Shown one piece after another: positions 1 through 64,000 of a stretch of 64,000 nt of DNA (positions within the stretch are counted from its first letter, which is position 1; each line of letters begins with the position of its first letter). Under the pieces are notes generated by a model. That model was not told the DNA's origin. It saw only the letters and a list, made by a program, of their open reading frames with translations, and did no database searches. Where the stretch lies: the NCBI GenBank assembly GCA_015493635.1, contig WGCU01000067.1:1-64000 (forward strand), read 5' to 3'. The translations under genes were made by a program, and so were the position numbers. This stretch comes from Spirochaetaceae bacterium. Lineage in GTDB: Bacteria > Spirochaetota > Spirochaetia > B11-G9.

Positions 1-1
1 A

Positions 2-27
2 CCCGGGTGAATATCCCGGGCTTTTTT
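2..27 (+). terminator. Rho-independent terminator (CCCGGG-tgaatat-CCCGGG-cTTTTTT)
   Basis: Perfect inverted repeat followed by a T-run at the window start; ends an upstream transcription unit. Confidence 0.6.
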
Positions 28-102
28 CTGCATCAATTTTCCCGCTTTTTATCAGGCACAGAAATAGTGCGGGATTCTTTCCTGTTTTACTCTTTTTCCT
101 AA

Positions 103-3009
103 CAAAAACTCTCCGGGAATTACTCCAAAAATAATGCGGGAATCAACAAGTGGCAGCGTTTTGTCGAAGAGTATCTCGATAAACCCGGTGACAACATTAT
201 AGATAAAACCCGTAAGATCCATGATGACTATATCCATGATTTTGTATTCGATGACGGGCATATCCAGAACATCTATCTTTTGGACAAGAAGAACGTTGCC
301 CGTAACAAAGTACAGGTTATCAGGCAGTTTGAGCAGAGCGGTACACAGGCAAACCGCTACGATGTTACCGTTCTGGTAAACGGATTGCCCCTGGTACATA
401 TAGAGCTTAAAAAACGGGGGGTTGCCGTCCGGGAAGCATTTAACCAGGTACACCGCTACAGCAAAGAGAGTTTTAACAGTGATCATTCACTCTATAAATA
501 TCTGCAACTATTTGTAATATCAAACGGTACCGATACCCGTTACTTTGCAAACACCACCAAACGAGATAAGAACAGTTTTGATTTTACCATGAACTGGGCG
601 AAGGCGGACAACAGCCTGATCAAAGACCTGAAGGACTTTACCGCTACCTTTTTTCAAAAAAACACCTTGTTGAGTGTCTTGCTTCATTATTCGGTGTTTG
701 ATGTAAATAACACCCTGCTCATTATGCGCCCTTATCAGATTGCCGCGGCCGAGCGGATCCTATGGAAAATTAGAAGCTCCTATGAGGCAAAAAACTGGAG
801 CAAGCCGGAAAGCGGCGGATATATATGGCATACCACCGGTTCCGGGAAAACGCTTACAAGTTTTAAGGCAGCAAGGCTGGCGACTGAACTGGATTTTATC
901 GGCAAGGTCTTTTTTGTAGTAGACCGTAAAGACCTTGATTATCAGACAATGAAAGAGTATCAGCGATTTTCGCCGGACAGCGTCAACGGCTCGGAGAGTA
1001 CAGCAGGACTTAAAAGAAACCTTGCAAAAGATGATAACAAGATCATCGTTACTACCATACAGAAACTGAACAACCTGATGAAAAGTGAAAGCTCTCTGCC
1101 TGTTTACAACCTGCAGGTGGTGTTTATATTTGACGAGGCGCACCGCAGCCAGTTCGGGGAGGCGCAAAAGAACCTGAAAAAGAAGTTTAAAAAGTACTAT
1201 CAGTTCGGTTTTACCGGTACACCTATATTCCCCCAAAATGCTTTGGGTTCAGAGACTACCTCAGGCGTATTTGGACGGGAACTGCACTCCTATGTAATTA
1301 CCGATGCTATCCGGGACGAAAAGGTGCTGAAGTTTAAAGTGGACTACAACGATGTGCGTCCAAGGTTTAAGGATATTGAAAGGGAGCAGGATGAGAAAAA
1401 ACTCTCGGCGGCGGAAAACAAGCAGGCTCTGCTGCATCCTGAAAGAATTAAAGAGATTACCCAGTATATCCTTAAGAACTTCAATCAGAAAACCCACCGC
1501 CTGCAGGCAGGAGCAAAAGGGTTTAATGCAATGTTTGCGGTAAGCAGCGTGGATGCGGCGAAACTGTACTACGAGTCGTTTAAAGAACTGCAGCAGCCGG
1601 ACGGCAGACCCATAAAGATTGCTACCATCTTCTCCTTTGCCGCTAATGAGGAGCAGGATGCCATTGGGGAGATCCCGGACGAGAGCTTTGAAGTATCGGC
1701 CATGAACTCAAGTGCCAAAGAGTTTTTAACTGCGGCCATTAATGACTATAACACCATGTTCAAAACCAACTACGGTGTTGACAGCAGCTCGTTTCAAAAC
1801 TATTACCGTAACCTTTCTGGGCGGGTAAAAAACAGGGAAGTTGATTTACTCATTGTAGTGGGTATGTTTTTAACCGGTTTTGATGCGCCGGCCTTAAATA
1901 CCCTCTTTGTCGATAAAAATCTCCGTTATCACGGGTTGATGCAGGCCTATTCCCGCACCAACCGTATCTATAATGCCACCAAGAGCTTTGGTAATATCGT
2001 CACCTTCCGGGACCTGGAACAGGCAACCATCGATGCTATTACTCTTTTCGGTGACAGAAATACCAGGAATGTGGTGCTGGAAAAAAGCTACAAAGAATAC
2101 ATGGAAGGCTTTACCGATATTATCACCGGCGAAGCCCGGCGCGGTTATTTGGAAGTGGTTACAGAATTACAGGATCGTTTCCCTGATCCCGGGGTAATAG
2201 TTAGAGAAAAAGACAAAAAAGCCTTTGCGAAATTGTTCGGTGAGTACCTGCGCATAGAGAATGTACTGCAAAATTATGATGAGTTTGCAAACCTTCAGGC
2301 CCTGCAGAGTCTGGATATGAGTGACAGCGAAGCTGTAGAGCGGTTTAAAGCCGAACACTATATAAGCGATGAAGAACTGAATGAAATGAAGTCGGCAGCG
2401 GTGCTGCCTGCACGTACAGTTCAGGATTACCGCTCAACCTATAACGACATCCGCGATTGGCTCCGCCGTGTATCAACCGGCAGAGAAAAGGATTCTTCGG
2501 GTATTGATTGGGATGATGTGGTTTTTGAGGTTGATCTGCTCAAATCTCAGGAGATCAATCTGGATTACATTCTGGAACTGATTTTTGAACAGAATAAGAA
2601 GGTTAAGGATAAAGGAGCACTGATTGAAGAGATCCGGCGTGTAATTCGTGCCAGTTTAGGCCACCGGGGTAAAGAGAGTCTGATCGTTGATTTTATCAAT
2701 CAGACCAACCTGGATACCATCCTCGATAAACCGGGTATTATTGATGCTTTCTTTACATTTGCCCGGGAAGTACAAAAACGGGAAGCCGAAAAACTGATCC
2801 GTGAAGAAAACCTGAATGAAGAAGCGGCAAAACGTTACATTACGGTATCGTTAAAACGGGAATATGCCAGTGAAAACGGCACCGAACTCAACGAAATTTT
2901 ACCCAGGATGAGCCCTCTTAATCCCCAATACTTAACCAAAAAACAGAATGTCTTCCAGAAGATTGCTGTATTTGTAGAGAAGTTTAAGGGAGTAGGGGGA
3001 CAGATTTAA
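103..3009 (+). pseudogene. hsdR: Type I restriction enzyme R subunit (HsdR, EcoR124I-like), 5'-truncated
   Basis: The 280..3009 ORF has HsdR nuclease and helicase motifs ([24 protein letters not shown]). Homology continues in frame upstream of the TTG at 280 ([37 protein letters not shown]) to an in-frame TAA at 100-102, so roughly the first 80 residues are missing. Confidence 0.8.
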
Positions 3010-3041
3010 TCCAAAACGGTACACGTAGACACATCATGTAT

Positions 3042-5159
3042 CTAGTTCAGTTTTAATACAAGCATCGTCTGATCATCAATTCTTGGAGTTCCATCCATAA
3101 ATGACGTTATGTCAGATAGTACGGCATCTGCTATTGCCTGCCCATTCAGCTTTGTTTTCCCCTTTATCAGCTTTTCCAGCCTTCCCAATGAATATGTTTC
3201 TCCCTGTCCGTTCTGCGCATCCATGATACCGTCTGTATAGAGAAAGAAGAGATCACCCCTGGAAGTTGACAGCAGTTCCTTTGAGTACTGCTCATCCGGT
3301 TCCACACCAATGGGCAGTCCCGGAGTATCTATCTGAGAAAAGCGGTTCCCGGATGCCGCATAGTACAAAAGAGGCGCATGGGCAGCATTTGAATAGGATA
3401 TTTTACCGGTTTTTTCATTAAGAAAGAGCACACTCATCGTTGCATACTGGTCAACACCGATCTTCTTCCGCAGGCCCTTGTTGATGATTCTAAGAAGATG
3501 GTCCGAATCTTTTGCTGAGGGGGCTACAATTCTGATCATCGTCCGGATCATTACCATGAGAAGAGCTGCAGGAATCCCCTTCCCTACAACATCACAGAGA
3601 ACAACCGCAGTTCTCCCTCCGGGCAGTTTAAAAACATCGTAGTAATCACTGCTTACCGCTTCCGCAGCCTGTGAAAAAACGCCGATGGAAAAGTTTGTTA
3701 TGTCAGGAAGTTTAGCCGGAAGCAGCTTGCTTTGAATGTTCGCTGCTATTTTCAATTCCCGCTCCATCTCCGTTTTCTGTACTGCCTCGGTAAAATTATA
3801 CAGGTTATCGATTGTAAGCGCCGCGTAATCACCAAAGGTCTTCATGTTAGCAAAGTCAACGTCGGTAAACTCTTCCTCAGGGTTCGTTTTTACAAGGGCA
3901 ATGGCACCAAGAACTCTCCGGGTTACAACAAGAGGTACTATAATCATGGAACGGATGTACTGGCTGCTGTTTTTGTCACTGTTTTGAACAAGATACTCGT
4001 TCCCCGCGGAATTCCTGATATAAACACCTTCTCCGCTCTGCATTACTGCACCGATAATTGTTTTTCCGGGAGTAATTTTATACTCCCTTAAAAAATCAAG
4101 CTGCCGTTCCGGAGTTTCCAAAACAACTTCAGGAACCTTGAAGGGGCAGGGGAATTGTCCCTCTACCGCCTGCAGGCGGATTACCGGAGAATCCTCGTCA
4201 ATCATGAAAACCGCGCCTGCGTCAACATTTGAATTCTTCATTATAGACTGCAGTATCTTTTCAAGAGCACGTTTTATATCGAGACCTTCTGACAGGGAAA
4301 CACTGACATCAATCATAAACTCAAGTACAGAGTCAAGTTTTTTCCAGAGTTCTGTCTTGAACGCATTGTAATGATGAGAAAGTTCTTCAAACTCATCACC
4401 CGATTTGATATTCAGTTCACGGGAAAAGTCTCCCCTTGAAACAGTTTTAATGGCGTCTTCAACAATACTGATCCTCATCGAAATTCGCCAGGCTATAATA
4501 TTAACAATAATTATTGAAAGAATAATACTTAAAATAACAATAACGATAACGAGAATATAACTATTCTGCAAGGTTTTCTCGGATTCAGTGGAAACATTTT
4601 TAACAAATGCATTGAGCTTTGTATTAAATGTTGCCGCCATGGCCATTACATTATCCTGATAGTTCTGAAGGGTAAGGACTTTTCCAATCAGATCGGAGGC
4701 TTCATCCTGGTGCTGTAAATACGCGTGCTGAATCCCTTCATTTCCAATTTCCTGAGCAAACCCATTTGCTATCATTTCATCAAGGTACTTGATTTCCGGA
4801 CTTATATACCAGTCTTTAAGCTGTTTCCACCAGCCGACTACATCTCTATATCCTTTGATAGACCTTTTCCCAAGGAATTTTGTTCCCTTCTCCCGGGAAA
4901 GAATATTGAGTTGTTTTTCAAACCCGGCAACATTACTCTGGAAATTATCCCGGAGTGTTACAATATTCTCGGCGGTTGAAAGGAACGTTTGTGCTGAATA
5001 ATTCAGTTTTTCCATACTCGAAGATATTTCATTAACCTGATACTCAACATTCTTGAGAGATACGGCAAAATTGGTAAAATAAAGAGAAACACCGATGGCT
5101 ACTGCGAAACCTATGGTTATAACAACTTCAACAAAGGTTAACTTATATTGTATTCTCAT
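3042..5159 (-). CDS. PP2C/SpoIIE-type serine phosphatase with HAMP and GAF domains (RsbU-like)
   Basis: N-terminal TM and sensor region, HAMP, GAF, and C-terminal SpoIIE (IAANIQSKLLPAKLPD, LCDVVGKGIPAALLM, FLYTDGIMDAQN). Confidence 0.85.
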   Translation of the reverse strand: MRIQYKLTFVEVVITIGFAVAIGVSLYFTNFAVSLKNVEYQVNEISSSMEKLNYSAQTFLSTAENIVTLRDNFQSNVAGFEKQLNILSREKGTKFLGKRSIKGYRDVVGWWKQLKDWYISPEIKYLDEMIANGFAQEIGNEGIQHAYLQHQDEASDLIGKVLTLQNYQDNVMAMAATFNTKLNAFVKNVSTESEKTLQNSYILVIVIVILSIILSIIIVNIIAWRISMRISIVEDAIKTVSRGDFSRELNIKSGDEFEELSHHYNAFKTELWKKLDSVLEFMIDVSVSLSEGLDIKRALEKILQSIMKNSNVDAGAVFMIDEDSPVIRLQAVEGQFPCPFKVPEVVLETPERQLDFLREYKITPGKTIIGAVMQSGEGVYIRNSAGNEYLVQNSDKNSSQYIRSMIIVPLVVTRRVLGAIALVKTNPEEEFTDVDFANMKTFGDYAALTIDNLYNFTEAVQKTEMERELKIAANIQSKLLPAKLPDITNFSIGVFSQAAEAVSSDYYDVFKLPGGRTAVVLCDVVGKGIPAALLMVMIRTMIRIVAPSAKDSDHLLRIINKGLRKKIGVDQYATMSVLFLNEKTGKISYSNAAHAPLLYYAASGNRFSQIDTPGLPIGVEPDEQYSKELLSTSRGDLFFLYTDGIMDAQNGQGETYSLGRLEKLIKGKTKLNGQAIADAVLSDITSFMDGTPRIDDQTMLVLKLN

Positions 5160-5195
5160 GGTAAAAGTAGTATATCATAAAACTCTCCATTACAT

Positions 5196-5636
5196 CTACT
5201 CTAAAATTATTTCCACTGTGTCGCCCTTCCTTACCACTCCCGATTTTATAACTTTCAGAAATCTCACCTCTGTTTTTAGGGAACAGACCCGGCCGCTTTT
5301 TACTATAGAGCACTCCGGATAGCATTTCTTCCTGTCCTTTACAACTTCAAAAACTGCTCCGCCGGCGGAAACCCGTGTACCGGTTTCAGTTTTATACAGC
5401 GGGAGACCGCTTATACGAAGCGTTTCCATAAACCGCTCGAAACATAATCCGTCAAGCACTTCATTCTGTACAGCACTCCGGCCTTCCAGAGAAAGAACAG
5501 AAACCTGTCTTTCTGTACCGCTCCTTGAGTAGGCATCCCCTTCCAGGCCGTAATCTTCCCTGAACATTCCTTCCTCTATCTCGATACGTGTTGATTTTTT
5601 TTCTTTGCTGACAAGAATTGCCTCTACTTTTCCCAC
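5196..5636 (-). CDS. MOSC domain-containing protein
   Basis: MOSC-like sequence (YGLEGDAYSRSGTERQVSVLSLE, KKCYPEC). Confidence 0.75.
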   Translation of the reverse strand: MGKVEAILVSKEKKSTRIEIEEGMFREDYGLEGDAYSRSGTERQVSVLSLEGRSAVQNEVLDGLCFERFMETLRISGLPLYKTETGTRVSAGGAVFEVVKDRKKCYPECSIVKSGRVCSLKTEVRFLKVIKSGVVRKGDTVEIILE

Positions 5637-5639
5637 GTA

Positions 5640-6434
5640 TTATTCACCCCTTTTTCTGTTTTGCTTTTTTTCAAAATACTGTGCAATATTTTCCTTTAAA
5701 TCAATAGTATGGGAAAACATGAACGGGTTAAAAAACCGTACAATTGTCTGTTTACTGGCAATTCTTCCCCTGCGGCGGACTTGCTGTTTAAAGAGTCTGA
5801 AGTCTACTGTTTTCCTTTCCATTGCCAGCTCTCTCAGTTTTATTTTCAGCCTTGTACGTTCTTTCTCAGCGGATTCTTTTATCAGCCGGTGGAGCCGTGA
5901 AGCGAGGTTAAATGAAACGACAATATCCTGAAAAAATACACCGTAATAAAATCCAAGTACCCAGTAGGAAGATACGCTGTTCCTGGCCACGTCAGCCAGC
6001 AAAACAAGCTGTGGAAAAATAAAATAGTAAAAGAAAAGAGCAAGAAGTGTCCAGTAAAGGGAAAAGAGGGGGCAAACCAGTCCTTTGTAGTTAAATTTTC
6101 TGTCTGAGTAATCCCAGAGACGGAGGTTAAAAGCATGGAGAAAGAATTCTCCTGTAAGAAGCTCAAGGACTGTTGTTCCCGCAAAAAACAAGAGTATACG
6201 AAAGTAAAGGGAGATATCAGGAAGCGAAAAAAGATACAGGTAAACAACACCGAATCCATATACAGGAAGATACGGCCCCGAAAGAAATCCGGGATTTACA
6301 AGGGTTTTCTGACTAAAGAGAGAACGGTAAAACAGCTCTAGAAGCCATCCTGCAACCGTTCCTGCCGAAAACACGAGCATTACATCAAAAATCGACAATG
6401 ATACCTCCTCCAGTGAACCATACGTTATATACAC
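5640..6434 (-). CDS. Putative membrane protein, ABC_trans_CmpB-like family
   Basis: Multiple TM segments; GWLLELFYRSLFSQKTLVNPGFLSGPYLPVYGFG motif. Confidence 0.65.
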   Translation of the reverse strand: MYITYGSLEEVSLSIFDVMLVFSAGTVAGWLLELFYRSLFSQKTLVNPGFLSGPYLPVYGFGVVYLYLFSLPDISLYFRILLFFAGTTVLELLTGEFFLHAFNLRLWDYSDRKFNYKGLVCPLFSLYWTLLALFFYYFIFPQLVLLADVARNSVSSYWVLGFYYGVFFQDIVVSFNLASRLHRLIKESAEKERTRLKIKLRELAMERKTVDFRLFKQQVRRRGRIASKQTIVRFFNPFMFSHTIDLKENIAQYFEKKQNRKRGE

Positions 6435-6479
6435 AGTATTTACTCATAAATGTCAACCGCATCTCACCGAGAGCAAAAC

Positions 6480-6508
6480 TTGACAAACACTTTTCCCGGT
6501 GCTACAGT
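6480..6508 (+). promoter_or_regulatory. Sigma70-type promoter of the tup-moa operon
   Basis: TTGACA (6480-6485), 17-bp spacer, TACAGT (6503-6508). Confidence 0.6.
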
Positions 6509-6519
6509 ATCTTAAAATT

Positions 6520-6684
6520 TACGACCAACTCCGAGCTGATTATTCTAAGGGGTATTATTCTAAGGGGTATTATTCTAAGGGGTATTATTCTATGAATCTT
6601 CAGCCGGGAAAATCTGTACAACCGGATTTTTCAGAGGGTTGTTCCGGAAACGGAGCTGCCTCCCGTGTTTGGAAAGGAGTCACC
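6520..6684 (+). promoter_or_regulatory. Candidate Moco/Tuco riboswitch leader
   Basis: GCCTCCCGTGTTTGGAAAGG at 6658-6677, just before the tupA ATG, closely matches the E. coli moaA leader element GCCTCCCGTATCTGGAAAGG. A TCCG-GAAA-CGGA hairpin precedes it, and the downstream operon is tungstate/Moco. The 5' boundary is uncertain. Confidence 0.65.
6541..6592 (+). repeat. 15-bp tandem repeat (TATTCTAAGGGGTAT) x3 plus partial fourth copy
   Basis: Three perfect copies at 6541-6555, 6556-6570 and 6571-6585, then TATTCTA. Confidence 0.95.
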
Positions 6685-7527
6685 ATGAAATTCTCTCAAA
6701 AACTATCCCAAAGGTTTGTTTTCTTCTTGTTCATGTTTCTTTTTCTGCTGCCGGTTATGATGTTTGCAGCAGGAAAGCATGAAGTTACATCCCGTCTCCG
6801 TCTTGCAACAACAACAAGTACCGACAACAGCGGCCTCTTAAACGTTCTCCTGCCCCCTTTTGAAAAAGAGACTGGCATGAAGGTAGATGTTATAGCTGTT
6901 GGAACTGGAAAAGCCATTACGCTTGGTAAGAATGGTGATGTTGATGTTATCATGGTACATGCCCGTGCCCGGGAGGACGCATTTGTTGCCGCTGGATACG
7001 GTGTAAACCGCAGCAATTTAATGCATAACGATTTTGTTATCATTGGTCCTGCTGACGATCCGGCCCGGATAAAGGGGTTGTCCAGTGCCGCCGAAGCGTT
7101 CAGGCGGATAGCAGCTTCTTCCTCTGACTTTGTATCCCGGGCAGATGACTCAGGAACTAATATAAAAGAAAAGTTTATCTGGAAAGAAGCAGCAATTACC
7201 CCGTCAGGGAAATGGTACAAAGAATCCGGTCAGGGAATGGGTGCTGTTATTACCATGGCAAACGACATGAAGGCTTATACTCTTTCTGACCGGGGAACAT
7301 TTTTGTCCATGAAAAGCAACATAGATCTTGTCGTTCTGGTCCAAGGGGATAAAAACCTCTACAATCCCTACGGAGTTATCGCGGTAAATCCGAAAAGACA
7401 TGACGGAATAAATTACAAAGGGGCAATGGCATTTATCAAATACCTTACCTCAAAAGAAGGACAGGATATTATCCGCTCTTACAAGAAGAACGGGGAACAG
7501 CTTTTCTATCCGGATGTACTAAAGTAG
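6685..7527 (+). CDS. tupA: Tungstate ABC transporter substrate-binding protein
   Basis: LATTTSTDNSGLLNVLLPPFEKETGMKVDVIAVGTGKA; signal peptide begins at ATG 6685 behind GGAAAGGAG, so the longer ORF start at 6499 is unlikely. Confidence 0.85.
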   Translation: MKFSQKLSQRFVFFLFMFLFLLPVMMFAAGKHEVTSRLRLATTTSTDNSGLLNVLLPPFEKETGMKVDVIAVGTGKAITLGKNGDVDVIMVHARAREDAFVAAGYGVNRSNLMHNDFVIIGPADDPARIKGLSSAAEAFRRIAASSSDFVSRADDSGTNIKEKFIWKEAAITPSGKWYKESGQGMGAVITMANDMKAYTLSDRGTFLSMKSNIDLVVLVQGDKNLYNPYGVIAVNPKRHDGINYKGAMAFIKYLTSKEGQDIIRSYKKNGEQLFYPDVLK

Positions 7528-7533
7528 CATGGG

Positions 7534-8211
7534 ATGAATATGCTTGCACGTGCTGTAGATCTTATCGTCTCGGGAGACAGGGAAGTTTTTTTTATAGCTT
7601 TTACTTCTCTGAAGTTTGCTCTTTCGTCTACTATAATCTCCACGTGCCTTGCCCTCCCCCTCGGGCTGTTGCTGAGTCTCCATCCTTTTAGGGGGAAAAA
7701 GCTTGTTATTATTACATTGAACAGTCTTATGGCCCTTCCTACCGTGGTTATCGGTCTTCTTGTCTATTCCCTTATCTCTAGATCCGCTCCCCTGGGAAGG
7801 TACGAACTGCTTTTTACTCCCTCCGCTGTTATTATTGGTCAGGTTATTCTTTCTTTTCCCATCATTGCATCTCTCGTTTACAGTGCTCTGTCGCATATGG
7901 AACCGGAACTTCTTGAAACCCTTGACACCCTGGGAACAAGGGGATACCGGAAATATATTCTGCTTATCAATGAATCAAAGATAGCACTCCTGTCCGCCCT
8001 TCTTTCAGGTTTTGGACGGGTAATAGGTGAAGTCGGGGTATCAATGATGCTGGGAGGAAATATACGGTGGTATACCCGGACAATAACTACCACCATCGCC
8101 CTTGAAACAAGCAAAGGAGACTTTGAGCTGGCTCTGGCTTTGGGGATTATCCTTATCGTTATTTCTCTTACCGTCAATTTCCTGCTGCACTGGAGAATAC
8201 GCTATGAGTGA
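7534..8211 (+). CDS. tupB: Tungstate ABC transporter permease
   Basis: ABC permease (EVGVSMMLGGNIRWYTRTITTTIALETSKGDFELALALG) adjacent to tupA. Confidence 0.85.
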   Translation: MNMLARAVDLIVSGDREVFFIAFTSLKFALSSTIISTCLALPLGLLLSLHPFRGKKLVIITLNSLMALPTVVIGLLVYSLISRSAPLGRYELLFTPSAVIIGQVILSFPIIASLVYSALSHMEPELLETLDTLGTRGYRKYILLINESKIALLSALLSGFGRVIGEVGVSMMLGGNIRWYTRTITTTIALETSKGDFELALALGIILIVISLTVNFLLHWRIRYE

Positions 8212-8863
8212 ACTGTTGAAGATGGAGAATCTGACCTTTACCTTTGATAAAGATGTCATTCTTGATATAGAGCAGATTATTTTCCCAGCGGAAAAAATAA
8301 CCGCGGTAACAGGTGCCAATGGTTCCGGTAAAACAACACTCCTGAGGATAATTGCCGGTCTCATTACACCTCAGACGGGAATAATTTACTATAAGGGCAG
8401 TTCTGTTCCTGGCAGGGTAAGAGATTTTCTAAAAAAGCAGAGTGTACTCGTACATCAAAAGCCATATCTGTTTTCCGGAACAGTACGCAAAAACATTAAA
8501 ATGGGTATGTATACCTCCGGTATTACCGGTAAAGATGCAGAGTATGAAACGGATGAACTATTGGAAAAATTTACGCTTTCAGGCCTGGGAAATAAAAAGG
8601 TTTCATGCCTTTCAGGAGGAGAAAGGCAGAAGGTTGCCCTTGCAAGGGCGGCGGGTCTGCACCGGCCTGTACTGCTCCTTGACGAACCTGAAGTTCACAT
8701 AGACAATGAATCGAGAGAAGCGATAGAAAACCTTCTTGCACAGCTGGCTGAAGAAGGAAAACACATTATCTTTTCAACACATGACAGTGAGTTTGCCCGG
8801 AGATTATCAGGGCAGATTATCCGGTTACATTCCGGAAAAATAGAAGGAGTGGAAATTATATGA
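8204..8863 (+). CDS. tupC: Tungstate ABC transporter ATP-binding protein
   Basis: Walker A GANGSGKTT, signature LSGGERQKVALARA, Walker B LLLDEPE; start MSELLKMENL at 8204 overlaps tupB by 8 bp. Confidence 0.85.
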   Translation: MSELLKMENLTFTFDKDVILDIEQIIFPAEKITAVTGANGSGKTTLLRIIAGLITPQTGIIYYKGSSVPGRVRDFLKKQSVLVHQKPYLFSGTVRKNIKMGMYTSGITGKDAEYETDELLEKFTLSGLGNKKVSCLSGGERQKVALARAAGLHRPVLLLDEPEVHIDNESREAIENLLAQLAEEGKHIIFSTHDSEFARRLSGQIIRLHSGKIEGVEII

Positions 8864-10026
8864 TACAACTTACCGAAGCAATGAATCTTATACATGCACA
8901 ACAGATTACGATAAAACGGGAAAAAGCCGCATTGAATGATCTTCTCGGGAGGCTCCTTCCGGAACCTCTTGTGAGCACCATTGAATCTCCGCCCTTTTCA
9001 AAAGCGGCCATGGACGGTTACGCAGTACATTCAGCGGACCATTCCGAGCGATACCGGATTCTCGAAACCGTCGGCGCAGGAGATACTCCGTCAAAAACGG
9101 TTCACTTGGGTGAATGCACAAAAATTATGACGGGAGCCATGATGCCTGAAGGCACGGACAAGGTACTGAGAGTTGAATACGTGGACAGAGAAGGAGACTG
9201 GGCTGTTCCTCATACGGAAGAAAAAGCCGGAAACGTAATACAGAAAGCGGAAAATCTTAAAAAAGGAGATGTTGTTCTTCAGCCTGGAATTATTCACCCA
9301 AAGGATATCGGAATTATAGCATCCCTCGGACTTCCGGAGGTTACTGTCATTAAACAACCAGTAATTGGTATCCTTACAACGGGATCAGAACTTAAAAATC
9401 CAGGCGAAATACTTAAACCGGGGCAGATATACAACAGCAACGGATTTCAGCTTACTGCCCAGGTTGTTTCAGTCGGCGGTATACCGGTTTACTACGGAAT
9501 AGTGGAAGACAATAAAAAAGCACTTTCAGAAACAGTAGCGAAGGCTCTTTCCGCATGCGATCTTGTTCTTCTCTCAGGAGGTGTTTCAAAGGGTGAATAT
9601 GATTATGTACCTGATGTTCTGCAGGAAAACGGTGTGAAACCCATCTTTCACCGGGTAGCTGTAAAACCGGGACGGCCGACCTTTTTTGGACGCCGGGAAG
9701 AAACGTTTGTTTTCGGGCTGCCGGGAAATCCTGTTTCATCTTTTGTTATTTTCGAAGTGATGGTTAAGGCACTCCTCTTTCGGCGGGGCGGACTTACCTA
9801 CAACCCGGTACTGTTCGAGGGAGTTCTGCAGGAAACCCTCCGCCGCAGAGATACAGAACGGACAGAGTTCCATCCGGTTCAGCTGAAGGGAGGCAAGGTT
9901 ACTCCGCTCGTTTACCATGGATCTTCACATCTCAACGCTCTTGCAGACGCAAACGGGCTTCTCTCAATTCCGGCAGGGGTTAAAGAACTTGTAAAAGGGG
10001 AAACTGTCAATGTTAGACCGATTTAA
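8860..10026 (+). CDS. moeA: Molybdopterin molybdotransferase MoeA
   Basis: KAAMDGYAV, TTGSEL, SGGVSKGEYD, GLPGNPVS motifs. Confidence 0.93.
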   Translation: MIQLTEAMNLIHAQQITIKREKAALNDLLGRLLPEPLVSTIESPPFSKAAMDGYAVHSADHSERYRILETVGAGDTPSKTVHLGECTKIMTGAMMPEGTDKVLRVEYVDREGDWAVPHTEEKAGNVIQKAENLKKGDVVLQPGIIHPKDIGIIASLGLPEVTVIKQPVIGILTTGSELKNPGEILKPGQIYNSNGFQLTAQVVSVGGIPVYYGIVEDNKKALSETVAKALSACDLVLLSGGVSKGEYDYVPDVLQENGVKPIFHRVAVKPGRPTFFGRREETFVFGLPGNPVSSFVIFEVMVKALLFRRGGLTYNPVLFEGVLQETLRRRDTERTEFHPVQLKGGKVTPLVYHGSSHLNALADANGLLSIPAGVKELVKGETVNVRPI

Positions 10027-10810
10027 CCGTGAAATAACATACTTAAGAATTTCAGTAACCGACAAGTGCAACCTGCGGTGTACGTACTGTATGCCGGAAG
10101 AAGGGATACCCTTAAAAACTCACGATGATATAATGAGTTTTGAAGATATTGTTAAAACTGCAGAAGCTGCCGCCAAAACCGGTATTACAAAGATACGCCT
10201 TACCGGAGGAGAACCCACAGTACGCAAAGGGATAGTGCAGCTTGTGAAAATGCTCCATGCGGTAAAGGGGATTACCCATCTTGCCATGACAACAAACGGG
10301 GTACTCCTTGATTCCCTGGCACAGCCTTTAAGGGATGCCGGCCTTGACAGTGTAAATATCTCCCTCGATACTCTCGAACCGGAACGCTACAGCCGGATAA
10401 CACGTATCGGTGATATATCCCATGTACTGCGGGGAATAGAAGCGGCCCGGAAGGCAGCGTTTGAAAAAATAAAAATAAACATGGTGGTAATGAACGACAC
10501 AACCGATGCGGAAATTGCCGCGTTGAGAGAATTCTGTACAGAGAAAGGACTTGTTCTCCAGTTGATCAACCATTATGAGCTCTCCCGGGAAAAGGTAAAC
10601 GCGTATACCTATGACCGTCCCCCAAAATGCAGTGCATGCAACAGGATACGCCTGACTGCTGACGGTTTTCTTAAACCATGTCTCCACTCAAATGAGGAAA
10701 TTCCTCTCTTGATGGAGAACCTTGAGGATTCAATTAAAAAGGCAATTCTTGACAAACCTGAAAACGGCGCGGTCTGTACCAACCGAAGCATGATTGAGAT
10801 AGGAGGCTGA
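10010..10810 (+). CDS. moaA: GTP 3',8-cyclase MoaA (short form, 266 aa)
   Basis: CNLRCTYCMPEEG, LTGGEPTVR, CSACNRIRLTADGFLKPC, C-terminal GG. Confidence 0.85.
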   Translation: MLDRFNREITYLRISVTDKCNLRCTYCMPEEGIPLKTHDDIMSFEDIVKTAEAAAKTGITKIRLTGGEPTVRKGIVQLVKMLHAVKGITHLAMTTNGVLLDSLAQPLRDAGLDSVNISLDTLEPERYSRITRIGDISHVLRGIEAARKAAFEKIKINMVVMNDTTDAEIAALREFCTEKGLVLQLINHYELSREKVNAYTYDRPPKCSACNRIRLTADGFLKPCLHSNEEIPLLMENLEDSIKKAILDKPENGAVCTNRSMIEIGG

Positions 10811-10811
10811 C

Positions 10812-11261
10812 ATGGAATTTTCACATCTAGATAAAAACGGCAATGCTGTTATGGTGGATGTTTCCCGAAAACCGAAAGTCCGGAGAACTGCCCGGGCCGA
10901 AGGTAAAATATTTATGAAAGAAGAAACAATAGAAAAAATAAGAAAGCAGCTTATAAAGAAAGGCGATGTCCTTACTGTTGCAAAAATAGCAGGAATTACC
11001 GGAGGGAAACAGACCTCCGATCTTATTCCGCTTTGCCATAATATAGAAATAGATCAGATATCAGTGGACTTCACTATTAACGAAAACCATATTGTTATAA
11101 AAAGCAGCTCCCTCTGTACTGATAAAACAGGAATTGAAATGGAAGCTCTTACAGCTATCTCCATTGCCGCTCTCACTATCTACGATATGTGTAAAGCGGT
11201 AGATAAGGGAATGCGCATAACGGATATCCACCTTATTGAAAAAACAAAGGAGTCTCTATGA
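10812..11261 (+). CDS. moaC: Cyclic pyranopterin monophosphate synthase MoaC
   Basis: MVDVSRKPKVRRTARAEG, LIPLCHNIEI, EMEALTAISIAALTIYDMCKAVDKGM. Confidence 0.93.
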   Translation: MEFSHLDKNGNAVMVDVSRKPKVRRTARAEGKIFMKEETIEKIRKQLIKKGDVLTVAKIAGITGGKQTSDLIPLCHNIEIDQISVDFTINENHIVIKSSSLCTDKTGIEMEALTAISIAALTIYDMCKAVDKGMRITDIHLIEKTKESL

Positions 11262-11731
11262 AAACAGCAGTAATTACCATATCGGACAGAGCTTCCAAAG
11301 GGATTTATGAAGATGCATCGGGACCGGAAATTGTTTCCATACTTAAAGAAACAGTACCTGACAGTGAAATTTCCACCCTCATTATTCCCGATGACAGGGA
11401 AGAAATTGTTAAGGCCTTTAAAAAATATTCCGGGTGGGACTTCATTTTAACCACAGGGGGGACAGGTATCGGTCCCCGTGATTTTACTCCTGATGTGACC
11501 AGAAAGTACTGTGACAAAGAGCTGCCGGGTATTGCTGAAACAATACGGGCTCTGTCATACAGGGAGACCGTTTCCGCGATGCTCTCACGGGGCTATTCGG
11601 GAATGAAGGATACGACCATTATCATTAATTTTCCGGGTTCCGTAAAAGCAGTACGGCTCTGCACACAGATAGTCGCCCCTGTCATGAAACACGCGGTTCG
11701 GATGATTCTTGGCCAGGGGCATGAAAAATAG
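11258..11731 (+). CDS. mog: Molybdopterin adenylyltransferase (MogA/MoaB family)
   Basis: ITISDRASKGIYEDASGP, TTGGTGIGPRDFTPD. Confidence 0.85.
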   Translation: MKTAVITISDRASKGIYEDASGPEIVSILKETVPDSEISTLIIPDDREEIVKAFKKYSGWDFILTTGGTGIGPRDFTPDVTRKYCDKELPGIAETIRALSYRETVSAMLSRGYSGMKDTTIIINFPGSVKAVRLCTQIVAPVMKHAVRMILGQGHEK

Positions 11732-11779
11732 AAAAAATGTGCTATACTGTAGGGTGGATACTATCTTTGGAGGTGAACC

Positions 11780-12313
11780 ATGAAAAAAATAGTTCTGTTC
11801 ATTCTCATTATTACTGTTTTCCTTGTCCCTTCAGCCTTTGCCCAGTTCAGACTTGATCTAGGATTACAGATACCGGTAAAAATGGGAATTAAATTCCCTG
11901 ATACTTCCGGTATTGACAGTACTTCAATAAACATTCTGGATAAATACACCTTTCTTCTGCCTGAAGCAACAGGAAGTTATCAGCTGTCACTGGGACCGGT
12001 AAAATTCGGGGCGGGAGTGCAGTTGTACAGCCTTATTCTTGAAAGTATTGCCTGGCCGGTGGCTTTTGCCGAGCTTGACCTTTCGCCAATTGTTATCAAC
12101 GCAAAAGTAGGAGGACTGGCCTACGTTCTTTTCGGAATAAAGAATGATGCAGGGACCGGAGACCTCGTTATCCCCGAGATAAACATCGCCTATAAACTGG
12201 GAAAATCCTTCAGAGTCGGCGTCGGGGCAATGGCTTTCACATCAAAAGACTTTGATACAGGTACCATTCCCTATCTGATTTATCTGGGAGGCAGTTTCTC
12301 AACAACCTTTTAA
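11780..12313 (+). CDS. Secreted/outer-membrane beta-barrel-like hypothetical protein
   Basis: Signal peptide (MKKIVLFILIITVFLVPSAFAQ) and alternating beta pattern; family not recognised. Confidence 0.5.
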   Translation: MKKIVLFILIITVFLVPSAFAQFRLDLGLQIPVKMGIKFPDTSGIDSTSINILDKYTFLLPEATGSYQLSLGPVKFGAGVQLYSLILESIAWPVAFAELDLSPIVINAKVGGLAYVLFGIKNDAGTGDLVIPEINIAYKLGKSFRVGVGAMAFTSKDFDTGTIPYLIYLGGSFSTTF

Positions 12314-12412
12314 TGTTACGTTCATGTACAGGGATTTACCTGCCGGACAAAGGCTATAATCCCTGTATTTTTTTCATTGAACAATAACGGTAATAAGTAT
12401 ATTCTGGGGAGT

Positions 12413-13291
12413 ATGAGTTTATCTTCCCTGCAACTTGACGCTTTTACCGCTGTTGCACGGCTTCTTAATTTTTCAAAAGCCGCAGAAAGCCTTTTTATTA
12501 CACAGTCTGCACTATCGCAGCGGATTAAAAATCTGGAACAGACTATCGGGGCAAATCTCTTTATCCGGGAACCTGGAAAGGTACGCATAACCGAAATGGG
12601 AGAACGGCTCCAGCGGTACTGTGCTGTTAAGGATTCCATGGAGCAGGAACTTCTCTTCAATCTACAACCCTCTAACGAAGGACAGCTGGGGGGAATAACA
12701 CGAATTGGTGCGTTTTCTTCGATCCTGCGCTCCGTTATTATTCCCGCCATGAGTTCTCTCCTGAGAAAAAATCCGAAAATTCAGTGTGATTTTATTCATA
12801 AGGAAACCCAAAATCTTCCGGAGCTTTTGGAGCGGGGGGAATGTGATTTTATTATCCTTGATTACGCTCTTGATTCAGCGGGAACCGAAAAGGTTGTTCT
12901 GGGGTATGAGGAGTACGTCGTTATTGAAAGCGCAGAATATTCCTGTCCCCATAATGTCTATCTCGATAATGCCCCCGAAGATCCTGCAACCCGAGATTTT
13001 TTTAATAATCAGGATAAAACCCCTCCTGAGTACTCCCGGAGATTCATGGGAGAAACGTACGGTATTCTTGCCGGTGTTGAAGCTGGGCTCGGAAGGTCTG
13101 TTATGCCTGTCCACCTCCTCGCCGAACGTCCGCATCTAAAAAAAGTGGAAGGGTTCGCCGAATACAGAAGACCCATTACGCTTCACTTCCATAAGCGGTC
13201 CTACTATTCAGATCTTCATAAAGCCATTTTGAAACAGCTTACGGAGAACTGTTCAAAATATCTGAACTCCGAAATTGCAGTCAGGATATAA
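12413..13291 (+). CDS. LysR-family transcriptional regulator
   Basis: N-terminal HTH LSSLQLDAFTAVARLLNFSKAAESLFITQSALSQRIKNLE. Confidence 0.85.
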   Translation: MSLSSLQLDAFTAVARLLNFSKAAESLFITQSALSQRIKNLEQTIGANLFIREPGKVRITEMGERLQRYCAVKDSMEQELLFNLQPSNEGQLGGITRIGAFSSILRSVIIPAMSSLLRKNPKIQCDFIHKETQNLPELLERGECDFIILDYALDSAGTEKVVLGYEEYVVIESAEYSCPHNVYLDNAPEDPATRDFFNNQDKTPPEYSRRFMGETYGILAGVEAGLGRSVMPVHLLAERPHLKKVEGFAEYRRPITLHFHKRSYYSDLHKAILKQLTENCSKYLNSEIAVRI

Positions 13292-13381
13292 GTTTAATTT
13301 ATATCCTCATAGATTATAATAATTTTACACGTTTCCTCTATTTTGTTATACATAAGATACATAAAACGAAGGAGAAAGAGA

Positions 13382-14629
13382 ATGAACGATAATAAAGTAA
13401 TTCTTGCTTACAGCGGAGGTCTTGACACCTCTATTATTCTACACTGGCTTCTTGCCAAAAAATACGAGGTTATCGCGTACATAGCGAATGTTGGACAGGA
13501 GGATGATTTTGATGCCGCCCGGGAAAAAGCACTCAAAATAGGAGCCAGCAAGGTTTATATTGAGGATCTACGGGAAGAATTTGTTACAGACTATATCTTT
13601 CCTGTTTTCAAGGCCAATGCAATTTACGAGGGAAGCTACCTCCTCGGTACGTCCATAGCACGGCCGATAATAGCGAAAAAGCAGATAGAGATTGCCGAAA
13701 AAGAAGATGCCATGTACGTGGCCCATGGAGCAACAGGGAAAGGGAACGACCAGGTACGCTTTGAATTATCCTATTACGCCCTTAACCCGAATATAAAGAT
13801 TATATCGCCGTGGAAAACCCGTGAGTTTCTGGACCAGTTTACCGGGCGCAGCGACATGATCGCTTATGCTGAAAAACATGGGATTCCCATAAGTTCAACC
13901 CCAAAAAAACCGTACAGTGAGGATGATAATCTCCTCCATATAAGCCATGAGGCGGGGATTCTTGAAGACCCGGCAGCAGAAGCTTCTGAAGACGTATACT
14001 GCAAAACGACCTCTCCCGAAAATGCTCCTGACAAGCCGACAAAGATAGCCATTACCTTTAAAAACGGCGTTCCTGTGGAAGTAAAGGATCTGAACAGTGG
14101 AAGGACAGAAACAAAGCCCCTTGACCTCTTTCTCTTTCTTAACGAACTTGGCAGTACCAATGGAATAGGACGCCTTGATATGGTTGAAAACCGTTTCGTT
14201 GGTATCAAATCCAGGGGAATTTATGAAACCCCCGGAGGCACCATTCTCCATATTGCCCATAAGGATATTGAAGGGATTGCCATGGACAGAGAAGTGATGC
14301 GCCTCCGCAACATGCTTGTTGAAAAGTTTTCAGAGATTGTATACAACGGATTCTGGTTCAGCCCCGAGATGGACTTTCTTATGGCCGCCATAAACACAAG
14401 CCAGGACGTAATAGACGGCACCGTGTATATGAAGCTGTACAAAGGTAATGCCTACGTTATCGGAAGGGAAAGCGACAGCTCCCTGTACGACCAGGATCTT
14501 TCCAGCATGGATATAGAGGGCGGTTTTAATCAGGAAGATTCACGGGGGTTCATTAAGATAAATGCCATACGGCTCATGGCCCACAACAAGATAATGAAAA
14601 AGAAAAAGAAGAATTTTCACCAAAGCTGA
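13382..14629 (+). CDS. argG: Argininosuccinate synthase
   Basis: [47 protein letters not shown]. Confidence 0.93.
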
Positions 14630-14669
14630 TAGAGCAGTAACGGAGAAGATTCAATACCCGGAGGATGTA

Positions 14670-15194
14670 ATGAACAAGAGCACAATACATAAACTAGTGG
14701 ATGAAAACATCCATCATCTTTCTTCGGGTATTAAAATATTATCCATGATTTCGGATGAACATTACTGTTTTGCGGGAGGTACCGATTCGCCATGGATGAG
14801 CGGAATTGGAAAACACTTCAGACACATACTGGATTTCTATGACAGATTTTTTAACCAGTTTCCCGCCGTTAACTATGATCTGCGCACACGGAGTACTGAA
14901 ATAGAGAAGAATAAAGCTGCGGCAGCAGCCAGAATCAACTCTTATATAGAAAAACTACAGTCTTTTTATGATAAAGATATACATCAGAAAATAGATCTCT
15001 ATCAGGGGGATGTTCCGCAGCATCTCAACCGCAACAAAGTTGATTCCTCCCTCGGCAGGGAGTTACGGTACCTGGTAGAACATACCGTTCATCATTTCGC
15101 TATCATATCCATGTTTTTAAAACATCAAGGGTACACTGTTCCCGAAGGATTCGGCATTGCCCAGTCTACCCTTGATTACGAAGCAAAACAATAA
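14670..15194 (+). CDS. DinB-like family protein
   Basis: IGKHFRHILDFYDRF, HTVHHFAIISMFLK metal-binding His pattern. Confidence 0.6.
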   Translation: MNKSTIHKLVDENIHHLSSGIKILSMISDEHYCFAGGTDSPWMSGIGKHFRHILDFYDRFFNQFPAVNYDLRTRSTEIEKNKAAAAARINSYIEKLQSFYDKDIHQKIDLYQGDVPQHLNRNKVDSSLGRELRYLVEHTVHHFAIISMFLKHQGYTVPEGFGIAQSTLDYEAKQ

Positions 15195-15235
15195 TCTCCT
15201 TTTTTTAGACACTGATCTGTGGTAAAATCCATTCC

Positions 15236-16255
15236 ATGAAAATTGCAATTTACGGAGCAGGATCTTTAGGTACGGTTCTCGGAGCCTTTTTAACGAAGGC
15301 GGGACTGGATGTTGATTTAATAACACGGAACAAACAACATGTTGAAGGGCTTTTGCATAAAGGAGCACAGATTACCGGGACGATGCACTTTACCGTTCCG
15401 GTCAACGTTTTGTTACCGGAACAGATGCGTAAAAAGTATGATCTTATTTTCCTCTTAACCAAACAGACAGAAAATGAATCTGTTGTACGGTTTATTTCAA
15501 ACTATCTGAGTGATGACGGTGTCCTCTTTACGCTGCAGAACGGACTCCCCGAAGATCTTATTGGTAAAATTATCGGGAATGATAAGACTTTTGGCTGTAC
15601 GGTAGCCTGGGGAGCTACCCTGATTGGTAACGGTATCTGTGAATTGACCTCGGATCCGCATCACCTGACCTTCAGTCTCGGCCAGTTTGGTACACCTGAT
15701 CATGAAAAATTATTACGTATAAAAGAAACACTTGAAAACATGGGCCCGGTGGAAATTGCTGAGAACTTTATCGGAACCCGGTGGTCAAAACTCCTCATAA
15801 ACAGTGCTTTCAGCGGTATGTCAGCAGTACTCGGCTGTACCTTTGGAGAAGCTGCCCAAAATAAAAAGGCAAGACTGTGTGTGCAGCGGATTATAAAAGA
15901 ATGTATCGATGTCGCACATAACGCCCGTATCAGGATAGAGAAGGTTCAGGGAAAGGATATTGTAAGATTCTTTGATTACCATTCAAAACTGAAAGAGAAA
16001 GTATCAAACGTTCTTATTCCCCTTGCGATAAAAAAGCACCGCCTGCTTAAAGCAAGTTTACTGCAGGATATTGAAAAGGGGAAGAAAACCGAGATAGAGT
16101 TTATAAACGGTATCGTCCGGGATTACGGTATCAGGTACACCACACCCACTCCCTTTAATAACAAGGTAATTGAGATCGTTCACAAAATTGAATCCGGATC
16201 AATGCAGCCGTCATTCAAGAATCTGGATCAGTTTACTACCTTGCTTTCCCGGTAA
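15236..16255 (+). CDS. Ketopantoate reductase (PanE/ApbA family)
   Basis: IAIYGAGSLGTVLGAFLTKAGLDVDLITR; KLLINSAFSGMSAVLGCTFGE. Confidence 0.8.
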   Translation: MKIAIYGAGSLGTVLGAFLTKAGLDVDLITRNKQHVEGLLHKGAQITGTMHFTVPVNVLLPEQMRKKYDLIFLLTKQTENESVVRFISNYLSDDGVLFTLQNGLPEDLIGKIIGNDKTFGCTVAWGATLIGNGICELTSDPHHLTFSLGQFGTPDHEKLLRIKETLENMGPVEIAENFIGTRWSKLLINSAFSGMSAVLGCTFGEAAQNKKARLCVQRIIKECIDVAHNARIRIEKVQGKDIVRFFDYHSKLKEKVSNVLIPLAIKKHRLLKASLLQDIEKGKKTEIEFINGIVRDYGIRYTTPTPFNNKVIEIVHKIESGSMQPSFKNLDQFTTLLSR

Positions 16256-16300
16256 CGATACTCATTCAATAAAGCAAATACCTGTGGTATAATTGAACAC

Positions 16301-17593
16301 ATGGACATAAAGCGTAACACTGCGGGAAAAGTACGGTACGTTATCACCAGCTTCCTCGGGCTGAAGAAAAATATGGTTGCTCTGCTTACTATGGTAATTC
16401 TTGTCGGTCTTGGTGAAAAGATGGCTGAACGGTTTCTGCCGATTTACCTGGTAGCTTTAGGCGGAGGGGCATTCTCCGTGGGGCTCCTGAACGGAATGGA
16501 TAACCTGCTCAGTGCTCTTTACTCCTATCCCGGCGGGTATGCCAGTGACAAAATGGGTTACAAGCGTGCGCTTCTTCTGTTTAATCTGATAGCAATGTTC
16601 GGATACCTCATTGTCATTATCTTTCCGTACTGGCAGGCGGTAGTTGTCGGCGCGGTCTTTTTCTTGTCCTGGACAGCCGTTTCGCTCCCAGCGACCATGG
16701 ATATGGTCTCCCGGGTACTGCCGAAAAACAAGCGGACCATGGGTGTCTCAATGCATTCACTTATCCGCCGCATACCAATGGCACTGGGGCCGGTTCTGGG
16801 CGGCATTATGATAGGATTGTACGGGGCAAAAACAGGGGTACGTCTGGCATTTGTCATTGCCTTTATCCTGGGAGGAGCCTCCCTCCTGCTGCAGCAGATA
16901 ATGATAGTGGAAGAGAAACGGGAAAACAAAAAAACAGAAGGAAGCCCCTTTAAAGCATTAAAACTTATAAATCCCGCGTTAAGAAATTTGCTTATATCGG
17001 ATATTCTCATCCGGTTCTGTGAACAGATTCCCTATGCGTTTGTCGTAATCTGGTGTGTTACGCGAAACGGGATTACTCCGCTGCAGTTCGGTGCCCTTAC
17101 CACCATTGAGATGGCTACTGCCATGATCATTTATATTCCCGTCGCGTACGCTGCCGACAAAAGTACAAAAAAGCCTTTTGTTGTTGTTACTTTTGGATTT
17201 TTTACCCTCTTCCCGCTTGTTCTGCTTTTTTCCCACTCCTTTGGATTTATGGTCATTGCATTCGTTATACGGGGTTTGAAAGAATTCGGCGAGCCGACAC
17301 GCAAAGCTCTGATAATGGACCTGGCTCCGGAGGGAAAGAAAGCGGGAACCTTCGGTGTTTACTATTTAGTGAGGGATGTTGTCGTATCTATAGCAGCTTT
17401 CGGCGGCGCATTTTTATGGAACGCTTCGGCCTCTGCCCGTCTGTTCGGAACAGCAGAAAGAGGGCACTCGTTTCTGGCATGGCTGCAGTCTGCCGCATCA
17501 CCGGAAACCAACTTTCTAACCGCTTTCGGTTTTGGTATTCTTGGTACCGTATACTTTGCCCTGTTTGGTAAAGATACGAGATCATTAAAATAA
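16301..17593 (+). CDS. MFS transporter
   Basis: 12-TM pattern; GGYASDKMGYKRALLLF. Confidence 0.8.
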   Translation: MDIKRNTAGKVRYVITSFLGLKKNMVALLTMVILVGLGEKMAERFLPIYLVALGGGAFSVGLLNGMDNLLSALYSYPGGYASDKMGYKRALLLFNLIAMFGYLIVIIFPYWQAVVVGAVFFLSWTAVSLPATMDMVSRVLPKNKRTMGVSMHSLIRRIPMALGPVLGGIMIGLYGAKTGVRLAFVIAFILGGASLLLQQIMIVEEKRENKKTEGSPFKALKLINPALRNLLISDILIRFCEQIPYAFVVIWCVTRNGITPLQFGALTTIEMATAMIIYIPVAYAADKSTKKPFVVVTFGFFTLFPLVLLFSHSFGFMVIAFVIRGLKEFGEPTRKALIMDLAPEGKKAGTFGVYYLVRDVVVSIAAFGGAFLWNASASARLFGTAERGHSFLAWLQSAASPETNFLTAFGFGILGTVYFALFGKDTRSLK

Positions 17594-17612
17594 TTTTTAT
17601 AAGGAGAGAAAA

Positions 17613-18047
17613 ATGAAATGGGTAACCCGTTCACATGTACATGTAGACCGTGTAGCCTGCCCATGGCTCATAGACCGGTTTATTGACTCTGATGCTGAAT
17701 TCCTGTTTGTACCAAAAAGTCAGATCGGTAAAACTGCCGAAGAAACAGGAGCAATCCCCTTTGACGCACCGGGAGTCGAACTCGGCCATCATAACAGCAA
17801 GTGTTCTTTTGAAACAATTATCGAACATTTCGGCCTTACTGACCCCGGTTTACTGAGACTGGCAGAAATAGTACACAGCGCGGATGTAAAATCAGACAGG
17901 GATGCTGATTCTGCAGCGGCCGGACTGGAAGCAATTGCCGTCGGATACAGTCTACGCTATCCTGATGATTTTGAAAACCTTACCCAGCAGTTCGAGGTTT
18001 ACGATTCGCTGTATGCCTGGTGCCGGTTACAGGCAGCAAAAAAATAG
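17613..18047 (+). CDS. ChrB-domain (chromate resistance) protein
   Basis: WVTRSHVHVDRVACPWLIDRFIDSDAEFLFVP; GVELGHHNSKCSFETIIEHFGLTDPGLLRLAEIVHSADV. Confidence 0.75.
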   Translation: MKWVTRSHVHVDRVACPWLIDRFIDSDAEFLFVPKSQIGKTAEETGAIPFDAPGVELGHHNSKCSFETIIEHFGLTDPGLLRLAEIVHSADVKSDRDADSAAAGLEAIAVGYSLRYPDDFENLTQQFEVYDSLYAWCRLQAAKK

Positions 18048-18050
18048 TAG

Positions 18051-19729
<1,679 letters not shown>

Positions 19730-20599
19730 CTATCCCTTTAATGCCTCTTTACCGGACACTATCTCGATCAGTTCATTCGTGATAGATGCCTGACGGGCGT
19801 GATTCTGCATTGTTATATATTTATCTATTAAATCTTCAGAGTTATTTGTCGCATTTTCCATGGCAGTCATCCGTGATGAATGTTCACTTAAATATGAATT
19901 AAGAAGAAAGGATCTCAATTTGTAAGCAACATACAGCTCAGCAGCAGGAACAGCGAAATCACTTCCCGGGGGATCTGTTTCCCGCAATACCGCGGGAATG
20001 GACAGCTCTTTTTCACTGACAATAAAAGGCAGCAGCTGCATTATCAGTGTTTCCTGGTGAAGTGTTGTATGAAAAATATTACCCACAACAAAGAGTTTCT
20101 GTATCTCGTTTTGACGGTACCGTTTAAATACCGCCTGTGCAATCTTGCGAAGCTGTTCTTTGGTAAAGGCCCGTTCGTTTATCTCCGCCTGCTGGAATAT
20201 CTCATACTCTTTCCGCTTGCAAAAAAGGGCCCCTTTATTGCCGATACAGGTTATATCCACCTGAGCACCATCGGCTGTACTCTCTGTAACAAGCTGATCA
20301 ACGGCTTTCTGAACAGAGCTGTTATGAGTCCCGCAGAGCCCTTTATCCGAAGTAAACATAATGATATGGACTCTCTGAACGGTTTCAAATCCTGTCACAA
20401 GGGGACTGCTGGAATCCTTAAGCATGCGGTACACCTCCACACGCATTTTATCTATCGATGAATCAAAAAGAGAAAGCGGGTTTTGAATCTCATAGAGTTT
20501 ACGCAGTTTAATTGAAGAGATCATGTTCATGGCGCGCATGACCTTCTGCATATTCTTTAAAGAGTTTATTTTATGACCGAGATCCCTTATATTACTCAT
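19730..20599 (-). CDS. atpG: F1 ATP synthase gamma subunit
   Basis: Conserved N-terminus and C-terminus (MTAMENATNNSEDLIDKYITMQNHARQASITNELIEIVSG). Confidence 0.93.
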   Translation of the reverse strand: MSNIRDLGHKINSLKNMQKVMRAMNMISSIKLRKLYEIQNPLSLFDSSIDKMRVEVYRMLKDSSSPLVTGFETVQRVHIIMFTSDKGLCGTHNSSVQKAVDQLVTESTADGAQVDITCIGNKGALFCKRKEYEIFQQAEINERAFTKEQLRKIAQAVFKRYRQNEIQKLFVVGNIFHTTLHQETLIMQLLPFIVSEKELSIPAVLRETDPPGSDFAVPAAELYVAYKLRSFLLNSYLSEHSSRMTAMENATNNSEDLIDKYITMQNHARQASITNELIEIVSGKEALKG

Positions 20600-20603
20600 C
20601 CGG

Positions 20604-22802
20604 TTACCTGTTCCACTCTTCTTTACTCTTTCTGATTTTTAATATAAGCTCCCGCAGCTCTTCAGTATTCCCGGCGGCAATCCACTTCTCTTCAAACTCT
20701 TCATGCTGAACAATCTGCGCAAGGGAAGAAAGAACCACAAGATGGAAATGGCGCTGATCCATGGATCCGAGAAGGAAAAAGACAGCATGGATCTTTTCTT
20801 TTTCCGGTGAAAAAGAAACCCCCTTTGCTGACCGTACAACAAGCATCTGAAACTTTTCCTTTCCTTCAACAACAATATGAGGAATAGCAAAGAACGGACT
20901 GAGAGCCGTGGAACTGGATTTTTCCCGTTCCACAAGCTTCGCGTATATTTCAGAACTGCTTATATCTCCGGAAACCTTTGCCATCTTTTTGGAAGCTGTT
21001 TTAAATAACGCTTCAAGAGACGTACTCTTGTTAAAATCAATAATTTCACAGGTTTCAACAAGCTCTTCAAACCGGTCTTTTTCAACAACATCTTTTCCGG
21101 TAATAATCTGCTCAATCTCTTTCTCAAGGGATGGAGAAGCAAGCTCCCGTGATGTTATCCGTTCCACAAGTTTTAACATGTCACGATTTATCCGGGAATT
21201 ACGCTGACCAAGTGCCATGGCAAGATTAACCGTGTATCCTGAATCAATTCCTGATTCAATGGAATCGGGCCGGAACGTTTCTTCGAAGGCTTCAAAAATC
21301 TTTATTGACTCTGCCTCCAGTTCATCATTGAATGCCATGGCAGCCTTAAAACGTTTCATAAAGTCCGGTGCTTTTGAATCAAGATAATCGAACAATTCAT
21401 TCTGATACGTAAGGAGCTTTGCCGTCGGGTACTTATCCAGTCTTCCTGATATACCCGCTTTCAGTATCAAAACCTGCTTTAAGACATCGATGGGTGAGTA
21501 CTGGGGCTGCTTGAGTATTTCTGTCAGCCGTTCTCCCCTGTTAAGCTCGTTCTTTGTTGACGGATCAAGCTCCGATGAGAACTGCATAAAGGCTGCAAGT
21601 TCCCTGAACTGTGCAAGATCGATGCGGAGAGAACTCGCCGTCTGTTTCATTGCCTTGACCTGCGCATCTCCGCCGACCCGGGAAACAGAAATTCCCACGT
21701 TGATAGCCGGACGGAGTCCGGAATTAAACAGGTTTGCTTCCAGGAAGATCTGCCCGTCGGTTATGGAAATAACGTTTGTCGGAATGTAAGCGGAAACATC
21801 ACCTTCCTGTGTCTCGACAATGGGCAGTGCAGTAAGAGATCCGCCCCCCTTCTCATCGCTCATCTTTGCCGCCCGCTCTAAAAGTCTCGAGTGGAGATAA
21901 AAAATATCCCCCGGATACGCTTCCCTTCCCGGAGATCTCCGCATCAGAAGCGAAAGCTCACGATAGGCCTGGGAATGCTTGGTAAGATCATCAAATATAA
22001 CAAGCGCGTGCCGTCCGCTGTCCCTGAAGTACTCTGCCATAGCAGTGGCAGCATAGGGAGCAAGATACTGCAGTGATGCCGGATCGGAAGCAGTAGCTGC
22101 TATTATCGTTGTATACCGGAGTACTCCATGTTTCTTCAGGGTTTCAACAAGCTGTACAACGGAAGAGCGTTTCTGACCAATGGCAACGTAGAAACAGTAC
22201 ACTCTGTTTTTTTCATCTGAATTTTTCTGACTGATGATGGTATCAATGGCAATGGTTGTTTTCCCTGTCCGGCGGTCACCGATAATAAGCTCCCGCTGCC
22301 CCCTTCCAATGGGGATCATCGCGTCTATTGCCTTGATTCCCGTCTGGAGAGGTTCCACGACATTCTGACGTTCAACAATACCGGGACCTTTCACTTCAAC
22401 CCTGTTTGTTTCTTTTGACTGTATCGGCCCGTTTCCGTCAAGCGGATTTCCAAGAGGATCAACAACCCTGCCCAGAAGAGCCTCACCTACAGGGACCTCA
22501 GCAACTTTTTCGGTTCTCCTGACGGTACACCCTTCCCGGACAAGCTCATAATCTGAAAAGAGAATGATGCCTACCGTTTCCTCTTCGAGATTCATCACCA
22601 TTCCATGAACGACTTCACCCTCTTCCGTATCTATCTCTACCAGCTCTCCGGAAAGAATATTATCAAGTCCCCAGACCTGGGCTATTCCATCGCCTGCCTG
22701 TATAACCCGTCCTGTTTCAATTTCTTTTACTTCCGGCTCAAATCCTGAAATTTTCTTTTTTAGAATCTCAAGTATTTCCGCCGGTTTAATTTCATCTCTC
22801 AT
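20604..22802 (-). CDS. atpA: F1 ATP synthase alpha subunit fused to a C-terminal PTS EIIA-like domain (732 aa)
   Basis: Residues 1 to ~510 are a canonical alpha subunit ([24 protein letters not shown]). A ~75-residue linker is followed by residues ~586-732, which match the EIIA (fructose/Ntr) pattern including [17 protein letters not shown]. No stop codon or frameshift lies between them. Confidence 0.92.
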
Positions 22803-22810
22803 ATACGTTC

Positions 22811-23344
22811 CTATTTTAATACCATTCTCAATCTCTTTATTCTGCCGAGAACTGACATATCAAGTATCCTGTTTTGCCATATAACTCTGAACCCGCCTAA
22901 CAATTCAGGGAAAAGATGTTCATGTAAACGGATTTTCTTTCCGGTTCTCCGTTCCATTCCTGCAGTGATCATTTTCAGTACCCCCTCTGAAAGCTTAACA
23001 GGACTTTCAAGTTCCACAGAAACAGTATCCCCCCGCTGTTCCACAATTTCAGCAAATGCCGCGGGGATAAAAGGAACGGCTGCAAGCCGTCCGTTTGTAC
23101 ACAGAGCAGTAAGCATCCGTCCTGTCAGATCTCCTACGTAAGGAATAAAAGAGATCCTGACAAACTCATGTTCCTGCATCCGGTTTGTATGGGGCTCCAG
23201 GCAGTATGCCCGTATCTCCGGTACTTCCTTCAGAAGCTTTGTAAGTACCGAAATATCCTCTCTGACCTCATCAAGCGCCTGGTTCTCCTCCGCGGTTTCG
23301 AAAAGAGCACGAACGTAACGTTTTACAACCAGCCGGCCGCTCAT
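22811..23344 (-). CDS. atpH: F1 ATP synthase delta subunit
   Basis: Position; [51 protein letters not shown]. Confidence 0.88.
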
Positions 23345-23823
23345 AATTCTTTAACAAGCTCCCGGGTCCACTGCCGCTCTTTTTCCGAAATAAAGGATGC
23401 ACCGATAACTTTCTCGGAAGCGTCACATACAAAATCAGCAAGATCTTCCTGCAGAGTCTGAAGAAGCGCTTCCCTTTCCGCTGCCGCTTTATTACGGGCA
23501 AGAACAAGAATATTTTCAGCCTCTTTCTCGGCTTTTTCCACCAATTTTGCCTTTAAAACTTCCGCGTCTTTCCGTGTCTGATGAAGAATTTCATCCGCTT
23601 TGACACCGGCTTCCTTCAGAATCTTTTCCCGCTCCTCTTCAATCTCGCCAAGGCGCCTTTCGATTGCCGCAGCATTATCTACAGATTTCGCTATCGTCCG
23701 CTCTCTCGTTTTAATATTTTTCATCAGCGGAGGAAAGACAAACTTCCAGAGGATGAATAATAAAGCACCAAAGGCAATCCATGTCCAGGCAGCCAGACCG
23801 GGATCCAGTTTAAACAGTTCCAT
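23341..23823 (-). CDS. atpF: Fo ATP synthase subunit b
   Basis: Single TM then charged coiled coil; position in operon. Confidence 0.88.
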   Translation of the reverse strand: MELFKLDPGLAAWTWIAFGALLFILWKFVFPPLMKNIKTRERTIAKSVDNAAAIERRLGEIEEEREKILKEAGVKADEILHQTRKDAEVLKAKLVEKAEKEAENILVLARNKAAAEREALLQTLQEDLADFVCDASEKVIGASFISEKERQWTRELVKEL

Positions 23824-23827
23824 ACTG

Positions 23828-24058
23828 CTACTTCATAAAGACAACGAGAAGCGCAATAATTGCACCGAAAAAGGCAAGCCCCTCTATCAATGCGGCCATC
23901 AGTATCATGTTGGTCCTGATATCCTTCTTTTCCTGAGGCTGCCGCGCAATAGCATCAAGAGCTTTTCCACCGATCAGTCCAATACCTATTCCTCCTCCTG
24001 CGATTCCAATACCAGCTCCTATAACTGCTATTGCCTTTGCCAATAATGTAAGATTCAT
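23828..24058 (-). CDS. atpE: Fo ATP synthase subunit c
   Basis: IGGKALDAIARQPQEKKDIRTNMILMAALIEGLAFF, two TM helices. Confidence 0.95.
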   Translation of the reverse strand: MNLTLLAKAIAVIGAGIGIAGGGIGIGLIGGKALDAIARQPQEKKDIRTNMILMAALIEGLAFFGAIIALLVVFMK

Positions 24059-24088
24059 ATAAACTCCTTAAAATTAAACATTTTCGCC

Positions 24089-24928
24089 TTACTCATTCTC
24101 GGAGGTGCTTGCCATCATAATATAAATACAGCTTAATAGCGTAAAAACAAACGCCTGGATTAATCCGACAAGGACTTCCAATACATACGTAAAAACCGCA
24201 AAAGGCATGGAAACAAACCCAAACAAAGGGTTAATAACAAAAATCAAAACAAGAAACGAAAGTATTGCCAGATGCCCGGCAAACATGTTAGCAAAAAGCC
24301 GGAGACTCAACACGATGGACCGGGTAAAAATTCCTATAAATTCCAAAAATGCAACAAAAATACCTATAGGGATGTTTGTCCCTTCAGGAAAAAGATTCTT
24401 GAAAAAGCCAACTATCCCCAGATTCTTCATACCGATAATAAAGATAAGAATAAAAACAAGGAGCGCCATGGAAGTTGTAACATTGATATTCCCTGTGGCA
24501 GTTTTAAAGGCCGGTATAAGGCCTAAAAGATTTACCGTAAGCAGAAAAATAAACTGGGTAAAGAAAAAAGGGAGCCATTTTTCTCCCCGTTCCTCTCCCA
24601 TAACCGGAATGACAATATCATCCCGTACAAAAAGCACGAGGGTTTCAACTATGACAGCAGGGCTTTTCGGTTTAAGAATACCCTTTTTTACCGCCAGCAG
24701 AGAAAACCCCACTATAAGCAGAGCAGCTAGTATCAGCATCAGCACATGGACACTCATCCCGAAGGGAAGTGTTACAGGCGCAATTCCGGGAAACAGATCA
24801 ATCTTTTTACTATCCAGGATGTGATGAAAGAGCGTGCCTGAAACATCCGCCTGCTCCGCAGCAGCAAAAAACGGAATAACAGCCGTAAAAAAGAATACAA
24901 AAGTAATTTTTCTTATATGCAGTTTCAT
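24089..24928 (-). CDS. atpB: Fo ATP synthase subunit a
   Basis: LSLRLFANMFAGHLAILSF; C-terminal VLVGLIQAFVFTLLSCIYI. Start placed at internal Met (MKLHIRK) behind an AAGGA-like RBS. Confidence 0.92.
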   Translation of the reverse strand: MKLHIRKITFVFFFTAVIPFFAAAEQADVSGTLFHHILDSKKIDLFPGIAPVTLPFGMSVHVLMLILAALLIVGFSLLAVKKGILKPKSPAVIVETLVLFVRDDIVIPVMGEERGEKWLPFFFTQFIFLLTVNLLGLIPAFKTATGNINVTTSMALLVFILIFIIGMKNLGIVGFFKNLFPEGTNIPIGIFVAFLEFIGIFTRSIVLSLRLFANMFAGHLAILSFLVLIFVINPLFGFVSMPFAVFTYVLEVLVGLIQAFVFTLLSCIYIMMASTSENE

Positions 24929-25013
24929 GCTTATCCTTGTCTCCCAAGCACCCATAAAGTAATGAACTTACCTCAGCATGTCAAGTCTTTTTATGACTAT
25001 AACAACCCGCCGG

Positions 25014-26303
25014 TTAAAAACTGTACGTAAAAACAGCTTTAACAACATGGTGCACCGGCGAAGCTGTCACTTCATTAAAATCGCTGCTGTCTGTATCAAA
25101 CATTCCCGCATACCCAATGTTTACTTCGAAACTGCCTGAAAAGGTATAGGTCAACGACGGCATTACCATCAAAGCCCCTGAATCTGGAGAATAGAGAACT
25201 GATGCTGACATATCTGTATGTACGTTGTAAAAGGGCTGTTCAAAATTGAAAAGGACATACTGCCGTGCAAAGTAGCCAGGCAGGTACATTTTATAAAGCT
25301 GCGCCGTCGGTACAGGAAAGGTTTCTACGGTGGTTTTATAATCAAGCCGTTCGTTTTTATCATAGCCTTCACCATTATAAAAATATTCAATAACCAGATT
25401 TCCTTCTGAAGTAAAGGTATACTCTAATCCTGCCAGAAAAGAAAAAAGCCAGGATGTTTTCTTCACAGGCAAACCAGCTCCACCTGCCTCTGCAAAATAA
25501 TTACGGCTTCCCTTTCTTGCCGAGACCTCGCCGTACACACCGATTCCAGCAAGATCAAGATTCACAGCGGCACCTGCAGCTGTTGTATATGAATCATCAC
25601 CTGCATTACTGGTAAAATCCCCTAATCCCGCAAGCTTGAATTCAACTCTCGGCAGACTGACCGTGAGCTCTCCGCCGGGTTTGACATCTTTATAATTAAG
25701 TCCTGTAAATAGAAAATTTCGGGGAAAGAGCGAATAGAGATTCAGCGAGACGGTACCTCCCAGATACGCTTTCAGGACAACCGCATCCACTCCCTTCATA
25801 TCCGCATCAGGATTCATGGGGTCTTTCAGGGGATCAGCAAAATCTACAGGGTTCCAGCCGTAACCGTACCCGGTAAGCATACTCTGCCGTCCGACTTCCA
25901 GAGAAATACTATCCGTAAGATAAACGTTCGCCCGGAGCCGAAGCAGGTCAAAATAATACAGACTGTCGCCGGCAGCAGAGATAAATTCCGCCGCAGCATT
26001 TGATTGAGTAGAATCTCCATACGCTGCTGCAAGAAGCCCCTGGCCCAGGGGATATTCTTTCAAAGAAAACCAGGCGGAAAAGGCAGTGGTATCATCGCCG
26101 GTATCCAGTTTAAGCGTCATTGACGGTGTCATACTGATATCGGTAATCCCCATCATATTCCCCGGATTCAGCAGGCTGCTGTAACCGTCTGATTCCGGAA
26201 TATCCGCATTAACTGTTACGGCTGCATTCCCCGAAAAATCAGTCTGGGCAAATACACTTGCCACAAACAGCATACTCTAAACAGTACCAATAATTTTTTT
26301 CAT
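25014..26303 (-). pseudogene. Outer-membrane porin-like protein with in-frame amber codon in the signal peptide
   Basis: ATG at 26303 with RBS, reading MKKIIGTV-TAG(26277-26279)-SMLFVASVFAQTDFSGNAAV; the rest is open to 25014 (long beta-strand-rich ORF ending AVFTYSF). Confidence 0.7.
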
Positions 26304-26311
26304 TGTATCCC

Positions 26312-27073
26312 CTACCGTATACTCTGAAGGTAGCCGGTGGTAAAGTACCGGTCCTTTATTTTAGAACTGTTCCGTTCGAACTGTTTTGTCAGTATCACTG
26401 TCCGTGAATCTTTTACATGGCTCTCCATAACAACCTTAAAGGGATAGTTGATGCCGTCTTTAACCCGGTAGTCGGAAAGTTTCATTGTCTTGATAGTGGC
26501 ATTATTCTCATAGTAATCAATCCGGATGTACCGGTAATCATCTTTTGAAACAAAAACCATCAATTTCTCATAGGGAGCTCCGGGGGATACAGCGGTCAAT
26601 TCAACCTTGAAACAGGATACACCGTCAATCTTCTCTTCCCCTCTTAATGACGGGGTATACTTCTCCGCCAGTCCCTGCCCGTTTTCCCCCATGTCAGCGT
26701 AGGAGAAGTCACTTCCTCCGGCAGAATTCTTCTTTGCAGAAGAACTCAGTTTCCGGACCCTTCCTGTAGAGGCAAACCGTACCCACAAGTCATTATCAAT
26801 CATCAGCATTGCTGTTCCTTTCATTCTCCGGGGTGCTTTATAGATAGTCAGGGAATAAGACTTTCCGTTCCTTTCCATGGTATACCCTTCTATTACCTGA
26901 GCAGGCTGGGCTTTACCGCTTTTGTAAACAGTCAAGGAGCTGATACTGTAAACCCTGTTGATCTTGAATGCTTCATCCGCTTTATCAACGATATCCCGGG
27001 CTGTTTCAGCACATACGTAACTGGCACTTGCTGCTACAAGCAGGGCAGTTAAAAGAAATATTCTTTTCATCAC
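26312..27073 (-). CDS. Outer membrane lipoprotein-sorting-like protein (LolA-like)
   Basis: Signal peptide; ARDIVDKADEAFKINRVYSISSLTVYKSG, KAPRRMKGTAMLMIDNDLWVRF. Confidence 0.7.
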   Translation of the reverse strand: MMKRIFLLTALLVAASASYVCAETARDIVDKADEAFKINRVYSISSLTVYKSGKAQPAQVIEGYTMERNGKSYSLTIYKAPRRMKGTAMLMIDNDLWVRFASTGRVRKLSSSAKKNSAGGSDFSYADMGENGQGLAEKYTPSLRGEEKIDGVSCFKVELTAVSPGAPYEKLMVFVSKDDYRYIRIDYYENNATIKTMKLSDYRVKDGINYPFKVVMESHVKDSRTVILTKQFERNSSKIKDRYFTTGYLQSIR

Positions 27074-27750
27074 TCTCCGTCCTTTAGTTTTTTTACCCTG
27101 AAAATGGTCTTGAAGTATACAATCAGTATCAGTACACCAAGAACTCCTGCACCGGCATACATAAAATCAAAGGGTGCACCGCTTAAAGCGACAGAACCGC
27201 CGGTAAAAACTGCATTAAGGCTGATAAGTACAAACAGTATTTTATTTACCCGGGGAACACTTCCAATAAAGAGACCAATAAGCGCTATTGTTGTCGGGCA
27301 TTCCGCCCCAAAGAACACCATCCGGGGATAAGTGAATCCAAGAATAATTTCCAGAAGCGGATAAAGAAAAATACCTGAGAAAATCAAAAGCCATGAAAGG
27401 ATCTGTAAAAGTTTATTGTTATGTAGCTTTATCTCAGTCCAGCTGAAAAATATGTCCAGTATCAATAACAGAAATACAAGCCAGAGCCCAAATACTCCGG
27501 CCATGGCCGTGCTTGTTCCCATAAAATCCTTACCGATAAATATTGTCCATCCTCCGAACAGGTAGGCAGCAGCAAAAACTGCCAAAACTATCCTGCTGTT
27601 TCGTGTGGAGGGCTTTCTATAGGCTCTTACCAGAAAGAAAATCACGGCAGAAGCTAAGATCACCGGAATGATAAACGACCATATACCCATCTTTTCATTC
27701 AGCCAGACGATACCCTTTAATACCTGTTCTGTCGTTTCTTTATTAAACAT
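27070..27750 (-). CDS. Membrane protein of unknown function (DUF6064-like)
   Basis: Multiple TM segments; VFFGAECPTTIALIGL. Confidence 0.5.
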   Translation of the reverse strand: MFNKETTEQVLKGIVWLNEKMGIWSFIIPVILASAVIFFLVRAYRKPSTRNSRIVLAVFAAAYLFGGWTIFIGKDFMGTSTAMAGVFGLWLVFLLLILDIFFSWTEIKLHNNKLLQILSWLLIFSGIFLYPLLEIILGFTYPRMVFFGAECPTTIALIGLFIGSVPRVNKILFVLISLNAVFTGGSVALSGAPFDFMYAGAGVLGVLILIVYFKTIFRVKKLKDGE

Positions 27751-30514
27751 GTTTTTTATCTCCCTTTCTCCATGGATTGATATTCAACTTTAATTTCTCT
27801 GCTGCAACAATAAGAACTGCAGGATGCAGCAATACGGAGTTGATAAAGGCAATCGCCATAGCAAGAGAAAGCACAATACCGGTACTCTTCATTGCCCTCA
27901 TAGGGGAGGGAATAAATGAAGCAAACCCGATAATTGTTGTAAGAGAGGTAAGGAGCAGTGCCGTTCCTGTTTTACCGATAACCCGTGCCATGGAACCTTT
28001 CCCTTCCAGTAAATACCGGTGGTTTATGTGTACCGCATCATCTATCCCAATCCCTATAAGCAGAGGAACAGCAATGATATTGACAAAGTCAAATTTTATG
28101 TTAAAGATCCCCATAATTCCGAAAAGGACGAGAAAGGACGCAGCAAGGGGAATCATGGTCAGGAATGCAAGCTTTACATTTCTGAAATCAATGAGAATAA
28201 TTATAAAAATGACAAGTACCGCGCCCAGTGAAGAACGGACACCATCCTCCCGGGCCATAATAGTTAAAACATCTCCCGCTAGAACCATCCCTGTTGCTTT
28301 GTCGGTAACACTTTTTATCTGGGACTCGTAAATTTTTCTAAAATCTCCCTTCCACGGATTTTTTGTCGGTACAATGTTTAACAGAAACTTGCTTCCGTCA
28401 GATGAGACAAAGGAATCACGCATGACAGCTGGAACCATATCAAGCGTTACCGGTTGAAGGGATGTCATTTCTGTCAGTTTGGCTGCAAGATTATCCCGTA
28501 CCATATTCTGAAGATGCTCAAGATTACGTTCATCGACAGGACCTTTTTCAAGCATTCCACCCAGTGAATCGAATGCTGTTGTTCCGACTTTTACTCCATC
28601 GCTGTTGCGGCCTGTAGCGTGAGAAAGTATTCCCGCTATCTTATCCATATTTCCTAGATACGCTAAATCTGATAATTCAAGAAAATTATCCTCCAATCTG
28701 TTTAGTTCATAGAGCAGCTTTCTATTGTCAATACCGCTGTTTTCACTCCGGGTGTTTTCGATATTCATTTTAAATTCTTTAATTTCCGGCGTCCGGACTT
28801 TTACCTCATCTCCGATTGTTACGTACGGTACTATTGATTCTACCCGTTTTACCGAAGAAAGTTTTTTAAGCTTTGTACTTAAAGATTTTATCTCATCAAG
28901 ATTGCTGCTTATTATGGACATTACGTCCGGTGCCATACCGAATTCCTTGACCATTTCATCCTGAAGCTTTATGGACTCAAGGCCCTTCTTCTCCATATTC
29001 ATGATATTCTGTTCAATGCTTATTTTACCGGCAAAAAAAGAAAATCCGGTTATCACAAGTATCATTACCAGCATAACAGCATAGGGCTTTTTTACGAGCA
29101 TGTTTCCGAGACCGGAAGCTGCATGGGAGTTTATATTTATACGCGCAAAGAGCTTATGTTCACCCTTCCCTTTCCTTTCCACCCGGGAATTTCTCCAGCT
29201 GAGCAGCGGAGGAATCATCATAATCATAACGACAAGTTCACTTATTATTCCGAGACCTGCAACGATACCAAGCTCACTTATCATTTCTGTTTTGGAAAAA
29301 CTCAGCATAAAAAAGGCCGCGGCTGTTGTCAGAGCTCCTATGATGATACCGTTGCCGCTCTTTCCAAGGGAGTTTAGAACCGCATCTTTAAAGGGAACAC
29401 CCCCGTCACGCTCCTGTACAAATGCGGTAAGAAGGTGTATGGCATAGTCAATTCCAAGTCCCAGCAGTGCAACCATGTACATTGCTGTAACAATATTGAG
29501 CCGTTGTATAGTAAAACCGGTTAGTCCTATTGTCCATATTATACCAACGACGAGGGGAGTACCTGAAATAAGGGGAGCGGAAAACATGCGGAAGGCAAAT
29601 ATCATGAGAGCCAGAATAAGCAGCAGCGCAATGGTACTTGAAACCGCAAGTCCCTGCTGGGATGTTTCCATCTCATCCCGTCCGACAACGGTTAACCCGG
29701 TAAGACCTGCTTTAAGTCCGTGAGCCGCCGCAACTGATTTTACCCCTTTTTCTATAAAGGAAACTCCCTTTGTCATTTTACCAATAGTATCAATGGTAAA
29801 ATTCGGTTCTATAATAAGTAATCCCATCCTGTTGTCATTACTTAACAGATAGGAATCACCATAAAGATATCCACCAAGGACCTTATTGACTTCAGCATTA
29901 CTGACTTTCTTGCCTGAAGCAGCTTTTTCCATCAAATGTACAAGATTATCAAGTCCCTTAAACTGACTGACTGCAAAATTCTCATCTAAAGACAGTTTTT
30001 CTTCATTTCCTGAATACTCTTTTTCAAAATCATTATTTATATTGTGGAGAAGAGCTGAGAAATTTAAGCTTTTAAACATTTCGGCGAACCGTTTTATATC
30101 TTCACTTTTTGTCAGCATTAGCCCGTGTTCTTTAAAGAGTGAAATATCCGTTTTACCGGAAGTGCGGATAATGTATTTTTTATATGAAGCTTTATTCAGT
30201 TCCCGCTCAAGGGCATCAATTGTTGCCTTGACCTGCTTTTCAGCTTCAGCAGGATTCTTGATTTTTCTGCCGTCAATGACCGCAATGATACCAGAGGCCA
30301 TGGGGAAATTTTTGATAATTTCTTTAAGATCCTGAACATTTTTCTCTTTGCTTGGTAGTATTGAATAGTACGTCATCTGTGACTGCACCCGGGAAGCCCC
30401 GTATATCATTATAAGGGTAATTCCCAGTACAATAAGCAGGGCTTCTTTCCAGTGAACTATTGACCACCTTCCCCAAGACGTTAAGAGCCTGATCCTCAAA
30501 TTCTGTTTTTCCAT
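27743..30514 (-). CDS. RND/MMPL family transporter
   Basis: Two 6-TM sterol-sensing-like halves (GLGIDYAIHLLTAF; GIGIDDAVHINHRY). Confidence 0.88.
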   Translation of the reverse strand: MEKQNLRIRLLTSWGRWSIVHWKEALLIVLGITLIMIYGASRVQSQMTYYSILPSKEKNVQDLKEIIKNFPMASGIIAVIDGRKIKNPAEAEKQVKATIDALERELNKASYKKYIIRTSGKTDISLFKEHGLMLTKSEDIKRFAEMFKSLNFSALLHNINNDFEKEYSGNEEKLSLDENFAVSQFKGLDNLVHLMEKAASGKKVSNAEVNKVLGGYLYGDSYLLSNDNRMGLLIIEPNFTIDTIGKMTKGVSFIEKGVKSVAAAHGLKAGLTGLTVVGRDEMETSQQGLAVSSTIALLLILALMIFAFRMFSAPLISGTPLVVGIIWTIGLTGFTIQRLNIVTAMYMVALLGLGIDYAIHLLTAFVQERDGGVPFKDAVLNSLGKSGNGIIIGALTTAAAFFMLSFSKTEMISELGIVAGLGIISELVVMIMMIPPLLSWRNSRVERKGKGEHKLFARININSHAASGLGNMLVKKPYAVMLVMILVITGFSFFAGKISIEQNIMNMEKKGLESIKLQDEMVKEFGMAPDVMSIISSNLDEIKSLSTKLKKLSSVKRVESIVPYVTIGDEVKVRTPEIKEFKMNIENTRSENSGIDNRKLLYELNRLEDNFLELSDLAYLGNMDKIAGILSHATGRNSDGVKVGTTAFDSLGGMLEKGPVDERNLEHLQNMVRDNLAAKLTEMTSLQPVTLDMVPAVMRDSFVSSDGSKFLLNIVPTKNPWKGDFRKIYESQIKSVTDKATGMVLAGDVLTIMAREDGVRSSLGAVLVIFIIILIDFRNVKLAFLTMIPLAASFLVLFGIMGIFNIKFDFVNIIAVPLLIGIGIDDAVHINHRYLLEGKGSMARVIGKTGTALLLTSLTTIIGFASFIPSPMRAMKSTGIVLSLAMAIAFINSVLLHPAVLIVAAEKLKLNINPWRKGDKKHV

Positions 30515-30526
30515 TTCCTCCCCTTT

Positions 30527-30549
30527 AACATACCAACCGTAGGTATGTT
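30527..30549. promoter_or_regulatory. Candidate TetR operator, site 1 (AACATACCAACCGTAGGTATGTT)
   Basis: 23-bp inverted repeat (10/11 arm matches), 12 bp upstream of the MMPL start. Confidence 0.7.
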
Positions 30550-30565
30550 ATTATTCCAAAAAAAC

Positions 30566-31189
30566 TTATGCCTTGACCATAATAAGCACATTTTCCGCCA
30601 TGGTGTTACCGAGAATTTTCAAGTCAAAATCCTTATCAAGTCCCGCGACAAGCATTGCACCTTCCATCATTGCTCCTAATTCAAACGCGAGAGCATTACA
30701 ATCAAGTATTTTATTTACTTCTCCCCTTTGCTGGTATCGGAGAAGGGCTTTCTCCAGTTCGTTAATCAGAAAAGTATAGATGTTTCCGATCATCAGTTTA
30801 AGATCGGGGAACTTCTTGATCCCTGCAAACATCAGATACGCAAAGTTGAAATAGTCATTGAGCAGATTGATATTAAACATTGCTGCCAGAGCTTTGAAAA
30901 GGTCTTCAAAAGAAAATAACCCACGGACAAACTCTTTAATCGTCATATCCTCCGATACCATGGCCATGGATATATCCTGGATTGCGGTAAACATAAACAC
31001 CAGACAATCATGAAAGAGCTCATCTTTACTCGCAAAATAATGATAGATCCCCCCTTTTGTTATACCTATCGACCGGGCTATTTTATTGAGGGACGCTCCT
31101 TCATAATCGTTCTCCGTAAAATATTGCAGAGCTTTGAGTAGTATTTTTTCCTTTGTTTCGTTCAACTGCACTCCTGTGTCAGACAACAT
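30566..31189 (-). CDS. TetR-family transcriptional regulator
   Basis: HTH KEKILLKALQYFTENDYEGASLNKIARSIGITKGGIYHYFASKDELF. Confidence 0.88.
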   Translation of the reverse strand: MLSDTGVQLNETKEKILLKALQYFTENDYEGASLNKIARSIGITKGGIYHYFASKDELFHDCLVFMFTAIQDISMAMVSEDMTIKEFVRGLFSFEDLFKALAAMFNINLLNDYFNFAYLMFAGIKKFPDLKLMIGNIYTFLINELEKALLRYQQRGEVNKILDCNALAFELGAMMEGAMLVAGLDKDFDLKILGNTMAENVLIMVKA

Positions 31190-31207
31190 ACCTACGGTAG
31201 GTTTCTT
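31185..31207. promoter_or_regulatory. Candidate TetR operator, site 2 (AACATACCTACGGTAGGTTTCTT)
   Basis: Same 23-bp motif at the tetR start. Confidence 0.7.
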
Positions 31208-31256
31208 ATATATTAATCCTGAATACTGGTATTGTCAAGGATTCTTTACCACAAAA

Positions 31257-31739
31257 TTATTCGTACGTGTGTTCCAGCTTTAATCGGTACTTGTACCGGA
31301 TGGCTTCCTGTTTCTTTTCCAGCTGTGTTTTCCCGTAAACCCAGTCAAAAAGATAGGAAGAAATGAGCACTCCCATGGTTACATAGGTAAAGTTTCTGTC
31401 AAACTGATTGGAAAGAACCTGAGGGAATCCTTCATTATTATATTTAACAAGCTCATACAAAGCACCGACATAACCGAGAATTCTGACACCCATGAATATG
31501 TACCCTGCTGTCGGTTCTTCCGCCTTAAAGGAGATGTATCCCGGAAAAACCGTTCCTGCAGCCATATCCATAAGTTTTATATTTCTGGAAAGAATCCTGA
31601 ATTCATCAAAACTCATTCCCTCGGGCAGTATTGGAGCAGTAAGCATGTCATCCTGGTAGCGGTTAAAAACCTCCAGATCCTGGGAGAAAACATGTCCGGC
31701 TCCGGCAAACAGAATTATGATAATAAGTATCTTTCTCAT
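31257..31739 (-). CDS. Secreted hypothetical protein
   Basis: Signal peptide MRKILIIIILFAGAGHVFSQ; no recognised family. Confidence 0.5.
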   Translation of the reverse strand: MRKILIIIILFAGAGHVFSQDLEVFNRYQDDMLTAPILPEGMSFDEFRILSRNIKLMDMAAGTVFPGYISFKAEEPTAGYIFMGVRILGYVGALYELVKYNNEGFPQVLSNQFDRNFTYVTMGVLISSYLFDWVYGKTQLEKKQEAIRYKYRLKLEHTYE

Positions 31740-31784
31740 ACACCAACTATACTTTAAAGCTATATCTCCCGCAAGATACCAGAA

Positions 31785-32377
31785 TTAAAATTTACTTACT
31801 TCCCTCATAAACTCTTTAAAATCACCAAGATTTTTATTAATGAAAGGTGTCAATCTCCCAGTCAATTTTCTGATATTCATGCACAGTTTTTCAGACAACT
31901 CTTCGGAGAGATATCCTGCCTGAGCCATCGCTGGAAAAATCTCCCCCATGGTTTCCGGCGAAGAACATCATCAAGCATTCAAGAATATACCGGATATTCG
32001 GAGCCATATCAGCTTCAAAATATAACATTTTTTAATGAGTTCAGCATACAGGTTCACGTCTTTCTTTTTCAGGACAATGCCTTTTGTAAGGATCTGAGTA
32101 AGAATTGTACCACCGGTTCTGTTCAAATCTATAATGTCCACTTCTCTCTGAATCAACGCCGCCGGGGAGACATTTAATGCTCTGCAAGACGGCTGCTGGA
32201 CAAAGGAGAATCCCCGGCTAAAGCAATATCCACATCACTTTCCGGTTTCTCCCTTTTTTCCGCAAAAGAGCCATATAAAACAACAAGTTTAACAGAATCG
32301 TCATTTCTAAAGTATTCCCGTATTGTTTCAGCCATTTTCATACTCTTAAAAGTATAACACTGCAGCGTAGAGAGCAC
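31785..32377 (-). pseudogene. Degraded MNT nucleotidyltransferase / HEPN (DUF86) toxin-antitoxin pair
   Basis: MNT motif LVVLYGSFAEKREKPESDVDIAL is followed by a frameshift near 32175, then LNVSPAALIQREVDIIDLNRTGGTILTQILTKGIVL. HEPN-like MGEIFPAMAQAGYLSEELSEKLCMNIRKLTG...LGDFKEFMREV lies at the 3' end without the RNxxxH motif. Confidence 0.7.
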
Positions 32378-32439
32378 AACATCTGTAAGGATCAGAAAAA
32401 TCTGTTATTGACTCTGTTGTTGAATCCGAAAAAATAAGT

Positions 32440-32814
32440 ATGACGCAAACCGAGTTTCTTTTTCTGGAAATAAAGAAACTGTTCCAGGACTATTTTGATC
32501 ATCCATGGCTGATTAATGTTACCAGTTTCTCGGAAATAGGAACAATACGGGCATTTCTCTCGCTTTCTCCCCGTGAAGAAGACAGGGAATATCACCTTGT
32601 TCTGACAGGGATTCGGGCATTACGGAAATTTATAAGAATCCTACGCTCTACCGCAGTACCGGGGATTCATTATAACCCTCATGAAAACAAAGATCTGCTG
32701 CTGCTGAAAAAATGCATTATCTACACATTACCGGAAAATACAAAAAAGCTGGACTACCTGTCTGTTGAGTTCGAAAAGACCATTATGAGACAGAGTCTCC
32801 TTACACAGCTCTAA
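32440..32814 (+). CDS. Hypothetical protein (124 aa)
   Basis: Open ORF; its 3' end is copy 1 of the 59-bp direct repeat. Confidence 0.5.
   Translation: MTQTEFLFLEIKKLFQDYFDHPWLINVTSFSEIGTIRAFLSLSPREEDREYHLVLTGIRALRKFIRILRSTAVPGIHYNPHENKDLLLLKKCIIYTLPENTKKLDYLSVEFEKTIMRQSLLTQL
32746..32804. repeat. 59-bp direct repeat, copy 1
   Basis: AAGCTGGACTACCTGTCTGTTGAGTTCGAAAAGACCATTATGAGACAGAGTCTCCTTAC, identical to 35997-36055. Confidence 0.97.
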
Positions 32815-32821
32815 TGAATGG

Positions 32822-33253
32822 TTAAGGCAGCTGGACATTCAGGATGCTGCTGAAGAGGTAATAGACAACAACAATGGTTAGTCCTGATAAAACTGGTGTC
32901 TTCCAGTAAAATTTTTTATAAAGTACTGTCATGGTAAGTACCAGAAATATAAATGATGAGATAATGAAATGGAAATAATACAGTAGCAAAAGATAGCCCG
33001 GAAAAAAAGAAAGAATCAGCAGAAGATTCCTGTTAACTCCGTCCCCTTTTCCCCTGGATGAATTATTTTTCTTCAAACCTGAGAACAGGTAAATACTGTT
33101 TAATATCAGTAAAAGAGATGAAACAACACCAGGGAAGAGTCCGGGACTTAATGCAATAGTACCATGAGAGGGGAGAAGCAGACTGTACACGAGGCCTGCC
33201 GCTCCGCCAATAATGAGTACTACTGTAAAAATGAATTCTCCCCTTCTCATGAC
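32822..33253 (-). CDS. tctB: Tripartite tricarboxylate transporter small permease TctB
   Basis: Four TM segments, between tctC and the repeat; start chosen at MRRGEFIFTVV. Confidence 0.7.
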   Translation of the reverse strand, partial: VMRRGEFIFTVVLIIGGAAGLVYSLLLPSHGTIALSPGLFPGVVSSLLLILNSIYLFSGLKKNNSSRGKGDGVNRNLLLILSFFPGYLLLLYYFHFIISSFIFLVLTMTVLYKKFYWKTPVLSGLTIVVVYYLFSSILNVQLP

Positions 33254-33272
33254 ATTTTCCTTAAAAAGTGAA

Positions 33273-34298
33273 CTAATTTCTGGGTATGTTAAAATCGGCC
33301 GGAGATTTCTCGGCAACCCCGGCATCATAAAGCAGCCATGTAGTTGTTGATTTCCAAAGATCTATTTTTTTCCAAAAATCTTTACCAGTTTGACCCATGG
33401 TTTGAATATAATATTTGTCACTGAAATCTTTCCATTTTTGATCTTTAAGCGCATCCCGTGCGGCTTCTTCAAGTTTCTTGACTATAGGTACCGGTGTGTC
33501 TTTATTTACCAGTATCATGACCATAAGGCCCCACGGCAGCACTTTCGAAAACCGGGGCTCTACTTTCCCAAGTGCAGGGATCCCTTTGACCAGTGTGTCA
33601 TTGGAAAATGTAGCAAGTATTTTAACATTTCCGGCTTTGTAATCTCCCATAACAGATATAAGCGGATTAAAAGCGACTTCAACGTGTCCTCCCAGGAGAG
33701 CAGCTTTGACTTTACCTCCTCCTCCGAAAGGAACCATATTAAATTTGGAATTTGAGTACTCTGAAAAAAGTAGTCCTGCTACATGGCCGAGGGACCCGGG
33801 AGCTGCATATCCAGCGATAATTTTACCAGGTCTTGACTGGGCATCTGAAATAAGCTCCTGCAGGCTGTTCCAAGGTGCACTACTTTTGACATAACATGTC
33901 GGATTAAGGGTTGAAAGAAGAATTATAGGCTGGAAATCCGTTACATCAAGATCGGAAAGCCCCATTACATTCCATACTCCGGCAGCTTCTGTTGTAGTAA
34001 CAAGCAGCGTATATCCGTCTGCCGGTTTATTCTTCACATATTGGCTTCCAATGGCACCGCTTGCTCCCGGTTTATTTTGAATAATTATTTTTGAACCGCC
34101 CAGACGTTTCTCCATGAGAGGCATAAAATTACGCCCGATATTATCTGTTAATCCTCCGGCTCCCCAAGTGATAACCGCTTCGATATCCTTGTCGGGATAG
34201 TTTGCAGTTTTCTGTTCCTTTTTACCCATTGCAGTAAGGGTCATTGAAATAAAAAGAAGCATCACTGCGAAAAATACTCCATTTTTTACACGTACCAT
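33273..34298 (-). CDS. tctC: Tripartite tricarboxylate transporter substrate-binding protein TctC
   Basis: YPDKDIEAVITWGAGGLTDNIGR; GASGAIGSQYVKNKPADGYTLL. Confidence 0.88.
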   Translation of the reverse strand: MVRVKNGVFFAVMLLFISMTLTAMGKKEQKTANYPDKDIEAVITWGAGGLTDNIGRNFMPLMEKRLGGSKIIIQNKPGASGAIGSQYVKNKPADGYTLLVTTTEAAGVWNVMGLSDLDVTDFQPIILLSTLNPTCYVKSSAPWNSLQELISDAQSRPGKIIAGYAAPGSLGHVAGLLFSEYSNSKFNMVPFGGGGKVKAALLGGHVEVAFNPLISVMGDYKAGNVKILATFSNDTLVKGIPALGKVEPRFSKVLPWGLMVMILVNKDTPVPIVKKLEEAARDALKDQKWKDFSDKYYIQTMGQTGKDFWKKIDLWKSTTTWLLYDAGVAEKSPADFNIPRN

Positions 34299-34322
34299 AC
34301 AACCTCCATAAAAAAATTTATT

Positions 34323-35843
34323 TTAATCCTGCTTTTTAAAAGCAAGAATATTCCTTAATTTAAGGATGGATGATTTTTTCCATTCTTTGAAAACAGTAAT
34401 CTGGTCAAGTATCTGTAAAAGTGCAAACATAAAAATTACCATAGCAATTGGACGGGTCAATAATTTCCCTAAAATGTTTCCTTCTGAAATCATTGTAACC
34501 CTGCGAAGTGCTCCGTCAGCCATTGATCCCAGTACAAGACCAATCACTACAGGACCGATGGGGAATTTGATAGTTTTGAAAAAATAACCAAGAAATCCGG
34601 CGACAATCATTATGATAATATCAAAAGGGGAATTACGTATTGCATAAGCACCGACAAAGCATAAAACAGTTACAATAGGCATAAGTGATTCAGGACGTAT
34701 TGAAAGTATTTTCAGAAAGTATTTTGTTACAAATAATCCTATAAAAAGGAATAGTATATTGGATAGAAAAAGAAGAATTACAATAAACCAAAAAAGATCA
34801 GGAGTTTTTGTCATAAGCATAGGTCCGGGCTGTAGTCCATGAACAATGAAAGCTCCCATCATTACTGCAGTTACAGCATCGCCTGGTATACCCAAAGTTA
34901 ACAAGGGAATCATTGTTCCGCCTATCATTGCATTGTTCGCAACTTCTGGAGCTACGACACCCTCGTATGCTCCTTTACCGAAAGGTACATCCGGGTTTTT
35001 TACTGTTTTTTTTGCATTATCATAAGCAAGAAATGATGCAATGGTACTTCCTACGCCGGGAAGTGCTCCGATCCATGCACCTATTGCTGAGGATCTGAGT
35101 ATTACAGGAACCATCTTTCTAAAAGTACGCAATGTGGGAAGAACCTTTCCAAGCTGTCCGACTTTTTGATGTTTGTGGGAAGGGATACGCATTTGGTAGA
35201 TTATCTCGGAAAGTCCAAAAAAACCTATCAAACTCGGTATCAGGCCTATTCCTGACAGTAATTCCATACTTCCGAATGTAAAACGGGGAGTTCCATAGAA
35301 AGGATCCATTCCAACGGTAGAAAGCAGTAACCCAATTAACCCGGCAATAATGGCTTTCAAGAAAGAACCTTCCGACAAGTTCCCGATTGTAATTAATCCA
35401 AGGGTGATCAAACCAAGATATTCAAAAGGGCCAAAGCTGAGGGCAATTTTTGAAATAGGAGGAGCAAATGAAGCCAGAAAAAACAGACCAATAATACCCC
35501 CGATAAACGATCCGATCCTGGCCAAACCAAGTGCCATTGCCGCTTTGCCTTGTTTCGCAAGAGGATAACCGTCAAATCCAGTACAGATGGATGAAGGAGC
35601 ACCGGGAATATTGAGCAATACTGCCGAGATGGAACCCCCAAATACTCCTCCTGCATATACTCCTATTATCATTGCGAGCGCATAATTCATGGACCAGCTG
35701 AATGTTAATGATACCAAAAGTGCTGTAGCCATGGTAACTGACAGTCCAGGAAGGGCTCCTATAATTACTCCGGAAAAGCTTCCCAATGCTGTTAACAAGA
35801 TTACATTTATGTCCAATGCATTGCTTAAAGCGGCTCCAAACAT
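34323..35843 (-). CDS. tctA: Tripartite tricarboxylate transporter large permease TctA
   Basis: GVIIGALPGLSVTMATALLVSLTF; YAGGVFGGSISAVLLNIPGAPSSICTGFDGYPLAKQG. Confidence 0.92.
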   Translation of the reverse strand: MFGAALSNALDINVILLTALGSFSGVIIGALPGLSVTMATALLVSLTFSWSMNYALAMIIGVYAGGVFGGSISAVLLNIPGAPSSICTGFDGYPLAKQGKAAMALGLARIGSFIGGIIGLFFLASFAPPISKIALSFGPFEYLGLITLGLITIGNLSEGSFLKAIIAGLIGLLLSTVGMDPFYGTPRFTFGSMELLSGIGLIPSLIGFFGLSEIIYQMRIPSHKHQKVGQLGKVLPTLRTFRKMVPVILRSSAIGAWIGALPGVGSTIASFLAYDNAKKTVKNPDVPFGKGAYEGVVAPEVANNAMIGGTMIPLLTLGIPGDAVTAVMMGAFIVHGLQPGPMLMTKTPDLFWFIVILLFLSNILFLFIGLFVTKYFLKILSIRPESLMPIVTVLCFVGAYAIRNSPFDIIIMIVAGFLGYFFKTIKFPIGPVVIGLVLGSMADGALRRVTMISEGNILGKLLTRPIAMVIFMFALLQILDQITVFKEWKKSSILKLRNILAFKKQD

Positions 35844-35996
35844 TTCCAAACCCCCGATGACCAAGAGTATATCACAGATATCGTTTCTATGTATAGATAC
35901 GAATATCTGAAAAAAATAATCCGGCCAATCAACGCATTAATCAGGAACAATTGGAAAAAAACGAAGTCTAGGGGTTATTCCCATAGAAACAGCTAG

Positions 35997-36055
35997 AAGC
36001 TGGACTACCTGTCTGTTGAGTTCGAAAAGACCATTATGAGACAGAGTCTCCTTAC
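35997..36055. repeat. 59-bp direct repeat, copy 2
   Basis: Perfect match to 32746-32804; overlaps the stop codon of the thioredoxin-like gene. Confidence 0.97.
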
Positions 36056-36447
36056 GTAGCACCAATAAGGTCGAGAATACCCTGTTCACTGATTGCTCCC
36101 GCCTTGTATTCTTTAATGATGCCCTCTTCCACCACAACAAACGAAGGGGTACCCATGACACTGAGTTTCTGCGCAGTTTCCATATCCTTGGAAATATTAA
36201 TGCTGAAGATATCTCTCCGCTTCTTCTGCAGTGATTTTACAATGGGTGTTATTGCCTTGCAGGCTCTGCAGTTTGTGCTGTAAAAATAGAGGAGAACCCG
36301 GTCACCTTTCTTTATCCGCCTGCCGTACGCTCCTCCAAGAGAAGGTACTTTCTTTCCTTTTTTTAATTTCATGCGCAGAATCATTGATAACTGCAGTATG
36401 GTAAAACCACCGATAATTACCGCAATAATAATGCCGACTACAACCAT
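36052..36447 (-). CDS. Membrane-anchored thioredoxin-like protein
   Basis: N-terminal TM; VLLYFYSTNCRACKAITPIVKSL (CxxC); GTPSFVVVEEG. Confidence 0.75.
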   Translation of the reverse strand: MVVVGIIIAVIIGGFTILQLSMILRMKLKKGKKVPSLGGAYGRRIKKGDRVLLYFYSTNCRACKAITPIVKSLQKKRRDIFSINISKDMETAQKLSVMGTPSFVVVEEGIIKEYKAGAISEQGILDLIGAT

Positions 36448-37695
36448 TTACGTCTCCTGAGATAATTTGTCAAATCTCTCGCAGGTTACCTTCCGTGAAA
36501 AATAAAAACTGCTCAAGATAAGTATACTTGTTAAAATAAATATTACGGTATATCCAAACCGCTGTATGATAATCCCCGCAAATACAGGATATATAAGAAC
36601 GCCGATACTGCCAAGACCGGACAGACCGGTATATATCGCTCTGTTCTCATCTGTTGAAATCTCCAACAGCATTCCCGGCAGAGAAATCTGACGGGCAGCA
36701 AGAACAACACCGGAGAGAAGAAAAAGTGAAAGGTACAAGAGACGGTTACCGTGCAGCAGAAGGGCAAGAACGGGAAGAGCTGCTCCGGTAATAATGAAGA
36801 TGGAAAGGATCCCCTTGTACCGCTGGCTTTTTGAGGTAAACCGGTAGATTATGGTTGAAACGACCATTCCCGTTACCTGAAGCAGCAGGAAATTCCCTGT
36901 GTCACTGCTTGTAAGGCCAAAATTCTTTTTTGCATAGGCTATAAGAAAAGGAATGATTGCGAACCCCAGGCTCACAGTATTGGTGAGGTAGAGATAGTTC
37001 CGCAGGTTTTTATCACCAACAAAGGCATCTTTTAACAAACCAAACCGTTTCCGGTAGGATATTTTTTCTTTGACAATCATCGGCTTTTCTTTAATAACCC
37101 AGAAACCGATGGTTGCGGTTAACAACAATCCGCCGGCAATAAGAAAAAGAGCACTGTAATTTTTTGGATACGCGAGAAGCCGCAGTGTACGGCGGGCAAG
37201 AATAGCTGATGCAAGAATACCGATACTTGCGAGGGTCTGTTTGTATATAAAAAATTTCTTCCGGGACGCAGTATCAATTGCCCTCCCGAGGATATCGGTA
37301 TACGAAATACCGGCAAATGCTCCGGAAAAGGAAAAGATCGTCATAAGGATGAGTATGGAGGCAATAATGGCACTTCCAGACAACGCTCCCGCATAGGCAA
37401 GTATCGCGCCCATAAAAAGGAGTGCTCCAACCCTCAGGTAAATCCCTGTTATAAGAAACTTCCGCTTCCGTTCCCGGTGGGTAAGAAAGGAAGCAAAAAA
37501 GATCCCCATAAACCCGTTCCCCCCAACCATAACGGCAGTAAGGATACCAAGATGAACCGGTGTGCCCCCGGATTGAATAAGGAGCGTCGGGATAACAGTA
37601 TTAACATCCATAAATTTCTGGGCAAGCGCCAGAAACACCGCGTGCCAGATAAATGCTTTAAAGTTACGTTTTGAATAATCTGGATCTTCTATCAT
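36448..37695 (-). CDS. MFS transporter
   Basis: 12-TM pattern; last transporter gene in the deo/BMC transcription unit. Confidence 0.75.
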   Translation of the reverse strand: MIEDPDYSKRNFKAFIWHAVFLALAQKFMDVNTVIPTLLIQSGGTPVHLGILTAVMVGGNGFMGIFFASFLTHRERKRKFLITGIYLRVGALLFMGAILAYAGALSGSAIIASILILMTIFSFSGAFAGISYTDILGRAIDTASRKKFFIYKQTLASIGILASAILARRTLRLLAYPKNYSALFLIAGGLLLTATIGFWVIKEKPMIVKEKISYRKRFGLLKDAFVGDKNLRNYLYLTNTVSLGFAIIPFLIAYAKKNFGLTSSDTGNFLLLQVTGMVVSTIIYRFTSKSQRYKGILSIFIITGAALPVLALLLHGNRLLYLSLFLLSGVVLAARQISLPGMLLEISTDENRAIYTGLSGLGSIGVLIYPVFAGIIIQRFGYTVIFILTSILILSSFYFSRKVTCERFDKLSQET

Positions 37696-37702
37696 CCTGC
37701 CA

Positions 37703-38878
37703 TTATATAAATGTTTCCCCTTTTGGAAACCCTTCCAGATTAAAAAAACGGGTTATTGACCGGGCTATATCAGAAAACTGATTTCTTATTCCCAGGGAAG
37801 TTCCCATTTTCCCCTTCCGGTAACTGAGAAGCGGTACGTGCTCTCTCGTATGATCAGTCCCCCTGAACGTAGGATCACAACCGTGATCGGCGGTTACAAT
37901 AAGAAGGTCATCCTCTCCAAGCATCTTCAATAACCGTCCAAGATGCGTATCAACAGCCTGTACAGCGTCATGGTATCCCTGCGGGTCTCTGCGGTGGCCG
38001 TAGTTCATATCGGTATCCACATAATTTACAAAGATAAACTCTTTTTTATCTGTCTTTTTACCCAGGAGCGCTTCTGTCCGTTTGATACAGGCAGAATTAC
38101 CCTTGTCGTGGTAACTGTCATTGATACCCCTTTCACCGAAAATATCACCTATCTTTCCGACTCCCACCGTGTTGACATCCCGCGCTTTTAGAAAATCGAA
38201 GAGGCTTTCCCCGTCGTATGCTATGGAAAAATCTTTTCTCCCGCTTGTCCGGGTAAAGTTCCCCGGTTCACCAATAAACGGACGGGCTATTACTCTGCCG
38301 ACCTGATATTCATCACAGAGATCCCGGGCAGCCGCACACATACGGTACAGCTCTTCCACGGGAATAACATCTTCATGAGCCGCTATCTGGAAGACAGAAT
38401 CCCCTGAGGTATAAATAATCGGTTTCCCTGTTTTAATATGTTCAGCTCCCAGTTCTTCAATTATTACCGTTCCGGAAGCGGCCTTGTTTCCCAGCACACC
38501 GCGGCCTATTTTTTTAGAAAAATCCCGAACCAGTTTTTCAGGGAAAGAAGGATACTCAGAGGGGAAAACAGTAAACGGCTTCGTCAGTTCAAGACCGGCA
38601 ATCTCCCAGTGACCGGTGGTCGTATCTTTCCCGGGGGATTTTTCCTTCATAACACCGAAAGACGCCCGCGGTTTATCCGCAGGAGCACATCCGGGAAGTA
38701 TATTCCCCAGCAGCTTAGAAGCATTACCCAGCCCCATTTCCTGCAGATAAGGCCATTTTGCTCCGCCGACTGTTTCACAGATATGCAGTGCCGTATTTGC
38801 ACCCTGATCTCCGTATTTCTCCGCGTCGGGAAGATATCCAATTCCGAAACTGTCTATAACAATAATTACTGCTCTCAT
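37703..38878 (-). CDS. deoB: Phosphopentomutase
   Basis: VIDSFGIGYLPDAEKYGDQGANT; GKDTTTGHWEIAG; DHGCDPTFRGTDHTREHVPLL. Confidence 0.93.
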   Translation of the reverse strand: MRAVIIVIDSFGIGYLPDAEKYGDQGANTALHICETVGGAKWPYLQEMGLGNASKLLGNILPGCAPADKPRASFGVMKEKSPGKDTTTGHWEIAGLELTKPFTVFPSEYPSFPEKLVRDFSKKIGRGVLGNKAASGTVIIEELGAEHIKTGKPIIYTSGDSVFQIAAHEDVIPVEELYRMCAAARDLCDEYQVGRVIARPFIGEPGNFTRTSGRKDFSIAYDGESLFDFLKARDVNTVGVGKIGDIFGERGINDSYHDKGNSACIKRTEALLGKKTDKKEFIFVNYVDTDMNYGHRRDPQGYHDAVQAVDTHLGRLLKMLGEDDLLIVTADHGCDPTFRGTDHTREHVPLLSYRKGKMGTSLGIRNQFSDIARSITRFFNLEGFPKGETFI

Positions 38879-38887
38879 TTTCCTCTC

Positions 38888-39697
38888 CTAATATCCAGAA
38901 GTGATTTCCTCACCCTTAACAATCTTTACGCCGCCGCTTGTTCCAAGACGGGTAGCACCTGCTTCTATCATGGCAACAGCATCCGCAAAGGTCCGGACAC
39001 CGCCGGCAGCTTTCACTCCCATTTTCGGACCAACCGTCCGGCGCATAAGCATTACATCTTTAACGGTTGCTCCCCCTGTTGAAAACCCGGTTGAGGTCTT
39101 TACGTAATCGGCACCCGCTTTTTTGACAATTTCACAGGCGAGCACCTTTTCCTCATCCGTCAGCAGTGCCGTTTCTATAATAACCTTCAAAAGAGCCCGC
39201 TGTCCGCATGCCCGTACAACCCACTTTATATCCTCTTCAACCGTTTTCAAGTCACGTTCTTTCAGGGCGCCGATATTCATGACCATATCTACTTCATCTG
39301 CCCCCTCTTCTATCGCATGCCGGGCTTCAAACCCCTTGCTCCGGCCGCTCATGGCGCCTAAAGGGAATCCGACAACAACACATACCTTGACACCGCTTCC
39401 CCGCAGGTTTTTCGCGCACCGGGTTGTCCAGGTTGTATTAACACAAACTGAGTGAAACTGATACTCCCTCGCTTCGCTGCACAGCTTGTCGATTTGCGGA
39501 CCCGTCGCATCCGCCTTCAGCAGCGTATGATCAATGTACTTTGCCACATCTGCCGGCACAAGAACCTTGTTATTATTTTCTGAAGAAGCAGTCTCTAAAA
39601 AAGCAGGTTGAGGAGTTTCAACAGTACCTTCCGCTGAATCTTTCAACTGCGCCATTACTTCACGGGTTATTTTTTCTATTAATGCTTTATCATCCAT
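38888..39697 (-). CDS. deoC: Deoxyribose-phosphate aldolase with N-terminal BMC encapsulation-type helix
   Basis: [42 protein letters not shown]-terminal [19 protein letters not shown] amphipathic helix plus linker. Confidence 0.93.
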
Positions 39698-39698
39698 T

Positions 39699-40202
39699 TT
39701 ATATCCTGTTTCCTCTCTCTACTGCCATCATTTTATTTATACGTGCCCAGTGTCTGCCGCCTTCAAACCGTGTTTCGAGCCATACTTTTACCATGCTGCA
39801 TAATGCTTCAGGCTCATGGAGGGGGCCGCCGAGGGTCAGAACGTTGGCATTATTATGCTTTCTGCTGTTTTCAATCGTACGCATATCGTAGCAAAGCGCA
39901 GCACGGATACCCCGTACCTTGTTGCATACCATGGAGGATCCGATTCCGGCACCGTCTATCATGATACCTCTGTCAGCTTCTCCCCGGGCTACATACCGTG
40001 CCACCTTCTCAGCATAATTGGGATAGTCGACACTTTCTTTTGAGAAGGTTCCGATATCCGTCACCGTGTAGCCCAGAACTTCCAGATACTTCCTCAGGAT
40101 CTCTTTTGCCACAAAACCGCCATGATCTGAACCGATAACAACCTTTGAAACCGTATCTTTCTCATTATGGACAGAGAAATCATCCTCTTTTATCATTATC
40201 AT
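39699..40202 (-). CDS. rpiB: Ribose-5-phosphate isomerase B (RpiB/LacAB)
   Basis: [53 protein letters not shown]. Confidence 0.88.
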
Positions 40203-40473
40203 TCTCCTTGTTTTCTATACTGTCCACTATCCCGGTAATAACAGTCCGGACCGGCTGTCCGGTTAGCCCGAGTATGATACCCGCGGAACCGCCTTCATCA
40301 AGGACAAGAACAGTATCACCTTTACCGGCCTGCACCGTATCGACAGCGACAACTGGTTTCGCTGTAAAGCTTCCATCCGGTCGTACCGGTCTGACGAGCA
40401 GGAGTTTATGCCCCTCAAGGGACCTTATTTTTACCGTTGAAACAACCGGACCAAGCACCCGCGCAAGAATCAT
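40180..40473 (-). CDS. BMC-P (EutN/CcmL family) vertex protein 1
   Basis: MILARVLGPVVSTVKIRSLEGHKLLLVRPV; VAVDTVQAGKGDTVLVLDEGGSAG. Confidence 0.9.
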   Translation of the reverse strand: MILARVLGPVVSTVKIRSLEGHKLLLVRPVRPDGSFTAKPVVAVDTVQAGKGDTVLVLDEGGSAGIILGLTGQPVRTVITGIVDSIENKENDNDKRG

Positions 40474-40736
40474 AAGCCTTCCGCCTTGTCTATGATACCG
40501 ACAATCGTTGCGTCCGAGGGATTAAACCAGTTTTCCAGTGCAAGTGCGGCTTCCCTGCCCCCTTCATAGAGAACCATATCTCCCGTACCGGCCTGAACAG
40601 TATCACAGGCAACAAGCGGTATGCCGGTTTCCTGGTACGCTTCATCCAGAGGCTGAAGTAATAAAAGCGGTACCCCGTACAGCGCGTCAGCTTTATTACT
40701 GCATACTACCGAACCAATAATCTGCCCAATTCTCAT
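40470..40736 (-). CDS. BMC-P (EutN/CcmL family) vertex protein 2
   Basis: MRIGQIIGSVVCSNKADALYGVPLLLLQPL; ACDTVQAGTGDMVLYEGGREA. Confidence 0.9.
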   Translation of the reverse strand: MRIGQIIGSVVCSNKADALYGVPLLLLQPLDEAYQETGIPLVACDTVQAGTGDMVLYEGGREAALALENWFNPSDATIVGIIDKAEGL

Positions 40737-40748
40737 TTCATCCTCTTT

Positions 40749-42167
40749 CTACACAATTCTAAAATAATCAATTAAGGCACAGCGCCGTTCACGGGTAAAT
40801 GTCCGGGCACGGGTAAATCCTTCGCCCGTTGGACTTGCAATGGTAAAAGAAGTAAACCCCGCTCCGCCGAATCCCATTCCGTTAAAATTTGATCCGTTCT
40901 TTACAAAAAGAGAACAATTTACAAGCTTTGCCATCTTCGAAAGTTTCGCAATATTAAGGGAATGCATGGAAGCCGAGTGTCTGAAACCATGTTCCAGATC
41001 AAGCGCCAGATCAATGGCATCATCCACCGTATCAACCCTGACCAGAGGAATAACAGGCATAAGCTGCTCGGTCCAGAGCAGAGGATGAGAAGCATCAACC
41101 TCCAGAAGAAGAATTTTGGTTTCTTCGGGAATTTTCAGTCCTATCTCAGCAGCAATATAGTCAGCACTTTTACCCACATACGTCTTGTTCGGAGCGCCTT
41201 CATATCCCTTTCTGCCGGGATCCGCTATAACAAGATCGGTCACCTTCTTTATCTGGTCTCCTGTCAGTTCAAAAGCGCCTGCTTTTACCATTTCACTCTT
41301 CAACCGGTCGGCAACAGACCGTACAACAACAATTTCTTTCTCGCATATACATACAATATTGTTATCAAAGCCGGCTCCGTTAACCAGATCACGGGCAGCT
41401 TTTTCAATATCAGCCGTTTCATCAACAACCGACGGAGGATTTCCGGGACCCGCGGCAATAACCTTCTTTGATGTTTTCATTGCCTGCCCGACAACCCCCG
41501 GGCCTCCGGTTACCGTAAGAAGATTTATGAGAGGATGCTGCATCATTTCCTTTCCCGTTTCAATAGTCGGACTTTTAACGGTCGTAATGCAGTTTGCCGG
41601 TCCTCCAGCTTTTTGTATTGCTTCATTCAGCAGACCGACCGTGTAAACGGAAACATCTTTGGCAGCAGGATGCGCGTTAAAAACAACAACGTTCCCCGAG
41701 GAAATCATACTGATGGAATTGTTGATAATGGTTTCTGTAGGATTGGTACTGGGAGCGATAGCTCCAATTACTCCGTAGGGTGCACGCTCTGTGAGGGTTA
41801 AACCGTGATCATCGGAGAACACGGAAGGCTGCACATCTTCAACCCCCGGAGTCATATGCGCCGCAAGAAGATTCTTCTTGATTTTATCACCTGCTTTGCC
41901 CATGCCTGTTTCTTTAACCGCTCGTTCTGCCAGTTGATTGACATTTCCCTCCACCGTCCGGCGCATCCCTGCAATCATTGCTCTCCTGATCTCAAGTGAT
42001 ACTTCAGAAAATACTTTAAAAGCCTTCGATGCTTCATAAACAGCTTTGTCCATGGTATCAAACACTCCCGGTATAGTAAAACTACCGGAAGATGAGTCAG
42101 TAGAAACTGAATATTCTTCTACAACCTTCTCGACAATACCTTTTATTATCTTTTCATCAATTTCCAT
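40749..42167 (-). CDS. CoA-acylating aldehyde dehydrogenase (PduP/EutE-like) with N-terminal encapsulation helix
   Basis: GAIAPSTNPTETIINN, TGGPGVVGQAMKTSKK, FDNNIVCICEKEIVVV; N-terminal MEIDEKIIKGIVEKVVEEYS. Confidence 0.9.
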   Translation of the reverse strand: MEIDEKIIKGIVEKVVEEYSVSTDSSSGSFTIPGVFDTMDKAVYEASKAFKVFSEVSLEIRRAMIAGMRRTVEGNVNQLAERAVKETGMGKAGDKIKKNLLAAHMTPGVEDVQPSVFSDDHGLTLTERAPYGVIGAIAPSTNPTETIINNSISMISSGNVVVFNAHPAAKDVSVYTVGLLNEAIQKAGGPANCITTVKSPTIETGKEMMQHPLINLLTVTGGPGVVGQAMKTSKKVIAAGPGNPPSVVDETADIEKAARDLVNGAGFDNNIVCICEKEIVVVRSVADRLKSEMVKAGAFELTGDQIKKVTDLVIADPGRKGYEGAPNKTYVGKSADYIAAEIGLKIPEETKILLLEVDASHPLLWTEQLMPVIPLVRVDTVDDAIDLALDLEHGFRHSASMHSLNIAKLSKMAKLVNCSLFVKNGSNFNGMGFGGAGFTSFTIASPTGEGFTRARTFTRERRCALIDYFRIV

Positions 42168-42714
42168 ATATAAATCCTCTCATATCAGCATGAGGTCCGG
42201 GAATAACAACTTTCCGGTACAACTGCCCTTTATCCTCCGCAAAGGGAGCGGCAAGGTTCATTGCGTCTTCAATATCTCCCAGATCGCCTGAAAAGGTAAC
42301 AACAGCTTTACCGCCGTATTCATTTCCTGACAGAATGCCGAGGACTGTGATCCCTGTTGCCTTAACAGCCATATCCGCGGCCTCAATACCGGTGGTAATG
42401 GAAAGCGTTTCAAGGATTCCGAGGGATTCAGGTGACGCAGTAACTTCCCTCATCAGGAGAGCATTGACGATCTGTTCATCGATATTTTTCAGAAAAAGCT
42501 GATCAATCAACGAACGCTGACCTATATCAATCCCCCGTTCCATTGCGTATTCTACGGAAGCAACATCCCCTTCAATAATAATGAGGTACTTTCCGGGATT
42601 AACCGGTTCTGCCCTTACTATTGAAACCGGCGCGGCTTTCACCATTCCATCAAGTGCCAGGAGACCATCGGCAATACTGCTAAGCTCTAGAATTCCCAAT
42701 ACGTGTATGTTCAT
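42157..42714 (-). CDS. BMC-T shell protein (PduT-like)
   Basis: Two BMC domains: LGILELSSIADGLLALDGMVKAA and LGILETLSITTGIEAADMAVKATG. Confidence 0.88.
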   Translation of the reverse strand: MNIHVLGILELSSIADGLLALDGMVKAAPVSIVRAEPVNPGKYLIIIEGDVASVEYAMERGIDIGQRSLIDQLFLKNIDEQIVNALLMREVTASPESLGILETLSITTGIEAADMAVKATGITVLGILSGNEYGGKAVVTFSGDLGDIEDAMNLAAPFAEDKGQLYRKVVIPGPHADMRGFIYGN

Positions 42715-42998
42715 TTTTTAAAGACTATCTTCCCTTTTTCCTCAATGAGATCAATAATACCGACAATAACCGCGTCTACCGGTTTCTCTTTTGTTTCCTG
42801 GGTCTGTCTCGCAGAGCTGCCCCGGGCAACCATTACCACCTCTCCTGCTCCTGCATTCACCGTATCGTAAGCAACAAACACAGATCCGGCAGGTTCTCCC
42901 CGCTGATTACAGGGTTCCACAAGCAGGTATCTTCCTTCAGGTACTGTATCAGCCTGAATTGAAGCAACGAGGGTTCCTTTAATGCGGGCAGTTATCAT
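42711..42998 (-). CDS. BMC-P (EutN/CcmL family) vertex protein 3
   Basis: [54 protein letters not shown]. Confidence 0.9.
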
Positions 42999-43297
42999 GT
43001 ACGGTCATCCTTCCGGTAGACAATGCTGCCGTCCATTTCCAGATTATCAACAATACCGATCACCGCCGCATCACCGGGTTTACCGGTGGTAAGGCCGGTC
43101 TGCCGTGCGCTGCTTCCACTTACATAGAAGACAACTTCTCCCTCTCCGGCACCTACGGTATCCAGGGCAACAACGTATTCCCCCGTTCCCTTCATATCCG
43201 CAGGATCTATTTTCTCCAAAAGAAGCAGTTTTAACCCTTCAAGTCTCGGTTCCTTTGCGCTGGAAACAACGTTTCCTGTTACACGTGCAAGTACCAT
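42995..43297 (-). CDS. BMC-P (EutN/CcmL family) vertex protein 4
   Basis: [54 protein letters not shown]. Confidence 0.9.
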
Positions 43298-43300
43298 CGG

Positions 43301-43600
43301 TTATTTTTTTACCTTGTTTTGTCCAAGGGGAAATACCGCATCAACACTTTCATGCGGCCGCGGAATAATATGAACAGATACTATTTCCCCGACTCGTTCA
43401 GCAGCACGGTTTCCTGCATCCAGTGCCGCTCTTACCGCGGCAACATCACCTCGGATAATTGCCGTCGTATATCCGCCGCCTATCTTTTTATAATTTACCA
43501 GCTCCACCGCGGCCGCTTTAACCATCGCATCCGATGCTTCAACCATCGCAGCAAATCCTTTTGTCTCTATCATTCCCAGTGCATTTCCGGTTATATTCAT
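43301..43600 (-). CDS. BMC-H shell protein 1
   Basis: [51 protein letters not shown]. Confidence 0.95.
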
Positions 43601-43612
43601 CTGTTTCTCTCC

Positions 43613-44230
43613 CTATTTTCCTGTTATATCGGCAAGTCTGGCTTCTACAATCTCTTTACTGACAAGAACTTCCGATTCCTTACCAGCTATATATATCCGT
43701 CCGTATTTCCCGTATCCGGTAACATTGATAATATTTATGTTTGAAGCCTTTTCCGCTTCGTTAGCAGCATAATATGCATACCCCGCAGGCTCAATTTCCA
43801 GAATAAAGAGGGTATCACCCCGCAGAACCATGTTTCCGTAACGTACTTTGTTTATCAGCTGGGCATGATGGTCACTTATATTTCTGATAAGCTGGCTTGT
43901 CAGAATTTTGGGCTTCAATCTGTCAGTTTCCTGCAGTCCCAGTTCATCCAGTACTGCCTGCCCTGCCTGCCGGGCGTCTCCCTGTCTGTCGGAATGGACT
44001 TCCAGCAGTCCGAAAGAACGTTCAACAACCTGAATCCCCGGCTGTACCCCTGTAGCTTTAAGAGCAACATCAGTAAGTCTGTTTATCTCAATCCCCGGAG
44101 CTATTTCAATAATGGAACAAGCCTGTCCCGCTACGGGAAAGTATCCTTTTGAAATGGTACACATGTACGATGCCATCTGAAGCTGCAGAGCGTCTATAAA
44201 ATTATATGTCCTCAGTTCTACATTATCCAT
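43613..44230 (-). CDS. BMC-T shell protein (CsoS1D/gated double-trimer-like)
   Basis: FFPVAGQ-type tandem BMC domain sequence (YFPVAGQACSIIEIAPGIEINRLTDVALKATGVQPGIQVVERSFGLLEVH; RYGNMVLRGDTLFILEIEPAGYAYYAANEAEKAS). Confidence 0.8.
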   Translation of the reverse strand: MDNVELRTYNFIDALQLQMASYMCTISKGYFPVAGQACSIIEIAPGIEINRLTDVALKATGVQPGIQVVERSFGLLEVHSDRQGDARQAGQAVLDELGLQETDRLKPKILTSQLIRNISDHHAQLINKVRYGNMVLRGDTLFILEIEPAGYAYYAANEAEKASNINIINVTGYGKYGRIYIAGKESEVLVSKEIVEARLADITGK

Positions 44231-44237
44231 ACTGTTC

Positions 44238-44525
44238 CTACTTGTTAAGCGGTAAAACCGCGTCTACCGTACTGTCCGGCCGTGGAATCAAGTGAACCGA
44301 AATTACCTCTCCTACCCGTTCAGCAGCCTTGCTTCCGGCATCGAGTGCGGCACGGACAGCAGCAACATCGCCTCGTACAATAACGGTAATATAGCCTCCG
44401 CCTGTCTCCTCATAACGATTCAGTTCTACTTTTGCCGCTTTTACCATTGCGTCTGCCGCTTCAACAACAGCTGCAAAACCTCTTGTTTCGATCATACCGA
44501 GAGCGTTTCCCTGTTTTTCTTCCAT
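44238..44525 (-). CDS. BMC-H shell protein 2
   Basis: [51 protein letters not shown]. Confidence 0.95.
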
Positions 44526-44543
44526 AGATCCTCCATCTATAAA

Positions 44544-44559
44544 TGTTATTTTTTTAACA
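44544..44559. promoter_or_regulatory. Candidate DeoR operator 1 (TGTTATTTTTTTAACA)
   Basis: TGTTA-N6-TAACA palindrome upstream of the BMC operon. Confidence 0.7.
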
Positions 44560-44678
44560 TTTATTGTTTTAGTATACTACATAATTCTACAGTGTCAAGA
44601 GTTGTGAAGTACCTTGTTCATTGATTCACAATATTATCGATACAATGATAAAAATAACTTGTTCAAATTGTAGAAATG

Positions 44679-44694
44679 TGTTAATTTTTTAACA
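44679..44694. promoter_or_regulatory. Candidate DeoR operator 2 (TGTTAATTTTTTAACA)
   Basis: TGTTA-N6-TAACA palindrome just upstream of the deoR-type gene. Confidence 0.7.
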
Positions 44695-44697
44695 GTC

Positions 44698-45477
44698 ATG
44701 ATACGAAAACAGGAAGAACGGCTTCAAACCATCCTCAATGTCCTCAAACTGACTAATCCGGCAACCATTAACAAACTGGCCCGGACGCTGGAGGTTTCCC
44801 ACATGACGATACGGCGGGACATTGAAATACTTGAACGCGAGCAGAAGGTTGAAGTGTTCCATGGCGGTGTCATGCTTCTAAACTCCGGAGAACCTGAATA
44901 TATGAGAGAGTATTCTCTCGCTGACGCTACGTCGATTATGCGTGAAGAAAAAAAGAGGATTGGTTTAAAAGCGGCATCCCTCATTGAAAATGACAGTTCA
45001 ATAATACTTGATACGGGCTCAACCACGGAACTCATTGCCAGATCTCTTTCCACGGACCTTTCCATAACCATAATTTGTTATACGCTTAACGTTCTTATAA
45101 ACGTGTCAAAACTAAAAGACGTGTATATAATATTTCCCGGCGGACACTTTCATAAAAATACATTGATGTTTGAAAGTGCTGAAGGGCTTGAGCTTATCAG
45201 AAAAAACAGAGCCTCAGTCGCATTTGTTTCCGCCAGCGGGATAAGCCTTTCCATGGGAGTTACCTGTTCCAACAGTTATGAGCGGGAGGTAAAAAATTCA
45301 ATTATGAAATCTTCTCTTAAAAAAATACTTGTTGCGGATTCTTCCAAATTTGATGTTGTCCACAGCACCTACTTTGCGGATATCAATAATTTTAACGAGA
45401 TTATCACTGATAAGGGAATCCCTGACCAGTACAGGGAATACTGTTTAGAACACCATATAAAACTCTCACTTGTATAG
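44698..45477 (+). CDS. DeoR-family transcriptional regulator
   Basis: HTH RLQTILNVLKLTNPATINKLARTLEVSHMTIRRDIEILE; sugar-phosphate sensor domain DTGSTTELIARSL. Confidence 0.88.
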   Translation: MIRKQEERLQTILNVLKLTNPATINKLARTLEVSHMTIRRDIEILEREQKVEVFHGGVMLLNSGEPEYMREYSLADATSIMREEKKRIGLKAASLIENDSSIILDTGSTTELIARSLSTDLSITIICYTLNVLINVSKLKDVYIIFPGGHFHKNTLMFESAEGLELIRKNRASVAFVSASGISLSMGVTCSNSYEREVKNSIMKSSLKKILVADSSKFDVVHSTYFADINNFNEIITDKGIPDQYREYCLEHHIKLSLV

Positions 45478-45489
45478 AAACCTGTATAT

Positions 45490-45527
45490 TAAAAAAAGGC
45501 CGCTTCCTTATAAGAAGCAGCCCTCTT
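45490..45527 (-). terminator. Stem-loop with T-run on the minus strand
   Basis: Plus strand reads aaaaaaaGGCcGCTTCcttataaGAAGCaGCC; on the minus strand the hairpin is followed by TTTTTTT. Confidence 0.65.
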
Positions 45528-45534
45528 CGTTTAC

Positions 45535-46317
45535 CTACATGGTCCGCCAGAATTTAAAATGCTCTTTTTCAATGGTTTTATAATCCGGAATCTGATAGTA
45601 CAGGCATTCCCCGCCGCCGGAAAAAGAAAAACCGTTTTTGATTAGTTTATAGGAGAAATTGTCAAGATTACTTGAAAGAGAAAGCCCCTTGTTATGTTTG
45701 GACGGGTATTTTTTCAATTCATAGAACCCGTCCCGTATGGTAGACGGGTGAAGGGTGGGAATGGGAGAAGGCTCAAAGGGGTTCTGTTCAAATCTATTGA
45801 CAAAATCAACAATATTAATATCAAACTGCGTATAAAACTGTTTCGGCGCACTCTTGGGATTATCAGGATTGGTAATATAATCTCCAAAATCCTTCTTGTG
45901 CATCTCCGAAAGGACAAGCATACGCATGGGAGCAATTTCCGCGTACAGTACAACATCTTGATCCATTGACTCATCACATGCACCTGGATTCAGGCCGAGA
46001 CAGTATCCTTCCTGAGTTGTGACATACAGAGTGCCGATAGCAGAAAAATCAACATGTTCAAGGACCCGGTAGGAAGAGATAAACTTCGTTGCTTTCGGTG
46101 TTCCATCCTCATGGGGAACAGTCTTCTCCAGGACTTCATCAATCCGGAAATAATCGTTCCGGTAATTCTTGTCTATTTCCGCAAAAATAACTTTCCCTGA
46201 ATAATGCCTGCTTGAACCTGATGTATAGTGTTTTGCGAACATCTCCGGATCTAGCTGCGACGCGACAAGCGCCTGATTAGGATACAGTATCATGTACAAT
46301 CGTTTTTCATAATCCAT
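45535..46317 (-). CDS. Conserved-looking hypothetical protein (260 aa)
   Basis: Long ORF with good start, followed by the terminator; no family recognised. Confidence 0.55.
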   Translation of the reverse strand: MDYEKRLYMILYPNQALVASQLDPEMFAKHYTSGSSRHYSGKVIFAEIDKNYRNDYFRIDEVLEKTVPHEDGTPKATKFISSYRVLEHVDFSAIGTLYVTTQEGYCLGLNPGACDESMDQDVVLYAEIAPMRMLVLSEMHKKDFGDYITNPDNPKSAPKQFYTQFDINIVDFVNRFEQNPFEPSPIPTLHPSTIRDGFYELKKYPSKHNKGLSLSSNLDNFSYKLIKNGFSFSGGGECLYYQIPDYKTIEKEHFKFWRTM

Positions 46318-46319
46318 TT

Positions 46320-48383
46320 CTACAACCCCCAGTAACTTTTAAGCATAGGCGCAATAACAAGTGAAATAATTGCCATAAGTTTAATAAGAATATTTAGTGA
46401 CGGTCCTGCAGTATCTTTAAAAGGATCACCTACCGTATCTCCGACAATTGCCGCCTTGTGAGCCTCGGAACCTTTCCCCTGGCTGCTGCCGTTCTCAATC
46501 ATCTTCTTGGCATTATCCCACGCACCGCCGGAATTAGCCATAAAAATAGCAAGAACAACACCCGACGCAGTAACCCCCAGAAGCGTTCCTGAAAGCATCT
46601 TCGGTCCTCCGAGGAATCCGATAAGCACAGGAGTTGCCACTGCAATAATTCCGGGAAGGAGCATCTCTTTCAATGCTGACGCCGTTGAAATATCAACACA
46701 CCGGCGGTAATCAGGCTCCTCGGTTTCATCAAGAATTCCCGGTTTCTCCCTGAACTGACGCCGGACTTCCTCTATCATCGCAAACGCAGCTTCTCCCACA
46801 GCATTCATTGCCATGGAAGAAAAGAGATACGGAAGAACAGCACCGAAAAGAATACCGACAATAACCTTTACACCCATAAGATCAATAACCTTTAACCCAA
46901 CCTGTTCCTTAAAAGCTGAAAAAAGGATGATGGATGTAAGAGCTGCAGATCCAATGGCAAAGCCTTTCCCGATTGCTGCCGTTGTATTTCCGACAGCATC
47001 AAGTTCATCGGTAATGTCCCGTACTTCCGGAGGAAACTCAGCCATCTCCGCAAGCCCCCCCGCGTTATCAGCTATCGGTCCATAGGCATCTACCGCCAGC
47101 TGTACACCGAGAGTCATAAGCATCCCCAGTGCCGCTATTGCCACACCGTACAATCCTGCAAAAAAGTAACTGACAAGTATTGCCGAAGTAATAACAACAA
47201 TGGGAAAAAAAGTGGACATCATACCTACTCCCATTCCGGTTATGATAGTTGTTGCCGCTCCGGTTTCACAGGATTTAACAATTTTCATGACCGGTTTTTT
47301 GTTGGTCCCGGTATAATATTCTGTCAATATTCCTATGGCACTCCCCGCAATCATCCCAAGAACCGAAGAAAGGAAGATACTCATGGAGGATATCGAACCT
47401 TCTCCTCTCAGAAAGAAAAAGGTAAGAAGAAAGGAGAAAACCGCTGCAATACCCGCTGCGCCGAAAGTACCTCTGTTCAGTGCGCTCTGAGCAGCTTTCC
47501 CGGGTTTTACCCGGACAAGACCGATACCGATAAACGCGGAAAGGATTCCGGCTACAGAAAGGATAAGGGGGAAGAGAGCCAGTTTCATGCGGAAAATATC
47601 ACTCCCCGCTATACCAACTCCGAGAATCATGGAACCAATAATTGATCCCACGTATGATTCAAAAAGGTCAGCACCCATTCCGGCAACATCACCAACGTTA
47701 TCACCAACGTTATCCGCTATCGTCGCAGGATTACGGTGGTCATCTTCCGGTATACCTGCTTCTATCTTGCCGACAAGATCGGCCCCGACATCGGCTGCTT
47801 TGGTAAAGATACCCCCTCCGACACGGGCAAAAAGAGCCATGGAACTTGCACCGAGACTGAAGCCCGAAATAACCGGTAGTATAGTACCGGCCAGATCACC
47901 TACTTCACCGCCGATAAAGAGCCTGCTAAGGGTTAAAAGGATTAAAATACCGAGCATTGCAAGACCGACAACACTCATTCCCATAATGCTTCCACCGAAA
48001 AAGGCTACTTTCAAAGCAGGAACAAGTCCACCCTGGGCAGCATGAGTTGTCCGTGAATTCGATGCCGTTGCAACTCTCATACCGATAAACCCGGCAAGAG
48101 CTGACGCTGAAGCACCGACAACAAAGGATACCGCCTGAAACCTCAGGTACCCCTTGTTAGCCAAAGCGAGAAACAATGCAACGATGGTAACAAAAGGAAC
48201 AAGAACCTTATATTCCCGTACAAGAAAAGCCATTGCGCCATCTGCCACATACCCGCTGATCCGGATCAATGTTTTGTTTTCCACCGGCTGCCGGTAGATC
48301 CATTTCGTCTTTACCAGTGCGTATCCTAACGCCAGAAGGCTTCCGCCTGCAACAACAATAAGTGTTACGATAAATATGCTCAT
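46320..48383 (-). CDS. hppA: Membrane-bound ion-pumping pyrophosphatase
   Basis: [80 protein letters not shown]. Confidence 0.95.
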
Positions 48384-48491
48384 AAACCATCCTTAAATAT
48401 GAAATTTTATATAGGGATCAATCATGATACAGGAAAACAGAAAATTTTTCCAGTTTTTTACCATAATTTTTTTTTATAGCCGGTATAAGCA

Positions 48492-50000
48492 CTAATGCTT
48501 GAAGTGCCGGATACCGGTAAAAACCATAGGAATCCCCGCATTATTGCAGACCTCGATGGAATCTTTGTCTCTCACTGATCCCCCCGGCTGCATTATAGCG
48601 GCAATTCCGTACCTGGCAGCTTCCCCGGCCACATCATTGAAAGGCATAAAGGCATCAGATACCATTACCGCGTCTTTAATACCCTTTTCAGCAGCCCGCT
48701 CAAACGCCTGCTGAGCCGCCCATATCCGGCTTACCTGTCCGGAACCGACACCAAGGACCTGCTTATCCTTTACCACAACAATGGCGTTCGATTTTACATA
48801 TTTGCAGATAATTTCACCAAAAAAGAGATCCGACAGCTGTTCCTCCGTTGGTAAAGTACGGGTAACAAACTCCGGTGTTTCATGATTCATACGGTCTCGT
48901 TCCTGCACCAGAATACCGCCGTCCACCGCTATCATTTCAACAGTATCAGCAGGTGCTTTTTCCGCCTGTATAAGCCTGATATTCTTCTTTTTTTTAAGAT
49001 AATCAAGGGCATCCTCTGCAAAAGAGGGGGCTATGACAACTTCAAGGAAAATCTCTCCCATCTTCTCCGCAGTCTGCACATCAACCGTTCTGTTAAAAGC
49101 GACAATACCGCCGAAGATGGAAACAGGATCTCCCTCGTAGGCTTTCTCGTATGCCTCAACTACAGAATCGGCAAGTGCGGCACCGCAGGGAGTATTATGT
49201 TTAAGGGCACAGCAGGCTGTTTCTTTGAACTCGTTCACAACCTTCCAGGCTATATCCATATCCCGGTAGTTATTGTAGGACAGGTCTTTCCCGTGGAGCT
49301 GCACAAAACTGTTCATTCCGCCGTCACGCAGAAGCGAGCGGTAAAAAGCAGCTTTCTGGTGGGGATTTTCTCCGTAACGAAGATCTCTTGTCTTCTCAAA
49401 AGAGCCTTTAAGGAAAAGAGGAAACTCATCTTCCAGGAGGAAAGCGGAAACAGCCGCATCGTAGGAACTCATAAGGTTAAATACTTTTCCCGCAAGACGC
49501 TTCCGGTACGCGTAGTCGACATTGTCCGATGCGGTAAGGCGCTCTTCCACCCCCTCGTAATCATCAGGGTCGGTAACAACAACAACATCCTTGAAATTTT
49601 TTGCCGCGGCCCGGAGCATTGTAGGCCCGCCGATATCTATAAACTCAAGTTTATCTTCAAAAGAAAGGCTGCTCCGGTACTTTTCAAAAAACGGATACAG
49701 ATTGACCACAACCATATCAATAGGCCGTATCCCCTCCCGGGCCAGAGTTTCCATATCTTCAGGATTATCTCTCCGGGCAAGAAGTCCGCCGTGAACCTTC
49801 GGATGCAGTGTTTTGACCCGTCCGTCAAGAATTTCCGGGAATCCGGTAACTTCACTTATTTCGGTTACGGCAATACCGTGCTCCCTTAAATACTTGGCTG
49901 TTCCTCCGGTAGAAAGTATTTCCATATCCCTCTTCTGTAGAAATTCGGCAAAAGCAGCTATTCCGTTTTTATCATATACGCTGATCAATGCTCTTTTCAT
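48492..50000 (-). CDS. purH: Bifunctional AICAR formyltransferase/IMP cyclohydrolase
   Basis: [46 protein letters not shown]. Start at M20 of the ORF avoids overlap with guaB. Confidence 0.93.
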
Positions 50001-50010
50001 CTCTTTTCCT

Positions 50011-51450
50011 TTAATGCTTTGAATAATTAGGAGCTTCCCGGGTAATTGATATGTCATGAGGATGACTTTCTCTTAATCCCGCTCCTGTTATTTTGACGAA
50101 TTTTTTATAACTCCGCAAGGTTTTAATATCTCCGCAGCCGCAGTAACTCATCCCTTTTTTGAGCCCCGTTACCAGCTGAAAGATAAAGGGTTTAAGATCC
50201 CCTTTAAAAGGCACCCTGCCCTCTATTCCCTCCGGAACGGGGTCTTCCCCCTTTTTCATCTGGTACCGGTCTCCCGAACCACTCTGTATCGCACCGATGG
50301 ATCCCATACCGCGGTAGGATTTAAAGATTCTTCCCTCATAGATAATTTCATTCCCGGGAGCTTCTTTCAATCCCGCAAGCATATTCCCGAGCATAACGGT
50401 TTGTGCTCCTGCAGCCAGGGCCTTGGTAATATCGCCCGAATATTTAATACCGCCGTCAGCAATGACAGGGATACCGCTCTTATCAGCTTCTTCCGCGCAC
50501 TCAAGAACCGCTGAAAACTGGGCAGCTCCTATCCCCGCGACAATCCGTGTCGTACAGATTGATCCGGGGCCCACTCCAACTTTAACCGCGTCGGATCCCG
50601 CATCAATCAAGCGTCTCGTCCCTGCTGCAGTAGCGGTATTCCCTCCGATAACAGAAATGGAAAACTTCCGCTTTATTTCTTCCACCGCGTCAAGAACACT
50701 CTTTGTATCTCCGTGAGCCGTATCAAGAACAACAAAATCGACATTATTCTCCAAAAGAAGAGGAATACGTGTATCGTAATCCTGAGGAGAAACTGCTGCA
50801 CCAACCACAAGGCTTCCTCTTCTATCCAGTGCGGCATCCGGATAGAGACGCTTTTTTTCCATATCCTTTACGGTAATAAGCCCGGTCAAACGTCCATCCG
50901 CATCGGTAACAGGAAGTTTTTCGATCCGGTGGCGGTTAAACTTCTCCCGTGCACTCTCCGGGGTAGGAGAGCCTGAAGCAACAACAGGATTTTTTGTCAT
51001 GGCATCTTTGACCTGCATGGAATCATCCCGGCAGAACCGCAGATCCCGCCCGGTGATAATCCCTACCAACTTTCCTTTTTCCACAACCGGAAGGCCGGAA
51101 ATAGTATACTTCCGGATAATCTCCTTCACATCGGAGATAGTCTGGTATGGAGCAACAGTCAGAGGATCATCAATGATCCAGTTTAAAAATCTTTTAACCC
51201 CCCCTACCTGACTGGCCTGTTCCTCCGGAGCAAGATTACGGTGAATAACTCCAGCTCCCCCTTCAAGGGCAAGAGCAATTGCTAGTTCTTCTTCCGTTAC
51301 CGTGTCCATGGCAGCAGAAAGGATGGGAATATGAAGTCTAATATTCCCTGCAAGTTTCGTTTCCGTGTCAGCTCCCCCGGGAAGAACTTCCGAATAAGAG
51401 GGAACAAGCAGGACATCATCATAACTCAGGGTTTCAGGAATTTTCACCAT
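50011..51450 (-). CDS. guaB: IMP dehydrogenase
   Basis: TFDDVLL-like [19 protein letters not shown] domains, [15 protein letters not shown]. Confidence 0.95.
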
Positions 51451-52879
51451 TTTTCAACACACTCCTCATTTTTTTAATAACATTTCTGTACTTTGAAGTC
51501 AGCATCAACGTTTTTTCTACTGCCTTCCCCCGATAATTCCGGGGATTTGAGAAAAACTCTTCCGCTTTTTCTCCTGTAGTCTTTTCAAGCTGCGTTTTTA
51601 CAAGGTTCCATACCTTTTCATCCCTCTTTAAAGCCGTTTTAAGTTTTTCGCCTGTTTTTTCACACTGAAGTGTTATAACCCGTATCCGCTCATGAGCGTC
51701 AGCATCTCCTGAAAGGGCAAGGAGAATGTAGGCAGCTTCCGCGAGAACCAAATCACCATGGAGGGTCATATTATCCAGCAATCTTTTCCTGTCGACCTTA
51801 ATGGTGGTTATTATTTTCCGCATCCGGGCTGCCGCATCCGCAAATCCGGCAATATAGTCAGCGGTAAACCGGCCGGAAGCTGAATTACTCATATCCCGCT
51901 GATGTTCTGAAATTTGATCCATGTAGAACGTCATCACCCGGGGGGAAAATGCCTTCCATAGACTTTTAACGTGTTCCGAGTTCCAGGGGTTGCGTTTCTG
52001 CGGCATGGTAGATGAGCCGACCTGAGTTTCGGAAAAGAACTCCCTCAGTTCATCTATCTCTGTCCGCTGCAGATGACGGAGATCATCCGCAAGGTTTGCC
52101 AGTATACCGAAAGCTGTGTTTACTTCAAGAAGCAGACGGAGCAGATATTCGGGTTCTACCATCTGGGTAGAATATTCCGCCGGCTCTATTCCCAGTTTTT
52201 CAAGAAACTGACGCTCAAAATCAAGAGGGTCCTTAACAAGGAGGCTGGAGGCGTTGTACGCTCCGACAGCTCCGGCAAACTTGCCCCGCAAATCAGAAGA
52301 AAGAGTCTCAAGCCTGATAACTGATTTTCCAAGCCGGGCAACAAATTCGGCAAAAGAAAACCCCAGGGTGAGAGGAACCGCATGCTGTCCATGGGTTCGG
52401 CCGACCTGGGGGGTATCAGCTTCCTGTTCCGCAAGATGTATAACATCCTCCAGAAGGTCAAGAAGCAGCGGGATAATGACCTTCCTCATGACATCCCGCA
52501 TCCTGAGCGCCTGGGCTGTATCCAGAATATCAACAGAAGTGGCCCCCAGATGAACAAAATTGCTTATTTCATCGGGAACATTCCGTTTTATGACATTTAC
52601 AAGGGCCCGTAGATTATGCTGTGTTTTTTCCTCTTCTTCATATACCATTTCAGGAGTAATAGTATCGGTGAGGGCATGAATCAAACCGGTAAATTTACGA
52701 TAATCCCGGCGGTGCATGCTGACATGGGTTTCCAGGAGGACCAGTTCAACCTTTAGGCAGTATTTTACAACTGCTTCCTCACTTAAGAAGCCGCTCAAAC
52801 GGTCAAACAATACTCTGTTGGAAAGATAATAACGATGATCAAGGGGAGAAAGATTTTTGAAAATATTTCGTGATTCCAT
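51434..52879 (-). CDS. purB: Adenylosuccinate lyase
   Basis: GSSTMPQKRNPWNSE; VGRTHGQHAVPLTLG. Confidence 0.92.
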   Translation of the reverse strand: MESRNIFKNLSPLDHRYYLSNRVLFDRLSGFLSEEAVVKYCLKVELVLLETHVSMHRRDYRKFTGLIHALTDTITPEMVYEEEEKTQHNLRALVNVIKRNVPDEISNFVHLGATSVDILDTAQALRMRDVMRKVIIPLLLDLLEDVIHLAEQEADTPQVGRTHGQHAVPLTLGFSFAEFVARLGKSVIRLETLSSDLRGKFAGAVGAYNASSLLVKDPLDFERQFLEKLGIEPAEYSTQMVEPEYLLRLLLEVNTAFGILANLADDLRHLQRTEIDELREFFSETQVGSSTMPQKRNPWNSEHVKSLWKAFSPRVMTFYMDQISEHQRDMSNSASGRFTADYIAGFADAAARMRKIITTIKVDRKRLLDNMTLHGDLVLAEAAYILLALSGDADAHERIRVITLQCEKTGEKLKTALKRDEKVWNLVKTQLEKTTGEKAEEFFSNPRNYRGKAVEKTLMLTSKYRNVIKKMRSVLKNGENS

Positions 52880-52968
52880 TTACAAGTAATAACCAAAAGA
52901 GACCCTTTTGTAAAGGTACAGGATCACGGATCATTGTCTTTTTTTTATTATTCATCTATTCTTCTGTA

Positions 52969-53895
52969 ATGATCAAACAAAAAATTCAGAAAAAGGAAAT
53001 TATCAACCACCTGAATTCTATTGCTCCTGACCAGAACCTTGTATTTCTCCTCTCCGGAGGAACCATCAGAGGATCACTTATTCACGGAACCCGGATGGTA
53101 AACGAAATGCGGGCAAATCACCAACTCGGAATCCTAGAAACCCTCGTTCTGGGGCAGGCATACATTGGAACAGGGCTGTTAACCGCCATGATCAAGGGGA
53201 ACGACAGGATAAGTCTTACCATAGAATGCGGAGGACCGATTAAAGGGATATCAGTAGAAGCAACGGCTGCGGGAAATATAAGAGGGTATCTCGTGAATAA
53301 TCCCATCCCCCTTTCAAAACCTCTTGAAAGTTTCGATCTTTCTCCCCTTTTCGGACCGGGATTTCTCCGTATAACAAAATACCTTGAGTCGGCAAAGCAG
53401 CCATTCTCCGGTCAGGTAATGCTGAATTACGGCACTCTCTCCAAAGACCTTGCATACTATTTTTATACATCAGAACAGATAAAAACCCTTTTCAACATAA
53501 GTATTCATTTCAACCGGGAAGGAGAAGCAGTAGGAGCCGGAGGACTCTTTATTCAGGAACTTCCCGGTGCTGATCAGAACGATCTGGAACGGCTGGAGGA
53601 TACAATAAGAGATCTCCCCTCTCTCGGGAAATACTTCAGCGGGGGAGATGATAACGAAAAACTAATAGAGACGTTCCTGAAAGATTATTCACCCCAAAGT
53701 ATTGCGGATAAACCAATCTCCTTCAACTGCAGCTGTACAAAAGAACGTTTCGGATCATTCCTTTCCGCCATGAAACAGGAAGAAAAAGTATCCATTCTTA
53801 AAGAAGGTCCGTTTCCCCTTGTTACCACATGCCAGAACTGCAACACCCGTTATTCTTTTTCCCGGGAAGAGCTCGAAGAACTATTTTCAAACTGA
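52969..53895 (+). CDS. hslO: Redox-regulated chaperone Hsp33
   Basis: C-terminal zinc motif CSC...CQNC; GPIKGISVEATAAGNIRGYL. Start taken at MIKQKIQKK. Confidence 0.88.
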   Translation: MIKQKIQKKEIINHLNSIAPDQNLVFLLSGGTIRGSLIHGTRMVNEMRANHQLGILETLVLGQAYIGTGLLTAMIKGNDRISLTIECGGPIKGISVEATAAGNIRGYLVNNPIPLSKPLESFDLSPLFGPGFLRITKYLESAKQPFSGQVMLNYGTLSKDLAYYFYTSEQIKTLFNISIHFNREGEAVGAGGLFIQELPGADQNDLERLEDTIRDLPSLGKYFSGGDDNEKLIETFLKDYSPQSIADKPISFNCSCTKERFGSFLSAMKQEEKVSILKEGPFPLVTTCQNCNTRYSFSREELEELFSN

Positions 53896-54261
53896 TTATA
53901 AAAGCGTTTTAAGCATGGAAGCAAGTTCAGATTTATGTAACGGTTTCTTTAAAAAATAAACATTTTCAAGAGGTTCTATATCCTTAGACAGTTCTGCATA
54001 ATCGTATCCGGAAGTCAGAATAATGGGGATATGGTACTCCACACCTATTTCCTCCGCTGTTTCCAGTCCTGTCAGTTTCCCGGCCAGACTTATATCCATA
54101 ATAACAACGGCAGGTTTTGATTCAGCTATCATGATCAGTGCCTTTTCACCCGATGTAACATACGAACAGGTATCATACCCCATCCGTTTAAGATCATGCT
54201 GAAGCGACATAGCAGTCAGCACTTCATCTTCCACAATAAGAATTGCTTTATCCTCCGTCAT
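53896..54261 (-). CDS. CheY-like response regulator receiver protein
   Basis: ILIVEDEVLTAMSLQHDL; VVIMDISLAGKLTGLETAEEI; K in FLKKPL. Confidence 0.85.
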   Translation of the reverse strand: MTEDKAILIVEDEVLTAMSLQHDLKRMGYDTCSYVTSGEKALIMIAESKPAVVIMDISLAGKLTGLETAEEIGVEYHIPIILTSGYDYAELSKDIEPLENVYFLKKPLHKSELASMLKTLL

Positions 54262-54400
54262 ATCATTCTCTCCCTATGCCAATGGTATGGTGAAACAGAG
54301 AATATTACAATCAAACAATCTCTTTTTTTATTAAAAAGTGGCGGAATCTATATATTCGGTTTATAATTAAGTGATAATGTCAGTACGATAGGAGAATAAT

Positions 54401-56068
54401 GTGCCGGAATCAATAAAAAACAGAAAAAAAGAATGGGAAAGGACAACGCTTAAGAAGGTTCTCGAGCGCTTTCCCGAACAGCGGGAGATATTTACAACCG
54501 GTTCTGATAAAGAGGTTGACCGTATCTATCTGCCGGAAGAGGAACTGAAGGGAGACTACCTTGAAAAAATCGGATTCCCCGGAGAGTATCCCTATACACG
54601 GGGAGTTCAACCGACCATGTACCGGGGGCGGTTATGGACAATGCGCCAGTATGCCGGATTCGGGACAGCGGAAGAGTCAAACAGCAGATACAAGTATCTG
54701 CTCAACCAGGGGCAGACGGGGCTTTCCATTGCTTTCGATCTTCCGACCCAGATCGGTTATGATTCTGATGATCCGGTAAGTGCCGGAGAAGTGGGAAAGG
54801 TTGGTGTTGCCATTGACAGTCTGAAAGATATGGAGATCCTTTTTGACGGCATTCCCCTTGATAAAGTATCGACGTCCATGACCATCAATGCTCCCGCCGC
54901 AGTGCTTCTGGCCATGTACATCGTTGTAGCGGAAAAACAGGGTGTATCCAGGGACAAGATACGGGGAACTATTCAGAACGATATCCTCAAAGAATACATT
55001 GCCAGGGGAACGTATATTTTCCCACCCGCTCCATCCATGCGCCTTATCAACAACATTTTTGAGTTCTGTTCCACAGAGGTTCCAAAATGGAACACCATAA
55101 GTATTTCCGGCTACCATATCCGGGAAGCAGGATCAACAGCCGTACAGGAAATTGCGTTTACTATTGCCGACGGTATCGAGTACGTACGCAACGCGATAGG
55201 TGTCGGTCTTGATGTGGACCATTTCGCAGGCCGTCTGTCTTTTTTCTTTAACGCCCATAATGATCTGCTGGAGGAAGTTGCCAAATACCGGGCTGCCCGG
55301 AGAATATGGGCAAAGGTCATGAAAGAAAATTTTTCCGCTAAAAAAGAGAAATCAATGATGATGCGGTTTCATACCCAAACTGCCGGTTCTTCGTTAACAG
55401 CTCAGCAGCCTGACAATAATGTCATACGGGTAACTATTCAGACCCTTGCCGCTGTTCTGGGGGGAACACAGAGCCTTCATACCAATTCAAAGGATGAAGC
55501 CCTTGCTCTTCCTACTGAAGATTCAGTCCGTGTTGCCCTCCGCACTCAGCAGATTGTGGCTCACGAATCGGGTGTAACAAATACGGTGGACCCTCTTGCC
55601 GGATCATACTATCTGGAACAGCTTACCGATGATATAGAAAAAGAAGCGTGGGACTATATAAACCGGATAGAAAAAATGGGGGGGATGGTTCAGGCCATTG
55701 AAGCGGGATATGTTCAGAAGGAAATTCAGGATTCAGCATACCGGTACCAGAAAGCTGTTGAATCCGGTGACAGGGTAGTTGTCGGCGTAAACAAGTTTAC
55801 CGTGGAGGAAAAAGAACCGGCAGGGCTCCTGAAAGTCGATCCGGCTCTCGGAAAAATACAGGCAAAAAAGCTGCAGGACGTCAGGAATACCAGAGACAAC
55901 AGGAAAACTTCAGACACCCTGCAGGCTCTCGGAGAAGCGGCAAAGGACACCAAAACAAACCTTATGCCGTTCATCATGGAGGCGGTCCGATCATACGCTA
56001 CCCTGGGGGAAATAAGCAACGTTCTCAGAAAAGAATTCGGTGAGTACCGGGAATCAATTGTACTGTAA
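54401..56068 (+). CDS. Methylmalonyl-CoA mutase family, large subunit
   Basis: [53 protein letters not shown] start. Confidence 0.9.
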
Positions 56069-56083
56069 AAAAAGGAGATCCTT

Positions 56084-56488
56084 ATGTCTGAAAAAATACG
56101 TATCGAGATAGCTAAACCGGGGCTTGACGGTCATGACCGGGGAGCAAAATATATTGCCCGGGCATTAAAAGACGCCGGTTACGAAGTAATTTACACCGGT
56201 ATCCGGCAGACTCCCGAGTCCATCGTCGCAACTGCCATTCAGGAAGATGTTGATTTTGTGGGGTTGAGTCTCCTTTCCGGGGCCCACAACGAGCTCTTTC
56301 CACGGGTTGTGGAACTGCTTAAAGAGCAGGATGCCGGAGATATCATTGTTTTCGGCGGCGGTGTCATACCGGAAGAGGATCTTGATTTTTTAAAGACCCA
56401 CGGTATTCAGGCTATTTTCAGACCGGGAACACCAATCAGCGATGTTATTGCATTTATTGAATCAACCAGAAAGGGCCACGCGGCCTAA
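56084..56488 (+). CDS. Methylmalonyl-CoA mutase, B12-binding small subunit
   Basis: KPGLDGHDRGAKYIARALKDAGYEVIYTG (DxHxxG). Confidence 0.93.
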   Translation: MSEKIRIEIAKPGLDGHDRGAKYIARALKDAGYEVIYTGIRQTPESIVATAIQEDVDFVGLSLLSGAHNELFPRVVELLKEQDAGDIIVFGGGVIPEEDLDFLKTHGIQAIFRPGTPISDVIAFIESTRKGHAA

Positions 56489-57442
56489 ATGGAACTGGTT
56501 ACGGATATTCTCGCGGGAAAAACGAGAGCTGTTGCCCGGGCAGTTTCCATTGTTGAAAATAATTCACATGATAAGGAAGCTCTCATCGATGCACTCCACG
56601 ATTACACGGGACATGCTGCCGTCTGGGGCATAACAGGCCCTCCCGGCGCGGGAAAAAGTACCCTTGCTGACTGCCTTATTCAAAAAGAACGGGACGCAGG
56701 CAAAAAAGTAGCTGTCATTGCCGTTGATCCCAGCTCACCGTTTACCGGAGGAGCACTTCTCGGTGACAGACTCCGCATGCAGACCCATGCTGTCGATCCG
56801 GGTGTCTTTATCCGTTCCATGGCTTCCCGGGGACATCTGGGAGGAATTTCCGCAGGAACACTGGATGCCGTAAAAATTTTCGATGCAGCAGGATTTGATA
56901 CCATTATCGTTGAAACGATCGGTGTTGGACAAACCGAGATTGAAATTATTGAACTCTCTGATATTGTTATGCTTGTACTTGTTCCCGGCATGGGAGATGA
57001 AATCCAGGCTATGAAAGCCGGAATCATGGAAATTGGTGATGTTTATGTTGTCAACAAGAGTGATAAAGACGGAGCACAGCGGTTAAAAGCAGAGATCGAA
57101 TATGTTCTCATGCTTAAGGAACAGACTAACGGAGATCCATCCCCCGGAATACTTATGACCAGCTCCCGGGATAATACCGGAATTGATGAACTGCACATCC
57201 ACCTTACACAGCTGTACCATGAACGAACCCGTAACGGGATGCTCAGTGTGCGGCGGAAAAAGCGTATAAAAAAAGAGATGGACGATATTTTCAACCGTAA
57301 AGTGCAGGACCTTATTGAAAAAGAGCTTTCACTCTCTGCAAACAGCAGTACATGGATAGAGAAAGTTTACCGTAAGGAAATAAAACTGTATTCGTTTATC
57401 AATAACACATTAGCGGAATTTGAAAGGAGTAACAAAAAATGA
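56489..57442 (+). CDS. meaB: Methylmalonyl-CoA mutase-associated GTPase MeaB
   Basis: GITGPPGAGKSTLADCLI; AVDPSSPFTGGALLGDRLRM; IVETIGVGQTEIEI. Confidence 0.93.
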   Translation: MELVTDILAGKTRAVARAVSIVENNSHDKEALIDALHDYTGHAAVWGITGPPGAGKSTLADCLIQKERDAGKKVAVIAVDPSSPFTGGALLGDRLRMQTHAVDPGVFIRSMASRGHLGGISAGTLDAVKIFDAAGFDTIIVETIGVGQTEIEIIELSDIVMLVLVPGMGDEIQAMKAGIMEIGDVYVVNKSDKDGAQRLKAEIEYVLMLKEQTNGDPSPGILMTSSRDNTGIDELHIHLTQLYHERTRNGMLSVRRKKRIKKEMDDIFNRKVQDLIEKELSLSANSSTWIEKVYRKEIKLYSFINNTLAEFERSNKK

Positions 57443-57846
57443 TAAAGAAGATAAATCACATCGGTATTGCTGTTGCGGCGCTCGAAGAGCAGATCCCTTT
57501 CTACCGGGATATCCTGTGCCTTGAAGAGCTCGGTACGGAGGAGGTTCCTGATCAGAAAGTCCGGGTTGCCATGTTTAAGGTAGGCGCCATAAATATTGAA
57601 CTCCTGGAACCTACTTCCGATGACAGCCCCATAGCAAAATTCATTGCAAAACGGGGGAACGGGATCCACCATATCGCGTACGAATCTGACGGTATTGTAC
57701 AGGAAATACACAGTTTTGAAGATAAAGGAGTACAGATGCTCGACAAGGTACCGAGGGAAGGTGCCCACGGGTCCCTTATTGCGTTCTTACATCCAAAATC
57801 TTCAGGGAAAATACTTACTGAACTCTGTCAGGTAAAGGAGGGGTAA
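57439..57846 (+). CDS. mce: Methylmalonyl-CoA epimerase
   Basis: INHIGIAVAALEEQIPFYRDILCL; GNGIHHIAYESDGI. Confidence 0.92.
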   Translation: MIKKINHIGIAVAALEEQIPFYRDILCLEELGTEEVPDQKVRVAMFKVGAINIELLEPTSDDSPIAKFIAKRGNGIHHIAYESDGIVQEIHSFEDKGVQMLDKVPREGAHGSLIAFLHPKSSGKILTELCQVKEG

Positions 57847-59690
57847 TGGCAAAACAACAGAAAAAGCGGATAAAACCAACAGTAGATTTCACCATTCGTA
57901 TAGCAGGAGAAGGGGGAGAGGGAGTTATAAGCTGCGGGGAACTTTTTGCCAAAACAATTGCCAGAACAAGTTTTCATGTTTTTACCTTTATCACGTACCC
58001 TTCTGAAATGAGGGGCGGCTATTCGATGATTCAGATAAGATTCAGGGATGTTACCGTCTATTCCATGGGTAGTTTTGTTGACTGTCTCGTTGTATTCAAC
58101 CAGGAAGCGTACGACAAATCCATAGAAGTTCTTAAAGCGGGAGGAATCCTTATCTACGACCCGGACAAGGTAAACATTGATACGGCCCTTCCTGTTCAGA
58201 AATTTCCTGTTCCCATTGAGCATATATCCAAAGATGTTATAGGGAAGACTCTTGGTAAAAATGTTGTTGCTTTGGGAGTGCTGAGCCACATTTACGATCT
58301 TGAGCGGGATCAGACCAAAAAGCTTATACTTGAACGGTACGGATCAAAGGGAGAAAAGGTTGTTGAGGGGAACTATGCAGCTCTGCAGGCAGGAACGAAG
58401 GAAGCTGACACTGCCGGGATTCCCCAAGTGTTTTCTCTTGCCGGCGGTAAACCCGCTAATGCGGAATACATGTTTATCTCCGGAAACCAGGCGGTAGCTC
58501 TCGGTGCTATTGCGGCAGGCTGCAGGTTTACTGCAGGCTATCCGTTAACGCCCGCAACATCCATCTTTGAGACCCTGTCAAAACTTCTGCCCCTTGTAGG
58601 AGGAAAAGCAATTCAGATGGAGGATGAGATCGCCGCCATTTCGGCCATTATCGGCGCTTCCTTCGGCGGAGAGAAGGTTATAACACCCACTTCCGGACCG
58701 GGAATCCAGTTGATGGCTGAGCAGCTCAGTCTCGCATCCATGCTGGAACTGCCCATCGTTGTTGTTGATGTTCAAAGAGGCGGCCCAAGTACCGGTCTTC
58801 CGACAAAAACAGAACAGGGTGATTTAAAGTTTGCCGTCTATGGCTCCGCCGGAGAATCCCCCCGGATCATTCTTGCCCCGACATCGGTGGAAGATACCTT
58901 CTATCAGACGATACGGGCATTTAATCTTGCCGAAAAGTATCAGCTGCCGGTTATTCTTCTTACTGATCAGTCTATAGGATACCGGAAAGCCACAGTCAAG
59001 ATGCCCGATTTTGATAAAATTTTCAGGGTTGACAAGTTTGACCGCAAAAAAAATATTAAAATACCCCAGGCTGATCTTATCGACATTCTTCAGCGCCAGG
59101 AACCGACGGATAAAGAACTGGCCGATTATAAACGCTATCGGGACACAAAGAACGGTATTTCACCGATATCAAGACCCGGAACCCCGGGAGGGCAGTATGT
59201 TGCCACCGGCCTTGAACACAACGAATACGGCAGAACAGACCAGAGCCCTGAAAACCACCTTAAGATGTCAAAAAAACGGTTTAGGAAGCTTGATACGGTA
59301 TCCAGGGCTTTTGAAAAGAATCCCATGGAAACCTACGGCGACCCCCACGACAAGATAGGAATAATCGGATGGGGATCAACGGAAGGAGCTATCAGGGAAG
59401 CCCGGTATCTTGCGGAAGACAAAGGTATCAAGGTACGGCATCTTCACCCAAGTACCATTTCACCGCTGCCGGAGCGTCAAATATCAAATTTCCTTCACCG
59501 TCTCGACCATTTAATCGTTGTTGAGGAAAACCTGACCGGACAGTTTGCACATTTTATTAAAGCCAAATTCGGAGTAAAACCTATTGAGGTTCATAAATGC
59601 GAGGGAACGCCTTTTACTCCCCATGAAATTTATAATGCCATAATGAAAGTAGCGAGGATAGCAGATGAAGACACTATTACAAAATTATAA
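57846..59690 (+). CDS. korA: 2-oxoacid (2-oxoglutarate):ferredoxin oxidoreductase, gamma-alpha fusion
   Basis: N-terminal gamma domain (GEGGEGVISCGELFAKTIAR) fused to alpha (GNQAVALGAIAAGCRFTAGYPLTPATSIFE). Confidence 0.85.
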   Translation: MAKQQKKRIKPTVDFTIRIAGEGGEGVISCGELFAKTIARTSFHVFTFITYPSEMRGGYSMIQIRFRDVTVYSMGSFVDCLVVFNQEAYDKSIEVLKAGGILIYDPDKVNIDTALPVQKFPVPIEHISKDVIGKTLGKNVVALGVLSHIYDLERDQTKKLILERYGSKGEKVVEGNYAALQAGTKEADTAGIPQVFSLAGGKPANAEYMFISGNQAVALGAIAAGCRFTAGYPLTPATSIFETLSKLLPLVGGKAIQMEDEIAAISAIIGASFGGEKVITPTSGPGIQLMAEQLSLASMLELPIVVVDVQRGGPSTGLPTKTEQGDLKFAVYGSAGESPRIILAPTSVEDTFYQTIRAFNLAEKYQLPVILLTDQSIGYRKATVKMPDFDKIFRVDKFDRKKNIKIPQADLIDILQRQEPTDKELADYKRYRDTKNGISPISRPGTPGGQYVATGLEHNEYGRTDQSPENHLKMSKKRFRKLDTVSRAFEKNPMETYGDPHDKIGIIGWGSTEGAIREARYLAEDKGIKVRHLHPSTISPLPERQISNFLHRLDHLIVVEENLTGQFAHFIKAKFGVKPIEVHKCEGTPFTPHEIYNAIMKVARIADEDTITKL

Positions 59691-60522
59691 ACATCCAAGT
59701 ATCAAACCTGTCTGGTGCCCGGGATGCGGAGATTATGCTGTACTTAATTCAGTTCAAAAAGCATTTGCAGAACTGGAATTAAAACCGGAGGAAATAGGTG
59801 TTGTATCCGGAATAGGCTGTTCCGGACGTTTTTCCCATTATTTTAACAGCTACTCCCTCCATGGAACCCATGGCCGGGCGCTGCCTATAGCGACAGGTTT
59901 AAAGGCTGCACGTCCGGACCTCACTGTCCTTGTTGCGGGGGGAGACGGTGACGGTATGGCCATAGGAGGAGGGCACATAGCCCACGCGGCACGTAAAAAT
60001 ATTGATCTGACATACCTTATTATGGACAATACTATCTACGCGCTGACAAAGGGGCAAAGTTCTCCCACCTCTCCCGTAGGAGCCCGGACGAAGACTGCTC
60101 CGTACGGTGTTTTTGAGGACGCGTTAAATCCTATGGCAATCTTTCTTTCCTATGATGTAAGTTTTATTGCCCGTACAACAAGTTTAAAAATCAAGGAAAT
60201 GGAGCATATCATTACCAGTGCTATCAGACATCCCGGGTTTGCCATTATCCAGATTATGTCCCCCTGTGTAACCCACAAATCACTGACGTATGAGGATATT
60301 AAGGAAAATGTTCCGGAACTTCCTGAAAACCATGATCCAACCGATAAACTTGCAGCATTAAAATATGCCTACGCTGAACCTCAGTACACCGGTATCTTTT
60401 ACAATATTAGGAAGCCGACCCTTGAAGAGCGGCTTACTTCCGTATTTGATCACGTAACTGAGAAGGCATTCAACAAAAACCATACCATGACCACCAGTCA
60501 GATAATGGAAGAATACCGGTAA
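59665..60522 (+). CDS. korB: 2-oxoacid (2-oxoglutarate):ferredoxin oxidoreductase, beta subunit
   Basis: WCPGCGDYAVLNSVQKAFAEL; GIGCSGRFSHYFNSYSLHGTHGRALPIATGLK; TPP motif GGDGDGMAIGGGH. Confidence 0.9.
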   Translation: MKTLLQNYKHPSIKPVWCPGCGDYAVLNSVQKAFAELELKPEEIGVVSGIGCSGRFSHYFNSYSLHGTHGRALPIATGLKAARPDLTVLVAGGDGDGMAIGGGHIAHAARKNIDLTYLIMDNTIYALTKGQSSPTSPVGARTKTAPYGVFEDALNPMAIFLSYDVSFIARTTSLKIKEMEHIITSAIRHPGFAIIQIMSPCVTHKSLTYEDIKENVPELPENHDPTDKLAALKYAYAEPQYTGIFYNIRKPTLEERLTSVFDHVTEKAFNKNHTMTTSQIMEEYR

Positions 60523-60525
60523 CGG

Positions 60526-60900
60526 CTACCGCGCTGCAACAGCCTCAATCTCTATGAGAACATCCTTCGGAAGTCTGGCAACTTCGACAGCGCTTCTTGC
60601 AGGATGTTCATCTTTAAAGAACTCACTGTACACCTCGTTCATACTGCCGAACATGTTCATATCCTGCAAAAAAACGGTTACTTTCACCACATCTTTCAAG
60701 GACAGACCCGCAGAAACAAGAATTGCTTCAACATTGGACAGGGACTGCTTTGTCTGGGCAGTAATACCCTCCGGTATATTCCCTGTCCGGGGATCCACCG
60801 GTATCTGCCCGGCAGTAAAAATAAATCCCCCTGCTTCGACAGCCTGCGAATAGGGTCCTATTGCTCCGGGAGCCGTATCAGTTTTAATAATTTTTTTCAT
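60526..60900 (-). CDS. ridA: RidA family enamine/imine deaminase
   Basis: [53 protein letters not shown]. Confidence 0.93.
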
Positions 60901-60903
60901 TAT

Positions 60904-62019
60904 TTATGTTTCCTCCACATAAATTCTAGGTACCCGTTTATTGACAGCGCAGGTAACTTCATAAGAAATGGTTCCTGTTATCCCGGCAATATCCTCAGCG
61001 CTGGGTCCTGCGGGATCCGGTCCGAACAGAATAACATTATCGTATAGTTCCACATCTGTACGGGGCCCAAGATCTACCATGCACTGGTCCATACAAATTC
61101 TGCCTGAAATAGTATATTCCCTGCCGCGGATAATGACTTTCCCTTTGGAAGACAGGAGTCTGTTATACCCGTCTCCATAACCCACGGGAATAGTAGCAAT
61201 AAAGGTTTCCTCTTTTGTGGTATAGGTTGCACCATACGAAAGAGTCTGCCCTGCAGGCACCCTCTTTAAAAATACAACCCTGGATTTCAACTCCATCACC
61301 GGCTTCAACGGCAGTAATCGGGGCGTTTCATTTCCGGGATAGTAGCCATACAGCATTATTCCCGGACGGACCATATCTATCCATGCATCAGGATATTCAA
61401 GTATGGCTGCTGAATTGGAAGCATGCACTATTCCCGGGTCTACTCCCGCTTTTCGAATGGAATCCACCGCATTTTTAAACAGTGATAATTGACCGATGGT
61501 AAACTGTCTGTCCTTACTGTCAGCGCAGGCAAAATGAGTAGAAACCCCGGCAAGATGCACATTACTTAGACTGTTAATGTACACCGCCAGTCCGGAAGCA
61601 TCTTCAGGAGTACATCCGACCCGCCCCATACCTGTATCAATGTGCAGGTGTACGCTGCATGTCTTACCCCGGGATACAGCTTCTTTATTGATTAAATCCA
61701 GGTAAGGTTTATCCGCTGCGAAGGGCTGGATGTCATAATTTACAATATCCTTCAGCTCCTGGGGATTTGCAAGGGTTAACAGTATAACAGGGGCCTTCAG
61801 CCCCTGCTCTCTTAAAAGAACACCTTCCTCTGCTGTTGCTACCGCAAAAGAGGAAACCCCCTCTTCCAAGGCTATCTTTGCCATCTCAAAAGCCCCATGC
61901 CCGTAGCCGTCAGCTTTTACAGCAGCACAGATAAGACGGTCTTCTCCAATCTGCTTACGGACAAGCCGTATATTATTTCTAAAATTATCAGTATGTATTA
62001 CTGCGCGTGTACTTCTCAT
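60904..62019 (-). CDS. alr: Alanine racemase
   Basis: AVKADGYGHGAFEMAKIA; HLHIDTGMGRVGC; RPGIMLYGY. Confidence 0.93.
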   Translation of the reverse strand: MRSTRAVIHTDNFRNNIRLVRKQIGEDRLICAAVKADGYGHGAFEMAKIALEEGVSSFAVATAEEGVLLREQGLKAPVILLTLANPQELKDIVNYDIQPFAADKPYLDLINKEAVSRGKTCSVHLHIDTGMGRVGCTPEDASGLAVYINSLSNVHLAGVSTHFACADSKDRQFTIGQLSLFKNAVDSIRKAGVDPGIVHASNSAAILEYPDAWIDMVRPGIMLYGYYPGNETPRLLPLKPVMELKSRVVFLKRVPAGQTLSYGATYTTKEETFIATIPVGYGDGYNRLLSSKGKVIIRGREYTISGRICMDQCMVDLGPRTDVELYDNVILFGPDPAGPSAEDIAGITGTISYEVTCAVNKRVPRIYVEET

Positions 62020-62095
62020 TTCTTGCCTTCCGGTAAAGATTATAACGCCTCGTCTTCAGTCTGAACAGATACAGCCCGTTGTTCATACGTTACTG

Positions 62096-62818
62096 TCAAC
62101 CGCCAAGATACGCTTTTTTTACGTCAGGATTTTCCATAAGTTCTTTCCCCGTACCGCTGGCAACAATCTCTCCAGTATCAATAACGTACCCCCGATGGGC
62201 AAACTCAAGGGCAATTTTAGCGTTCTGCTCAATAAGAAGAATGGTCATATTCTCCTCGTTCATCTGACGAAGTGCTTTAAACATGTCATATACAAGAACC
62301 GGGGCAAGCCCCATGGAAGGTTCATCGAGCATGATAAAGTTACTACCCGTCATAAGGGCCCGCCCTACAGCCAGCATCTGCTGCTCACCACCGCTTAAGG
62401 ATTCACTCCGCTGCTTTCTGCGTTCATACAGCCGGGGGAAAAGTGAATACACCTTTTCATAAGCATCCTTGACATTTGCATCCTTGTCGAGGGCATAGGT
62501 CGCTATCTGCAGATTTTCCTGAACAGAAAGATTTCCGAATATATGCCGTCCTTCCGGTACGAGAGCTATCCTTTTCTCTGCTACCACAACATCAGGAGAA
62601 ACGTTCAGAAGGCTTTCCCCGTCGTATATAATATCACCGGCAATAACAGTCGGAGCTTCAGGTCTCGGCAGCCGGGCAATACTCATAAGGGTCGTTGTTT
62701 TTCCGGCTCCGTTCGCTCCGATAAGAGTTACGATTTCCCCTTTATCTACAGTGAAACTGATTCCGTGCAGCGCTTCGATATTCCCGTAACGTACTTTAAG
62801 ATCCTTTATTTCAAGCAT
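62096..62818 (-). CDS. livF: Branched-chain amino acid ABC transporter ATP-binding protein LivF
   Basis: GANGAGKTTTLMSI; LSGGEQQMLAVGRALM; start at MLEIKDLKVRYG. Confidence 0.92.
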   Translation of the reverse strand: MLEIKDLKVRYGNIEALHGISFTVDKGEIVTLIGANGAGKTTTLMSIARLPRPEAPTVIAGDIIYDGESLLNVSPDVVVAEKRIALVPEGRHIFGNLSVQENLQIATYALDKDANVKDAYEKVYSLFPRLYERRKQRSESLSGGEQQMLAVGRALMTGSNFIMLDEPSMGLAPVLVYDMFKALRQMNEENMTILLIEQNAKIALEFAHRGYVIDTGEIVASGTGKELMENPDVKKAYLGG

Positions 62819-63587
62819 AAATATCCCCTTCATCTCCAAGGTACGCTTTAATTACCTGTGGATTCTTCTGTATCTCTTCAGGTGAACCTTCAGCTATAGT
62901 TTTTCCAAAATCGAGAACCTTGATATCTTCACAGAGGTTCATAATAACCTGCATCTGATGTTCAATCATTAAAATGGTAATATCAAAATTTTTATGAATC
63001 CATTTAATATGATCAATAAGCTCTTTAACATCCGCGCTGCTTAATCCTGCGGCAGGTTCATCAAGAAGTAGAAGCTTGGGCTGTACCGACAGCGCCCGGG
63101 CAATCTCAACCCTCCGCTGTACGCCGTAAGGAAGGTTCTTTGGGAATTCATCAGCCTCTTTTTTCAATCCGAAAATATCCAGAAGTTTTAAGGCTTCCTC
63201 TTTTATCTCTCTTTCCCTTTTATAATACTGTTTACTTCTGAAAAGAGCACCGGCCAGGGAATACTGCAGGTGATAATGCTGCGACAGCCGTATGTTGTCA
63301 AGAACGGTCATATCATGCCAGAGACGAATATTCTGAAAGGTCCTGCCAATCCCGAGAGCGGTAACCTCATGGGGTTTTTTCCCGTTTATCAACGTACCGT
63401 CAAACTCAATCGTCCCTTCTGTCGGGACATAGAAACCGCTGATTAAATTAAAAATTGTCGTCTTCCCGGCTCCATTCGGACCGATAAGACCGTTGAGAGA
63501 ACCTTCTTTTATATCAGCCTGATACCCGGAAACAGCCGTAAGTCCGCCGAAACGCTGAACCAGGTTGGTTATTTTTAATAGACTCAT
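62811..63587 (-). CDS. livG: Branched-chain amino acid ABC transporter ATP-binding protein LivG
   Basis: GPNGAGKTTIFNLISGFY; GIGRTFQNIRLWHDMTVLDNI. Confidence 0.92.
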   Translation of the reverse strand: MSLLKITNLVQRFGGLTAVSGYQADIKEGSLNGLIGPNGAGKTTIFNLISGFYVPTEGTIEFDGTLINGKKPHEVTALGIGRTFQNIRLWHDMTVLDNIRLSQHYHLQYSLAGALFRSKQYYKREREIKEEALKLLDIFGLKKEADEFPKNLPYGVQRRVEIARALSVQPKLLLLDEPAAGLSSADVKELIDHIKWIHKNFDITILMIEHQMQVIMNLCEDIKVLDFGKTIAEGSPEEIQKNPQVIKAYLGDEGDIYA

Positions 63588-63596
63588 GACTGCTCC

Positions 63597-64000
63597 TTAT
63601 TTAAACTTGTAATACTTCTTCAGTTTAGGAAAGAAGTCCGGCAATTCTTTATCACCCATCAGACCTTCCGGTCTGAACTGCATAAGCAAAATAAGCAGCA
63701 GCGGAATGATAACCCATTTCAGAATCTGGAAAGGCCGTAACAATTCCAGGAGAATGGTGAAAAGTATCGCAGAAATAACAGAACCTCCCAGTGAACCCAT
63801 ACCTGCCATATAGACCATAACAAGGGCTTCAGTTGACTTTAAAATGGAAAATGAGCCGGGGTTAACATATCCGATTACATGAGCAAACAATCCGCCGGAA
63901 ATCCCTGCAAGACCGGAAGAGAACATGAATGCTACAAGTTTCATCCTGTTGGTATTGATGCTCATAATCTCCGCGGCAACCTCATCCTGCTTAATGGCAA
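63597..64000 (-). CDS. livM: Branched-chain amino acid ABC transporter permease LivM (partial, runs off window)
   Basis: Reading frame stays open past the ORF start to the window edge (AIKQDEVAAEIMSINTNRMKLVAFMFSSGLAGISGGLFAH). Confidence 0.88.
   Translation of the reverse strand, partial: AIKQDEVAAEIMSINTNRMKLVAFMFSSGLAGISGGLFAHVIGYVNPGSFSILKSTEALVMVYMAGMGSLGGSVISAILFTILLELLRPFQILKWVIIPLLLILLMQFRPEGLMGDKELPDFFPKLKKYYKFK

Follow-up and report, generated by a model that had tools for sequence, protein, structure and literature searches.

How did a tripartite tricarboxylate transporter (tct) operon come to lie between two perfect copies of a 59-bp sequence, the first of which is the 3' end of a neighbouring gene? 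The locus sits in a 64,000-nt window (the whole stretch of DNA that was analysed) from a 3.27-Mb Spirochaete MAG. A first-pass annotation, made from the letters alone, had described it as a cassette holding only tctB, tctC and tctA, apparently inserted at the 3' end of a 124-aa gene, that end being duplicated or replaced and the gene preserved, and with no recombinase in sight. The features on which the argument turns are these:

32440-32814, plus strand: 124-aa gene whose 3' end was the target, ending ...SLLTQL* after the insertion
32746-32804, plus strand: repeat copy 1, 59 bp; its 5' side is native and continues the conserved 124-aa gene
32805-35996, no strand assigned: unique segment of 3192 bp that was inserted; it has no terminal inverted repeats and is missing from the site in G004, G005 and G006
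32822-33328, minus strand: tctB (PF07331, E=5.7e-15)
33273-34298, minus strand: tctC, solute-binding receptor (PF03401, E=2.5e-27)
34323-35864, minus strand: tctA, large membrane subunit, start codon uncertain (PF01970, E=5.5e-152)
35997-36055, plus strand: repeat copy 2, 59 bp; its 3' side is native, and it holds the stop codon of the thioredoxin-like gene
36056-36059, plus strand: GTAG, which, joined to one repeat copy, completes the ancestral end ...SLLT* of the 124-aa gene
36052-36447, minus strand: thioredoxin-like gene, 131 aa (PF00085, E=2e-11), paired convergently with the 124-aa gene where the site is empty

The anatomy given by the first-pass annotation was borne out. The two repeat copies are identical and start 3251 bp apart, and a repeat of that kind arose in none of 100 shuffles of the window. 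Pfam profiles identified the enclosed reading frames as members of the TctA, TctB and TctC families, each above the curated cut-offs, and these three genes, all on the minus strand, are the entire gene content of the 3192-bp segment. The gene ends are likewise as described: copy 1 closes the 124-aa gene with ...SLLTQL*, and copy 2 followed by GTAG would close it with ...SLLT*. That the TAA stop (36052-36054) of the convergent thioredoxin-like gene falls within copy 2 had escaped the annotation. The 124-aa gene itself matched no family in Pfam or NCBIfam.

As the operon is now placed, it is co-directional with, and downstream of, a deoC-deoB-MFS-trx series. The minus-strand region 36448-42714 forms a bacterial microcompartment cluster that comprises a BMC shell protein, two EutN/CcmL pentamer proteins, an aldehyde dehydrogenase and an RpiB-like isomerase along with deoC, a deoB-like phosphopentomutase and an MFS transporter, and it is accompanied by a DeoR-type regulator at 44698-45477. 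Upstream of the 124-aa gene, a nucleotidyltransferase gene (MNT-type, PF18765/PF01909; 31788-32377, minus strand) has decayed into several frames and possibly represents a broken toxin-antitoxin pair of the nucleotidyltransferase type.

The repeat belongs to this locus and to no other. It has only two copies in the genome, and a genome-wide search for a third at E<=0.001 returned none; a repeat scattered through the genome, which the first-pass annotation had named as grounds for giving up its reading, is thus not what we observed. A query spanning the left edge of the repeat found no match longer than 17 nt elsewhere in the genome, similarity between the cassette ends and the native flanks did not exceed that of shuffled controls, and the repeat edges are abrupt. 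Repeats were also scanned in a 691-kb sample of genome stretches (21% of the genome), where the 59-bp repeat was the sole isolated pair of exact repeats of at least 50 bp lying more than 200 bp apart, setting aside a block of several exact matches with one common spacing on contig C7 that is probably paralogous sequence. This 21% of the genome yielded no second clear example of such an insertion. The remaining repeats in the sample were an 81-bp pair, a 29-bp pair and short tandem arrays. The 81-bp exact direct repeat (L074:4669-4749 and 4858-4938, contig C1, 189 bp apart) adjoins an apparent tRNA gene on the minus strand, and the 29-bp exact direct repeat (L112, contig C92, 27323; 1401 bp apart) has a tyrosine recombinase gene ~2 kb away. 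Within the window, a tandem array with the 15-bp unit ATTATTCTAAGGGGT occupies 6539-6592, near the start of a 342-aa ORF (6499-7527).

That the operon is the newcomer follows from comparison with related genomes. Homologues of the 124-aa gene, 39-43% identical, occur in G004, G005 and G006, which belong to a sister genus of the same family, and the thioredoxin-like gene has counterparts in G003 (80% identity) and in G002, G004 and G006 (55-56%). In G004 and G006 the two homologues are adjacent and convergent, with coding ends that overlap by 8 and 4 nt, and in G005 the 124-aa gene homologue faces an MFS gene, with an apparent thioredoxin-like remnant between them. None of these three genomes has tct genes at this site. 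When the flanks of the window are joined through a single repeat, the 124-aa gene product ends in ...RQSLLT*, the thioredoxin-like protein is intact and the two coding ends overlap by 8 nt; since joining the flanks restores the gene pair, the outer flanks and a single repeat represent the ancestral state, to which the event added 3251 bp. Neither neighbour was lost: the 124-aa gene gained only two residues (QL), and the thioredoxin-like gene retained its stop in copy 2. What comes after the thioredoxin-like gene in G003 is an atpB-like gene, whereas the ATP-synthase A gene of the window lies ~11 kb from the site, so the junction is variable in the family. Across genera, then, the empty-site comparison suggested by the first-pass annotation upholds its claim of an insertion that duplicated the end of the 124-aa gene and preserved the gene. 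Together with the anatomy, it shows that the tctACB operon was inserted in this lineage at the convergent junction of the 124-aa and thioredoxin-like genes, so that the last 59 bp of the junction now stand on either side of it.

As to where the operon came from, no close donor emerged among 393 genomes of the phylum (E<=1e-60), and no plasmid or phage matches were found. G008 and G005 came nearest: the closest TctC proteins are those of G005 (71%) and G008 (66%), and the G008 TctA is 79% identical. The G008 operon has the same A-C-B order as that of the window, with a LacI-type regulator on one side and an aroA-like gene on the other, and direct repeats are absent around it, so we do not take the cassette for a conserved mobile unit. 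Judging from these homologues, we are dealing with a patchily distributed Spirochaete operon. The first-pass annotation had also proposed a GC and codon comparison, and this gave no sign of foreign origin. Of 153 segments of the window, the cassette did stand out as the most atypical; when set beside 369 segments from the genome at large, however, it fell only at the 74th percentile for tetranucleotides, the 25th for GC and the 71st for synonymous codon use. Foreign composition was therefore dropped as a candidate, the cassette being ordinary against the 691-kb genome sample and the window-only contrast misleading. As composition does not set the operon apart, movement from another position within the same genome is also possible.

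What carried the operon in is harder to say, and the search for mobile-element machinery bears directly on the alternatives. Neither of the hallmarks of a transposon, terminal inverted repeats and a transposase, is present at the cassette, which consists of TctA, TctB and TctC only. An integron cassette would be expected to carry an attC site with a stable bottom-strand fold; here the fold energy equals that of shuffles, and the repeat is coding sequence that is native to the site. The idea of a hairpin or an attC-like structure was considered and rejected: the repeat looked hairpin-like when folded with RNA parameters, but shuffles did about equally well, as did 15% of the 59-mers in the window. 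The window has no tRNA, no Rfam family was found at 31-38 kb, and the statement that no recombinase is visible at the cassette stands, there being no integrase (tyrosine recombinase) match on this contig. Genomic islands of one familiar type lodge at a gene's 3' end and restore it, and this resemblance, together with nine tyrosine-recombinase matches elsewhere in the genome, would suit site-specific integration into the end of a protein-coding gene by a cis-mobilisable element that used the 59-bp repeats as att sites, with an integrase encoded elsewhere. We nevertheless consider such an origin unlikely. The genome contains no third att-like copy, a 30-bp core of the repeat had no match in viral contigs, these searches revealed no integrase-bearing element that shares the core, the related G008 operon has no repeats, and the repeat folds no more stably than its shuffles. 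The earlier description of a target-preserving integration thus stands for the insertion and the preservation of the gene, and not for integration of the att type. Mobilisation in trans, one of the two routes that the annotation drew from the missing integrase, and present-day excision are conjectures, and insertion with long target duplication would account for the anatomy with no integrase at all. To an assembly artefact, i.e. a false join or unresolved strain variants, we give hardly any credence, even though the source is a 101-contig draft genome: several contig ends overlap other contigs by 148-149 nt, which puts the final assembly word probably far above 59, and the outer flanks, once joined, give the native pair of genes intact.

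This leaves two readings which the perfect, abrupt 59-bp repeat fits equally. In one, a 3.25-kb circle carrying tct and one copy of the 59 bp recombined homologously with the chromosomal copy in a single crossover of the Campbell type, which would yield exactly repeat-tct-repeat with two identical repeats. For transposed plant genes, a circle that forms and re-inserts by way of the repeats on its flanks has been proposed (PMC2869330). Yet efficient homologous recombination usually calls for more than 59 bp, there is no third 59-bp copy in the genome, and an earlier molecule joining the gene end to tct would be needed, of which relatives showed no example. We regard the single crossover as less likely than not, but as a serious rival. 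The other reading, a recombinase-free insertion with long target duplication, is in our judgement the best description, and we give it about an even chance, its mechanism being one that we infer. It is preferred because it requires no pre-existing link between the gene end and tct, and it agrees with the empty site in G004, G006 and G005 and with an exact flanking repeat of 59 bp present in just two copies. Against it, this is a single event, a circle carrying the 59 bp would leave identical anatomy and, as the donor sequence was not found, neither junction microhomology nor template switching is visible.

Insertion with long target duplication could proceed in two ways. A break with staggered ends of roughly 59 nt might be filled in on both sides while capturing a 3.2-kb tct fragment; alternatively, replication or repair synthesis might jump from the end of the repeat to a tct template and then return to where the repeat begins. 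Either route would leave direct repeats that are perfect, sharply bounded and of no fixed length, and the operon could be lost again through ordinary recombination between the repeats. That these Spirochaetes possess a recombinase-independent process, or a novel trans-acting one, which places ordinary metabolic operons where genes converge, duplicating a long stretch of target and sparing both neighbours, seems to us very unlikely.

Insertion with long target duplication is a kind of gene movement that is already described, if poorly understood. Nobusato et al. (2000) reportedly described it in Helicobacter pylori, where most cases concerned restriction-modification genes. Comparisons of H. 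pylori strains have revealed long target duplications of variable length around inserted gene blocks, in most cases restriction-modification systems (PMC3031569, PMC1643837, PMC4978471). As there, the present locus combines a gene block, a site that is empty in relatives and a long direct repeat of the target; here, by contrast, the block is a transporter operon, the host a Spirochaete and the comparison one across genera rather than strains. With other tripartite tricarboxylate transporter operons it shares the full set of TctA, TctB and TctC families, and differs in its position, its flanking repeat and the lack of an adjacent regulator such as the LacI-type gene in G008. Cis-mobilisable elements with attL and attR and genomic islands at 3' gene ends also have direct repeats and keep the target gene intact; in our case, no third core copy, linked integrase-bearing element or tRNA accompanies them. 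Either way, the locus offers a clean example of a metabolic operon that entered a genome without visible mobile-element machinery, with neither neighbour broken and with relatives that lack the insert. On its sequence anatomy, it would be best filed as another instance of the H. pylori pattern and not as a new kind of mobile element; the pattern has mainly involved restriction-modification genes, and here it takes in a transporter operon from another phylum.
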